Shown one piece after another: positions 1-64,000 of a stretch of DNA of 64,000 nucleotides. Within the stretch, counting starts at the first letter, position 1. Each line of letters starts with the position of its first letter. The stretch spans positions 30,224-94,223 of the forward strand of contig SWBL01000196.1 in NCBI GenBank assembly GCA_024195585.1, written 5' to 3'. Both the position numbers and the translations under genes were made by a program. The notes under the pieces were generated by a model. The model was given only the letters and a program-made list of their open reading frames with translations. It ran no database searches and was not told the origin of the DNA. The DNA is from Aureobasidium sp. EXF-3400 (taxonomy: Eukaryota; Ascomycota; Dothideomycetes; Dothideales; Saccotheciaceae).

Positions 1-380
1 CAGTTGTTGGCTTGGCGGGTCGGAGTTGGTTGTGGATTTGCGTATCGGCAGCTTGGTTGTAGCAGAATCATTGGACGGCTCGTCATGGTGGTGCATACAA
101 AGCACACAAGGCCGTGATTTTCCTCGTGCATATCGCTCTACCACCAGTCGAACGTGACTCTTCACCTCGCCGTCGCCCCTGACAGTCACAAGACGCAGAT
201 AGCCTGTGACGAGCAGCATTATTTCACTCGACCCCGCCCCTGGGAGCCACTTTTGACGCAAACACGCACCCACCCAACACATAGACACCGCACCTATTCG
301 ACACGCACACACGCTGCCCTTGGATGGTTAGATACTTCTCCGCCTACACGTCCAGTCAATAAGCCACATTCACAGCCAGT

Positions 381-2269
381 ATGCCGTGTTTCAAGGGCAT
401 CGCGGTGAGCATTCACACTCCCGAAGGCCCTCTCTCCGAGCATGGTGTCCAGAGTCTGTCGCGCTTTGGTCGCATCAACACCTACATCCCCGTCCCTCCA
501 CCCTCTATTCCGCCAAACTCGACCACTGGCCAGCCTCAGCAGTCGACCTTTGCCGTCTCTATCACTCTCCTCACACAGGGCCTGAAGGTTCCCTACTCGA
601 CTCCGCGCCCCACACCCACCAACCCCAATCCCAAAGGCGTCTATGTTGGCCCGCAGACCGCTGGCATGACTAGAGGACTGCCCAGAAAGGAGCCTCCGCC
701 CATCGATCCCGACACTGGCAAACCTCAAGTCCTCATCCCGCCTTATCAGCCCCGCACTTCGTCGCCCAACGAGACCATCGCCGCCTACATCTACTTTGAC
801 GGCCGACAAAAAGAGGAGGTTGCAACATTACTCCGCAAGGGCGAAGAGACCTGGGTAAACTCAAGATGGGTCAGCATACCCGATAGCGAGGGAGGTGGCC
901 TGGCTGAGCGCGACTTTCTCTTCCGCGAAGTCGGCCTGGAGCGCTGGCTCAACGGACTGGATCTCACGAGTACCGACAAGGAAGCCAAAGCCGCATTGAT
1001 CGACAAGCGCCGAAAGAAGTTTGAAAAGATGCGCCAACGCGAGGAAAGAAAGAGAGAAATCAAGAGAGAGGACAGTGACGACGAAGACGACCAGGACAAG
1101 CCCCGCTACGATCGTAACACGGTCCTGCGTTACGGCGAAGATAATGGCGCCCCTACTGAGGCCATCGTGCAAGACGACGACATGTCTGACTCGGACTCGG
1201 ACTCCGACATGCCCGAAAGCGAAGCTGCTGGCCAGATCAAAATTGTTCTTTTCCGCGTTCTTGCTTCTGGTGAAATCAAGCGTGGAGAGTACTCACCGCA
1301 ATTTGATGTCCACGATGACGAAGGCACCAACAATGACGGCGCTGAAGATGAAGATGTCGATCACACTACTGGCCTTGACAAGCCCAAGACGCTTGATCCT
1401 AAGAGTATTAGCACCCAGACTGTCACAGGCATAGATCCCCCGGATAGTCCTTTTGCTACCTTTACTTTCTACTACCGCAGCCCTAGTACGTTTCTCTCTC
1501 ACATCCTTTCCTTCCATATGCTAATTCTATTCTACAGAACAACTTGAGAAGATGGGTGTCGTTGCCCCCAGCCGCAAGGGTTCATCGACCGTCACGAGAA
1601 AACGTAGCACTGACTTCTCGAAACTCGGTCCTCTGAAGAATCAAGGCACTAAGGGATTCTCAAGTTACCGCGACCCTGCTGCACGCGCCGCTCGCAAAGG
1701 CTCGAAGAATGTTGATGCCATGGATAGCGATGAGGATGATGAGGAACCAGGTGCTCGCGATGACATGGACGATGTTGACGTTAAGGACGAAAACGGTAAC
1801 CCCTTGATCTTGACCGAAGAGGACCGCCAGCGTCAGGAAGAGATGGCCGAGGGCGTGCGCCACATCAAGGTAAGTTTTTGCTTTCCATCTGTATTTTCTT
1901 CTTTTCTGCGATGCTAACATCCAACAGCTCAAGCGCCAACACTCGGGCGAGTTTAACAACCCTACTCCCAGCAAATCTCCTCACGTTGGAGCGTCAACAG
2001 CGCACATCACCAACGACTTGACCTCGCCCAGCGACAAGGCCAGCCAAAAACTGCTTGCCGAGCCTTCAGACGCATACTCTGAGAGTCCTCTGAAGAAGCA
2101 GCGCCCAAGCCAGGGAGCTGTTGACGCCAGCCCATTGGACAAACCCAGCCTCACAGGTCCCAGTGCAGCACCTACTACCCATCCTTCTGCACTCGGAGCT
2201 TCGCCTTTATCTGCGACATCAGAACCTCAGCCACCCGCTCAAGCTATCGACGAAGATGAAGAGTTGTGA
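381..2269 (+). CDS. DUF7918-type fungal protein, three exons
   Basis: Exons 381-1485, 1538-1869 and 1928-2269 join in frame (phase 1, then phase 0) to give 592 aa. Introns are 52 and 58 nt with GTACGT/GTAAGT donors and CTACAG/CAACAG acceptors. The N-terminal half, with AAYIYFDGRQKEEV near residue 135 and a following FLFREVGLERWL segment, resembles the fungal DUF7918 domain, whose function is unknown. After residue 210 come a basic helix rich in K/R/E, acidic clusters (DSDSDSDMPES), a second ordered stretch, and a disordered Ser/Pro-rich tail ending in DEDEEL. There is no signal peptide or membrane segment. The charge pattern and KKRP-like basic patches suggest a nuclear protein, which is inference. 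The start is the first ATG of the long frame; about 380 nt of pyrimidine-rich leader precedes it. Confidence 0.8.
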
Positions 2270-3494
2270 GCTCTTTTCATTTGTTATGCACGTACAATAT
2301 GTACCTTGTTTTTCCAAAAGACATTCAGGCTTGTTTTCTCAGTCTAGCAACACATCCAAATAACCCCAGAAGTACTCGCACACAGCTGAGTCGGGCGTCA
2401 ACAATCAGCAAAAGAGCCAATTTTCCATCCAGTCCACACATTTCCTTGCCTTTTCATTGTTGTTGGAATAGTACCAGGAACCTTTCTGCCAAACCTGTCG
2501 ACCAGTGGAAATACTACTGACGTTTTTTACTGTATCCGTTGTTTCCCATGTTTTTTTCGGGAGAGGAAACGCATAAGAAAGACACCAAAAGGGCGTGTTT
2601 TTAGAAGTAGCAGGTTGAGCCAGGCAAAACCGTGCATCTGAGCCTTTTCATAGGAAGAAGAACTCAAGAATGAAGAGATTTAAACCGATTTTCCTGTGCT
2701 CTGTTGCTTTTTTTTCCCCGATGACTTTCCCATGATTGATTGATCCCCGTGTGCTAAAGTTTGTGATGTGCATAGCTATAGAAATGCACAATACTTGCGA
2801 GAAACAGGATAGTATCCATCGAGATGTGATAAGTCTCAGGCTCTCTTTGGATACATCTTTAATTTGTAGACCACTGTGCCTTTTTATAGCGGTATGCAGC
2901 TCTGAACCTTTGTGAAAGAAGCGTAGATCTACAGACTTTAGCAGAAGACACGTATCATGTCTGACGCCAGAACTTTTGAGTGGAAATTCCGGGAACTTGA
3001 ACGAGATAGCAGAGCGGTTCTCATCAACCATGAAGTCGTATCATAATACAGTACTTTGTAGAGACCACAAAAACTGCTTAGTCAGCCAAGCTGTTTCTGC
3101 TTGCTGTCGACCATCGTGCAAATCTCTCCTCTTATCTAACAGAATATAGGATGCATTTCGGTAGTACAAGGTATGTCGTGACACCCAGCAGGACAATATT
3201 CTGGTCACTCGGATTATGATTATATGACTTGCGAATTCCGCTGTGGTTGATTCTGCAGCAAACATACAAAGACCGGAAGGATCGCAACAAACGTCGGACG
3301 ATACTAAGTCCCGAATGGCTTTTGATTCCATGGGGTTTCCATGGGACTTTTGTAAGTACCGACAGGCTACAGCTTCAGCATAAAACAGGAGGAGCTCTCC
3401 ATCCTTGCAACCTCTGAGGTATAAGTATCGTTCTCGTCCCTCAAATAAGATCTCTAGACACACTTCCGAAACATTCGTTCTCCACATCATCAAA
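2270..3494. other. Intergenic, no supported gene
   Basis: This holds the 3' flank of the DUF7918 gene and the promoter of the flavin monooxygenase. Short open frames on the minus strand (2648-3031, 3041-3568) have no recognisable domain and the second overlaps the next gene. A TATA-like gtataagta sits near 3419, about 75 nt before the monooxygenase ATG. Confidence 0.5.
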
Positions 3495-4775
3495 ATGTCA
3501 CCACCAACATCATCTCCAAATGTCCTTATATCAGGCTTCGGTATCGCTAGCACTGTTTTTGCTGCCACTCTCCTCCGCGCTTTCCCTCAAGCTATCATCA
3601 CAATCGTTGAACGCGATCCTTCCATGCGACTCACAGGCGCCAGCGTCGACATCCGATCCTCAGCTGTTGACATCATTAAATGGATGAACCACGAACCGGC
3701 CATCCGCTCCAAGACTACCAAAGAAACCGGTGTCGAGTTCGTCAACGATGCAGGAGTTTCGTTCGCTACTTTGCATGCAACCGGAAACGACAAAATCCAA
3801 ACCATGACGAGCGAGTATGAGATCTTCAGAGGAGATCTAGCCAGGATTTTCTGGAAGGATATTGAGGGCAAAGTGGATGTTGTGTTTTCAGAGAGTGTGG
3901 AAACCTACACCCAACAAAACGATTCCGTACATGTTACTTTCAGCAATGGCAAAGCATCTCAAAGCTATGATTTGCTAGTCGCAGCAGATGGCTTGGGCTC
4001 CAAGATCAGAGCAATGATGCTAGGGACCTCCGTCTCTGAACACATCCACGACGAAGGCGTCTACGCCTCCTTTTTCGTCATCGAAAAAGATTTGCTCAAC
4101 GGCTCCAAACTCGCAAAATGGTACAATACCACTGGTGGCCGAGCTATATTTCTTCGTCCTGATCCTGACCCTCGAGGCCGCACAAGAGGACACTTTATGA
4201 ACTCAGCATGGCCTTCTGATACTGCTGGTCGCCAGAAAATCAACGCAGCTTTGAAAGGAGGCAGAGAAGCATACATGCAACTAGTGGAAGGAACATTTGC
4301 AGATGTAGGCTTCCACCAAACAAAAGAAATTCTGGAAGCCATGCGCAGCACACCAGATTTCTACGCTTCCAAATTCGCTCAAGTACGCGCCCCTCGCATT
4401 CAAGATGGCAGAGTAGTCCTCCTCGGCGACGCAGGCTACGCAACCCCCGGCATCGGCACCTCTCTCGCTATCATGGGCGGCCACATCCTCGCCGGCGAAC
4501 TCCTGCTCCACAACCTCAACATCCCCACAGCAACAAAAGCCTACGAAGATTTAATGCTGCCGTTTGCAAAAAGCGAGCAAAGCACTCTTGGGGACTATGC
4601 AATGCAAATGTTGAATCCACAATCAGCGTGGGGGTTGTGGGTGAGGAATATGATTTTGTGGGTGCTTACGATGGCAAAGGTTCCTCAGATTGGGATTTGG
4701 ATTGCTGGGAAGTTGAATTTGCAGGAGAAGAAGATTAAGATGCCTGAGTATCCTTGGCCTGAGGTCAAGGCTTGA
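3495..4775 (+). CDS. FAD-dependent monooxygenase, TetX/UbiH-like
   Basis: A single exon of 426 aa. It is a group A flavoprotein monooxygenase (PHBH fold) that would use FAD and NAD(P)H to hydroxylate a small aromatic or polyketide-like substrate. Visible motifs are the N-terminal dinucleotide fold LISGFGIASTVFAATLL at about residues 11-27 with an acidic end to the second strand (IVERDP), the DG motif VAADGLGSKIR near 165, and the GD motif VVLLGDAGYATPGIGTS near 310, which binds the FAD ribityl chain. The C-terminal helical tail has a hydrophobic stretch (LWVRNMILWVLTMAKV), so membrane contact is possible. The reading frame opens upstream at 3405, but the ATG at 3495 (context tcaaaATG) begins at the usual family N terminus. 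The first fold reads GxGxxS rather than GxGxxG. No biosynthetic partner is adjacent, so the substrate is unknown. Confidence 0.85.
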   Translation: MSPPTSSPNVLISGFGIASTVFAATLLRAFPQAIITIVERDPSMRLTGASVDIRSSAVDIIKWMNHEPAIRSKTTKETGVEFVNDAGVSFATLHATGNDKIQTMTSEYEIFRGDLARIFWKDIEGKVDVVFSESVETYTQQNDSVHVTFSNGKASQSYDLLVAADGLGSKIRAMMLGTSVSEHIHDEGVYASFFVIEKDLLNGSKLAKWYNTTGGRAIFLRPDPDPRGRTRGHFMNSAWPSDTAGRQKINAALKGGREAYMQLVEGTFADVGFHQTKEILEAMRSTPDFYASKFAQVRAPRIQDGRVVLLGDAGYATPGIGTSLAIMGGHILAGELLLHNLNIPTATKAYEDLMLPFAKSEQSTLGDYAMQMLNPQSAWGLWVRNMILWVLTMAKVPQIGIWIAGKLNLQEKKIKMPEYPWPEVKA

Positions 4776-5306
4776 TATGGTGAGAAGAGGAGATAGATGG
4801 TAGAGGTGGGAGACTTTGAATGTGTTGGAGCTGTGATATGTAATGATTGATATGACTTGAGTGCAGATATCTCAACTTTTCTACCACCGCGTGATGTATT
4901 GTCTTTTCTCATGTTGAGATGGTGAAAGATACATGGGTGACGGAAACTGTGCGGCAATAATGCTTAAGCATGTTGTACGGTTCTAGTACACTGTCCTCTA
5001 CATAGCTTCTATCAATAGCATGATGCGATTTTCATCGTGAATAACATGTTCTGCTATACCAATCGAGTGTCTGATGAAGACCTGTCTGAACATGAACAGG
5101 AATCATATGTCTGTCATACTTGAACAACGGACTTGAAATTGAGGGTGAAGCGCAATGATAGCGTCAAGACGCCATGTAATTCCATAGACACGCCAACGAA
5201 TGACAACACTATGTACAATAAAAAGATAGATGCAACGCACTGTACACAGACGTCTCCGCCATGAATAAAACAACCAAGAATTCAAAAAGAGAAGAAATGA
5301 CCCAAC
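4776..5306. other. Intergenic between convergent genes
   Basis: AT-rich 3' flanks of the monooxygenase and the deubiquitinase, which converge here. I see no gene, repeat or RNA. Confidence 0.5.
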
Positions 5307-7238
5307 TCAAACCTCTGGCACCACAATCTCATAAAACAGCAGATAAACCTCCCTCTGCATACCCAACACATCACTCGTCTTAGACTCCTTGATTTTGTCA
5401 TCACTAATCCTCCACCATCTATTATGTTGATTCCTCTGTTTGCGTTTCAATCTGCTCAAATCAATGCTCTTTGCTTTCGAGGATGTGCGTGCGGTTTGTT
5501 GATACGTAGCAGACTCAGAAGTTGGTTTCGATGGAGTGGAAATTTGTGGTAAGGGGGTTTCAGCACCACTGCTGCTGCTGACTGTGCTTTTTTCATCATT
5601 GATGGTGTCGCCATTCTTGGAACTTTGACGATGGCGGAGGGAGAAGCGCTTTTTTATTGATGAAGAGCGAGAGGATGTGCTGTTGCCGCTGCTGGAGGGA
5701 GAGTGTGTGAGGCCGGGGGTTGTGGGCTCGAGCATAGGACTGGGCATGCCGCTTGCTCTTGGTGTGTTTAGAGCAGAGTACATGCCTTGTGTGCCCATGC
5801 TCAGTTTTGCGCTGTAAGGTTCTGCGAGGTGTTGTCGTCGGAAACTCTCGTAGTGACCACTGTTGTGGCCTCCCTTATGCGTTACAACGCCTAATAGACG
5901 GTATTGATGTTGATCTAATAGTCCACCCAGAGGTAGTGTTTCTGGGAAACTGACTTTGGCCAAGTTCTTGGTGCTGCTGGAATTAGGATCCCAGACACTT
6001 CGCGACAGATGGATTGCAAGGACCTTGGGGAAACTGCTGATACGCATGTGGCGAGAGATTCGACGTTTGGGGGCTTGAGATTGGTCTGGAAGTTTGATGT
6101 TCTTCGGCAGAGCTTCCGGATCCGTGGCGAGTGCTTTCTCAATAGCGGAGAGTTCGTGAGTGAGTAGATTGCGAGTTTGTTCGTCCGATGCGCGTGCCAG
6201 TTCTTTCGTCTTGATTTGAACAGCGTGTTCTAAACGGCATCGCTCGCATTTGTAGTCATCGATGTGTTCAACTTTCAGCATACCATCGAAGCATGCATTT
6301 AATGTAGTCGAGGAATTCTGCGGTACGTTAAGAGTGAGGGTAACAAAACCAGATACCGAAGGTTTGGGTTTGAAATGGCAGGTCATGCATTCGATCTGGG
6401 CCTCGATCTTTCCTTCGAGAGGGAAGCCTGGATCGTCTTGCAAGTCATCATCCTCTGCTTGTGGTAATTGACGGACACTCTGACGGATTTGTTCAATCTC
6501 TGATTTTGCTTGCAAGCCACGAGCCGACTCTTGAGGTCGGAGTGCGTCTGGTCGTCCCTTGCGTCCGTTCTCTTTGACATCGCCATCAGATTCCGGTGCT
6601 TTGAGGGTGGTTGTGCTAGGACTCCTGAGCGATTTTGCCTTTCTTCTGGCATTCACTCCAGCGTGGTATTCCTCGCTCAGCCGTTCGGCGACGATTTGCA
6701 GGAATTCTTGAGCATCTTGTTGCTGCCTACTAATGCGCGTCTTGAAGGCAGTCTCCATGACACTGACGAATGTACGAGCCGAGATGGCCTTCTTGTAGAT
6801 GGGTCGCTCATTGAGCGCGTCCAGGATATCCTTGAGACCAGCCGTGACAAGACCCTGCTGCAATCCCAAGACCTTCCAGCTCGGCTCTTTTGTCTCATTC
6901 ATCTTGACAATATCCTTGCTCTCATTGGGAGAGATCTCGTCCTCATGTTGCTCGATAATCGAGTATATCTCTTTTCCATCCAGCTTTCGTCGGTGGAGTT
7001 CTCGGATCAGGTAGATGCGCAGCTCGGGCAGGCCGGCCATGGCCTGCAAGACTGAATTGATGAAGCAGTCATTGGCCGGGTTGACCAGACCAACAACACC
7101 TCTCTTGCGAGTTGAGCGCGAGGATTGTGCGGCTTCATCGTCGAGCATGAAAGTGGGACCGAAGACATAGACGAGGGTGATGGCAGCCAGCGACGCGCCG
7201 GCCGCGTATGTCGCAATGGTGAGGGGCTTGTCGGGCAT
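5307..7238 (-). CDS. Ubiquitin C-terminal hydrolase, Ubp16/USP30-like
   Basis: An intronless gene of 643 aa. It is a USP-family cysteine protease that removes ubiquitin from proteins. The Cys box NPANDCFINSVLQAM places the nucleophile at about C58; the QQQDAQEFL motif is near 175; two CxxC pairs (CMTC, CERC) near 285 and 335 form the zinc finger of the fingers subdomain; and the His box GGHNSGHYESF is near 464, followed by a long insertion rich in Ser/Thr before the final conserved WWRISDD block. Residues 9-30 form a hydrophobic segment, and the catalytic domain starts right after it. That arrangement is characteristic of yeast Ubp16 and human USP30, which are anchored in the mitochondrial outer membrane. 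The Ser-rich insertion makes it longer than yeast Ubp16 (499 aa). Catalytic residues are intact, so activity is expected. Confidence 0.9.
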   Translation of the reverse strand: MPDKPLTIATYAAGASLAAITLVYVFGPTFMLDDEAAQSSRSTRKRGVVGLVNPANDCFINSVLQAMAGLPELRIYLIRELHRRKLDGKEIYSIIEQHEDEISPNESKDIVKMNETKEPSWKVLGLQQGLVTAGLKDILDALNERPIYKKAISARTFVSVMETAFKTRISRQQQDAQEFLQIVAERLSEEYHAGVNARRKAKSLRSPSTTTLKAPESDGDVKENGRKGRPDALRPQESARGLQAKSEIEQIRQSVRQLPQAEDDDLQDDPGFPLEGKIEAQIECMTCHFKPKPSVSGFVTLTLNVPQNSSTTLNACFDGMLKVEHIDDYKCERCRLEHAVQIKTKELARASDEQTRNLLTHELSAIEKALATDPEALPKNIKLPDQSQAPKRRISRHMRISSFPKVLAIHLSRSVWDPNSSSTKNLAKVSFPETLPLGGLLDQHQYRLLGVVTHKGGHNSGHYESFRRQHLAEPYSAKLSMGTQGMYSALNTPRASGMPSPMLEPTTPGLTHSPSSSGNSTSSRSSSIKKRFSLRHRQSSKNGDTINDEKSTVSSSSGAETPLPQISTPSKPTSESATYQQTARTSSKAKSIDLSRLKRKQRNQHNRWWRISDDKIKESKTSDVLGMQREVYLLFYEIVVPEV

Positions 7239-8035
7239 GTTTGCTGGTATGTAGGCCTAAAATTCTGAAAAAGCAATGTGTATTATGCCCGAGTGCTGAT
7301 GCTATACGGGGGTCGAAGGAATGGACGCTCTGGGAGTAGGGCTTGGTGGACGGTCGAGTAATGCTTGGATTATATCATGTCATAGTGTACGTGAAGAGGG
7401 TTCGCGCCATAGTCTGGATAAGATAAAGGAGAAGGAAAGATGACTCTCTCAGGCCGACGAGGCATCCGGCAAAAGGCAGCGAAGAGCGGGCCATCCACAT
7501 TTCACCATCCCTCCTCACCCCACAGCTCGACGAGGGACCCGCGTTTTGTCTCCTCGTGCGCTTTGCGTGACGAACCGTCCATCGCCGGCTGTCGGCTGCT
7601 CGACCTTCCGACAGCTCTCTCGACCATCATTTATCTCCTTGTCTACCGTCAACATCAACAACAGCTCAATCGGCTTATGCATTGGGATTAACTTGTCGGT
7701 TTATTGGTCGTTTAGCATGCAGTCTTGACTTGACACAACACACACGGTACGCACCTTCCTCAAGTACCTGCACTACTCTTGCACTAGCCATCATGATGAC
7801 CAAATCAAAATATGTTTCAAGACGAGACGGAGATTCACAGTGAATGACAACTGCTTCCATTCCTGACATTGGCTTCTTCTATATGACCGCTTTTGTTACT
7901 CTCTTGTCCACTCTCCTGACTGACCACATCTGTACCTAAACAGCTGGCATCGAGACAAACACCATGCATTATAGCAATCATCATGTGTGCAGTAGACAGC
8001 TCTCACCTCCATAGCCCATCAACCAATACAATCCA
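7239..8035. other. Intergenic, promoter of the deubiquitinase
   Basis: The 5' flank of the minus-strand deubiquitinase and the 3' flank of the acetyltransferase. Small overlapping frames (7440-7728, 7675-7869) show no domain or codon bias I can support. Confidence 0.45.
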
Positions 8036-8743
8036 TTATACTCTGAACTCCTCCAACTTCTTCTTCTGCCTACCCTCCCCATCAAAGTTGCTCTCATCCA
8101 ACCACCCTTCAAAAGCCTTCTTCCTTGAATCCCACTCACTGTCCAACATAGAAAACCAAGTCGTATCTCTATTCCTCCCAAACTTATCAATCAACGCCTG
8201 TCTAAACGTCCCCTCCTCCACAAATCCATATCTCTTCGCTGCCCTCCTACTTGGCGCATTCAAACTATGGCACTTCCACTCATACCGTCTATATCCCATT
8301 TCGAACGCATACTTGGCCATCAAATACATAGCTTCAGTTGCAGCTACCGATTTCTGCAGTGCGGAGGAAAACATCAAGTGTCCAACTTCAATGACGCGGT
8401 TTTTGGGCTCGATGCGGAGGTAGGAGCACCAGCCTACTGCTTCTCTTTTGTCGCCCACGTGCTTGAGGATGGTGTAGAAAGTTGGGTCTGTGGAGGCGGC
8501 TTTGGTTACCATGTCGGTGTGGAGAGCGGACACTGAGGTTGGGCAGGGGTCGTAGGGCATGTAGTCCCAGAGTCGTTCGTTGGCTGTGCCGCCGATCAGA
8601 GGGAAGAGTGCTTCGGCGTGGATTGGTGATAGAGGTTCCAAGGTAACGTGTTTTCCTGTCATGGTGATTTCCTTGGAAGGCCATGGGGCTGGGTCTGTGT
8701 TGGTGACCTTTTCACCCAAAGGTCGTTCGAGGGTGTTGCTCAT
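8036..8743 (-). CDS. GNAT acetyltransferase, RimJ/RimL type
   Basis: A single exon of 235 aa. It is a GCN5-related N-acetyltransferase of the RimJ/RimL-like group (Acetyltransf_3), which transfers acetyl from acetyl-CoA to an amine. The family's opening pattern GKHVTLEPLSPIHAEALF is near residue 30. The core beta strands RVIEVGHLMFSSALQKSV (about 115-132), the acetyl-CoA helix region AATEAMYLMAKYAFEMGYRR and the diagnostic NAPSRRAAKRYGFVEEGTFR (about 165-184) follow. In bacteria such enzymes acetylate ribosomal protein N termini; in fungi the same fold acts on small amines or antibiotics, so the substrate is open. Its position gives no pathway clue. It is not the SidF/SidL-type hydroxyornithine acyltransferase, which has a different, longer architecture. 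Confidence 0.85.
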   Translation of the reverse strand: MSNTLERPLGEKVTNTDPAPWPSKEITMTGKHVTLEPLSPIHAEALFPLIGGTANERLWDYMPYDPCPTSVSALHTDMVTKAASTDPTFYTILKHVGDKREAVGWCSYLRIEPKNRVIEVGHLMFSSALQKSVAATEAMYLMAKYAFEMGYRRYEWKCHSLNAPSRRAAKRYGFVEEGTFRQALIDKFGRNRDTTWFSMLDSEWDSRKKAFEGWLDESNFDGEGRQKKKLEEFRV

Positions 8744-9222
8744 CTTGCTGCGAGATTCAATTGCTTTCGTGGTGGATGAAGAAGTGGAGTCGTAAACACC
8801 TCTGATTGTTTCTGATGCTGCTCTTATATATGTGTCCGATAGTCTGTGAGTCAGATGCTTTATTATACGGTGATACGAAGCACGCCCTGAATCCTTTTGC
8901 TGTAGGCGTTAGCCAATTCGGGCAGGTGCACGCGAACTGCCTAATAAGCTTACAGTAGTCTGCTTTGCCCTATATCGAAGACGCGATTTAGTTAGAGATT
9001 CTGGTGTATCAAGGATATTGGTTAATGGTGGTTGGAAAAGAGGAATCTCAGGACGTATTTGGTAATGTGATTGACATGTTCTCCATAAGAAAGGAGCATT
9101 CTGAGAGCCGGATATCATGTAACAGACTTTGATATAAAGGAGACTGGGACTCCAAAAACATATATGTATATTCGTCAATCCCCTGCATTCTTCAAAAGCG
9201 TCTCGGAGCATTGTGATCAGCT
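8744..9222. other. Intergenic
   Basis: Promoter of the acetyltransferase plus the 3' flank of the peroxiredoxin-like gene. A tatatat-like stretch at about 8824-8831 lies some 80 nt upstream of the acetyltransferase ATG. No gene is seen. Confidence 0.4.
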
Positions 9223-9921
9223 TCACAGACGACTCTGTGTTTGCGACGATGCCTTACCATCCACAATCGTCCCAGCCGCTTCAGCATAGTCACACACATC
9301 AGAAGAGTCCTTAGCAACCTTCAACGATCTGATCTTGCCTTGACCATCAACAGCAAAACCACCAGAGTTCTGCCATCTGTAGGCTCCTACCCCCGTAGGC
9401 CTCATGTCAATGCCGTCCGACTCTTTCAAGGACTTCAGAGCTCCCATGATATCTCCGTTTACCATGCCGCCCCAACCGAGTGATCCAACTCCCCATGCTG
9501 CATAGCTTTTACGTTCGGGGTCTGAGATGATGGTATAGCGAGTCGAATCTGGGAAGGCTTTCTTGCCACTGTGATACAATGAGCTGCGTGTTTCGTGAGA
9601 GCCACTGCAGACGACTTACCCGACATCTTCGAACCACTGCTTTGAGGTCGCTTCGTCACTGTGTTGTACAATCACCACATGCAACTTCTCATGCTTGCGA
9701 CTTTCGGCTCCTAGCAATTGCACCTCTTTCTCCGCAAACGGGCAGCCGCAATGCCTCACGAAAGCCACCAAAGTGGGTGTGCCATTGCCGCGTGACAAGT
9801 CTATCGAGCCCACGGGTGCTGGAGCTGCATCGCCAATTGACGGGAGTGCAGCAACGGATGGCGACGTCTGTGGGAGAATCGATTTGATAGCGGGGATGTA
9901 CGAGGCGATGTAGCTGGCCAT
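9223..9921 (-). CDS. Peroxiredoxin-like (AhpC/TSA) protein, one intron
   Basis: Exons complement(9620-9921) and complement(9223-9568) join in phase 2 across a 51-nt intron (GTAAGT donor, ATCACAG acceptor), giving 215 aa. It has a thioredoxin fold of the AhpC/TSA-related group (PRXL2-like). The presumed active site is FVRHCGCPFAEKEVQLL near residues 52-68, where C-x-C-P-F supplies the candidate peroxidatic cysteine at the start of a helix. A strand HVVIVQHSD and a C-terminal block with GWGGMVNGD and NSGGFAVDGQGKI follow, the latter corresponding to the last beta hairpin of the fold. No signal peptide or transit peptide is clear. A role in peroxide or thiol redox chemistry is inferred from the family only. 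Confidence 0.82.
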
Positions 9922-10587
9922 GCTTGCGATGTCTTATGTGCTGATCTGGTGTGTGTCCTTGCAGAATTGTGATGCTGAGATCTTGAAATCCTTCTCTTTC
10001 TTTTCTTTGCCCTTGAAAGTGGATTTGGTGGGTGGGATATTTGCTTCTTGAGAAATGGTCGGATCGAAGGCGTTTATGACCCCACCTTGCGATTTGAAAT
10101 GCTGATGGTTAAGGTTGTTTATCGACGTCATGTTCCCTGTGACGCTTGTCACATGCCAAAGCCATCTTGAAGAAGGCTGGCAAGGTCAACCTACAGAGTG
10201 GAGGTAGAGGAATTGGGGTGTCTCCAAGAGCGACTATGGTGTCGCGACACGGAGCTGAAGAGCGCGGCGTGAAGGAGACGCGGAGGTTCTACTAAAAGCG
10301 CCTCAGAAAATCCCCTCAAGCGACCAGCCATTGGTAGTGGGCTTGTGCATGCATTCTGAGCAACATCACGGATGCGACATGTTCGCCGATGCAGAGAAAG
10401 GAGAGAAAGGGATGATGTGCAAGGTGGAGTAGATGAATCCTTGCGCGTCTGTGTCACCACGTGTCGGCGCTTACCGTCTTGCATATCAGCAAATTGACAG
10501 ATTGCCATCTGCAATCGCCAATGTGATACGTTCTTCTTCAGCCCCCGGTTCAGAAACCAGAGTCGAAACTGATGAAAAAGTAGATGA
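9922..10587. other. Intergenic between the redox gene and U2 snRNA
   Basis: Promoter region of the peroxiredoxin-like gene and the 3' flank of U2. Open frames here (9934-10152, 10191-10646) have no domain and the second runs into U2. Confidence 0.45.
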
Positions 10588-10763
10588 TTCGCGTCAGCCT
10601 GCAGAAGTGCAAGACAGGCGACACTGTGCCAGGAGATATAATGCATGCATTAGAGATCTCCCAGCTAGTTCCAAAGACTGGGTTCAACATAAAGATATCT
10701 TAGTGGTTAAACATAAGAAGAACAGATACTACACTTGATCTAAGCCTACTGGCGAGAGAACAT
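10588..10763 (-). ncRNA. U2 spliceosomal snRNA
   Basis: Read on the minus strand, the RNA begins near 10763 with a GCC-AGTA-GGC stem I and then carries the near-universal U2 block TTAGATCAAGTGTAGTATCT, including the branch-site recognition sequence GTAGTA at 10732-10727. Stem IIa follows as TCTTA/TAAGA around a TGTTTAACCAC loop. The Sm-site position reads AGTCTTTGGAACTAG, a degenerate form of the usual run of U followed by GGA. Stem III is GGAGAT/ATCTCC around a self-complementary TAATGCATGCATTA, and stem IV is GCCTG/CAGGC with a loop containing TTGCAC, the U2B''-type loop. U2 base-pairs with the intron branch site during splicing. The 5' end is set by stem I and the TATA spacing, and the 3' end by the close of stem IV; both are good to a few nt. 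Confidence 0.93.
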
Positions 10764-10793
10764 GAGCCAAACATAAAGGAAGGCAATCGGGGC

Positions 10794-10800
10794 TTATATA
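10794..10800 (-). promoter_or_regulatory. TATA box of the U2 snRNA gene
   Basis: Minus-strand TATATAA within ggctatataagcc lies 31 nt upstream of the predicted U2 5' end, the spacing expected for a Pol II start. It independently supports the U2 call and its 5' end. Confidence 0.7.
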
Positions 10801-12497
10801 GCCAGCCTTGGTGGGTGCGAGTCATGCGACCGTAGGCAGCAGCGCATCGCCAGGCTCCAGCGGCCAAGTTCTTTCAGGCAACAGATGATTGACACTTAGC
10901 CAATCAGATGTTGAAGCAAGCAAGGATGGAAGATAAAAGAAGTCGCTGCTGCTCACCGACAGCGAAGCGCTTGGAAAACGATTCTTGTCCAAACGACCGC
11001 TGCTCAAGCTTATGCGAGGCGACGACGCCGTCTGCAGTACTGATTGACCTACCAGAAAACATGCATCCATCCAATACACCAACGCAGGCCAGGACACTTC
11101 GTATGCAATCAGTGCGAATTGAGGCCAAACGATCATGCTCGAACAGCAGAGATTTTGGCTCAGAGCATGGTGGCAGCAGCCCAATTTGTCACAAGGCGTT
11201 GCTGAGAACAGCAAGTCGCTCGATCATAACCAACAAGATTGGGCTTCAAGCAAGCGGACTTGATAAAAAATCTTGTGGTTGCGCCGTAGTGATGATGCAG
11301 CGGAAATCTTGATTGCGGCAACAAGCAAGCAATACTGCGCGGACCAGGGACTTGTGGCGAGAAGCCCCTGACGACTGCGTTAGTGGAGGGCGACGGCAGG
11401 AAACCATCACATCTATCCGCCCTCCTTTTTAGAAAGTCAAGAAACATGTCGCATCAAGGCTGCTGGGAAGCGACTTGTTGTCGCCAACAGTCGATGGCGT
11501 TGATTGTGTACAGGTATTGGTGTGGATGGCATGATTGGTGTCTCATTCACATGCTGGCCGACAAGAAGCGTGCGGCAGAGCGTGCCGAGGGTGGTGAGTC
11601 ATAAGAACTGGCGTCTATCGCAAATTACAAAGGCAGGAAGAGTCGTATTCGAGTTAGTGCTGGTGGAGATGGGCTGGCCGACATGGCAGTCGTTATTGAT
11701 GAAGTGTTGTGGTTGTTGACAGGTCAAAAAAGGACAGCCAGGTTGGTGGAAATGGATAGAAAGATCTGGTCGAAGCGTCTTGTCGCGGATCAAAAAGATT
11801 CGCGAGACAGTCAAGGTTTTAGCGTTGAGCCAAAGCAAGGCTTGGCGGATTGTGGCTGCGGGTATAAATACTTCGGGCATCCCCTTCGTTTTCGCAACTT
11901 TCCCGCGCCTTTACGCTTTGCCCGACCCTTTACGCAACGGCGCCCCTCCACATCGTCCCCGCTCCACATCGCAACTCGCCGCATTAAACAACAACAATCG
12001 CTGCGTCCATCACGCGTTATTGTCCAATTTTCTGCTGCGGTTTCTTTGTCCTTCGGCCGACATCGTTGTGAAAGGGACTTCCATTTGCGGTCCGCTCTCA
12101 CTTCCGGATTGGGAAAGCTTGGCATTCTAGCACAACAATAAACCGAGTTCACCTGCTGGCCATCGCCTTTACTCTCTCTACCACCGCGCATCCTCCAGGC
12201 AGCATCTGTAGGAGACACATTTGGTTGTTTCTCTCTTGCTAACGGTACGAGACGATCCATCTCTCACCCAGGCGCATTCGACGCCCGCACTTTTTCCTTC
12301 TTCCTCACTTGTCGCATCGCATCGCTCTTCACCTTCAACGGTCGTCGTCGCTTGCGCGCATCACCTTTCCTCTCTTCGCACGTCTCCTGTCGCATAATTA
12401 TCCAAGATAACTTCCAAGAATTCCAATCCTGACATCAGTTCGCTTCAGACTGCCTTACCACACTCCGTCGTCGTCCTATCTACAGCTCACCGCAATC
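10801..12497. other. Long intergenic stretch upstream of U2 and TBP
   Basis: This 1.7-kb stretch lies between the divergent U2 (minus) and TBP (plus) genes. It holds open frames on both strands, but none has recognisable domains. The last 600 nt are very pyrimidine-rich and look like promoter and 5' leader of TBP. I see no repeat or tRNA. Confidence 0.45.
11863..11870 (+). promoter_or_regulatory. Candidate TATA box of the TBP gene
   Basis: TATAAATA is followed by a CT-rich leader and stands 628 nt upstream of the TBP ATG. If used, it implies a long 5' UTR or a 5' UTR intron. A functional role is inferred from position only. Confidence 0.4.
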
Positions 12498-13440
12498 ATG
12501 GAGACTGTCATCACGCACCCCTCGACCGCCGCTCAGGCCAAGAACTTTACCGCACCCGGCTCTTTGTCCTTCCCAGGTGGCGCCGGTGACCTCACCCCAC
12601 CTTCATCTGAGAAAGATGGACAGCAGACTTCGCAGACAAACGGCGCATACGGGTACGGCAACACTTCTCAGCCTCAGGGCCAGCAGCAGCAGCCTGCCCA
12701 GCAGGCAGTCGCCGCTCAACAGGGCGCTGGGGTGACTCCCGCGACTCCTGCTGCTACGCCTGGCGCTGGTCAGGGTGTCAGTGGCATTGTGCCTACATTG
12801 CAGTGAGTATCTTCGTGTTGCAACGTTTTGTTGTTGGCATGTTGTTGACATTTCGCGCTTTCAAAGGAACATTGTCGCCACGGTGAACCTTGACTGCAGA
12901 CTCGACTTGAAGACGATTGCCCTCCACGCTCGTAATGCAGAGTACAACCCAAAGCGTTTCGCCGCTGTCATCATGCGTATCCGCGAGCCCAAGACCACCG
13001 CCCTGATCTTCGCCTCTGGCAAGATGGTCGTCACTGGTGCCAAGTCCGAAGACGATTCCAAGCTCGCTTCCCGCAAGTACGCTCGTATCATTCAGAAGCT
13101 CGGTTTCAACGCCAAGTTCACCGACTTCAAGATTCAGAACATCGTCGGCTCCTGCGACATCAAGTTCCCTATCCGTCTGGAAGGTCTTGCCGCACGCCAT
13201 CACATGTTCAGCTCTTACGAGCCTGAGCTGTTCCCCGGTCTCATCTACAGAATGATGAAGCCCAAGATCGTGCGTGCCTTTCCATCGTGACCATGTCTTG
13301 TTCCTCATACTAACATCTCCCAGGTGCTTCTCATCTTCGTCTCTGGCAAGATCGTCCTCACCGGCGCCAAGGTCCGCGAAGAGATCTACCAAGCCTTTGA
13401 GATGATCTACCCTGTCTTGTCCGACTTCCGCAAGGCCTAA
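12498..13440 (+). CDS. TATA-binding protein (TFIID subunit)
   Basis: Exons 12498-12802, 12867-13269 and 13324-13440 join (phase 2, then phase 0) to 274 aa. Introns of 64 and 54 nt have GTGAGT and GTGCGT donors, and the second has an ACTAAC branch site. TBP binds the TATA element and nucleates all three nuclear RNA polymerase pre-initiation complexes. Residues 1-102 are a species-variable linker rich in Gln, Ala, Pro and Gly. The conserved saddle of about 172 residues follows, with both direct repeats: [20 protein letters not shown] and its [20 protein letters not shown] counterpart, the DNA-intercalating [12 protein letters not shown] and [12 protein letters not shown] strands, and the invariant ending [14 protein letters not shown]. 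Exon joins restore the canonical PTLQNIVATV and MMKPKIVLLIF sequences, which confirms the splicing. Confidence 0.98.
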
Positions 13441-14498
13441 GTCGAGTTGAAATCATTGCACCAAAGCCACGAGCTACAATCGGAGCAAACAAACAACCAA
13501 GCTAAACAACCACTCTCCACTGGCACTTGTAACAACAGCCTCCATCCTCGGATGTATTATCACCACTACGAGGTCTTGCCAACCTCAATGGATGTGTCAT
13601 GAGCATTATTACCCGCCTCTCGACACATCTTTCTCTTTCCCTTTTCTGCAAATGCATGGCGCGGTGTTCCGGTTTATTTTCAAAGCTTTGAGCATAAAGG
13701 CTTTTTCTCTTTTCGGATGGCAATTCTCAAAATCCCTCTTCGGGTCGGTATTTCAGCAAAGAGGGTTGGTTGTCTTTCACATGCTCTATGGTCTTCTCTT
13801 TCTTTTCCCAATACCACACGACCAAAGCATGAAAGCATCGACCATTTCTCATTGGCGTTGTTATACCTTTTCCCTTTTCTCTTGCCACTTGGAGGGCCAC
13901 TCTCTTCCTGTGGCTACAAGAAAACAGTAATGAAAAAAAAAGACACGAAGGAAAGAAGAATGGACAGATAGGCGGATCAAAGATTGTAGCGAGAAGTGAT
14001 GACTGATGGCATGGGCATTTTGTTCATGTGCTGAGGAATGCAAAGGAAATGATCGACCACCCTGCTGCGGCTCGGCGCGTACCACTCACCTAATTGCCAT
14101 TACTCTCAAAGCATAGATAATGTGGCTTGAGGTACATAGCTTCCTCTAATGTCATCACAAAAACATCTTGAAACTCATCTAATGCTTGACCTGACGCATC
14201 TTTGTGACAATCCTTGTTTCATCTGTGTCTTGACTTTTGTCACAGTACAGTCTTTCCACTGCCTTCTCAAGTCTTCTTTCTCCCTTGATGTGTTTCTTCT
14301 CTTCTGCTTGATCGTCTTACCTCCTCTGTTCTCAACTTGGCTCATGCTTGATATGACCAACATCATTCCTTCGTACACGTGAACTTGGAAGTTTGAGCTG
14401 GTATTGAACCATGTAGTATACCATTTCCTGTACTCTATGCATCGTCCCACATCCACTTTTGCAGCAACCATCATGCCTTGAGCAATGAACACGACCTT
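13441..14498. other. Intergenic between convergent TBP and oxidase genes
   Basis: 3' flanks of two converging genes. Open frames near 13592-13971 and 14149-14492 overlap on opposite strands and show no domain. No RNA gene is seen. Confidence 0.5.
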
Positions 14499-15920
14499 CT
14501 ATAGTCTAGCCTTATTCTCACTCTTCTTCAACTCCTCTTCCAACACCATACCCTTTACACCACCTCTCCAATCCTTAGTCCAGACCTGATCTTCAAGATC
14601 GCGTTCAGGCCATGCCCATTTATCCTTGAACTCTGCTGGTGGGTTGCCCATCAAGCAATCTACAATCTTATCGCCAACCACTGGCAAAAACTTGTATGCG
14701 TGGCCACTGCCACCGGTGGCTACGAAAAGGTTCTTGTATTGAGGGTGGTAGGAGAGCAGCCAATCGCCGCGCGGTGTATCTGTGTACCAACAGATGCGTG
14801 TGGAGATAAAAGGACGAGAGCCTAGGGATGGGTATACGGCTGAGAGGAAAGAGCGAAGAGCTTTCTTACCCTCATCAGGAATCTCGAGGCCAGGATGAGA
14901 AATATGGGTTCGTGGCAGGGAAACGGTGATGTTTTGTGCAGAGGGGTCTTCGGGGTGTGGGATACTGATGGGATTGCAGTAGCCGTAGCCGTGACGAGCG
15001 ACTTTGAGGACGTTGTTGATGGGTGGGATGATGAAGAGGCCGCTGCTTTCGTTCAGCAGTGTTGGTCTGCTTCCGAGTGCTTTTTGCTCGGCGTCGCTGA
15101 TTTGGATGTAGGCGATTATTTGGCCTGTTGCGCTGCAGCGGCCGCGAAGATCGAGGAGGGCGGGTGTCCAGGCTCCGGTGGCTAGAACGACAAGGTCTGC
15201 GGTCAAGACTCTTCCGTCGTCTGTTTCGCAACCGGTGACGGTATCGTTGTCGAATTGTAGGCGAGAGACTGAGGCATGAAGGAAGTGTACGCGATTCGTC
15301 TCTTCGACTCTGGCACGCAGTACACGCATACCCTTCTCAGCATCCGCCCATCCAGATCTCCAATTCACATAGCCAAAGTCACCCACTGAGGAACCACCTT
15401 TGCCTGTCGCTGCAGCAGCCGCAACAGCAGTCTCTTGTGCTGCATTCGTGTGGTCCCTGAAGATATTTCTGATATCCCCTTGTGTCTCCATCTCTTCAAT
15501 CTCACCACCCTCGCTCTTTTTGCCGGGCTTGAGTCCGCAACGCTCGACATTGGCCATACTGTCTCTCATGTATTTTCTTCCCAGGTCGCCGTTGCCATTG
15601 TCGGATTCGTCCTTGTTGACTACAACTGCAAGACCCGGCTCATGGTAAACATCCTGTTGGCCCCACCACTCGTTTCTCCAACCTGCTTGGGCCTCGATAG
15701 CGAGACGGGCGTAGGGAAGGTCTGCATAGTCGGGTCGGACAATGCGACTGCTGTCTATACTTGCACCATCGGGAGCAGGGAAAGCACTGCGATCGACGAG
15801 TGTAATGGATGTGTTGGCAAACTTTGGGTTTTGCGAGAGACTGTACGCCGTACTCAAACCAAAGACTCCAGAGCCCAAGATCAAGACCGACTTGGGGACT
15901 TCTTGGGAAGATGCTGCCAT
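14499..15920 (-). CDS. FAD-dependent oxidase, DAO fold, probably peroxisomal
   Basis: A single exon of 473 aa. It belongs to the D-amino-acid-oxidase superfamily, closest in motifs to sarcosine, fructosyl-amino-acid and saccharopine oxidases, which oxidise an amine substrate and release hydrogen peroxide. The N-terminal Rossmann motif VLILGSGVFGLSTAYSL spans about residues 12-28 and ends in ITLVDR. SRIVRPDYADLPYARLA matches the substrate-domain block of the monomeric sarcosine oxidase group. DLVVLATGAWTP near 245 is the second FAD contact and LFVATGGSGHAYKFLP near 405 the C-terminal FAD signature. The last three residues are ARL, a peroxisomal targeting signal type 1 variant, as is usual for these oxidases. 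A Glu/Gly/Ala-rich insert near 130-175 is not conserved in the family. The exact substrate cannot be read from sequence. Confidence 0.9.
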   Translation of the reverse strand: MAASSQEVPKSVLILGSGVFGLSTAYSLSQNPKFANTSITLVDRSAFPAPDGASIDSSRIVRPDYADLPYARLAIEAQAGWRNEWWGQQDVYHEPGLAVVVNKDESDNGNGDLGRKYMRDSMANVERCGLKPGKKSEGGEIEEMETQGDIRNIFRDHTNAAQETAVAAAAATGKGGSSVGDFGYVNWRSGWADAEKGMRVLRARVEETNRVHFLHASVSRLQFDNDTVTGCETDDGRVLTADLVVLATGAWTPALLDLRGRCSATGQIIAYIQISDAEQKALGSRPTLLNESSGLFIIPPINNVLKVARHGYGYCNPISIPHPEDPSAQNITVSLPRTHISHPGLEIPDEGKKALRSFLSAVYPSLGSRPFISTRICWYTDTPRGDWLLSYHPQYKNLFVATGGSGHAYKFLPVVGDKIVDCLMGNPPAEFKDKWAWPERDLEDQVWTKDWRGGVKGMVLEEELKKSENKARL

Positions 15921-16516
15921 GATTTCCCTCTTTCTCGGCTTTAAGAAATATGCAGGAAGGTAAAAGTCGAAGGGCTCTCTATCTCGAGTAGGAAGGAATT
16001 GAGCGAAGGAAAAGATGAGTCAGTATGCTGCTGTTGAATAGCGACTTACAAGTGCAAGTCTACAAAATTTCTTTCCAGGTGCATTTTGTTGCCCAGACAT
16101 GATTAAACATGCTCTTTCCTTTCATCGACCTCCGCTCTTCCCGCCGATAACCGTCCTTTGCAGCACGTCTGGCCGAGACCGGGGTGGAGGATTCACGTGT
16201 GGTGGCCATGGCTTTGGTGGGTCGTCGGGTTTCACCTTCCCTGTGCAAAAAGTGGTCGAGGATGGTCGTCATACGGTTTTGGGAGGCAGAGTCATGGTGC
16301 TGGATCTTTGAAAGTGCTCGAGTAATTCTGCACTGTGAGAATTATGTGTATCAGCTTCTGTTTGTGTTACTCGAATGTGCGAGTTGACTTGGCGCAAGAG
16401 CTGGAAAGGAAAGCACTTTGCTCTCAAAGCGGTTAGCGTGCTTTCCTCATCCAAGGAAATGCATCTCGACATCTGACCTCTTTGATATCCACTCAGCGCA
16501 TTCCACAGATACCACC
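15921..16516. other. Divergent promoter region
   Basis: Upstream flanks of the oxidase (minus) and the Cys-pair protein (plus). No additional gene or repeat is supported. Confidence 0.45.
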
Positions 16517-17104
16517 ATGAGCTTGATCCAACGATCATTGGCTCGCGGGCTACAGTCAGCCTCAAGTCCGTTGTTCGCACGATCCTTCTCTGTCTACCAC
16601 GCCGTACAAGCGAAAGGGGATTTCGCCAGGTTACGCCAGCAAGATCCAGAGGCTTATAGGGAAAAGCTGGACAAAGCAAGGGTAAGACTGAGACGATGGT
16701 GTGATAAACCAGGGAACGCCGCAAAACTGCGAGAGTATACTAGACTCCACCATCTCGCCCATAGAGGAGACGAGCGCGGGACTTTCTACACGAACCTGCT
16801 GAACTGGGGTAAAAGGTACGCATGGTTCCGGAATACCTTACCATGGAAATCGCATCGGCCTGTTTTCTACGACGATCGGGTGGAGCATCACTGCGAGGGC
16901 TGCGGCTGGACAGAAAAGAATGGAAAGAAGTTGTGGTGGAGGAGAATACAATCGCCATCGACAGCAGAAGCCGATAGTTGGTTGTGCACTAATTGTTGTG
17001 TTCCAAAATCAGATTGCAGAGAAGCTATGCCTAGAGGTTACGAAGATCTCACTTCTATCAAGGAGATTTCTAAAAGAAGAGATGAACTGGGCCATGGCGC
17101 ATGA
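16517..17104 (+). CDS. Uncharacterised fungal protein, mitochondrial-type N terminus, Cys pairs
   Basis: A single exon of 195 aa, starting at the ATG with good context (accaccATGA). An upstream in-frame ATG at 16418 would add 33 unlikely residues. Residues 1-30 (MSLIQRSLARGLQSASSPLF and on) are rich in Arg and Ser, free of acidic residues and amphipathic, as in a mitochondrial presequence. The middle is a basic helical region. Near residue 122 is HHCEGCGW and near 156 is CTNCC, two Cys pairs spaced like a zinc ribbon or thiol-disulfide pair, separated by a Trp- and Lys-rich strand (KKLWWRRIQ). I do not recognise the family. A small zinc-binding mitochondrial protein is the best guess, at low certainty. 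Confidence 0.7.
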   Translation: MSLIQRSLARGLQSASSPLFARSFSVYHAVQAKGDFARLRQQDPEAYREKLDKARVRLRRWCDKPGNAAKLREYTRLHHLAHRGDERGTFYTNLLNWGKRYAWFRNTLPWKSHRPVFYDDRVEHHCEGCGWTEKNGKKLWWRRIQSPSTAEADSWLCTNCCVPKSDCREAMPRGYEDLTSIKEISKRRDELGHGA

Positions 17105-18168
17105 ATGTTCCTTCAACGACAGCATGGTCTGCGGGAACAGCAGGCTGACGACAATGTAACAAAGAGCCAAGCAGGCTCCTTGAACGCAAAGCTCTCGCTA
17201 GAGTCTGAATGCAGTCTCTCCATCCTGCAGAAACGCATCTGGTCAAGACTATTTCACATCAAACGTACTTGTCATCTTTATCATCGGTCTTCAAGTCGGC
17301 CATTCTCCTGGCATCGGAGCTACGCGTCTGCATACCTTTACCACACCAACACGCTGTATCCCAGAACTCTTCTGCGCATCTGTCTAGATGACCAGATACC
17401 CAGACTCTGCGACTTCCAGGTGTAGCAATCCGACCAGTCAACGATGTTCCATCGTGCTACCAGAGCTCGTGTTCACAGCCTTCTTCCGACAACCAGGAAT
17501 TGTGATGAGCAAGATCACAAGTTTCGAGATCTGAGGTGCGCTGCAAAATTTCTCGAGCTATTGCTTTTGTCGCATCACGCATGCTTTGAAACGCAGAAAT
17601 GTGCGAGCTCATCATCCTGCTGTCTAGGGAATGGCTCTGCAGGAACGTGGACAAGAAGTGGACATGTAGCAAAGTATCACTTTCCAGGCATAGCAGATGG
17701 AAAGAAGAAATCCGGCAGTGAGATGAAAACAGACAAGACGAAGATCGGGCTTGGACACTGGCGTGTGCTTATTAGATGGCATGCAGCTGCAGAAGGCAAG
17801 AGCTTGTAGCGGGATGTGTTTTCCGCTCCCAGTCAGTATCGTCGTGCTTAGCAATGAGAGTCTGTACTCCATGTCCACGAAGTTGATAGATAGCCTTGAA
17901 TACAGAAATAGCTGCAGCATGTCAGGTCCGCAGCGATGAGTTGGCGTATGTTTAGCCGTAATTATGCAGAATACCGCATGAGATGACAGCACAGCAAGAT
18001 CATCTCGAGTCCCGGCCTCTTGTCCGAACAACTCTGGTTCGAGAGAGACAAGGGGAAGAGGTCGGGGGAGTACAGTTGTGGTCAAAGCTTCTCCAGGAAG
18101 CTCTCTCACATGCTTGTGCGGTCAAAAATCTTTCGAGCCAACACACAAGGACTCGACAATCCATCACC
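17105..18168. other. Intergenic, no supported gene
   Basis: About 1 kb between two plus-strand genes. Frames on both strands (17105-17425, 17444-17809, 17624-18109 minus) lack domains, and no frame extends the neighbours. The last 100 nt are promoter and leader of the methyltransferase. Confidence 0.45.
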
Positions 18169-19260
18169 ATGCCTAGAGGTGTGCCGCGAGCCATACCAAA
18201 GAACCCAGGTCCATACCATGCCAGGACTCCAGTTCTCGAGTACAAGCCTCCGCCCCCGCGCACACCGATAGCCCCCTCCAAACCCATCGCCCCGAATGCA
18301 CAATCCCGAGTCAAGCTCCAGCGAGGAGCACGAGGAATCGGCATCTATGTCATGGGAGCATGTGCCTTTGGTATGGCCTTCTACATGTCTAGACTTGGTG
18401 TATCTTTGTACAAATCCAAAGATGTAGAAGCCGATTACTCGCCCTCTGCACAACGCGATGTCGCCGATGTCTACGATACAACAGCAGGAGGCTTTGATGC
18501 TGAGGTCGGCTTGTCTGAGAAGATTGGGGGTGTGATAAGAGCACGGAAAGAAATGTCTGCTATGGTCAAGGGGCATGTGTTGGAGGTCAGCTGCGGCACT
18601 GCGAGGAACCTGGGTTACTATGGCTTCGACAAGATCAAGAGCTTGACTCTGATTGACCTCAGTCCCCAGATGGTTGAAGAGGCACGCAAGAAGTGGAATA
18701 TCTTGAACCCAGGCAAGGCTGCTGAGAACGTGCCCATCAGGTTCCTCCAAGGTGACTGCATTGGTGACATGCCTGAACCACCGACAACTCAGGAGGACGC
18801 AAAGAAGAGCGGCACTGCTTTCACACCAGGCCTGACTAAGGGATACGACACGATAGTACAGACCATGGGTCTCTGTAGTACAGCGCAACCAGTCGAGCTA
18901 CTCAAGAACTTGTCAAAACATCTAGATCACTCCAACCCGGACGCCAGGATCTTGCTCCTCGAACACGGCCGCAGCTATATCGGATGGTTGAACAAGCTCT
19001 TGGACATGAACGCACCCCAGCACGCTGATAAGCACGGCTGCTGGTGGAATAGAGACATCGGCCAACTCATTGAAGAGAGCGGCCTCGAGGTTGTCAAAGA
19101 ACGTAGGAAACAGTTTGGAACCGTTTGGATCTTTGAGCTGAAACCAAAAACGGTAACACAAAGCATCCAAGAGAAAGCAGAGCAAGTCGGAGAGAAACTC
19201 CAGGAGCAAGTTCAAACTCAAAAGACTCCCCAAGGTTGGCTTTCTTGGATGTCCAAGTGA
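18169..19260 (+). CDS. Oms1-like mitochondrial membrane methyltransferase
   Basis: A single exon of 363 aa, using the ATG at 18169 (catcaccATGCC). The frame is open from 17983, but the upstream part looks like non-coding leader. A Pro/Arg-rich N terminus is followed by one membrane segment (GIGIYVMGACAFGMAFYMSR, about 61-80) and then a class I SAM-dependent methyltransferase domain. Motif I is HVLEVSCGTARNLGYY near 144, the acidic end of strand 2 is LTLIDLSPQMVEEA, motif IV is near DTIVQTMGLCS, and the post-motif region is ILLLEHGRSYIGW. This matches yeast Oms1, an inner-membrane methyltransferase-like protein found as a multicopy suppressor of oxa1 mutations. Its substrate is not settled. 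The C-terminal 35 residues are a Gln/Glu/Lys-rich helix that may be a coiled coil. Confidence 0.85.
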   Translation: MPRGVPRAIPKNPGPYHARTPVLEYKPPPPRTPIAPSKPIAPNAQSRVKLQRGARGIGIYVMGACAFGMAFYMSRLGVSLYKSKDVEADYSPSAQRDVADVYDTTAGGFDAEVGLSEKIGGVIRARKEMSAMVKGHVLEVSCGTARNLGYYGFDKIKSLTLIDLSPQMVEEARKKWNILNPGKAAENVPIRFLQGDCIGDMPEPPTTQEDAKKSGTAFTPGLTKGYDTIVQTMGLCSTAQPVELLKNLSKHLDHSNPDARILLLEHGRSYIGWLNKLLDMNAPQHADKHGCWWNRDIGQLIEESGLEVVKERRKQFGTVWIFELKPKTVTQSIQEKAEQVGEKLQEQVQTQKTPQGWLSWMSK

Positions 19261-21968
19261 GGGGAAACTGACACTCAAGCCCATGAGTCGGCCACTAAGG
19301 CTATGGAAAACACAACCATCATGTCAGGATTCCAGGACGAGTCTCAGCGTGCGTTGAGAAGCCGAGTACAAATCCCTCCCGGTGGACTTGTCTCTGCGCC
19401 GGCTCCACTCTGTGCATTCTTACAGCTGGAAGCTTGACGAGTCGCATGCTTGGAGATAGACATGCTCCTGATACGGGCTGAGGCTATCGAAGCCGACACC
19501 CAAAGTTAAGCTTGACTCCTAGACTTAACTCTGGATCAGACACAACTATGTGGTGTTTAGCCGACGCTGTATCGCGCCGATACCCGTTCGACTGCCTAAA
19601 GCAGTATACTCAAGGGAAGACGTTGTCCACGAAACGGCGTCCAAAACTCATCGTCTCTAACAAGCGACGAGAGGTGGTGCCATAGAGAAAAGCAAATACC
19701 GGCAACCTAGGAATCGAGGGTCAGGCTCAAATCCGCCTAGGGCATCTATCACCCCGCTATATTGGAACCCCCCATCCATTTTCGCAATATCGAAACCAGA
19801 TTCATGCTTGAGGACTGGACGGTCTCCTGGAAGGTTCAAACGTAACTGGTTACAAATAAACGACTTCGGGAAAGGCTCCGGTGCAGAAAGTGCAAGTGAA
19901 GCCTCGCAGGAGCAAAGGATCAAGAGTGCACTTTTTTGAAAGTCACTCACCAAGAGGGTGGCATGTCGTGATGTTTCCCCTCCCCAATAAAGTCAATGTC
20001 ATCCCAAAGTTCGTAAGCCTAGACTTTCCTCGACACCCCTTCTTCGTGCGTATGGCCATTGGCTTATCGGCACGCATGGCAGCATTGCAGCTACATGGAT
20101 CGGCGCGGACCGTGAACGTCAACCAGATTTCTGTTCTGAGACACGGGTACGCATGCTTAGATAACAGCTCGCTGTCGCAGAAACAAAGCAGGCAAGGGAA
20201 AAGCTGCAGTATGCAGCTACGCCAGCCAGCTCTCCTCAATGCATCTGGCCAAGTCGCCACCTGCAGACCTGTTTGACGAGGCTGGAGAATGTCGTGCGTG
20301 TCAGCGGGAGAAAGTAAGGTTACACTTTCCTGCACTGCTGCAGAAGAGAGAAAAGAAGCAAACAACAGTCCCGCGATTTAGTTGCATGCACCCGATTGGC
20401 AATTGCGGAGACCGAGCAAAAGCGTCTAGAAACGGGGTAAGAAATCCCGATGCGAGGGCGCAGGAAACAAAATACGGAGTACGGCGGGCTTTGGTGGAGA
20501 AGAAAATGGAATCGCAGCCTTAGGAAAGAAGCAAAAGCAGATGGGTACAAGGCGTGACTCGTGAGGAGTTGGAAGCATGATGAACGAAGGATTTGTGTTC
20601 AAGCCGGCTCGACGGGGGAGAGGACTTCCGTGACGGTCCCCGTGAGATGGTAGATAGGTGAATATTCACCCATTGATATCTCGCAACGTGCTGCAGTGGA
20701 GATGAGATGGGTGAATTGGACGGTGCGTTGATACGAGGCCGCACTCTCGCTGCGGTAAGGGAGATGAAGTTGATCGCACAAACAGCTGATATCCGGCGCT
20801 CCGAGAGACCGTGACGGAAGACGGTATGGAAGACAGTCCGAGCATTTCGCTGACGCGAGGTATGATGCATGACTCGACGTCAGAGACACGAGAGGTACAG
20901 CTTTTGGAGCATCAGGGGTACCGCGGCATGAAGGTGCTTTTTCTCAAAAGTCATGATTATTGGTCGATCAGCTGGATAAGAATGGCTCCGCGTCTGCAGC
21001 TTGCGACGCGGGCATGGCTGGTGCGACGTATAGTCGATCAGCATGTCATTGGCTGGAGAAGCTGCAGTTGTTGCATGCTGTTTCATGTCTCGAAATTTCA
21101 CATGAGAGAAATAATGGCAGCCATGGTGAGGTGAGAGTAGAGCTTTGGAAAGAGGCCAGCTTTGCTTGCAAGCAGAGGACAAGGGCCGCAAACAAACAAT
21201 GGAAACGAATGAAACATAGCAACGATAGCAACGATGATGGGCTGAGTGGAGAAATAACGTTGGTGCTTCTGGACGTGTAGCGGCCGAGAGTCGCGAGGTG
21301 TGGACTTCTGGGTGGTCGGTGGAAGGTGCGTATTCGCCAAGTCCCTTGCTGCTGCCTCCAACAGATCGAGAGACGATGTTTCCTCTGCTTAACTTGTTTT
21401 TCCATAACCTCGCACTTCGCACAACGATACAGCATTTCCCAGTCACAGAATTATCAGAGAAATTGTGCAGACACGGCTTCCCAGCAACCCAAGACCAAAC
21501 AACATTTTTTTTCTGGCTAGAGCTCCCAAAGCTTCTAGCACGCACATCCGTTCGCCGCCGACGCAACCGCCTGGTGAGCACGAGCCGAGCCACCCCTTGG
21601 CCAAAAGGCATCCGAGCTTTGGAGCGAACCCCTAACACCAAAGACACAGCATCCCAACCATCTTCCATCACCTCAAGCAACAGTCGCCAGCCAGCATCAT
21701 TCAAGCCATCCTCATTCCAAACTGCCACTTCCCACCAACCCATCTATCAACCAACATTCTTCCACGACTTTTTGGAAGATAAGCAAAGCTGACTATCCAT
21801 TCCCCGATCGACCAATCACCGCCCAGCCCCAAGCTTCCAATCCGCGTGCTCGCCCACATTTTCCCAGCCGAAGCCCAGAGGAAACAGAAACGCCGACGCG
21901 CCCAAACAATCAGCTTCTGTGTATACTCTCCGCACAACACACGACCGACTCAATTCAACCCACCCAAC
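19261..21968. other. Largest gene-free stretch (2.7 kb)
   Basis: Between the methyltransferase and the Gds1-like gene. Frames of 80-290 codons occur on both strands (for example 20880-21743 minus, 21298-21792 plus) but they overlap each other, have no domain, and none splices convincingly into a neighbour. The final 600 nt are C/A-rich and look like the promoter and leader of the Gds1-like gene. No tRNA, snRNA or transposon remnant was recognised. Confidence 0.4.
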
Positions 21969-23274
21969 ATGCCATACAACACCAGAAGAAAGTCGCTCTC
22001 GCTCTCCGAGCTTGGTATCACCGTCCCCAAACGCTCGCGCGCTTCTTCGCAAACCCACCCTTCGCCGCCAGCTACGGTCATCGATGACGAGCCTGTCACC
22101 AAGAAGCCCAAGAGGTCGCACGACTCGCTGTCCCCTCCTCCGGCTTTGATGAGCCCACCAAAGACAAAGACTTTGTCCATCCGTACTGAGCCACCATCAC
22201 GATTGGCCGAACACACTCCTCCTCCATCGCCCGGAACCCAGACAGTGCATACCATCGACACCGAAGGCATCAGTGATGATGTCGTCGTCGCAACCATCAA
22301 GCAGCTGGAAAAGACGGCCAACAGGCCACATCTAGTAAAGGAATTGGCTGCAGTCTTGTGCCACTGCATCGGCGCCGTGGAGAAGTAAGCATAAGCAGCC
22401 TTCTACTGTGCTCTCACATGCTGACTTTCGCTATAGATCTGCCAACCCTGCCAACCTGATTTCATCGCGTCTCACAAGTTACCTCAACCGCACTTGGCCC
22501 GCCGTCAGCCCTTGTCCGCTGGCAAAGTACCAGTCTCAAGTCCACCCCCGCCCATTGTACTATTTTTTGACCACTCAACCCCACCAACCTATTCCCGAAC
22601 TTTCGCAATCCCACGACATTCCCGCCTCCCGTCGCATCATCACCCCTGCCCTTTCATCGGCCGCCGACGACGAAGACGAGAAATACAGCAGGTCACGCGC
22701 CTCGCTCTCTCCCGAAGTCGATCTGTCCAGCCCCGAACTCGACGAGCCACCACACGGCGACATTGGCTCCACATTCCACCCTCGTCACTCGCTCTCGCGC
22801 GATCACCCTCCCACCACCTCCAACTTGGCTCATAACCGCCGTGCCGATAGCCCTCCCCTCGAGCGCGAGGAACGCGATTTCAAGCAGACGGCAAACGCCT
22901 TGCAAGAGCTTCGTCGCGCAAGCCAGGAAGTCATTACCAAGCCCATCAAGGTTGAGGATTCCGAGACAATTGCCATGTCGGTCGAGTCGGATGAAAGCGT
23001 CGTTGAGGCCACCGAAGATCTTTTCGATGGTCAGGATCACCTCTCCTCGTCCGTGAGCACTCTCTACGACCTGAGCAGCCCACTCTTGAGACCTCAGGGT
23101 TTCTACGATCTCAAGACGCAACAGGCCCAGGAATGGAACACTGAAAAGAGAATCTCGATTGACGCAATGTCTCTGGACGATCAGGATGACGACGCTATGG
23201 ACATGTGGAACGACTTCCGCAGCCCCGAGAACATTGACCTGGATGAACTCGAATGCCTCTTGGACGCCTATTAG
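21969..23274 (+). CDS. Gds1-like winged-helix protein
   Basis: Exons 21969-22384 and 22437-23274 (phase 2, 52-nt intron with GTAAGC donor and CTATAG acceptor) give 417 aa. The start is MPYNTRRKSLS (cccaacATGCC); the frame extends 41 codons upstream but without support. After a disordered, Ser/Pro-rich basic N terminus, residues of about 97-190 form a compact domain (ISDDVVVATIKQLEKTANR, LVKELAAVLCHCIGAVEKS, then LISSRLTSYLNRTWPAVSPC) that fits the winged-helix domain of yeast Gds1, a nuclear protein linked to respiratory growth. PLYYFLTTQ at its end would be the wing. The rest is disordered and acidic, closing with a helical EEL-type tail (DLDELECLLDAY) that could act as an activation segment. 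A role in transcription is inferred. Confidence 0.75.
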
Positions 23275-24619
23275 ACGCCCCACACCTCTTCTCCACCCAT
23301 CTCGTATCTTCACACCCCCACCTTCTTCATTGCCATCTTGTTTGAGCTCGGAAAAAGCGTTATGCATTTTTGTTTGCCGGACCGTACCCAAAAGATTTGT
23401 TGGCCCTTTTTTTGCTTTGGGAAGCATTTTTCCACTCCCACTCCTTCTTACGACCTTTCTCATTTGAAAGCCACTTTCCTCTCTTCCGAGAGATTGTGGG
23501 TTACGCTGGCGCGAGCCATGCTACCCTTTACGGCCCCACTCCTGTATTACTAGACACGACCCCCTCCATTTCTCACCCTTCACAGCATCTTGACGAGAAA
23601 AAAGAAGCCGAACGAAAACCTTTGTACTTGTATATAAACATAACACCTTCTTGACGATAACCATAAAACTTTTTGCTCTCCTCGCACGTCTTTACCAAAA
23701 ATGTGTTCGAGTCCGTCTATGTCCGGGTGATGATTGTCGTTTCCAGCCCAAGTTGTCTTGAAACACGCCTCTCGGAACACGGTTTCGGATTCTCCGTTTG
23801 ACCAAGTCGTGCTGGTATTTGGGGCAACCCTGGCTCCTGTTTCCAGACAATCACAACCAATGAACGCTAGAGTTTTTTCATGTATTACTCGGTACAAGTA
23901 GTCTACAGACCGTGCCCTACGTTTTCATAGTATATATGTCGCTCTACGATGGTTGTTGATGGTTTTAGCGCAATTTCGTGTTATCTTCTTGTACTCCACT
24001 CATTTCTCAAACCAATCTCAAGTCATTGCTTAGAGGAAAAATGAACTCTGGCAAGAAACGTCAGTGAACAAGATATAATACAGCCAAGAGCATTCTGTAC
24101 AACTTTCACGTCTCCATCACTCGGCAGATTGTGCATGTTCTCCATAACATGGTCTTGTCTCCTAAAATACGAACCAGAAAAGCAGACTCCCTGACGCGCA
24201 TGACATCACACTTTTCCGTCCCCCTCTCTTCCTCCAAACCAACCACTTTTCCTTCTGCACCTTTGTTCATGGTATTAGTACATCTGAGTTGAAAGTCCAG
24301 TCGAATACACGTGAGTAGTTGTTGTATAGAGGAGTATGCCGTAATTCCCGAGCTCGGTCATGTGTGAATCCTTCCGGTAGGCAGTGAAGGCTTCAAAGAG
24401 GTCCAGTCTCGAACTTTGCGGCCGCAAGCTGTTCGGCCTCATCTTACTCCCAATGGACCCCAAGCCACATAAACTGCTAGCAAGTCCAATTTGACTGAGA
24501 GGCGACGTCCAACCAAGTCTCCATAAACCGCGCATCAACTTGCAAAAAGAAGGTCGTCGGCACAGATTCAAACACTCGACGAAGATCAACAAGACAACAT
24601 ACCCCGAATCGAAGGCACA
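23275..24619. other. Intergenic, no supported gene
   Basis: The 3' flank of the Gds1-like gene followed by the promoter of the tandem-domain gene. Small frames at 23338-23654 and 24275-24716 (minus) have no domain. No repeat or RNA is seen. Confidence 0.45.
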
Positions 24620-25989
24620 ATGCAAATCCCAACTTTCTTCCTGCGCACGAATATGCGACTGCTGGTCTTCCAGGCGCTTGTTGCATGGCTCTCCATCCGC
24701 TGTCACTACCTGCCAATCCCTCCGGTCATAGGTTTCGCTCTCACGTCAACCTTGAGCACATACGTCAACAATGCAAAAGACATACTCGACAGCAGATATG
24801 GCTTTATTCTCCCCTTGGAAGCAGCATATTTCCTCCCAGCAGCCTTGGAAGCATACATCGTGGGCAGTATGCCTGAACTAGCCATCTTACTCGGAACCTC
24901 GCCATGCGACGATAGAATCGTACCAAGAGATCCAGAAACCAACATCTGCGTTCCGGAAATTGCGTACCAGTGTCAACAATACGCAGACATGTACGCTCAC
25001 CAGTCGGTCAAAGGTAGTTTGCGGATCATGGAATCTTGCTGGGAGAATTACCATACAGATTTCGGCACTGCGAGAAAACATCACGACAGAGCTCATAAAC
25101 ATGATAAAGCTGTTTTCCTGCGATTGGCTGGATGCATGAGGGCGATGGAGTATTGGGAAGACAAGATGGAGGTTTGTGGAAGAACCTTGCCTGTCAGGCA
25201 TTGTATCGCGGTGTATGGTGCGGAGGACGCACTTGCATATCTCCGGCAGGCGAACATCGGAGTATCTGAGAAGGAGAAGACAAGTGAAGAGACGAGCGTT
25301 GGAGCAGGTGAGAAACCAATAGGTGGACATGACGTCGGAGCAGCAGATTCATGACACAGTGCTAAGAAAACTACGAAAAAGCAGGACATGTGGCTTTGAA
25401 TGATGGAAGCGACAAATTTGCCATGATGCACATGGCATCACCGTGTGACCACAGAGCCATCAAAGACTACAACAATACCAATGTCTGTCTCTCAGAACTA
25501 GCTTACCATTGTTATATTTGGGGAGAAAAGAGACCACAGAACGACCTTTTTGGGCTCCATGTCGCGAACGCCTGCTATTTCGATTACCAAGTCGATTTTG
25601 TCACCGCCAGAGACCACCATAACAGTTGCCACAACCACGACGATTATCCGTGGGATGTCATGCAAGTGCTCGCATGCACTCACGTCATGGACTTCCGGAA
25701 GCAAGAGACAGGGTCCCGTTTCCCGGAATCATCGGTCGTGCTTTGCATCGAACTACTGGACGCGAAGGTGATAGGGGGTACAGGTCTTGAGATGTTGTAT
25801 GCTGTAAGGGAAGCTGAGGCGAAAATGAAAGCTGGAGATAACAAGGCGATAGAGGAAATAGCGGCAGCATCTGAGAAAACAATTGCGGCAGCGGTAGCAG
25901 CGGGAAGCGAAGTACCTCACGACAGCGCTATCGCATTGTGGTATATGCTGGTGAGAGTTCTAGGAGAATCGTTCCCGAAGAAAGGTTGA
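24620..25989 (+). CDS. Uncharacterised two-domain Cys-rich protein, probably secreted
   Basis: Two open frames (24620-25354 and one ending at 25989) are best read as one gene. A GTGAGA donor at 25308 and an AAAGCAG acceptor ending at 25384 define a 77-nt intron whose removal joins the frames exactly, giving 430 aa; the second frame has no ATG of its own near its start. The N terminus (MRLLVFQALVAWLSIRC from the second Met, 24653) looks like a signal peptide or anchor. Each half carries a copy of the same domain: SPCDDRIV then NICVPEIAYQCQQY in copy 1, and SPCDHRAI then NVCLSELAYHC in copy 2, followed in both by SCW/ACY, DFGTARKHHDRAHKHD against DFVTARDHHNSCHNHD, GCMRAME/ACTHVMD and HCIAVYG/LCIELLD. 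I know no family with this pattern. Exons at the 5' end could be missing. Confidence 0.65.
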
Positions 25990-26713
25990 GAGTCCTAACG
26001 CAGACGCGGCATTGTCATCGAGGACTTGTCGGGTCAAGGAAACTTAGCTCGAGAAAAGTGGCCTTGACTTTGTACCATCAGCTATAAATTATCACCAAAC
26101 TACAACTTGTATACTTCTCTCATCTCCTTGGATCTCCATCGCGAACACATCCACCATCTCAAACGCTTGTCCGCCCAACAGGCCCGAGCAACCCGCTTCT
26201 TCACGTTGCACCCCATGACTCACGACGCAAAAGCAGACTTGTATTGAGCACGATGGCGTCAAAACAGAGGGATGCTTAGGCGAAGGTCTTTTGGGTCTCC
26301 CGATCCCCTTGAGGAAAGTAGAGTAAAGCGGTGTGTCGCGTGGCTGCACCGTCGCTGAGGACTTCGCTAGTTTGATGATGGCAGATGTGTTGATGGCGAT
26401 GTCGATGATGATGATGAGGGATGCAGGCGAGAAAATTATTGAAGGTTGGTGTTTGATGAAGCTCTGTTGATTCGGCGTCGAGGAAGTGGCAATGGTTGCG
26501 TTGCATCAGACTTCAAGGAAGGAAGCAGCAAGTCGCGCTTTCCTTCCAACTTTCACCATGGCGACATCACGGCTTTTGCTTTCTTGTTCGGGACCAATAA
26601 ATATTAGGAAAGTACAACCAATAAACAAAATGCTAAACTGAAAATGATCAAACGCCTCCCCGTCCTTTCTTTCCCCTCTACAATCTGGCTCTTCCACCGC
26701 CATCTACATTATA
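25990..26713. other. Intergenic, 3' of the NRPS
   Basis: 3' flanks of two convergent genes. It includes a short gatgat-rich low-complexity stretch at about 26375-26425. No gene is supported. Confidence 0.5.
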
Positions 26714-29700
26714 TTACGATTCAAGCACTCCTTGAATCTCAATTTTCAGCTCTTCGATCAAGCCCTCGGCTTGCTCCAAGTCCATCATATCTTCCCATCC
26801 AAATACACCGATACCCAGCGCGCCATCGACGACAGTCGCTTCAATATCGAGAGATCGCTGTGACAGGTCAGTAAGCATGTCTAGGAATCTCGGTTTATTG
26901 CAACCACTTACTTTGTATGTCTTCTTCAGGATCTCGTGCTGCAGCTCTTTTGGCACGACGAAATCATCTCCAGCAATATCAGATACATGACTTCGCTTTT
27001 CAGTACGTTGCTTGTCTGTTTCCTCGTTCATCACCACTGCTTGCTTTCCGGCAGTATCTTCATCATTATCTGGCACCTTGACAAAATTGACAAAGGTGTC
27101 TACTGTGACTCCAGTCCATGCCTGGATTTCCCACAGTCCAACACTGCTGTTTTCAGGTGTACTGATGGCCTGCAAATCCTTCTGGATTTGCTTCGCGAGC
27201 TCAACAAGAGATGTCCTTGTAGGAGAGCGAACACGAAGAGGGACGAGGTTCAGTGTTGGCGCTGCCAAGCTAGAAAGATCTTCTAGGTGTGAGCGATTGG
27301 CTAGGTAGATGCCTATGATCACGTCCTCGGCCGTGGGATCAGTGTTGTAACTGTAAGCTCTGGCATAAGCTGCGAAGATGACAGACTGGAGACTGAGCCC
27401 TTGTTTCCTTAGCCCGTTCTCGAAACTGGACATGTCGGATATGGCACGAGGATCGTAGACCTCGATATGGCGAGCTGGCGAAGAAGAGTCAGACTCCAGC
27501 TGTGGGTGTTGCACGCCTTGAAGGTAGTCTATCCAGAAGGTTCTTGCACTCCTCTCGACCGTGCTCAGAGGTTGAGCGATGAAATCGGCGAATTTGATGG
27601 GAGATAGTTGTGTTGCAGCAGAATCTTGCAGATAGCCACCCAACTCTTGACTGAGCAACGACAAGCTGATAGCATCGTACAGTGCGTGATGGATCTTGAG
27701 ACATAACTTGTATGTATTGTCTGCTTTTTGCGCAGTCAGGCGGACGAATGGCTGTTTACTTGTCGACGATGGCGTCTTTTCGTGATCCAAGTCCACGAAC
27801 GAAGCAGGAGCTTCGCGTAACACCATTTGCAAGAAAGGTATATGGTTGTCCTGAGTTGCGACAAATACTGTGCGCAATACTGCATTGCTTGACACAAGCT
27901 TCTGCCATGCTTGCTTGACATCATCCATAGTGGTCGAGACAGTGGTAACGTACTCGAACTCACCGAAGAAGAGTTGCCCGTTAGTGGCTTGCCATGCCCC
28001 CAACATGTATACTTGGCCTGCAGTCGCAGGCAAGATCTGCTCGATGTGTTGGTTCTCGTAGCCAAACTTGTCAGGTGTGAAGCCTTTCTGTGTCATCAGG
28101 TCGGTGATGACTTTATCAGTAGTGTCGACCCTAGCCTGTGGCTTCTTTTCCATCTGCTTGTTTTGTGCCACTGAAGCGATCTTCGAAACAGAGCCAGCGC
28201 GTACGATCTCGCTCACGGTAATCCTTATGGCTTTCTGACGCAGCAAAGCCGAGATCTTGATAGCATTGATCGAGTCGACGCCCAGATTCTGAATAGATGC
28301 AGTCTTTGAGATCTCAGATTCCGGCGTCTTCGTAACCTTTGCAATCGCATCGCGAACCGCATACTCGGTATCTGACCAATGTCCTGCATCCTCGACTATT
28401 TCATTAGTGGCTTCGGCTGTCTGCTTTGTGCCAGGTTCTAATTGCTGCTGGAAAGCAGGTAGGCCACAGACGCTGACTTCTTGATTATTGAACGTCAAAG
28501 TCGGCTCATGTGGCTGGTCTACGATTGCTTGCAAGACTCCGTCGAGAGTGTCAAGAAGGTTGCTCACGCCTCCTGCATCGAAAACGCTGCTCTTACCAGC
28601 AACTCGCCAGATCAATGAGCCATCAACAATCTCAGCTTCGACAGCTACAGGATACTCAACCTCAGAGGCGCCATTGACGGACTCATAAAGCGATTGAGTC
28701 TCACTTTCGGTAGTATCTGGTCGTCTCTGGAAGGTGAACAGTGAGTCGAAGAAAGCATCGCTCTGACTTGTGGCTGATGATTGGATTTGTCCTTGGCATG
28801 CAGCTTGAATTTGACGCAGCGGGAAGTGTTGATGATTGGAGATGTCAGAGATAGTCGCTTGCATACTTTGCAACACGTCCTTCCTGGATCCATGCAGGAC
28901 AGAACGCATGATGACTGTGTTCATCATGGGGAACATGACTTCTTCGGCAAGTTCGCTGTCGCGACCAGCCAAGACAACTCCGAACATGACATCTAGTGAT
29001 TTGACGGTGTGAGAGAGGACAAAGGACCATGCAGTTTGGCAGACAGCTTGCAAAGTTATTCCTTGCTGCTTGCAGAATGACGAGAGGTCATTAGCTGCAA
29101 GATGACTTGTCTTCTCTGCGCGATGTGTGATTGCTTCTGAGCTCTCGATGCCTTCGATTTGTGGAAGCTGAGTCTTCTTTGCGACGGTCAAGAAACTGCG
29201 CCAGAACGTGACAGCCTCCTCATTGCCACCATGGAAAGTGTCTCTCAAGATATCGGCGTAGAATGGGCGAGATTGGAATCTCTCATTGTAAGCATTATTG
29301 ACATCTTGGTGAAGTAGCGAAAGACTGTGACCGTCGTAGAGAGCGTGGGCAATCGAGAACACAAGGTAACTGTCCTTGGGAGTAGATACCCAAGTCAAAC
29401 GCAATTGTGGTTGGGTCAAAGCAGCTAATGATACACTGGTGTCGATGTGCGCCAAATGCTCGTCAATGGCTTCTTCGCTCGACAGCTCGATACGATCCGA
29501 ATTCATATCGCCAGCTTCATGGATAACTTGAGCGAAGGTGGCATTCAAGTCCGGATCTTCAATCTCGATGAAACCTGTTCGGAGAATAGGAGAAGCTTTG
29601 ATCACCGTTCGCCATGCCTGTTCAAGCCTCTCGATGTTAACGTCTTTGGAGAGCTTCATGACATCGTGGTTGAAGTAGGCTTTGTATGAGGTTCGAATCA

Positions 29701-32700
29701 TTTCCGAGACCAGCGCTTCCTGCATGGGACTGGCTGGCAGAATACGCTCGATTGAATGATCATCCTTCATTTGACTCTGGGCATAGGAAGTAAGTTTGCT
29801 TTCGAGAGTCTGGAACACGCCCTCTGGCTTAGCCTTCGATGTGTCCGTCTTGTTGTTTGTCAGTGTTAGGACCATCTGAGCGATCGTTTGTGATCGCATG
29901 ATAGTGCTGACGGGCAGAGCCATGTTCTTCTTCTTGAGACGCGACGAGAGCTTTACGGCATCTACGCTGTCCAGACCAACTTCGAAGATAGAAGTTTGTT
30001 CATCAATGTCGGTCTCTTGCACACCGGCGATGGTCGCAATCTCTGAGCGGAACATGGAAGCCTCGGGACCCCAATGGAAGTCAGTCGTATCCCTGGCTTT
30101 GGGTCTACGGGCATCGCTATCTGCAGACCTGGTAAGCGGTTTGAAAGTATGGTCGATGCTGACCCCAACGTCGTTCTCGGGAGACTTGTTCATCGCTAAG
30201 AAGGCTTGGTGGAATTCATCGATCAATTCTCGGGCTTTCTTCTCGTCGCAGATTGACGCTTTGGCAGCGACAGTAATTTTCAGGTTTCCTCCAGCTGACT
30301 CTTCCGCCTCGAATGAGAGTGGGTAATCAGCTTCGAAAGAGCCATCCTCCAGTGGCTTGAGGACCGAGTAGTCTGCGTCGGCAGTGTCAAGTATGCCCTG
30401 ATAGACGAACAGGGCATCGAAAAGTGGCTGTGAGTGTCCTTTGTTACACCACTTCATAATATCACGGAGGGGAGTATGCTGATATGGCAGAGCTGTTGTG
30501 TTGAAATCGTGGCATCTCTGGACAAGAGCTTGCCAAGTATCTCCAGGCTCGCATCTCAAATAGAAAGGAATGGTATTGAACAAGGGTCCGATCACATTCT
30601 CGATGCCGTCAAAGTCGATGGAGCGACCGGAAACGACTGTGCCGATAGCACCTTGGTAATGCTTCCGAAGAGTGGCCAACCAAGTCGCTTGAATCAAAGC
30701 TTGGACTGTCACTCCTAGAGAGCGACGAAGCCCATCTGCTTGTGCCAGGATTTCCAGGCTGGCTGTGCAAAGAACATCTTGACTTGCTTCTTTCTCAACA
30801 AGTGAAGGCATCGATGCAGGTTCAACGTCCTGAAGATGATCCAGCCAGAATTGCTTTGCACCTTGCACATTGCGTAAAGGACCGAAGGGCAGGCAGTCAA
30901 CGAAAGACTTTCCAAAATCAGCATCCTGCGAATTATAAAGCTTGCAGACGTTGTTCATCAATATGTCGAAAGAGTTGCCATCATAAAGCGCGTGATGTAG
31001 ATCGACAGAGATAAAGGTCTCCGAGCCAGAGCGAACAATTACGATCTCAAAGGGTACGGTCAAGTGAGAAGTGTTGTATGATCGCCATTTCTGCTTGCGT
31101 TTGGCAAAAACGCTATCCACAGATGCAAGATCATATACTTCCAGTGTCCACCATGGGAGATGGCCCGTCTTTCTCACGGCTTGCACATAACCGTCGTCAG
31201 TCTCAACAAAGAAGGTACGGAGGATTTGTGTTCGTTCTAGAGCCCGATTGAAAGCCTCCTCCAATCTTTGCAAGTCCACTCCTTGAGCGTTGTACTTGAA
31301 GCTGTTGAAGTAGAGTGAAGATTCACTTGCCAGAGATCTGGATATGATGCCCTGTTGTAAGGGTGTACATGGTGCAATGGCCTCGATGTCATCAACCTTG
31401 CAGCGCAGCACGCGGGTAACTGTGCCCATATGCCTTTGCCGACAAGCAGAGATGACTTGCTTGGCATCGGCAATCTCACCGTCCGATCGATCTGTCGAAG
31501 CAGCGAGCGCTTTTCCCAACTTACTGATAGTTGGGTTCTTGAGAATAGTCGCTACTTGTGCGTTGGAGTAACCACTGGCCTTGAGTTTCCTGGAGAACTG
31601 GATGGCTGAGATGGAATTGAGGCCCAAACTGAAGATGTTGGATGAAGGCGTAAGGTCGTTGTCATCAATCTTGAGCAGCTCGGCGAGAATCCGAGCAATC
31701 TTTCGGTCTCCATCGCTGAGAGACTGTTGACCATCTGCTTGCGTAGCATAACTCTGAATGGCAGTAGTAGGCAAATCGGCATAAAGTTGTCGGAGAAGTT
31801 TCTCCTCCACTTTGTTGTTCACGGACAAGGGAATACGCTGAATTGGTAGGAAGTGTGTGGGCACCATGTATCCAGGCAAGTGTTCTTCGCATGCTGAACG
31901 TGCTGTTTGGATGAGGTGTTTGGTTGACTCTGCGGGACACAACTCAGGTTTGCCTTGTTTTCTTGACTCGTTGATGCCGATGAATGCGATGAGCTGATCT
32001 TTCTGCTGCTTAGGGTGTTTGGCGACAACACACACAGTATCTTGAATGTCTTGACAACGCTTGATCACAGCTTCAATTTCGTCAATCTCAAGTCTCTGTC
32101 CTCTGAGTTTGACTTGGTTGTCTTTACGTCCTAGGAAGTCGATCGATCCGTCGTGGAATAGACGGACGAGATCACCAGTGCGGTAGACACGCTCGCCGAA
32201 GGCGTCCAGATAAGGGAAGCAATCTGCAGTGAGCTCGGGACGATTCAGATAACCCTTGCCTACAAGCTTTCCGGATATGCAGAGTTCGCCGGTGGCACCG
32301 CGTAACACTGGTGTTTGAGTGCCAGGTGCCAGTACATAGCAGCCAACATTGTCAAATTGCCAACCAATGTTGGAAGGCTTTCCTTCTTTCGGGACACAAG
32401 GGAAGACGGTTACACCAATGGTGCATTCCGTGGGTCCGTAGAAGTTAAAAAGGCAGCCAATGTCTCCCCATGTATTGATCTGATCCTGCTTGAGTGATTC
32501 TCCACCGGTGATAAAGACACCCTTGTGCAAACTGGGCACCAAAGCGGGATCAAGAAGTCTACCAAGAGATGGCGTAAGATCAAGGTGAGTGATCTGCATG
32601 GTATCCAGGAAGCCTGCAATATCTTCCAAGATCAGATCACGAGGAGCACATACAAGACGCATACCAACAATCCACGTCCAGAACTGTTCCAGAACCGAGA

Positions 32701-35700
32701 CATCGAAATGGTACGAGGCGAACTGGAGCCAGCGAGAATCGTCTGTCCACCTTCCCTTGAACAGGCGTTTGAAAGACATGACCAATTGTACGGCGTTGTC
32801 ATGTGTAATCTCACATCCTTTAGGTGTTCCTGTAGTTCCCGAGGTATACAAGACGTAGCTGACAGACGACGGAGATAGTCCCGATACTGAGACCGATGAT
32901 GTTGACAACTTGTCCCTGTTTTCCAAGTTGATCAGGTCAACGACATCGCACTGGGTCAATTCCATTAGCTCCGAGCGAATAGATTCTGATGTCAATAGGA
33001 CTCGAGCATTAGAGTCTTCTAAGATGAAGGCTTTGCGGGCCGCTGGTGCAGTAGGGTCGACAGCACAGAAAGCACAGCCAGCCTTGAGGATACCGTAGAA
33101 TGCGAATGATGCTTCTGGGCACTTGTCGAATGAAGTTGCAACGATGTCTCCGGGTTTTGCACCACGATCGATCAGAAGATGCGCTATCTTGTTCGCTTCT
33201 TCGTCCAGCTGACGGTAAGTCCAGTGTCGACTTGAGATCTTTCCGTCTTCTAGACTGTCTACGAACTCCATTGCGACTCGATCTGAGTAGCGCTCGACAG
33301 ACGCCTCGGTCATTTCATGCAGATATTTGAAGTCTGTAGGGATGATGGGATCCTTTGGAGGGATGATAGACAAGACCGATGGATCAGGTGTGTCTTCGAG
33401 TTTCAGGAGACCGGCGATCATAGCTTCCATCTGCTGTAAGATGATCTTTCCTTGCTCATAGGGTATCTGAGTGGGATCTACCGTCAATCGAAGACCAATT
33501 CGGTCCTCACTGAGTGCTTCCATTTCGACGGAAACAGCAAGCTCGACGGACGCTTTCTCGCGTATGATCTTCCAGGATGAGGTGGAAACGTCGTCGTTCA
33601 AAGGTCTTTGGTATACAAAGAGTGAGTCGAATAACGCCTCGCTTGGCAATTCGGCATACTTCTGAATATTCGTCAAAGGTGTGAACTGATACTTCTGGAT
33701 GCTGGCATTGTAAGACATCAGATCCCGGAGAATCTGAGAATCGTCCACCGCAGTATTGGTCGAGATGGGGAGCGTGGTGATACATGGGAAAGCAGCATCT
33801 GCCGTTGCAGGAGTTGTGCGGCCAGAGAAAACCACTCCAAATGTCACTTGTGATTCTCCAGTATAGGCGCTCAGTAGCCGAGCCCAGGCTGCCTGACCAA
33901 CTGATTGCATCGAAATACCGAGCTCTTGACAACGGACCTCGAGCTTGCTACGCTGAAGCCTGAGAACCAGCTCAACATTGACCGCCTCTGTTTCCGAGAT
34001 TCTGACTGGTGTCAAGTTAGGGAAGCGAGTGATTGGTGCACCGTTGAGTTTTTGTGACCAGAAGGTGCGCTGCGATTCCAAATCAGCCTGGCTGCTCGAC
34101 AGAATGTGACTCAAAGCACTATCTACCGATAGTCTTGCGGCGACAGAGTCACTGGAAAGGGCAGACTGAAGATCAGTCATGATCAAGCGCAGACTCTCTG
34201 CGTCGAACATGGCATGATGTGCAGAGAACTGCAAGCATTGTGTGCCCTCAACTTCGAGCAAGCTCCATCTCCAAGGGGGTAAATGAAGGTTGTCTTTGAC
34301 AAGCTCTGAAGCTTTTCGTTCGTGGTACTCGTAAACCAATGTCTCTTGTGACGAGGCCGGGATTTCGAGATCAGATGCGTTGAACTTTGTGTAAGTCAAC
34401 ATCACAAAAGGATGCTCATGATCGTCAGTGCCGGCAAATCCGGTCCGCAGTATTTCGTGTTGCTCGAAAACCTTCGACCAAGCGAGTCGGAGCTTGTCAA
34501 GTTCGATGTCTGCCTCTACGGCGTAGAAGGTGTGATTGAAATATTGATGGCCATCAGAGTGTGAATATTCACTTAGCATGCCAGACTGCACCGCAGTGCA
34601 TGGCCTTACTGATGCCACCTTCTCAGTCGCGATCTTGTGACTCTGCAGGGAAGCGTAACGATAGTGCTTGTCGAACCCTTCAAAGTCGAATCCAGGTGTA
34701 TCCAGGACAGGGGTTTGTGAACGACTTTGAACAGCTGATGCCAATGCGGAGCACGATGGACTCTCCATCACGTCGCTGGCTTGCACTAAGAGCCCATCCT
34801 TTCGAAGCCGGTTAGCAAGTTGGATTGCACTGATGCTGTCCAGGCCGAGCTTGTAGATTGTTGTATCCCGGCCAATCCGGTCCTCAGGCGCAGAAGACAC
34901 TGCAGAGTACGCCGCACGAATCTGCAATTCTAGGGGCGACCAGGAGTCGTCGCCAGAAAGTTCAGTACTTTGCAGTCGCTTTGTTTGTGCAGCCTCAACG
35001 GACTTTGCATCTGGCTCCAGAACGCCGGTCACCAAGTCTTTATCAAAATCAATAAAATCAGAAACATCGCTAGATGGGTATCTTATGCAAGAAGCAAATG
35101 CAGACAAACACGCTTGATGAAGACTGGAGGTAAGTTCATCATTAAGATAACTCCTGGATGGTATTAGCGAGATTTCTTGGGTGATGATTAGAGAAGTGTG
35201 CAAAATTTACCGATCAAAATGCAAAGACAGGGTATACGATTCGCTGGTAGGTACAAGTTCAACAATGCAAGGGAACTATTCCGTGTTAGCCAATGCCCAA
35301 TGACATTTCGCAGGGACTGATACTTACATCCATAACTCCTGATTCACCTTCTTGGCTCCAGATTTCTGGGTCGAGGTCTGTTGAGTCCTGCTGCAGAAGG
35401 ACCAGAGAGTCAAACAAACGCTTCCCGTTTGTACCAGCTTGTGCCTGAATACGACGCAGAGGTGTCAGCTGATACGGCAGACTATCGATATTGGCTTTTT
35501 GCAGAGCTTTGACGAGGCTCAGATTGCTTCGGTATTTCGCCAAGTCAACACGGACGGGGATGGTGTTGAAACATGGTGCAACCACAGACTCAATGCCGTC
35601 AACGGGTACACTACGTCCACTGACCACGTTGCCGCAACAAATGTCGGAGTAGCCCTGAGAAGCAGACAAAGTCTTCATCCACATGGCCTGGGTCAGACTC

Positions 35701-38700
35701 AGCATGGTCGTTGAATGCTTCGACAGGAAGCTCTCCACCACTTTGGGCGAGTGATCGAGGCAGCCAGTGATTGTACCAAAGCCACTTCCTGAATGACTGG
35801 CGTCTATAGTCTTGAACGGTTTTGGCACAAATCCTCGGAGTTGCCCACTGAAGAAGTGATTTGCTTCTTCCGCACTTGCAGAAGCCATGAAACGCAGGAA
35901 AGGTTCGAATGAGACCGGTGCAGTGAGTGACTGGTCTTTGTATAACTGCTCGATTTCGTGAAGAAGATTGGCCATTGCATTGGCGTCATAGAGGGCGTGA
36001 TGCATGTCGAGCAGCAAGTGGGCGGTGGACTCAGACCTATAGACTTGGATTCTCCAAGGTGGCGAGTGTTCACGAAGTGGGTCTTCACTGGTTGGTGCAG
36101 ACTCCAGCAAAATCGAAGGATGATCAGGGCTATTATCGCATTCTTCCCACGGCAAGTTCCACTCCGACAATACAGCCTGTACGAAGGGGAACTTCGAGTT
36201 CTCCGTCTGGAAGAAACTTGTCCTTAGGATGTCATGCCGTTGCAACATGACTTCCCAGCAGGCTTTCAGCTTGTTGACAGACCCATACAGACTGAACAAA
36301 GTTTTGTTTCTGTACGCTGAAGAGCTTGACGTGTTCTGAGCAGAGAGCATCGCCTCCTGCAACGGCGTGCACGGAAGGACTTGTAGTACAGTCTGACCGT
36401 GCTCACGAAGTTGTGATACTACGCTCTCATGTAAATTCGAATCAATGATTGCTTCGCGGTCCGTCGCAACATCTTCATCGGTCTTCTCTGAGCTTTCACA
36501 TTGTGTAGCTTGTAGTTGTGAAGCCAGTCTAGCGACAGTGGGTCTCTTCAGAATCTGAGACACGTCGATACTATAGCCGTACTCAGTTCTCAGTTTTGTC
36601 GCAAAACGGATCGCGGATACAGAATCAAGTCCCAATGCGAAGAAGGAGGTCGAGCGGCTGATTGAAGTATGTGGCGTTTGTAGGGTGTCTGCAAGTGCTG
36701 AGACTAATTGCTGTTCTGTCGCAGAGAGCTCACCGACCTCGACGTCGTCGTTGAAGCCTTGAGAATATGCGTTCAAGTCTTCTACACTTAGAGCTGAACC
36801 GTCACTAGTTAGGCGTCTTTTGTCAATCTTGCCTTGCGAGGTCTGAGGGATGGCCGACACCGGCACCAAAGCATCCGGAACCATGTAAACGGGGAGGTGG
36901 TCAGCAAGATGCGCAAAAATAGTTTTTGTGATCTTTTCGAGCGAGTCGTCTGACCGAAGAATCGAGTACGAGTCCTTGGAATACCCGCTTGGGATCCAGA
37001 AGGCCATCAAACGTTCTTTGTCTGCTGTTTCGACAACCTCGATTGCGCAGTCTTGCACATTAGGGACTTGAAGCAGACATCCAGATATCTCGCCAAGCTC
37101 AATCCTTTGGCCGCGAATCTTTCTTTGATCGTCAGTACGACCTTGAATTAGGATAGTGCCGTCAGGCAACAAACGACCAAGGTCTCCACTGCGATAGATG
37201 CGACCATAACTTGGATGGTTGATGATTTTGCTTTGCGTGAGCTCAGGCATATTTTGGTAGCCCCGGAAGACCTGCTGTCCACCGAAGCAGAGTTCGCCCA
37301 GGCCACCAAGAGGGACCAACTGGAAGTCACTCCCCTGGCTCAACACGAACGCAGACGTGTTCTCGAAAGGTGGGCCGATGTTGTTGATGACATGATCCGA
37401 CTTTACGGCAGGATTCACCGTACAGATGTTGGTAGTCTCTGATGGACCATAGCCTTGGTAGAGCCCTTTGCCAGCCCAAGCACTGTGCACGTGAGGAGTG
37501 ACGGCTTCACCAGCAGTAACAAGGAATTCGACTCTTGGGATATGATCTGGATTCGTCAGTGCTGCTACCGTCGGTGTCAAAGAGAGATGCGTGATCCCAA
37601 GTTCGTTGATCGCTTTCTCAAAATCACGGAACATGACGTCCTTGGAGGCCGAGCACAAACACATGCCGGTGTACCAAGTGAAGAGTATCTCAAAGACACT
37701 GACATCGAAAGCTTGATTACAGGCTTGAAGCAATCTTGATCCTTCAGGGACAGGGTAAATTCTGCTCAAGACTTCAAGATTGCTGAGAACATTCTCCTGA
37801 GTTACCAAAACTCCTTTGGGCTTGCCTGTGGTTCCACTAGTGAAGACTGCATACGCAATGTCTGTTGGCTCAAAAGCGAGCTCAGGATTTGTACATGACT
37901 GGCTGGAGAAGTCGGTAGTAAGGACGTCGGTGATATGGCAATTGCTCATATTGGCAATGACAGGTGCCGTCGACAAGTCAGTCAGACAAAACTTCACATC
38001 CGCGTCAGCAAGAATCTGGCGGATTCGTGCAGGAGGTGTTTCTGGAACCAGAGGCAAGTAACCACATCCTGCTTTGACAGCAGCAAGAATTGAAACGTAG
38101 AGGCTGACAGATTTCTCCATACAGACACAGATAAGTTCGTTGCGCTTGACGCCTTTTGAGACGAGGTAGTTGGCTACCTGGTTCGCTCGAGTGTTGAGTT
38201 CATCATATGTCAAACTCTCGATCGTCGAGGCTCCTTCCTGGATGTCATGAGCGAAGATGAGAGCTAGGTCGTCAGAGCCCTTTAGAACATGGTTTCCGAC
38301 AATGGATCCAAGTCCAGCCTCGTATATAAAAGATCGAGGGTCTGGATTTGCGATCGACAAGACCGAAGTGGGAAGCTGACTACTGAGCTCGCTCATGAGA
38401 GTGTCAGGTCGTGCTACCACGATCTTGACCAAGGCGTCGAGTTGCTGTAACAGGATCTCGACGTGCCGCGGGGGCAGGACACTGGATTGATATGTCGCCT
38501 TTGCTTTGACACCATGTTGGGTGGGCTCAAGTTCGAGGGTCAGGTTGAACTCCAAATGATCGCGAGCCTCCACCAAATTCAATTGTGTTCGAGCTCGTAC
38601 TTTTGGTCGAGCGGTCTCCTGCCATACAAATACACTGTCGAAAAGAGCTTCACCTGGAGTCACTCCACAGCTCTTTTTGATGTCAGCAAGAGATGTCATG

Positions 38701-41588
38701 CTGTGTTGCATAATATCTCGATTGTCTTCCTGAAGTCGACGCAGCACATCACTGAATCTCCTGCTCTCCATGGTATTGATGCGTGAAGGGAGAGTTGACA
38801 AGAGAGGCCCGACCATACTTTCGATGTCGACGATGGGCAGCGTTCTTCCGGAGAAGACTGTACCGAAGACTGTATCCTCTGTACCCATGTAGGATCCAAG
38901 GAGGATGGCATATGCAGCTTGAAAAAACACATGAGTGCTACAGGAAAGGGATTGGGCCGCTTGGCGTAATGTCTCCATATTCATCTCGATGGGATGCTCC
39001 ATGCTTTGGAGAGGCTGCGGGGAAATCGTTTTTGGTGACAAATTTGGCAGGCGACCAGGAGTAGCGTCGGAAAGGTATTCTCCCCAGAAATCGAGATGTG
39101 GCGTCTGGTCTTCACTCCTCCTGAGGCCGAAGAATTTGTTTACCGCTCCGAACGAAGGTCTATCTGGTATTTCCCCGTTTCGTAGCAGGGTTTCCAAGTC
39201 TTCCAGGATAATCTCTACTGACCATTGGTCGTACAAAGCGTGATGCAAGTTTACTAAGAGCTCGGCCCCTGCATCTGAGCTTCCATATTGGAAACTGAGC
39301 GGTCGCAAGAGCGTCTCCTGGTTTGTGATAGACCATCCAGGTTTCCATGATTCAACATGCGCAAACTGAGAGGCAGCCATGGAATTCCATGTGACTTGTG
39401 CGTAAGCGCAGTGTGAAACACCAGATGTACAAAATCCAGATCTCAAGGCGGTATGCCTCTCGGCTAACGCGAACAAGGCTTGACGCACCCTCTCGACAGG
39501 TAGTTTAGAAGATAGTCTGAGGCGAAGCTCGTTGCAATACGCCTGTGGTTGTCTCGCTGTTTCCACCAGCATAGCGTCCTGGAGTGGTGTACACGGTAGG
39601 ACATCCTCTATGTCGCTCACAACAGCTTCGGACCCAAGGTCTTTTTCAACGCTTGATCTGAGCTCGCGAACGATGCTTTTCCACTTCTCGGTATCGTCGT
39701 CGTGAATACTGTTGGTATCGGCCTTGGCTCGAATGAGTTCATCAAGAGCGAGGATGTTAGACACCGAAAGCAGCTCGAGAGCTCCAACATCAGCATAACC
39801 CTGTCTGCGCAGCTCTGACGCGAGTTGGATTGCTCTTAACGAGTCCAGCCCGGCAGCGCTGAGATCAGTGTTTTGGTCAATCGGAACACCTAGTACACTT
39901 TGAATTATGCGCGCCGCATCCTGAGCATTTGCGGATACATCAGAAGGCTCCGATACGTTCTGTGCGGTACTATAGCTGTAATCACTCTCCAACTTTCTCT
40001 TGTCGACCTTTCCTGATGGAAGGTATGGAAAGTCGTGAAGCAAGATAATGTCGCTTGGTATCATGTAAGCGGGGAGCCATTTCTGACAAGCGGATTTGAT
40101 GTCTTTGGTAGAGACCTCATTGGAGTCACCAATGCAGAAGAGAACCAAGAGACCAGAGATGACGCTTGCAATCACTGCATGACATCCACCGGCCTTCGAT
40201 GCAGCATGCTCAATCTCTCCTAACTCGACACGCTGACCTCTAAGCTTAACCTGACCACTTGAAATGCGTCCGTAGCACTCCAATGTGCCGTTTTGATGAA
40301 GGCGGGCCTTATCACCTGTGCGATAGAGGCTACCAAACTTTGAATGAGTTACGAAAGCAGCCTGAGTTTGTTTTTCGCGGTTGAGGTAGCCGTCTGCTAA
40401 TTGGTGACCACCAACAACGAGCTCGCCTATCTCACCTATCGGCAAGATTTCAAGTTCGGCAGCATGCTCAGCAGACTCGACTGGCTTGACGATGAAACAT
40501 GAGACCGTATCCAGAGGAATACCGATCGTACCAGCTGGGAGGTCAACTCCAAAGTCTGGTTGTAAGGTACAATGAATGGCAGCCTCGGTGGGACCATACA
40601 TGCCATACAAGATACCTGGCTTGTCAACCGAGCCTCCAAACTGCTGGATGACTTGAGTGTTGAGCATTTCGCCAATCGTGAGGAGCGCCCGCAAAGTAGG
40701 AACATTCTCCCTCGTACGCACCAGACTCGCAGCGACTGAAGGCGTCAGCTCGGCAGCGTCTATGTCGAGTGCGGTGATGGTTCCAGGAAGATCGCCAAGC
40801 AGACGGTTGCGCTCGACAGAAATGAGTGTAGCTCCACGATACCAGGGAAAGAAGATTTCGAAGACACTGACGTCGAACGTTGGACTTGCGAATTGTAGGA
40901 ATCTTGAGAAACTCGGGATGAACCGATCATGTGCCAGGAGAGATTGTGTCACAGCTCGATGCGATAAACATACTGCCTTTGGAAGTCCAGTACTACCCGA
41001 GGTGTACATAATGTAGGCCAGTGAGGACGTATCCGGACGTGTCATTTGTTCACCGAAAACTCCTAGAGATCCTTTGCCAGACTCAAACTCTGACTGCTCG
41101 TCATCCACTGCAATGACGGTGATTCCCTCCAACTCTGGAAGTTTAGGTCGCAAAGCAACAGTTGTTAGAAGGATACCAGCTGAAGTATCCTTCAAGATGA
41201 ACTTAAGTCGTTCATCCGGCACATCCAGATTCAAGGGGCAAAATGCTGCTCCCGATTTCAGAACCGCCAGTTGCGAGATGTATAAAGAAGTGCATTGCGG
41301 GATATAGATAGGCACGATTCCAAGGTTCTTCCGTGAGATTCGGCGGCTGGCTTCGATCAAACGCCATGCTAGATGTTCCGAACTCCTATGTAAGTCCAAG
41401 TAGGATAGCTTGCTCGTTTCGCCGTCCGCGTCTAAGTATTCCAGAGCAGTTCCAGAAGTATCAGGACCTGATATAAGCTCGTGGAGCAGCTCAGGGCCTT
41501 CCAGCCGAGTGGGAATTGGATTGAGTATAGACAGAGTTTCATCCATCTCGAGTGTTTTCTCGTCGATTGAAATAGTTCGTGCTGGCAT
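26714..41588 (-). CDS. sidC: Ferrichrome-type siderophore NRPS (SidC/NPS2 family)
   Basis: One gene of four exons: complement(35328-41588), (35211-35275), (26912-35153), (26714-26857), 4,903 aa. Introns of 52, 57 and 54 nt have GTAAGT/GTAAAT/GTAAGT donors and CTAAC, CTAAT and CTGAC branch sites; the last is in frame and stop-free. Domain order: A1 (TSGSTGLPK near 199), T1 (GLDS 581), C1 (HHALYD 782), A2 (TSGTTGKPKG 1252), T2 (1653), C2 (1862), T3 (2215), C3 (HHAMFD 2423), A3 (TSGTTGTPKG 2881), T4 (GLNS 3287), C4 (3496), T5 (3839), C5 (AHALYD 4044), T6 (4403), C6 (HHALYD 4601). Three A domains and trailing T-C repeats ending in a cyclising C domain are typical of ferrichrome/ferricrocin synthetases, which join three N5-acyl-N5-hydroxyornithines with small amino acids into a cyclic hexapeptide. 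Divergent ABC and nearby sidA support the call. The exact product is not readable. Confidence 0.93.
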
Positions 41589-42264
41589 ATTATTGATTAG
41601 GTGTATAAGTCGTGATCCGTAAGTCTATGGTAAAAGCAAGAGACCAGAACTGAGAAGTGTTTGTCATGCAAGATTTGAAGTGCAAACAACCAACCTGGTA
41701 GGAGCTGCGAAGCGTGGCCAACACAACAGATTTGTTTCAATACCTGTGGTCCGACATACTGCCCATGTGTTAGATCATGTCAACTCGTGCAGTCACACGA
41801 AATCTACACGAGGAAAAGTCGACCGGCGATCGAGAAACTGACGACTACAATCGAGACCAGATTTAGCTCGGGACTAGCGAGTTTAGGGCAGCGCTCGTGC
41901 GCTGTTGCAAGACACAAGGAACATGCCGAGGTCGGCGGGGAACGACTTCTCCCTGGAAACTGTTCCTCGCATCTACGGAACATCGATGACACGCCCTCGC
42001 TGGCAAACAGTATGGAAGTCACGACGACGTGGACGCTGCTTACGAATTTGCCGCATCGAACGAGCAATTCTTCGTCGGCAAGCGGCATGTGAACAATAAG
42101 GCTTTGCGGAGGAAAGAGTGAAGATCTTGCATCACAGCGACGCGGCTGGCAGTAGCTCTCTACAATCAGGGCTCGGTCTTGCCTCGCGTCTGCATCGCCT
42201 ATCCAGACTATCCTTCACCGACAAGGAAGTCTACAAGAGTTTCGTATTTAATGGTGTTGGGATG

Positions 42265-42293
42265 CCAATTGCTTGGTGAAAATTTTATCTGAT
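42265..42293. promoter_or_regulatory. Candidate CBC-HapX element abutting a SreA GATA site
   Basis: CCAAT at 42265-42269, twelve bases, then ATT at 42282-42284 fits the CSAAT-N12-RWT pattern reported for the CCAAT-binding complex with HapX. TTATCTGAT at 42285-42293 follows with no gap; its complement ATCAGATAA is an exact match to the ATCWGATAA consensus of the SreA iron repressor. It lies 597 nt before the ABC ATG and 677 nt before the NRPS ATG, so it could control both. Function is inferred from motif and place. Confidence 0.6.
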
Positions 42294-42306
42294 CCTCAGC
42301 TCATTC

Positions 42307-42320
42307 ATCTGATATGATAA
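42307..42320 (+). promoter_or_regulatory. Second GATA cluster in the siderophore promoter
   Basis: ATCTGATAT (one mismatch to ATCWGATAA) runs directly into TGATAA, 14 nt beyond the first GATA site. Clustered GATA motifs are typical of SreA-repressed promoters. Confidence 0.5.
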
Positions 42321-42889
42321 TCTAAAGATCATTGCGATCATCGCTAGCCACTGACGACAGAAGTAGTCCGTGCGCATCTGATACCCTGCTCATCGTCACG
42401 AAAAACGACGGACCGGACGCTTCCAAATGCAAGAGAGACTTTAACGCTCCCCATGGTCCAATGATTGACAGGTGACAGGATGTCACTGTTGATCTGTATG
42501 TTCGGCCGTCGTATTTACGCGTCGCAAATTCTTTCCCGACCTGCCGAAGCTGTGTGCGATCATCGGACAGCATCATGAGGAAGGTAAGTCCAGAGAGGGT
42601 GTGCCCATGAAACCTCGGGTATCAAGTCTCAACACCGCAGGGTGTCTGCTCAACAAGGATCTTCTTCATCATGAGTTACATGAGACACTATCAACCATGC
42701 CACGTGTTGGCCATATGCTTCAGACTTCAGAGCGTCTTCATTCTACGAAATACGAGTTGATTCAAGGCTTGAAGTTTAAGGTAACTTCTCCTACCGGAAA
42801 AAAAGGAACTTGGGTGCCGAAAAGCCTCTTCTAACTCTGTCTGCGTCATCTTCGAGAACTGCGGCATTTGGGTTACAGAGTCTTTCAAT

Positions 42890-45800
42890 ATGTCTCCTGC
42901 CGACGGCGGAAGAACAGTTTCATCTGATTATGGACATCCAAGACCCTCAATGGCCAACATCGAGGCAGACCGCAACTTCGAGACCACGACCTTGAACTCA
43001 GCTCAACCACGATCATGGCACACCGAGTTTGTCTTTGTCTCCAGGAAGTTGATCCAGCAGATCCTGGGTAAAAATCCGTTCAAGAGTTCTTACCTGGATC
43101 TTTTCAAACTCGTCAGCGATGCAAAGTCGAAAGCCACTCTTTGGGCTGGTATTCTGTTGGCGATAGCTGCTGGCACTCCGTTACCCATTATCGGATATAT
43201 CTTCGGCCAGATCATCACTTCTTTCCCACCTCCGGAAGATGTTCTGCGGGAAAGATTGTATCAGCTTGTCGGCGTCGCCTGTGGCTACTTTCTTGTTACG
43301 ACCGGCTACGCGATCGCCTGGGGATTGACTGGAGAGAAGATCTCACGTCGTTTTCGAGAAACGCTTGTTGAGCGCCTGCTTGGTCTTGAGCAGGCATACT
43401 TTGACATCAAGGACCCGGATATCACAAACCTTTTGACGGAGAAGATCGAAGCGATCCAGATCGGAACATCCGAGAAAGTCGGCATCTTCATTCAATCAAT
43501 CAGCTACTTCGTTGCTGCCTTTGTCGTTGGGTTCATCTTGAACGCCAAACTCACCGGTATCTTGTTCGCCGCCGTCATACCTCTTATGGCTTTGATCGTC
43601 ACTGTCGGTTCCTCTAGGATCGCGAAGTATACCAAAGCAGCCACGGAGTATACTGAAGCCGCTGGAAGGATTGCTGAAAGTGCTATTCATGCCGTCAAAG
43701 TTGTGCAGGCCTTTGGAATGGCTGAAAATCTCAGCAAAGAACACTACCGTCTGCTCAAACTGTCTGCAAGATACGCCATCCGGAAGTCAGTTTCTGCTGC
43801 GCTTATGCTTGGCTTGGTCTACTTCACGGCTTACAGTGCCAATGCGCTTGCCTTCTGGGAAGGCTCACGACTGGCTGCGGAAACAGGTTCGGATAATGCT
43901 GGTACCGTGTATGCCGTGGTCTTCTTGATCATTGATGCATCGTTTGTTGTTGGTCAATTTGGACCGTTTCTTGGTAGCTTTGCCACCGCTGCGGCTGCTG
44001 GTGAAAGTATTTTCGAGATTCTCAACCACCCGCAATCTGATATCAATGTTTACTCCGAGACTGGGCAAGAAGCCACTGAGGATGATATGAAAGCCGATTT
44101 GGTCTTCCGCAACGTCACATTTGTGTATCCTGCGAGGACATCTGCTCGTGCTCTAGATGAGATGAGTCTCACTCTCAAAGCTGGGCAGATGAACGCCATC
44201 GTCGGTACAAGTGGTTGCGGCAAAAGCACCCTGGTGTCTTTGCTCTTACGGCTCTACGACATATCATCTGGCCAGTTGACGATCGGAGATCATGATATCA
44301 AAGACTTCAATGTAAGGAGTCTGAGGAAATACACAGCACTGGTAGATCAAGACTCTGTATTGTTTTCTGGTTCGGTCCTTGAGAACATCAGTTATGGTCT
44401 TGGTGAACACTCACTATCAGAAGAGGTCGTCTTGAAGAGGTGTACTGAGGCCGCCAAAGCTGCCAATCTGGACTTTGTCGACTTCCTGCCACAGGGTATA
44501 CACACACGTGTCGGTAATGGTGGTTACACGAGTCTCTCTGGCGGTCAAAATCAGAGAATCTGTTTGGCTAGAGCTCTGGTCAAGAAGCCTTCACTGCTTC
44601 TGCTCGATGAGCCGACTGCGGCCCTTGATGCAAATAGCGAAGGACTCATCATGGAGGCCGTCAAAAGCGTGGCTGCAACAGGCACAACGGTGGTCATGGT
44701 AGCACATCGTCTCTCCACTGTGTCAGACTCGCCCAATATCGTGCTCATGGGCGCAGGCAAAGTTATTGAGCAAGGTAACCATGATGAACTCATGCAGTTG
44801 GGGGGCGCCTACAACAACCTAATCCAGGCTCAACAACTCAACGACTCGGATGAATCGTCAGCAGAGGTATCTCCAGCAAGTACCAGTCAAGTCACTCCAC
44901 AGAAAGAATCCAAGTCCGAGGATTCACCTACTTCTAGTGACTCTGAGACTGTTACTCCAGATGCGAAGAAGGAAGACAAGCCAGTAAAGAAAGCTGGGTT
45001 CTGGAAGCTCCTTCTAAGATGTCTTCGACTGGCCAAGTCGGACTCTCCAATTATCGCTCTGGGTCTCGCTGCGTCGATCGTGTCGGGTGGCATCATCCTT
45101 GGCGAAGCCATTGTCTTTGGTAATCTCATCTCGGTGCTGAACGATCTTGAGAGCCCAGACTTCCGAAGCAGAGCGGACTTCTTCTCGCTCATGTTCTTCA
45201 TACTGGCACTGATTGCGCTCTTCTCGTATGCTGGTAATGGATGCTGCTTCGGTATTGTCTCTTCACACTTTGTGGCCAAGATTCAACATATATCCCTTGC
45301 CAGTATCTTGCGACAAGACATGCAGTGGTTCTCTGGTCAGTCAGTACCCTCCCTCATGAGTAGTCTCAACTCAGATGCTGGTCAGCTTGCTTGCTTGTCT
45401 GGTGTGGCTATCGGCACCATCTTTACAGTATGTGTCTCTATTACCGGGGGTATCATCTTAGCACACGTGGTTGCTTGGAAGATTGCTGTTGTTCTGCTGG
45501 CTGCTGTTCCTGTCATGATAATGGCTGGCTACGTCAGACTACGTGTGCTCGCCCTCGCGGAGAGCAGACACAGATCTGCATACAATGATGCTGCTTCTAT
45601 CGCTTCTGAGGCTTGTAGAGGTATCCGTACCATTGCTTCTCTCGGTAGAGAGCGCGGAGTTTCTAGAGAATTCAACGCAGCGGTCAAAGACCCGTATGAT
45701 AAGGGCATCCGCTTCACTCTGATTACCAACACATTACTGGCATTGAGTTTCTCGATTACTTACTTTGTATATGCCCTCGCCTACTGGTGGGGAGCACGAC

Positions 45801-46798
45801 AAGTAAGGAACGGAACATATAGCCAGCTGGACTTCTTCATCGTCCTTCCCGCTCTTCTTTTCTCTGCACAGAGTGCTGGACAAATCTTCAGTTTGTCACC
45901 AGAAATGTCACGAGCTGGAGTCGCTGCTCGAAACGTCTTTGGGCTGCACGACCAGAAGCCGACCATTGTGGATGTTGACGCCAAGCAGCCCGGACTACGA
46001 CCAAGTTCGACTCTTTCCATCCCAACTCTGGAAGACAAGGCAGATCCTTCGTCTGGAGGCTGGATCGAGTTCAAAGACGTCAGTCTATGCTATCCATCTA
46101 AACCTCAGCATCCGGCACTACAGAACGTCAACATCTCCATTAAACCAGGAGAGTTCATTGCACTTGTCGGCCCTAGCGGAGCAGGCAAGTCCACTATTCT
46201 CTCCCTTCTACAGCGCTTTTATGATCCCACAGCTGGCAGTGTGCAGCTAGACGGGCAGGACATCCGCGAGGTTGCTGTATCACAACACAGAGGTCGGTTG
46301 GGGCTGGTACCCCAAGAGCCAGATCTCTTCCCTGGTTCCATTTCCTACAACATCGGCTTGGGCGCAGCACCGGGTCAGACTGTGACGCGGACGGACATTG
46401 AAGAAATCTGCGCAAAGTGTGGTATTCACGAGTTCATCATGAGTCTACCAGAAGGCTACAGCACAGAGTGTGGCACCAACGGTTCGAAACTTTCCGGTGG
46501 TCAGAAACAACGCATTGCCGTAGCCAGAGCATTGGTCAGGTCACCGGAAGTGCTTCTTCTGGACGAGTATACCTCCGCACTGGACGCGCATTCCGAGCAA
46601 CAGATCAAAGAAGCCGTTGATGGAGCTAGTGTGGGTAGAACTACGATTGTGGTTGCACATCGATTGTCGACGGTGCAAAACGCAGACAGAATCTTTGTGT
46701 TTGACAATGGACGTGTAGTGGAGGTTGGAAGTCACGCTGAGCTTGTCGCTCAAGGAGGTCTGTATGCAGGTATGGTCCTGGCGCAGACACTCACATAA
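42890..46798 (+). CDS. Full-length ABCB (MDR-type) transporter of the siderophore cluster
   Basis: A single exon of 1,302 aa with a TMD-NBD-TMD-NBD layout, as in P-glycoprotein-type exporters. NBD1 has Walker A GTSGCGKST near 440, signature LSGGQNQRI near 549 and Walker B LLLLDEPTAAL near 570. NBD2 has Walker A GPSGAGKST near 1093, signature LSGGQKQRI near 1202 and Walker B VLLLDEYTSAL near 1222. The H-loops (VMVAHRLST, IVVAHRLST) are present, so both ATP sites look competent, although NBD2 has DEY where DEP is usual. A charged Ser/Glu linker (about 655-705) joins the halves. It shares a promoter with the NRPS, as in other ferrichrome-type clusters with an ABC transporter, so it probably moves the siderophore or a precursor across the plasma or vacuolar membrane. 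Direction and cargo are inference. The Met at residue 21 is an alternative start. Confidence 0.92.
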   Translation: MSPADGGRTVSSDYGHPRPSMANIEADRNFETTTLNSAQPRSWHTEFVFVSRKLIQQILGKNPFKSSYLDLFKLVSDAKSKATLWAGILLAIAAGTPLPIIGYIFGQIITSFPPPEDVLRERLYQLVGVACGYFLVTTGYAIAWGLTGEKISRRFRETLVERLLGLEQAYFDIKDPDITNLLTEKIEAIQIGTSEKVGIFIQSISYFVAAFVVGFILNAKLTGILFAAVIPLMALIVTVGSSRIAKYTKAATEYTEAAGRIAESAIHAVKVVQAFGMAENLSKEHYRLLKLSARYAIRKSVSAALMLGLVYFTAYSANALAFWEGSRLAAETGSDNAGTVYAVVFLIIDASFVVGQFGPFLGSFATAAAAGESIFEILNHPQSDINVYSETGQEATEDDMKADLVFRNVTFVYPARTSARALDEMSLTLKAGQMNAIVGTSGCGKSTLVSLLLRLYDISSGQLTIGDHDIKDFNVRSLRKYTALVDQDSVLFSGSVLENISYGLGEHSLSEEVVLKRCTEAAKAANLDFVDFLPQGIHTRVGNGGYTSLSGGQNQRICLARALVKKPSLLLLDEPTAALDANSEGLIMEAVKSVAATGTTVVMVAHRLSTVSDSPNIVLMGAGKVIEQGNHDELMQLGGAYNNLIQAQQLNDSDESSAEVSPASTSQVTPQKESKSEDSPTSSDSETVTPDAKKEDKPVKKAGFWKLLLRCLRLAKSDSPIIALGLAASIVSGGIILGEAIVFGNLISVLNDLESPDFRSRADFFSLMFFILALIALFSYAGNGCCFGIVSSHFVAKIQHISLASILRQDMQWFSGQSVPSLMSSLNSDAGQLACLSGVAIGTIFTVCVSITGGIILAHVVAWKIAVVLLAAVPVMIMAGYVRLRVLALAESRHRSAYNDAASIASEACRGIRTIASLGRERGVSREFNAAVKDPYDKGIRFTLITNTLLALSFSITYFVYALAYWWGARQVRNGTYSQLDFFIVLPALLFSAQSAGQIFSLSPEMSRAGVAARNVFGLHDQKPTIVDVDAKQPGLRPSSTLSIPTLEDKADPSSGGWIEFKDVSLCYPSKPQHPALQNVNISIKPGEFIALVGPSGAGKSTILSLLQRFYDPTAGSVQLDGQDIREVAVSQHRGRLGLVPQEPDLFPGSISYNIGLGAAPGQTVTRTDIEEICAKCGIHEFIMSLPEGYSTECGTNGSKLSGGQKQRIAVARALVRSPEVLLLDEYTSALDAHSEQQIKEAVDGASVGRTTIVVAHRLSTVQNADRIFVFDNGRVVEVGSHAELVAQGGLYAGMVLAQTLT

Positions 46799-48183
46799 GT
46801 TCAGTGGTGTCATTGCATTGTTCTTGTTATATCTTTCTATGCTACTTTTTGTATGCTTGGAACATGGATTAAATTAGCGAGGGAGTTTTTGGGGAAGAAT
46901 CAAAAGTTGCTTTAGAGTATGTCAATATCACGAAGAATGAATCCATAATCTGTATGCCACCAGCACGACTCGATGTAACATGTGTAACTGAGGCATCAGC
47001 TGAGGACATTGCCCGTCGCGAGGGCTACGAACCTCCTTGACCGTTTGCTCACACAGACCTGTACGGGTGAAGGGAGACTTGACACAATCGCTCTGATCCC
47101 AACAGAAACAGCAGATCAGCGAGTTCTGCCCGCGATATTGGCGTGGTGTCACCGTGGTGTGGTGGTGGGACATTCGATGCGAGATGGGTCTCCTCGGTCA
47201 CAGTCTGTGCACGTGTGGAAGCGGATCTGATAACTTTACTTCGGGCGCCACCGGTTCGTGCTGAGACGAGGACAGGCCCGACAGGGGGCGGGCTCCGATG
47301 ACGGCTTGTCTCGATGTGTTTATGACGAGGATTGATCTGTAGAGTGTTGCTCGAAGATCGAAAGGTACTGCTTATGTGACTTGTTTGGCTAAGAGACTGC
47401 AGTGTACGAAGTGACTAGATACAGATATCAACAGCCTTACTTTTCAAGCTGCCGAGGCAGGTCAAGAAGCTATCGTGACAACGCACAACTTTTTCTCGTT
47501 AACGACGTGGCCGGACTCGGGATCGCTTGACGCCCTGCAGCTGCAAAAGGCCCGTGGTTTGAGCGGTGGTGGTGCCCCACTGTCGTGCCCGTAGCTCGCG
47601 AATTGATCCTTGATCAGTGTGGATGATCTGATTAGACTAGTTTTCATCAGATTAGATGCAGAGTTTTTCGTGTAGCGGTTCCCACTTGGACGTTTGCCAA
47701 GGCACCACGCGGCGACCATGATGGTCTTTGGTCTCGAAAAGCTTCAAGCACTGACGGCACAAAAAAGCCAACATGACATGACCCTGCCTTGCCCTGCTCG
47801 ACCGAGCTTGCGACGAGGCAGAAAATAAGACGGTAGACATATCCAATCGACTGCTGCCAGCGACACACTCTTCTTCCGCTCGTGATCTTCTGTCTCTCCT
47901 CTTCCCTGTGTCCGTTGCAACATCTTGTCGTCATACAACAGTTTGAAGGTTGGAGATTCGCGTCCAAACCTTATTGTACGAGTAACGAACACGATTTGAC
48001 ATTCTACGTAAGTCCCTCATTCACAAGCCAGAAACACGATTTGTATTGTGTCAAATCGCGAAGAAGGCAACTCAGTCCAAGGCATATCGTTTATGCACAC
48101 CCAAGCAATCAATCGACGCGAGACGAGAAGCACTCTACACCCAGACTGACACGAGCTGAACAAAGACAACGAACGACTCTACA
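46799..48183. other. Intergenic, promoter of sidA
   Basis: 1.4 kb between the ABC gene and sidA. It contains the GATA site at 47225-47233 and two near-matches, ATCTGATTA and ATCAGATTA, around 47626-47655. Frames on both strands lack domains. Confidence 0.5.
47225..47233 (+). promoter_or_regulatory. Candidate SreA GATA site upstream of sidA
   Basis: ATCTGATAA is an exact match to ATCWGATAA, 951 nt before the sidA ATG and 427 nt after the ABC stop. Ornithine monooxygenase genes are repressed by SreA-type GATA factors when iron is sufficient, so a role here is reasonable but unproven. Confidence 0.5.
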
Positions 48184-49698
48184 ATGGCACCTCACGCCGA
48201 TACACCCGAAATGGCACTCGAGAGGGTACCAGAACGCAATGGTTCGAAATACCAGACACACCTCCAATCGACACCACAGAACGACGTACACGACGTAGTC
48301 TGCGTAGGCTTCGGTCCTGCCTCACTGGCAATCGCAGTAGCCCTCCACGATTCGACCAAGCAGACTGGCAAGCAGCAACCACAACTCAAGACACAACCCA
48401 AGGTGGCCTTCCTCGAGAGACAGGATCACTTCGCATGGCACGCAGGCATGCAGATCCCCGGCGCAAAGATGCAGATCTCGTTCATCAAGGACATGGCCAC
48501 AATGCGCAACCCTCGCAGCGAGTTCACCTTCCTCAATTACCTGCACGAGAACGACCGTCTGGTGCAGTTCACCAACCTCAGCACTTTCCTGCCCCGCCGT
48601 ATCGAATTTGAAGATTACCTACGCTGGTGCGCTGGCTGGTTCCAGAACTTGGTTTCGTACGGACAAGAGGTGGTCGATATCTCGCCTGACACCCAGGCCA
48701 ACAGCGCAGAGGGTGTGACGATATGGAACATCACATCTCGCAACATTCGCACAAACGAGCTCAGCCATCGTCGTACGAAACGCGTCGTTGTCGCTGTGGG
48801 AGGTCACCCCAGGATTCCTGAGGCCTTCCCCCAGAAGCACCCTCGTGTCATCCACTCGTCCCAATACTGGACTCTCTCTTCCCGCATCTTCCTCGACCGT
48901 AACGCTCCTCTCAAGATCGCCGTCATTGGCTCCGGTCAATCTGCTGCCGAAATCTTCATGAACCTGCCCAGCCAGTTCCCCAACTCCAAGGGCTACCTCT
49001 TGATCAGAGGTGCCGCTCTAAGGCCATCAGACGACTCGCCTTTCGTCAACGAGGTCTTTGATCCCGAACGCACCGGCGACACCTTCAACCAAGACCCTGC
49101 CATCCGCGCCGCAGCCATCAAGATGGACAAGGCCACCAACTACGGTGTCGTTCGTCTCGAGCTGCTGGAACACATGTACGATACCCTCTACACTCAACGC
49201 CTTGTCCATGGCGACGACGACGCAAACTGGCCCCAACGCCTGCTCAACCACCGCGAAGTCGAGGATGTGACAGAATTGCCCAATGACCGTGTGCGTCTCC
49301 ACATCAGAAACGACACTGCAAAGTTCAGAACCTGCAAGGCCTCTACAAACGAGTCTTTGGATGTAGATTTGGTCATGATTGCCAGTGGTTACAGAAGAGA
49401 TCATCATGAGCAGTTGCTGCAAAACGTTAGACCCATGATGCCTGGTGGTGATAAGCCTGGTCAGAAGTGGACTGTCAACCGCGAGTACAAGGTTCAGTTT
49501 GAGCAGGGTGCTGTGGCCAAGGACTCTGGTGTTTGGTTGCAGGGCTGTAATGAGGGTACCCACGGTGTAAGTTTTGCTTCTACCTTTTGGTTGTTTTGTT
49601 CTTACTGACGATTTGCTTTACAGTTGAGTGATTCTCTGCTCTCCGTTCTCGCTATCCGTGGCGGTGAGATGGTTCAGTCCATGTTTGGCAACCAGTAG
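48184..49698 (+). CDS. sidA: L-ornithine N5-monooxygenase (SidA)
   Basis: Exons 48184-49566 and 49624-49698 (phase 0, 57-nt intron, GTAAGT donor, TTTACAG acceptor) give 485 aa. It hydroxylates the side-chain amine of L-ornithine with FAD, NADPH and O2, the committed first step of hydroxamate siderophore synthesis. Motifs are the FAD-binding VCVGFGPASLAIAVAL near 39-54, the family block QISFIKDMATMRNPRSEFTF near 98-117, the NADPH-binding IAVIGSGQSAAEIF near 247-260, and IASGYRRD near 397. The spliced C terminus NEGTHGLSDSLLSVLAIRGG restores the conserved ending; without splicing the protein would stop early. Family length is about 500 aa. Clustering with a ferrichrome NRPS explains its product's use. 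A GATA site upstream suggests iron repression. Confidence 0.97.
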
Positions 49699-50080
49699 AG
49701 CCTCGCCGTCTTGATATGATACCCCAGCCTCCTCGATATCCTTCTTTCCTTCACGAAGGAAGAAAATTACATGCGGTAAAAAGAAGAAAATATTAAACAA
49801 AAACACAAAAACAATCTGTAAAGTAGCGATGGCGTTTTGTTTATCATGTACAAAAGGCTTTTTGGCTATGAAGATTCTTCACTTCAATTAGATGCATATA
49901 CAACTTCATTTGCGTTATCACCTTCACTCACTTTGAGTCCACCCCTTCTACCTCCAACGTCTCTTTCTGTTTATGCAACACTTTGCCCCAAGCACGACTT
50001 GCATCAAGACACACTACACCATTACACACAAACCTGAAGTCCTTCAACGCAAACAAGCAACTCTCCAACAACTCCACAAC
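49699..50080. other. sidA 3' flank and promoter of the first array gene
   Basis: The right half (from about 49885) is similar to the sequence upstream of the second array gene (from about 50415): both have a gatgcatata TATA-like motif, a ttcactt/ttcact stretch and a CACGACTTG...CAAGACA segment, so the promoter was duplicated with the gene. Confidence 0.55.
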
Positions 50081-50380
50081 ATGACCACTGACAACAACAT
50101 TCTGGGCCTCCGCGCTCAAATTACTGGTAAGAATACAATATTCCGATAGACAACACAAGCTAACGCAAGAACAGCAAACATCAGTGCCCAGGGCATGAAC
50201 TCCACCGTTGACATCGCCACCGTCATGGTCGGTAGCAAGTGGCAGGCGATTGTCGTCGAAGATTCGAAGGCCATTTATGTTACTGAAGGGTTATTCGACA
50301 CTGTAGAAACCGCCTTGAAGGCCTTGCTCGAAGACCTCAGCACCAAGCTGTTCCAGAAGCTTGACCATCAGCTCTGGTGA
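50081..50380 (+). CDS. Array paralogue 1, small uncharacterised protein
   Basis: Exons 50081-50126 and 50175-50380 (phase 1, 48-nt intron with GTAAGA donor, GCTAAC branch and AACAG acceptor) give 83 aa. Exon 1 codes for MTTDNNILGLRAQIT, identical in protein to paralogue 2. Exon 2 begins ANISAQGM and holds the family core, WQAIVVEDSKAIYVTEG, followed by a helix DTVETALKALLEDLSTKL. No signal peptide, membrane segment or Cys pattern is seen. The next-best acceptor (50169) gives an early stop. The shared intron phase and position with seven neighbours is the main reason to call this a gene. The function is unknown. Confidence 0.75.
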
Positions 50381-50425
50381 AGAAACCTTGTGCTCTCTGA
50401 AGATCTTTCGGTTCTCTTAGATGCA

Positions 50426-50432
50426 TATAAAA
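50426..50432 (+). promoter_or_regulatory. TATA box of array paralogue 2
   Basis: TATAAAA within gatgcatataaaat, 172 nt before the ATG; the same gatgcatata context precedes paralogue 1. Confidence 0.45.
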
Positions 50433-50597
50433 TTTCGTTTGGTCACCTTCACTGGCCTTCAGTCCACTTCAGCTTCATTATTTCTTTCTCGACACGCAAG
50501 ACTCTTCCTGCTCCCAACACGACTTGACACAAGACAGCTACACCGAACACAATCAACAACTCAAATTGCTCCAACCAAAACACCACCATCTCAAAAC

Positions 50598-50895
50598 ATG
50601 ACCACTGACAACAACATCCTGGGCCTCCGCGCTCAGATTACCGGTAAGGACACAGCACTTGGAATGGACATACAAGCCCGCTGATGCATTAAAAGCGAAC
50701 ATGAACGCCTTGGGTCTGAGCCCTGCCGAACTCATCACCATCGTCAACGAGGACAAGTGGAAGGCTATCATCGTTCGGGACTCGGTGGTCATATATCGCG
50801 TCATACCCTGGTTTGACACCAAAGAGGGGGCTTTCGAACACTTGCTCGAAGATATCAGCTATAATCTGTACCTCAAGTTCCAGACACAGGTCTAG
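50598..50895 (+). CDS. Array paralogue 2, small uncharacterised protein
   Basis: Exons 50598-50643 and 50696-50895 (phase 1, 52-nt intron, GTAAGG donor, CTGAT branch, AAAAG acceptor) give 81 aa. The 46-nt first exon differs from that of paralogue 1 at three positions, all silent. Exon 2 starts ANMNALG, parallel to ANISAQG in paralogue 1, then has WKAIIVRDSVVIYRVIPW and a helix with HLLEDISYNLYLKF. The start codons of paralogues 1 and 2 are 517 nt apart, a local tandem duplication. Exon 2 has diverged far more than exon 1. The function is unknown. Confidence 0.75.
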
Positions 50896-51136
50896 TGAAG
50901 GAACATCAGACCTCCAAAATGCGTCAATTGCCATTATGGTGAAAGTGAAGGACAAACCAGGGGATCGAGATACAGCGGATGAGTCTCGCGGACTTGAAAT
51001 CATAATAATTGACTCGTACTCATTTTGTTATCAACCGCTTTACTTTCCACTCTTCAAAATCATCCTTTTCAGTCTAAACACAGCCACTATCAAAGATCGT
51101 CTACATCATTACGCACACTCTTACCAAACACACACA

Positions 51137-51715
51137 ATGAATCTGTCTACCCAACTGGCCTTTCGGCCCCGACACTCCAATGCCCCCACCTCCTCCACCG
51201 CCATGAACACCAGTCTAGCACCACCATACCAGCTACCAAATTCATCCGAAGCCAGCGCAGAAGACCTCCTTGACGACCTCCGCGGCCAAATCTTCGGTAT
51301 CTGCACCTCTGCCTCACCCCTAGAGTTTCGCCCCTAGAGCCACTCTTCATCCTTGATGCCTTCACAGCCAAGCTAACACCTTCACTCAGTTCAACTCTCA
51401 GTCATGGGGGTATGGGCACCATCGATCCATACAGATTGCGTCGTCGAATTCTACTATACCTGCGTCCTTGACGGCAATGGAAAGCTCGCGTATTCAAGTC
51501 TGGCGCAAAACAGTGCTGAGGAGAGTTTGAGGTCTGTGTTGGAGCTTGTGAGAGGGGATGCGGAGACTATGAGGGGTGAGAGGGAAGTGAGTGGGGAAGA
51601 CATGGATGATGAGACAGAAGATGATGATGATGAAAACGAGGGAAAGGAAGAAGACGATGATTACGAAGAGAACGAGAACGACGACTACGTGGATGCTGAG
51701 ATGGATATGGATTGA
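51137..51715 (+). CDS. Array paralogue 3, diverged, acidic tail
   Basis: Exons 51137-51296 and 51390-51715 (phase 1, 93-nt intron with GTATCT donor, GCTAAC branch and CACTCAG acceptor; a second AG 12 nt on is also in frame) give 161 aa. Exon 1 is longer than in the sister genes (a Ser/Pro-rich N terminus) but ends in DLLDDLRGQIFG, the family's exon-1 signature. Exon 2 keeps the strand-then-helix layout (VEFYYTCVLDGNGKLAYSSL, then EESLRSVLELVRG), but the core Trp is replaced by Tyr. It adds a tail of about 40 residues that is almost entirely Asp, Glu and Asn. The weak donor and long intron make this the least certain member. Confidence 0.55.
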
Positions 51716-51967
51716 ACTTGATGGTATTTCTGGTTCCCGCAGGACGAAAAGGAGAGCTACTATTACGATCCGAAACCGATGAGTGCTCAATTGCAATGCT
51801 CATTGACCAAAGCTTTGCTCCTCCAATTCCATTCCACTGAGTACGGGCACAAGACTGCGAGATTGTTTGTTGCTGTGACTGCTGAGCTTGTTGTTGGGCT
51901 TGATGTAGGCTATACAAAAGTGAGTGTAAGCCTCTAGACATGATCCAATCGATAAAAACGTACCAGA

Positions 51968-52410
51968 TCAGATGTACTCGACACCGCCCTTAACGAGGGA
52001 TGCGGTTGCCTTAGTCTCCTTCTTCCACTCCTCCAGCTCAACCTTCATCTTGGCCGAAGTCAAGCGCAACAGCTTGCGCATAGCAGCAACCACGGTCTCA
52101 GTGCCTTCAGTAGTGGCGAAGATGACGTGGTTACGATCGTTCCAGACAGCGGCTTTCCAGGTGCCTTCAGTCTTGTCACTAGCATCCTTGTTCTTCTCGA
52201 AGGCGGAAGTGATGAAGAAGCTTTCCATGCTGCCGGATCTGATGATTTGAAGGTTGGCTGTATACATTTAGTTCTGGGTTCACTGTCTTGAGTATGGGAT
52301 GGGTGCGTACAGATGATCTGGTTCTGGATAGCAGTCATGTTGAACTCAGCGTCAGGGTCGATGAACTTCTTGACGTTAGAGGCCATGGTGTTGTTGGTGG
52401 TAGGGGCCAT
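51968..52410 (-). CDS. Array paralogue 4, small uncharacterised protein
   Basis: Exons complement(52311-52410) and complement(51968-52257) (phase 1, 53-nt intron, GTACGC donor, TATACAG acceptor) give 129 aa. Exon 1 ends FNMTAIQNQII, the counterpart of LRAQITG. Exon 2 reads SNLQIIRSG, then the core TWKAAVWNDRNHVIFATTEG and helix VVAAMRKLLRLTSAKMKVEL, and ends KGGVEYI. It and paralogue 5 are the only members on the minus strand, share an AAVW core, and are longer at the C terminus (EEWKKETK/EEWEGLNK), so they form a sub-group. MASNV at 52386 is an alternative start. The function is unknown. Confidence 0.75.
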
Positions 52411-52623
52411 GGTATCGTGGTGATGAGGCGATGTGGTGTTGTGGTTGTGGTTTTGGTTGTTGTGTTATGTTCTTGACCGCGTAGGTATGTTTTGAAGAGA
52501 GTGTGTGATTTTATGCTTGGAGGACGGAATTTTCGAGCATTGACGTGGTGAAGGAAAAGGGGTCTGTGATAAGTGAACCGCGAACTGAAAGTGAGCAAGT
52601 GAATGTTCAAGTCTCGAGCGGTA

Positions 52624-53148
52624 TTCTACACAGGATCAGTTAGTGAGTCTCCCAAATTCGACTTATTCAACGCGGACTTACAGAACGAGATGTACTCGGT
52701 ACCATTGATAGTGGTTCTTGCGAACTGCTTGTTTAAGCCCTCCCACTCCTCCTCCATGGCAACGATACCAGCAGAAGTCATCCTCAACAGACCACGCATA
52801 GCTGCAACCACATCTACGCCACCTCTATGACGAAAGACGACTCTGTTCCTGTCATCCCAAACAGCCGCAGACCAAGTCCCATTGATTGTTTGGAGCGTAG
52901 TACCATGTTCCTTGAAGCCAGAGGTGATGGTAGGGTTCTCAATTTCGGGCTTGAGAATGCGAAGGTTGTCTATAAATCATCAGCTCTGTTGACCCTTGTC
53001 TCCAAAGACTGTGTGAGTGCGTACACAAGATCTGGTTGTGGATAGCCAGGATATCCACTTCCTTGAGATAGGTGATCATGGTGTGGTGTGAAGAAGGCTC
53101 GGGGAGGCTATCACTGATGCTGTCACTAGTCTCTGTTGGCGAGGACAT
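52624..53148 (-). CDS. Array paralogue 5, stop codon split by a second intron
   Basis: Exons complement(53025-53148), complement(52682-52969) and complement(52624-52625) give 137 aa. The first intron (55 nt, GTACGC donor, TTATAG acceptor) is at the family position in phase 1. A second canonical intron (56 nt, GTAAGT donor, ACTAAC branch, TGTGTAG acceptor) starts right after the family's C-terminal GTEYISF and leaves T, which with AA of the next exon makes TAA. If it is not spliced, the frame runs on about 17 codons and stops at 52626. The core is TWSAAVWDDRNRVVFRHRG, then VVAAMRGLLRMTSAGIVAM. Exon 1 codes a Ser-rich N terminus, then VDILAIHNQIL. Confidence 0.7.
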
Positions 53149-53857
53149 AGTTTTTGAGATCCCAAATCAGGGAAGGAAAGAGTCGAAGCTTTCTGAGGAA
53201 AGTGTTTGAAGTGGATGCTCAAACCTTGAGGCGGTTTGTATATTTCTGAAGATTTCTGTCATCTTCTGGCCTGATCGAACTTGATAAAGAATCTGAATGG
53301 AGACGGATGGATATGAAGCTACGTATACTGCTTTACAACTGCATCATCTTCCTGTTACTACACAGTTTGATAGAAATCTCTGTGCAATCCCATATATTCT
53401 GGATTATATGGTATAGCTTCATCAAACTAGCACGTCTGCCGTGCCTGAACTCCTCCCATTGAATGCCTGTAGCACATCGATAAAGAAATCTGTCTACAAT
53501 GCAAACATTTGCGAATTTTCATGAGTTTGGTGCACTTGGAATTTGCTGGAAAGCAAACAGGAAATCAGATCAGTGCTTCAGCTCTTAGGACTCAGACTCT
53601 TTGAGTGCATTGTAGACGTCTCAATTCTCGATCAAAGGCTCATGAAAGAAGTTTCATCTGTCTTTAAAGCCAGGCGGACGTGAGCATGATGATCGATACG
53701 ACAATGATACTCTCACTCCATTACCTCTCATCCCTTCTTTGCAGGTCTAAAGCAAACTTCAGACTCTCAACGTCAATGTCTATATCATTCAGCCATCAGC
53801 CTGAGCATTTACCGCTGACTAGTGTCAACATTCAAAACACACCGGTCAAGCATCAAA
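53149..53857. other. Intergenic inside the array
   Basis: AT-rich sequence separating the divergent paralogues 5 and 6. Its right end (about 53750-53800) resembles the promoter of paralogue 7, with actctcaacgtcaatgtcta against actttcagcatcaatatcta. I found no further array member. Confidence 0.45.
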
Positions 53858-54353
53858 ATGATATCTGGTCAAGCCAAAGAGCCCACCTGCAATGAGCTTC
53901 GTACCCAAATCCTAGGTAACTATTCAAGAGCATAAAAGCTGAACCCCACTGACTCAACCAGAAAATTTTCGCCTTCTCGGAACTAAAGACCAAGATGCGA
54001 TTCTCACCACTGCCTGCAACCCTCAAGGCTGGACCGCCATCGTTTTCAGCGACATTGGCCATCCCATCTGCTCTACCTATGGAGACGACTCAACCATGTT
54101 GGCCGCTCTGCGGAACATGCTCAAACATAGTTCTATACATGTCAATGGCTACTTAGAGAAATATGTGGCAGAAAACAATCCACGAGAGACAAAGACCTTG
54201 GCTGGTGTCGACTACAGTCAGTCATACCCGATGGATCAATCTGCAGAATATGCTGATCAAGTTCACAGTTCTTTAAAGTGGTATATCGTGCCACAAACAA
54301 TTATGGTGCTGCGAAAACGACTGTTGTTGACGAGATGGATATCAGACATTTGA
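53858..54353 (+). CDS. Array paralogue 6, small uncharacterised protein
   Basis: Exons 53858-53915 and 53962-54353 (phase 1, 46-nt intron, GTAACT donor, CTGAC branch, AACCAG acceptor) give 149 aa. Exon 1 ends CNELRTQILG. Exon 2 starts ENFRLLGTKDQDAILTTA, then the core GWTAIVFSDIGHPICSTYG and helix TMLAALRNMLKHSSIHV, then LAGVDYSQS, as in paralogue 7 (EAGVDYEQS, where the protein ends). The remaining 47 residues after that point have no counterpart in the sister genes and may be read-through after loss of the ancestral stop or an unrecognised intron. Confidence 0.7.
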
Positions 54354-54659
54354 GGTCATAAAAGATTGAGAGAATGCCAGAATGAGAACGACAAGCGGAG
54401 CATAAGTCACAATCAGAGGCTTGTAGAGGAATCAACGTTGAATTTGAAAATTGATTGGGTGTGATCATGGTGGTTGATAGTAATGAACTCAATTAGGTTA
54501 TTACTCACTCCATTGTTCGCGCTTTCCTCTTCCACATGACAAGCGAATCCCAAACTTTCAGCATCAATATCTATATAAACTCACCCTTTTGCAGAACTTT
54601 TCTATCCTCCACACCAAACCCACACCATATTCAAACAATAACCCCCAAGCCTAAGAACC
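54354..54659. other. Intergenic with promoter of paralogue 7
   Basis: Contains TATATAAA at 54572-54579, 81 nt before the ATG, in a context similar to that upstream of paralogue 6. Nothing else is seen. Confidence 0.45.
54572..54579 (+). promoter_or_regulatory. TATA box of array paralogue 7
   Basis: TATATAAA within atctatataaactc; the matching place before paralogue 6 reads gtctatatcattc. Confidence 0.5.
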
Positions 54660-55041
54660 ATGTCCGAACAACTCGAAGAAACCGCCATCCTAGGCCTCCG
54701 CACTCAAATCCTTGGTAAGTATCCGACTATATCGAAGACGAACATCACTAACATCCTTCTGTCTTCAGCCAGACAACTTCCGCCACATCAATCACGGCAC
54801 CAACGAACCTGTCCTCGCAACTGCCTACCAGTCTGAGGGCTGGATTGCGATCATCTTCGATAAGACTGGCTTTCCCATGTACTCCAGTCGTGGAGGCGAC
54901 GACACTGCGGTAGATGCTTTGCGCAACTTGCTCAAGTATCTTTCAGAGAAGATCGGTGACTACTTCGTCGTTGAGTACCTGGAAAATGTTGGAAGTCATG
55001 ATGATAAAACCGAGGCCGGGGTTGACTACGAGCAAAGTTAG
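54660..55041 (+). CDS. Array paralogue 7, small uncharacterised protein
   Basis: Exons 54660-54714 and 54773-55041 (phase 1, 58-nt intron, GTAAGT donor, ACTAAC branch; acceptor CCAG, since the AG four bases earlier leads to an early stop) give 107 aa. Exon 1 is MSEQLEETAILGLRTQIL. Exon 2 starts DNFRHINHG, then EPVLATAYQ, the core GWIAIIFDKTGFPMYSSRG, and helix DTAVDALRNLLKYLSEKI, ending EAGVDYEQS. This member and paralogue 8 show the family pattern most cleanly: three or four short strands followed by one amphipathic helix. No targeting signal is seen. The function is unknown. Confidence 0.8.
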
Positions 55042-55723
55042 TTGTACCCGATATGAGAGACCGAGATTTCATATGCTTACCAGTGCCTAGTGAATTAGAG
55101 CGTGCGCTGTGCCAAATAGTCACTTCCAGGACAATGGCTGTTGATGAGAATGGATATCACAAGATTGACAAGATGACTGAAGGAAAACTACAGAAAGAGA
55201 ATGACAGGCGAAGAACGGCAGGATTCAGGGGTAACTAAAAACGAATTGAATCTTCTCAAACATCTAAATTCCTCTTACATTCCTGCCTTCAAATCTAATC
55301 CACTACTGCCTTCATTTGAGCGTTGTTCTTATCTCCATAGCCTTCCTGTGCAAATACTTCTGTGCTTCTTCATCATCAACACATGCTCACTCATCCATGC
55401 AGAAACCTAACCACCTTCATTTATCTAGCACTTTCCCTCTGGGAAGCATTTTGTCCTTCCAACTCTCGCATCATATTATAGGGGTCGAACATGGTATCTA
55501 GCTCTTACCAATGGATTCTGTATGAAAGAAAGTTCTAGAGTACGTGATATGGAGTGGTGATCAGAAATGGAAATCCTTGATCACTCACTTCACTGGTTTC
55601 GAGTGACTACCTTATCACACGCTGAGTGAACATCAAACTCCCACCACCAGACGAAACCTCCTTGGTTTCTCCATCTTCAAACTCAACACCACACTCGACC
55701 TTCAACTTACAAGCACAAGAACC
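55042..55723. other. Intergenic with duplicated 3' flank
   Basis: Sequence at about 55109-55180, downstream of paralogue 7, resembles 56175-56248 downstream of paralogue 8 (both contain a GGCTGT...GATGAG...CACAAGATTGA / TTACAAGATTGA series), so the copied unit extended past the stop codon. No extra gene is seen. Confidence 0.5.
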
Positions 55724-56063
55724 ATGTCTACTACATCTAAAGTACCCACTACTGATGAGGCCGCTATCATGGGCCTCCGCGCTCAGATCCTTGGTAGGCT
55801 TTCCACCCTATCCAAAATGGGCGCGACTGATCAAGAAAGACAACATCCGCGTCATTAAGTCCGCCGTTCCAGAGCCCATTCTTACTACTTTCTACGATTC
55901 TACCAAGGGCTGGGGTGCCGTCATCTTCGATGGCCGTCAGGGTTTTCCTATCTACTCTACTCTCGGATCCGATACAACTATGGTCGCTGCTCTGCGCGAA
56001 ATGCTCCAGTACACTTCTGAGAAGATCCTTGCCCGCGTCAAGCAGGACGGTGGATTGATCTAA
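55724..56063 (+). CDS. Array paralogue 8, small uncharacterised protein
   Basis: Exons 55724-55793 and 55840-56063 (phase 1, 46-nt intron, GTAGGC donor, CTGAT branch, AAAG acceptor) give 97 aa. The start is in good context (aaccATGTC). Exon 1 ends AAIMGLRAQIL, with nucleotides very close to those of paralogues 1 and 2. Exon 2 starts DNIRVIKSA, then EPILTTFYD, the core GWGAVIFDGRQGFPIYSTLG and helix TMVAALREMLQYTSEKILAR. It is the rightmost member found. The function is unknown. Confidence 0.8.
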
Positions 56064-56605
56064 GCTAAAAAGAGAACCCATCTCAACTAGTTTCGAAAAC
56101 AAAGTCAGCCTATCCTAATCGATCGCATTCCATTTATTTACTAATTGACTTGTAGTGAGCTGAAATGCTGAAACAGTGCAAAGGACAGTCACAGTCCTTC
56201 GGCAACGGCTGTGAACATAGATGAGCATTACAAGATTGAGGAATGACAAGAAGAGAATGGCAAGGAGGGCATGACAAGAAGGGCACCACAAGAGCAGTAC
56301 AAGGGAAGGCAAGAGACATACCAATGCATCGGTGTTCCTGCCTAACAACCAAACTTGCACCACACTTCTGCTTTCATATTCTGTCCACTACTGTGTTGCT
56401 TCTTCGTTCCTTCTTTACGCGTGCCTCGTTCACTGTCACCAAGCAATAATCCAGAAACAGATGAATCCCGCTGTTCCTATACACAAACTCGTGTCAAAAG
56501 GTCGATCAAAGAGCAGAGAAGAAATGAAAGATGAAAATGTATACACAAGAAAAGAACCTTATCCACAATCACCCTTTACACAAGCCCAGCCCTAGCCAAG
56601 TCTAC
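56064..56605. other. Intergenic between the array and the metallopeptidase
   Basis: 3' flanks of convergent genes, including the copy of the 3' flank repeat at about 56175-56248 and purine-rich sequence around 56240-56310. No gene is supported. Confidence 0.5.
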
Positions 56606-59401
56606 CTATGCAACCAACTTCTCGGCAGCCTGCCTCAATATCCTCGCCGCACGCAAGAGTTGTCCCTGTGCATCCATCCATCTTCCCTCTTGCATCGCAT
56701 CCCTCACAGCCGGCAAATAAGCAGCCGCATACCCATCCCAGAGCTGTGGGCCGAAAAGAACATGTTTGTATTGTTCTCTACCAGGGACCTGTTTCAATTA
56801 TGTTAGTACGTTGCTCAAATCTGCAAGGGTGAATCGAAGGGCAGAGAGGAGAATAGGAAGAAGGGAAGGAGGAAGGACAGGGGATGAGGGGATGAGGGGA
56901 TGAGGGGAAAAACTTACACCATAAGGCCCAGCCTCCCCAGTAGTCGGCAAATCCAAAAGATCGGTTTCGAAATCAGCAACGCGGGCATTGTGTTCAATGC
57001 GCTTTAAAGCATACGCATTGGTTTCGAAGCCTCCACTGCCTGCAAGTACTTTACTAGCCCACATCTCATCAAACTCATGGAACTCTTTAGCTTTAGCCAC
57101 GAAAACATCCACTGCATCCCGTAAAGGCTGCACACTAAATATCGTAGTATGAAGATCGACTTTCAATTTCTCAGCAGTGGTTTTGGCGTCTTTCTCAAGG
57201 TCGTCGATGATGGGGAACATGGCGGCGGCGTAGTCGTTCAGGTCGAAGGGTATAATAGGTCGATCGGCGATTTCGAGGATCAGCAGTGCCCATACTGTGG
57301 CGAGTGTTTTGTGGTATTGGAATTCTGGGTCTCCGTATTTGGTCATCCATTCGTAGGTTTCGTAGCAAGAGTGGTAGGGATATCCTTTTTCGCCATCCTC
57401 GCTTTCGAAGCCAAAATCGAGGGATGAGGTGCCGGACATGTATTGGAAAGGCACGTAGTCGGATCCAGCACCCAAGCCTTCGATTTGTTGGTTTCGCTCG
57501 TCGTAGAGTTGGCGTAGTGTGATGTTTTTGTACGGATCGGTGACGCGGTCGAGAACGTGCATGAGAGCTTTCTTGTATAGCGGCGATCCAGAAACTCTGA
57601 AATTCGGGCCAGAAACACCTACATCGACGTTGAGGTATCCAACGCCGTTTCCACGCAGATAATCCATGTTATCCTCGACGAACTCAGTAGAACCGACGAA
57701 ATTGTATTCCTCGGCGTCCCAAGAGACGAATTCGATGGAGCGGAGAGGACGCCAACCGAGTTTGATGAGGTCTCCAAAGATGGTGACAACCTCCATAAGG
57801 ACGGCTTGGGAACTTCCAGCATCGACACTGCCGAAACACCAGGAATCGCGGTGGGATCCAACGATCAGCTTCTTGCTTGGTGTCTCCATGCCTTGGACTA
57901 GGCCATGCACGTTCCAGATCCGTTGTTTGGCAGTTACAAAGTTGTTGTTGATGAGGCGGACTTCTGGGGAGTTTTTGTCGCCAGTCCACCATTCGACATC
58001 AGGTACGCCACCCTCCCAGTCTTCAGAGGGCACCTTTTGACCATGTCCTTTGAGAGCCATCAACAGATGTTGAGCGTCTCTCCAAGCCAAAGGTAGACTG
58101 GGTATTTGCGGCAGTCCGGTAATATTCCCATTGATGTCCGGATGTTTGGTGTCCTCGTGTGAGGCATGACCGGGTGTCAAGGGGTCTCCGATAACCAGAC
58201 TGGAAAGAGCAACAGATCCTCGTTGGACAGAGTCCCGCGGTCTCCACGGCCCATCAGGCACAACAGGACCTCTCACAAAGCCGTCCTCCTTGGGGTCCGA
58301 GTAGATGAGACAACCAGCGGCTCCAGCCATTTCAGCAGCCTTGACCTTCATTCCACGATCTGCTTCTGTATGATAGTATCGCACCAAAACGATAGCACCT
58401 TTCAGATCCACACCCATATCTTTTAGACGTTGGAAATCCTCGCGCGAGCCGCCATTGGCATAGACAAGGTGACCAGTGACGTTTCCATTCTTGGAGTAGC
58501 CGTGCCAGTTTAGTGTTTGTTGTTTCTCTCTTCCTGACTCTTTAAAGACCGACTCTTCCTCCAGCAAAGCAGTCCACTTCCTGTCTGGCGGAGAGACGAT
58601 TTCGACATTGCGACCGCCTGGTTCTGGATAGTTCATGTAGACAAAGTATTCGTGCATCCTGACATCATCCAAATTTTGAGCACGCCAATTATCTTGAACC
58701 CATTCGGCCAGAAAGAAGTCGCCTTCTGTGCCTGCGACGTGGTCGTATGAGGTGATGTATTCGAGGTATTCGGCAATGCGATTCGGTGACAATGAGGCCT
58801 GCTCTTGTACCCTCGCGCGCACGCTCTCGGGATCGTAGTGTTGGGCCATGTGACCAGCATTGGGTATTACATCGAGGGCGAAGAGGGCGTATATTAGGGC
58901 GGCGATTGTGAAGAGAGCGACTAGGCGGGCAATGACTGGCAAGCCGAGCTTGAACTCCTCGGGTACTGTAGGGAGGCGCTGGCGGAGCGATGAGAATTTT
59001 GGTATTGAGAAGCGACGGAACGAAGGAAGGTTGCTCCATGTATGTGAGAGTTTGCCGAACAGTTGACCTCGCCGCCGGCTTGTTGCTGATTCGGGCTCAA
59101 GTATTTCCATCTCCTCCATGTCTCGCCGTACTGCGGCTTCTTCATCGTCATCGCTGTCGCCGTTCACCTCTGGTAGGTATAGATCGCTGTCCTCGCTCGG
59201 GCGTGGTGACTCTGCGGTGGGAGCTTGGTATGCGCCATTACGGGCTGATTGAGTAGGTTGCCTCCCTAATAGACCTTGACGTTCTGTTTCGTCGCTTGTC
59301 TCGTTGACAGTATTCGAAGATGACGGTCGCGAAGTTGTGGCCTCTTCATAGGAAGGGATAGGTAGATGGGCATATTTCTTGTAGGGGTCCTCGCCGCTCA
59401 T
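56606..59401 (-). CDS. M28 metallopeptidase, transferrin-receptor/GCPII-like, one TM
   Basis: Exons complement(56918-59401) and complement(56606-56788), phase 0, give 888 aa from the preferred start MSGEDPYKKYAHLP; the ATG at 59461 would add 20 residues. It is a type II membrane protein: a disordered acidic cytosolic region, one membrane segment (VIARLVALFTIAALIYALFA, about 157-176), then luminal PA, M28 and dimerisation domains. Zinc site residues are visible: GSHRDSWCFGSVDAG near 514, WDAEEYNFVGSTEF near 564, NVDVG near 592 and YPYHSCYETYEW near 677, so it looks catalytically competent, like glutamate carboxypeptidase II and unlike transferrin receptor. Yeast relatives (Vps70, Tre1/Tre2) work in vacuolar and ubiquitin-linked sorting. 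Splicing restores the end VPGREQYKHVLFGPQLWDGY of the dimerisation domain. The intron is 129 nt, long for this window. Confidence 0.92.
56881..56907. repeat. GGGATGAG minisatellite inside an intron
   Basis: About three tandem copies of an 8-nt unit (gggatgag) lie next to the 5' splice site in the intron of the M28 gene, followed on the plus strand by aaaaacttac. They help explain why this intron is twice the usual length. Confidence 0.75.
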
Positions 59402-59692
59402 GGCGTCGGCGATTCGGGGGACAGGTTGAATTCGAAGGAGCGTATGCAAGCTGCTTGTCAAGTCGAGTATTGCTATGAGATCATTCTGTTGATTTTAATC
59501 CGATCCGTTCACCCCGGTTCTTTCGTCGTATAAGTGCAGTTGGGCATTGAACAGTTGGTGTGTTTCGTGGATTGGCACCTCATCACTTATCGGCCTTGGG
59601 GCCAAGATGGGGAAGGGGGTGCGTCAGCTTCCGCAATCTTCCACTCCAACGTATCTTGACTCGTATTCATCCGTATCCATTCTTATACTAAT

Positions 59693-61342
59693 TCACTTCT
59701 TGCTAACGATCCCACTTGCACAGACAACCACTTTGCTCAACACCTTGACTCCCAACCCAAGTAACCACACTATCGCCTCAAATGAAAATCCAAGCAGAAA
59801 CAAAATACCTCTAGTCACGCTTGGCAGCTTCTCCTTCTCGTTCGCAACTTCCTTCTTGCCATTCTTCTTGCTTCGCCGCCATCCACGTTTCTTCTGGATC
59901 ACTGTCTCCTTCTTCGAGACTGATGGCGGTGCTGCGAAGGTCTCTGCTTTTGCCTTGGTCTCGGCTAAGTGGCTTTCTGTGAAAGCCACGGCCAGAACAG
60001 CACATACCGCGCTGTCAATCATGTGCTTGCTTAGTAATCTTCTGAACGAAGCTACATCCACTTCGAGGGTTTCTGCACTCAGATCAAGACAAACAAGCTT
60101 CGAAGACTTGACCAGTGCTTTCTCTGTATTTGCTGGCTGATGCAGGCATATTCTTGCGTTGCTTTTTGTCGCAAAGTCGAATGCGCCGTCAACGGATATA
60201 GCAAAGGTTCCGGCATGCGGATGCCGCAACTCATAGCTGTGTCCCTCGATACCGTACGCAGTAATACCTTGGGGAATGCGAACGAGCTGACAAGACTCTT
60301 GAGCTTTGGCTTCAGACACTGCATCGAATGCCAGTTGTGCAGCTTGTGGTGATGATGCTCGTGGATCATACTGTGCAATAGCGTTGGCTCTGTGTGTCGT
60401 AGACGCTGCTTCAAGCGCGTTCAGTGCTGCTTGTTGTGGGAAGATAATGGTCTCGCTCTTTGCATCCTTCTGGAGGGTAGCTACATCCAATTGAGCAACA
60501 TGCACGATACCAGTTCTAGCCGGATGATGGCGGCGAACCGTAAGCTCGCTTGAAGCGTCTGAAGGGGAGACAGAGTAGAGTGTACGACCCTCTCGTGAAC
60601 CAAATCGCACTTCGGTTGCGGTAGATTCGACTCCAATCTCGTCCCGGTGCATCGTCAGCTTGATCTTCTCAGAGTAAAAGACTCCGTTCTGGCCACTGGC
60701 AGCATTCCATAGAGCTTGCAACTGCGAGAGGCCTGCAGCAGGAGTTGGCGAAGTGGGAGATGGTACATCTGCAAGGGTTTGATGATGGTATCTTGCATTG
60801 CGATCGAGACTTGGTCGAGGCAGATTCTCGGCTGGATAGTATGGCTGCTGTGATAGTGGCAGATTCGGGTCGTACTCTGGAAACATGGACTTGATGGGAG
60901 GCGACACCACTTTTGGTTGTGTCGATGAGCCACTGTTGGATCGCACGAGCGTTGGTCCTGAGAAGTCTGAACGTGTATCGCTAGAAGTAGTGTCGATGGA
61001 TATCTTGCGAATGGCAACAGCCGGTCTTCTCCTTGTGCTCGCAGCTGCCTCTGACTGTGGAGAAGAGCTTGACATGGTGCTGTCGGGAGAGCGATTCGAT
61101 ACAGGACTCGAGAAAGAAGGTCTTGTTTCTGACGCAGGTGATTGAACAGACGTGGGCTTGGAGACTTGAGGAGTAAGCTGTAGAGCAAGTCCTCGAAGTT
61201 TTCCTGAAGGGTAAGGCTTCGAGTTAAGAACGGGCGAAGGAGTGTTGCGTCTCATATGAAGATCCTCAGCTTGTCTCAGACAAGATTTTGGCGGAACAGA
61301 ACAAACAGGCGAGGGAAAGAGTGACAAGGTTTCGGAAGCCAT
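59693..61342 (-). CDS. Uncharacterised fungal protein with C-terminal hydrophobic segment
   Basis: A single exon of 549 aa, using the ATG at 61342 (caaccATGGCT, ideal context); the frame is open for 35 more codons upstream without support. Residues 1-200 are disordered and rich in Ser, Pro and Arg, with a LFPSP motif near the start. Residues of about 200-440 look folded, including SGQNGVFYSEKIKLTMHRDE and a strand-rich block around ITAYGIEGHSYELRHPHAG, and then a helix with HMIDSAVCAVLAVAFTESH near 450. A Lys-rich stretch (KKRGWRRSKKNGKKE) precedes a hydrophobic C terminus (GILFLLGFSFEAIVWLLGLG) that could be a tail anchor. I do not recognise a characterised family. Membrane association facing the cytosol is inference. 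Confidence 0.7.
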   Translation of the reverse strand: MASETLSLFPSPVCSVPPKSCLRQAEDLHMRRNTPSPVLNSKPYPSGKLRGLALQLTPQVSKPTSVQSPASETRPSFSSPVSNRSPDSTMSSSSPQSEAAASTRRRPAVAIRKISIDTTSSDTRSDFSGPTLVRSNSGSSTQPKVVSPPIKSMFPEYDPNLPLSQQPYYPAENLPRPSLDRNARYHHQTLADVPSPTSPTPAAGLSQLQALWNAASGQNGVFYSEKIKLTMHRDEIGVESTATEVRFGSREGRTLYSVSPSDASSELTVRRHHPARTGIVHVAQLDVATLQKDAKSETIIFPQQAALNALEAASTTHRANAIAQYDPRASSPQAAQLAFDAVSEAKAQESCQLVRIPQGITAYGIEGHSYELRHPHAGTFAISVDGAFDFATKSNARICLHQPANTEKALVKSSKLVCLDLSAETLEVDVASFRRLLSKHMIDSAVCAVLAVAFTESHLAETKAKAETFAAPPSVSKKETVIQKKRGWRRSKKNGKKEVANEKEKLPSVTRGILFLLGFSFEAIVWLLGLGVKVLSKVVVCASGIVSKK

Positions 61343-62006
61343 GGTTGAAGAATGGTATTGTATTGTAGACCTGCTACAACAGAGAAAAGGATCAAGAATC
61401 AAATGTGGTGGACAAGTTTCGTAGTTTGTCGAACCTACCTTGTGCACTTATATGTATCTAGCAGCAAGATAATCATGGGACTGTAGGCGCTGGCAAATCG
61501 ATAGCGTCTGCATGCCCCAGCAATGCAGTTTTCCAAGGACGACTTAGATGCATAGCACAAGCGTCAAGATGGCAGGCGGACATCGATTGGACGGGCAATA
61601 CAAGAACCAGTGTGATGGGTCGACGCGCAAACCATAGGGCCAGTGTGATGGGTTTCCATTTTTGGCATCTCGATTAAGCGCCCAGTCAAGGGTAGCATGG
61701 AAGCGCTGGTGATAGGACTCGTGACTCGACGCATAAACAACATGCCGACATGGAGCCAAAGGTAGTGACCTCGGATCGCAGACGATGACTGCTCGCACAA
61801 CTTAGTGTATCATCTCAAGTCCTGGGTGATCCGAGTATGTGGATGTTTGGTGAGGCTTCAAGGCAGGAAGAGGGGATGGCGGAGCAAACACGTGCCAAGA
61901 CATTGCGATAAGAGATAAGCGATCTCGACTCTTCCGTCATTGGGCTCAGAAAAAAGTTGTCCCTCGGCATCCAAGTCATCCAAGTCAAGCAAACCACATA
62001 AACAAG
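61343..62006. other. Divergent promoter region with a short direct repeat
   Basis: Upstream flanks of the uncharacterised gene (minus) and HGH1 (plus). CCAGTGTGATGGGT occurs twice, at 61607-61620 and 61640-61653, a 33-nt period. Frames inside show no domain. Confidence 0.5.
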
Positions 62007-63215
62007 ATGCCTACCGAACTTGAAGAGGTACGTAGCTAGATACGACGAATTCAAACGCTCATTCTGACCATTCTCGCAGCTTGTTGAGTTCCTCCACCAT
62101 GGAAACACTCAGATCCGCCAGATCGGTATGCCAACCAACCTCGAATACACCAATAGCAAGAAATCACCGCTGATACGATCCCTACAGCTGCCGAGAACCT
62201 CGTCGGCTTCTCTACAGCCCAGCCTTCTCTCTTCAAATACCAAGATCTCAGACCCGTCACGGACATGAAGCTTCTCGTTCGCGACTATGCCCCCATCGCA
62301 AAGAACGTCCTCACAATCCTCGTAAACATCTCCTCCGACGAAGAAGTCCTGAAATACCTCGCCGAGGACGATGTATTCCTCGAAACCCTCTACTCGCGCA
62401 TCACAAACACCAAAGAAGAGAATGCAGACGAAATGTCTATGCTGCTCGCAAACCTCACGAAACACGATCACCTCAAAACACTCTTGACACTCAAACGCGA
62501 TATTCCAAAGCCATTATCTACATCGCCATTTGCTATTGATCAGTTGCTGGATCTGTTTGTCAAGGGCCAGGAGGGCAGTTACAACGAAAAAGCAAACTTC
62601 GACTATCTCTGCTACGTCTTCGCCGATATCTCCAAATATGAAGAAGGACGCAAGCATTTCCTGACCCCGCGCGAGGAAGACGAGAACATTATCCCTTTGA
62701 CGAAATTGATCGTCTTTACCGAGCACAAGTCGACAATTCGCAGAAGAGGTGTGGCATCAACAATCAAGAACGCCGCGTTCGACACAGATGCCCACGAGAC
62801 AATGCTGTCAACAGACGAATCATCCGGCGGCCTCAATATCCTCCCCTACCTCCTACTACCCCTGATGGGTCCCGAAGAATACGACGACAAGGATATGGAG
62901 ACCATGCCCGAAGAATTGCAACTGCTGCCTCCGGATAAGACTCGCGAGCCCGAAACCGATATTCAGATCATTCACCTCGAGACCCTATTACTTTTGACTA
63001 CAGCAAGAGTTGGCAGAGACTTTATGAGGGAAAAGAATGTGTATGCTGTCATGAGAGAACTGCATCTGCACACTGACAGTCCAGATGTGCAAGAGGCTTG
63101 CGATAGAGTCGTGCAGATCATTGCAAGAGATGAAGAGGGTGAGGGTGAGGACGCCCCGCAACCGCCAAAGGTCCAGGAGATCGATGATGAGGATGAGTTG
63201 GTCGAAGTCGCATAG
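62007..63215 (+). CDS. HGH1: HGH1 (FAM203/BRP16), eEF2-folding co-chaperone
   Basis: Exons 62007-62027, 62080-62125 and 62188-63215 (phase 0, then phase 1; introns of 52 and 62 nt, GTACGT and GTATGC donors, CTGAC and CTGAT branches) give 364 aa. The spliced start MPTELEELVEFLHHGNTQIR restores the family N terminus. Armadillo-like helical repeats fill the protein: KNVLTILVNISSDEEVLKYL near 92, EMSMLLANLTKHD near 130, the family's YLCYVFADISKYEEGRKHFL near 190, and RRGVASTIKNAAFDT near 238. It ends in an acidic tail (DDEDELVEVA). Hgh1 in yeast acts with TRiC/CCT and Hsp90 in folding of elongation factor 2. The tiny 21-nt first exon is easily missed by gene callers. Confidence 0.93.
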
Positions 63216-63796
63216 ATGCGTCTGTTGACATCGATATCGCAAAAAGATCTAGCCGTCAAATGAACGGCATGTTGACCGATCTACACACATCATGATACTG
63301 CCTGATCTAAGCACTGCATAAGAAGAAAATGGCAACCCATGTCAGGGTGGTGCTCTCAACCTTAATTTCTACATTGTCAATACTATTTTCAATATTTCGG
63401 CTCGGCAAGTGTACAAAAAGATTATACCAGGGTGTAAATTGGGTGACCATCGATCTAGAAGCCAAGTCGTAGTACTCAAAGCTTAGTCTGCACAGTAGTA
63501 TTGTCCTCCGTCGTGATTTAGGATCTAAGCTTAAAACCGAACTGAAGTTCACGTACTCTAAGCATACCAAGCATTCCTCTTGCAAAGATATGTTCAACAA
63601 ACACTGATCATGAGCAGACATATCTCTGAACGGATCAGACCAGGTATTAGATCTGCTCTCCCTGGAAGTCCCTTGGAAATGTCAAAACGCCAGCGCTATT
63701 GCTAAACGTCGATCATAATCATAAAGTCGTTCACACCCCAAAACACAAGTCTCATGGTCGCTTGCGACCATGCACCAAGAAAGCCCAGCTTTCACA
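63216..63796. other. Intergenic, 3' of HGH1
   Basis: AT-rich flank of HGH1 running up to the tRNA-related sequences. One minus-strand frame (63307-63621) has no domain. Nothing else is seen. Confidence 0.45.
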
Positions 63797-63835
63797 TCTT
63801 CCGTGGCGCAATTGGCTAGTGCGTTCGACTGTGAT
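63797..63835 (+). pseudogene. Fragment: inverted 5' half of tRNA-Asn
   Basis: TCTTCCG, TG, then GCGCAATTGGCTAGTGC and TTCGACTGTG repeat the acceptor 5' strand, D arm and anticodon stem 5' strand of the tRNA-Asn at the window edge, on the other strand, with one D-stem change and GTG where the anticodon is GTT. No matching TCGAR stem, T arm or acceptor 3' strand follows, so it cannot fold as a tRNA. It is a relic of a partial inverted duplication. Confidence 0.75.
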
Positions 63836-63904
63836 AACCTCGCAGTAAAAAAGAATATATACTGCTGTATGAGCAGAGATGAGGGACAAAAGGCAAAAAG
63901 AAAG

Positions 63905-64000
63905 CTCTCCCGGACAGGCTTGAACTGTCAACCTCTCGATAGCTGAAGATGCCGAAGCAAATTCTAACAGTCGAACGCGCTAGCCAATTGCGCCACGGAA
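63905..64000 (-). tRNA. tRNA-Asn(GTT) with intron, cut by the window edge
   Basis: On the minus strand the D arm is GCGC-AATTGGCTA-GCGC and the anticodon stem TTCGA pairs with TCGAG. The loop is CTGTTA-A with anticodon GTT at 63968-63966. A 24-nt intron (63964-63941) sits after position 37, the canonical place. The T arm is GACAG-TTCAAGC-CTGTC, the acceptor 3' strand is CGGGAGA, and discriminator G73 is at 63905. The last two acceptor bases lie beyond 64000; pairing predicts TC, the same two bases found in the inverted partial copy. It decodes AAC/AAU. Confidence 0.92.

Follow-up and report, generated by a model that had tools for sequence, protein, structure and literature searches.

The DNA analysed here, a window of 64,000 nucleotides from contig SWBL01000196.1 of Aureobasidium sp. 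EXF-3400, carries eight small neighbouring genes beside a group of siderophore genes (Table 1). What are these genes, and what might they do? The first part of the question has a firm answer: they are part of a large, so far unnamed Aureobasidium family of two-exon genes, with about 40 members. For the second part, we weigh several readings below, of which one is tentatively preferred.

Table 1. Features of the array region (positions in the window; last column, score of exon 2 against the family profile).
Feature	Positions	Strand	Description	Exon-2 profile
Left flank	48160..49698	+	L-ornithine N5-monooxygenase-like (SidA-like) gene; open frame 48160-49608, last exon to 49698 by eye; C122-collinear	
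Hypervariable interval	49903..56599	.	blastn vs C122 counterpart	
g1	50081..50380	+	83 aa; intron 50127-50174	37.8 bits, 0/1000 shuffles
g2	50598..50895	+	81 aa; intron 50644-50695	22.7 bits, 0/1000 shuffles
g3	51137..51715	+	161 aa, acidic tail; intron 51297-51389	2.5 bits, 10/1000 shuffles equal or higher; weakest member
g4	51968..52410	-	129 aa; intron 52310-52258	32.0 bits, 0/1000 shuffles
g5	52626..53148	-	155 aa as read, uncertain end; intron 53024-52970	26.2 bits, 0/1000 shuffles
g6	53858..54353	+	149 aa as read, long tail uncertain; intron 53916-53961	39.7 bits, 0/1000 shuffles
g7	54660..55041	+	107 aa; intron 54715-54772	32.6 bits, 0/1000 shuffles
g8	55724..56063	+	97 aa; intron 55794-55839	36.7 bits, 0/1000 shuffles
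Right flank	56798..59494	-	M28 peptidase open frame with PA and transferrin-receptor-like dimerisation domains; probable extra exon at 56606-56797; C122-collinear	

The original prediction described eight paralogues of a common two-exon design, hidden by their intron. All eight spliced models could be rebuilt (81-161 aa, with introns of 46-93 nt, in phase 1 and at one protein position), each with an open frame and splice signals, and these models, together with the exon-2 profile scores, bear out that description. The models are predicted from sequence, and the acceptors were picked to hold the frame open. A CTRAY branch motif lies close to the acceptor in seven of the eight window introns and in 23 of 32 introns overall, as compared with 9.6% of random 37-nt stretches. 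Additionally, the same splice is annotated in nine deposited Aureobasidium proteins, which are orthologues of the family member on contig C37; the database relatives P0001 and P0016 are translated straight across the intron. One detail of the predicted design has to be corrected. The exon-1 peptide had been given as LRxQIxG, but its glycine is an artefact of reading into the intron: after splicing, the split codon encodes A, A, V, S, Y, E, D and D in the eight window genes, never glycine, and the motif becomes LRxQI-x-x-N. The I and N of this motif (I22 and N25 in g8 numbering) are invariant in all 31 curated members, and its L, R and Q vary slightly (for instance, IQNQI in g4 and IHNQI in g5). 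It runs across the phase-1 intron in the seven window genes of the curated set; g3 has LRGQIF and the intron, with Q replacing N.

The similarity of exon 2 was scored with a profile of exon 2 only, made from 24 genes outside the window, against 1000 shuffles per gene. Scores of g1, g2 and g4-g8 range from 22.7 to 39.7 bits, a level that none of their shuffles reached (largest, 11.1 bits). This test is not fully independent, because the 24 genes came from similarity to the window genes and from the exon-1 pattern, but its margins are wide despite this partial dependence. The expectation that the eight proteins would align better than shuffled controls consequently stands for seven of them on exon 2 alone and fails for g3. 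This gene retains the exon-1 motif and the intron, and it is matched by a counterpart at the corresponding position of contig C122 (L029:2272-2805; 40% over 35 aa, E 7e-6), which scores 9.3 bits against the exon-2 profile, with 0 of 1000 shuffles equal or higher. In a jackknife, each of the 31 curated members outscored 500 shuffles. The exon-1/donor pattern was matched at 35 places in the genome versus 4 for the reversed control; 30 of these places became loci, and exon 2 was supported at 21 of them. Twenty of the 21 were in the profile, L065 being the only one held out. Support for exon 2 was not obtained at the other nine pattern loci (L047, L050 on C66, L051, L053, L059, which is g3, L063, L064, L066 and L067), and for L056 and L065 the best acceptor of the scan differed from that of the gene model.

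The genes had been taken for a local amplification, a view that is not borne out in this form, as the family is genome-wide, with about 40 genes on ten contigs. The curated set comprises the seven window genes and 24 others on C6, C56, C107, C586, C122, C87 and C37. Nine further likely members were modelled less carefully: g3, its C122 counterpart, one each on C302 and C10, two on C6 (at 76.7 and 97.1 kb) and three on C586. The matched stretches contain stop codons in two of the three C586 relatives, which points either to a broken gene or to a match that runs past the gene end. The iterative profile search showed drift, and rows low in its list (shared tails and read-through pieces) were removed by hand. 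As the searches give the best candidates only, the family total may exceed 40 or so.

The genome (53.4 Mb, 717 contigs) combines two species-level genomes, either as a hybrid or as a mixture, since the window and C122 are collinear copies with DNA about 75-80% identical. Stable, highly heterozygous hybrid diploids have been reported in A. melanogenum (PMC9535773). The C37 protein shares 94% identity with an A. melanogenum record, which makes this lineage a likely source of one of the two genomes. The Aureobasidium records KCU83_g1456 (A. melanogenum) and M436DRAFT_68007 (A. namibiae), both named "hypothetical protein", are true members of the family, being C37 orthologues with the same annotated splice, but they differ from the window genes and are not of the array type. 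As far as named records go, the multigene family occurs in Aureobasidium. A protein search with g8 alone as the query gave no match. Among the papers listed in a literature search, no title or abstract opening points to the family, from which we do not claim that it is absent from print. Family expansions have been analysed in four Aureobasidium genomes (PMC4227064); that analysis pursued only groups of interest, and the family may therefore sit unnamed in its data.

In agreement with the original prediction, no named family in Pfam or NCBIfam matches the proteins significantly. For the eight array proteins and the 31-member set, Pfam gave stray single-member matches only (best, 0.02), NCBIfam did likewise (best, 0.0022, in one member), and the best PDB profile match was unrelated (E 0.57). 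A structure prediction of the family domain (pLDDT 81.6, pTM 0.71) places a helix at 17-37, strands at 44-50, 59-65 and 70-78, and a second helix at 81-107; exon 2 of g7 was also modelled, with alignment rows that overlap those of the first model, so the two predictions are not fully independent. The domain is thus predicted to be a compact alpha-beta-beta-beta-alpha unit of the dsRBD-like class, lacking the RNA-binding lysine motif. By title, dsRBD or HPF/YfiA structures make up 44 of the 50 neighbours listed in one search and about 33 of 50 in another, with middling scores, and a Foldseek search against viral models gave no match at E <= 0.001 (best, 3.7e-3). Among the nearest known systems is the dsRBD, especially the protein-binding types Staufen dsRBD5, Loquacious dsRBD3 and PACT D3, from which the family is separated by a low Z and by the sequence differences described below. 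The ribosome hibernation factors HPF/YfiA/RaiA, which bind the ribosome and begin with an extra strand, are another close system; the family has no sequence match to them in Pfam or in the PDB profile search. A third, the phage T7 protein Gp1.2, a dGTPase inhibitor, has a weak structural score and was not matched by sequence when the PDB was searched by profile. A HicB-like antitoxin fold, suggested by a "GDT..EAL" look, was dropped, as the model has a first helix and the dsRBD-like order. HicB is unnamed in the structural rows listed, which proves nothing. The array proteins are probably intracellular, a signal peptide not being evident in their sequences.

Some relatives are longer. Proteins L035:5772-6797 (C6) and L072:203-1180 (C586) carry the domain, then several AT-hook motifs and then a C-terminal piece resembling a winged helix; being 68% identical, they represent one counterpart pair. 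The Pfam AT_hook model matches the C586 protein above the cutoff (E 6.8e-7, 3 stretches) and the C6 protein just below it (E 0.0074). A second pair (L035:4400-5521 and L072:1495-2367; 35% identical) has a similar end without AT-hooks. In these four relatives, Pfam assigns the C-terminal piece to helix-turn-helix/winged-helix families only, all below the cutoff (TrmB 0.02, HTH_Crp_2 0.034, MarR_2 0.095, DprA_WH 0.15), and weak, mixed PDB matches starting at E 0.1 include some helix-turn-helix/winged-helix regulators among other chains. Other members, such as g3 and C56_11273, have acidic tails.

As a hypothesis for the function of the family, we propose that the domain would act in homotypic or heterotypic interactions between proteins, as is the case for the dsRBDs that bind protein instead of RNA. 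DNA would be bound by the members that have AT-hooks or a winged-helix-like end, and the short genes with a single domain, the eight of the array among them, would be interchangeable partners or competitors that tune the DNA-binding members in a microProtein-like way, in clusters that would change by gene birth and death. Protein binding by the domain and tuning by one-domain members are what we infer from the coding family, the predicted fold and the AT-hook relatives described above and from the Ka/Ks values and the hypervariable locus described below, and the proposal as a whole is possible rather than probable.

An alternative that we consider unlikely, though worth some weight, is that these are conflict or recognition genes (for strain self/non-self recognition, or a selfish killer/protector set) that vary at fixed sites. 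The locus is indeed hypervariable between collinear flanks. Similarity to C122 ends at 49,902, past the ornithine monooxygenase, and restarts at 56,600, where the M28 peptidase gene has its 3′ end; within this interval, the sole DNA match (blastn, E up to 1e-3, over 40 nt) spans 48 nt at exon 1 of g8. The corresponding C122 interval holds two family genes, one of them g3-like, and an unrelated frame of 427 aa, and the content of the array is different in the two genome copies. Within the array, g1/g2 (52% identity, repeat unit of about 520 bp) and g7/g8 (57%, about 1070 bp) are tandem sisters whose repeat units extend into the untranslated flanks. Tree support is high for g1/g2 (97/92), for g4/g5 (99/96) and for a C122 gene beside g4/g5 (97/93), and lower for g6-g8 (87/75), but the array formed a single clade in 0 of 200 bootstrap trees, g1/g2 standing apart from g4-g8. 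The tandem pairs are not recent: Ks between tandem neighbours is 0.61-1.09, similar to the 0.66 and 0.98 of the two flanking genes when the genome copies are compared. This puts the age of the pairs close to that of the split of the copies, these age estimates being rough with Ks near 1.

A rapid evolution of the family had also been anticipated, and its proteins do change faster than those of the flanks, as a conflict role would have it. Ka/Ks is 0.10 for the ornithine monooxygenase and 0.05 for the M28 peptidase between the genome copies, versus 0.23-0.58 in the family (g7/g8 0.58, g1/g2 0.41, g4/g5 0.54, g6/g7 0.52, C6_38073/C56_10264 0.23, C6_39059/C56_11273 0.46, C107_141/C302 0.28 and C107_135/C107_134 0.54; the pair C6_97792/C56_2830, with 3 codons compared, was left out). 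However, none of the eight usable pairs reaches 1. Being below 1 yet above the flanks, the values indicate coding genes under weaker constraint, that is, purifying but relaxed selection. Conflict genes are further disfavoured by the lack of a significant match to any known domain, and by the C37-type gene, which has orthologues in nine database records spanning several Aureobasidium species and occupies one place each on C37 and C10, a pattern unexpected for pure conflict genes.

The predicted fold raises another alternative, a divergent RNA-binding dsRBD acting in RNA silencing or in defence against fungal viruses, a role that would account for the fast evolution and the changes in copy number. 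The structural neighbours include the dsRBDs of Dicer, DGCR8, Rnt1 and the plant DRB/HYL1 proteins. In dsRBDs, however, a basic KKxAK motif marks the start of helix 2, and a motif of this kind is present in 0 of the 31 members, with a mean of 0.8 basic residues in the 8 positions before the conserved alanine of this helix. Moreover, the domains are mostly acidic (pI below 7 in 29 of 31 members; 7.0 and 9.3 in the other two), and no Pfam dsRBD model matches any of the 31 at E up to 0.1. We consequently find an RNA-binding role very doubtful.

It is highly unlikely that the genes are decaying relics without a protein product. Such decay would fit the far-diverged g3, the uncertainty over where g5 and g6 end, the lack of a supported exon 2 behind the exon-1 pattern at C66:103194 and the stop codons in two of the three C586 relatives, but all eight window models are intact in frame and splice signals, and synonymous change exceeds amino-acid change (as proportions) in all eight usable pairs, six of which include window or intact array genes.

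The array adjoins siderophore synthetase modules, an ABC transporter and the ornithine monooxygenase, and, as originally stated, nothing beyond this position connects it to iron. Exact copies of ATCWGATAA, which we take to be the iron-regulator GATA motif, occur in the window at 42285 (between the siderophore synthetase and the ABC transporter) and 47225 (upstream of the ornithine monooxygenase), and none within the array; with 0.99 expected per window and at least two in 22 of 100 shuffles, the sites are weak evidence both for and against a link to iron. A role as accessory genes in iron or siderophore metabolism is the most improbable reading of all, since about 32 of the roughly 40 members are located elsewhere, even if the other genome copy has two family genes at this same site.

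Returning to the interaction domain that we prefer, about 40 genes of one fungal genome carry a domain absent from Pfam and NCBIfam and hidden by a short intron. With the family defined, its fold predicted and the hypervariable locus compared in two copies, its function, expression and turnover are directly testable. A more speculative and doubtful extension is that Aureobasidium may have a nuclear regulatory system of its own, in which a new interaction domain would be shared by AT-hook/winged-helix DNA-binding proteins and dozens of one-domain "microProteins", and hypervariable arrays would give each genome copy, and hence each hybrid parent, its own set of partners. If this were true, array content could shape which genomes work together in stable hybrids.

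In the siderophore locus that lies beside the array of eight two-exon genes (g1-g8), the two long synthetase frames are both encoded by the minus strand, and the ABC transporter is divergent. Two exact sites of the iron-regulator motif ATCWGATAA are placed between genes of this locus, at window positions 42285 and 47225.

Features of the window and of C122, the contig with the collinear second copy of the locus
Feature	Position	Strand	Remarks
U2 spliceosomal RNA gene	window 10583-10763	-	99 bits
Siderophore locus	window 26714-49698		two long synthetase frames, ABC transporter, ornithine N5-monooxygenase
427-aa frame, coiled-coil-like	L029 3162-4445 (C122)		within C122 version of variable interval

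Within the array, g4, g5, g6 and g7 (window 51968-55041) have in common a G-[VT]-[DE]-Y piece at their C-termini. The family also has members among database proteins of jgi source, namely P0001, P0011 and P0016; the intron is read through in P0001 and P0016, and the start of P0011 looks unrelated. The name Xaa-Pro aminopeptidase, carried by P0001, is apparently wrong.

Elsewhere in the assembly, the exon-1 pattern of L050 (C66:103194) resembles that of the genes on contigs C107 and C302, and no supported exon 2 was found at this locus, which is possibly a broken third copy.

The 427-aa frame had no Pfam match; the window and C122 were compared at the DNA level. The two locus copies in the genome assembly differ by 20-25% in DNA and, judged from this divergence, the assembly would be that of a two-species hybrid or of a mixed culture.
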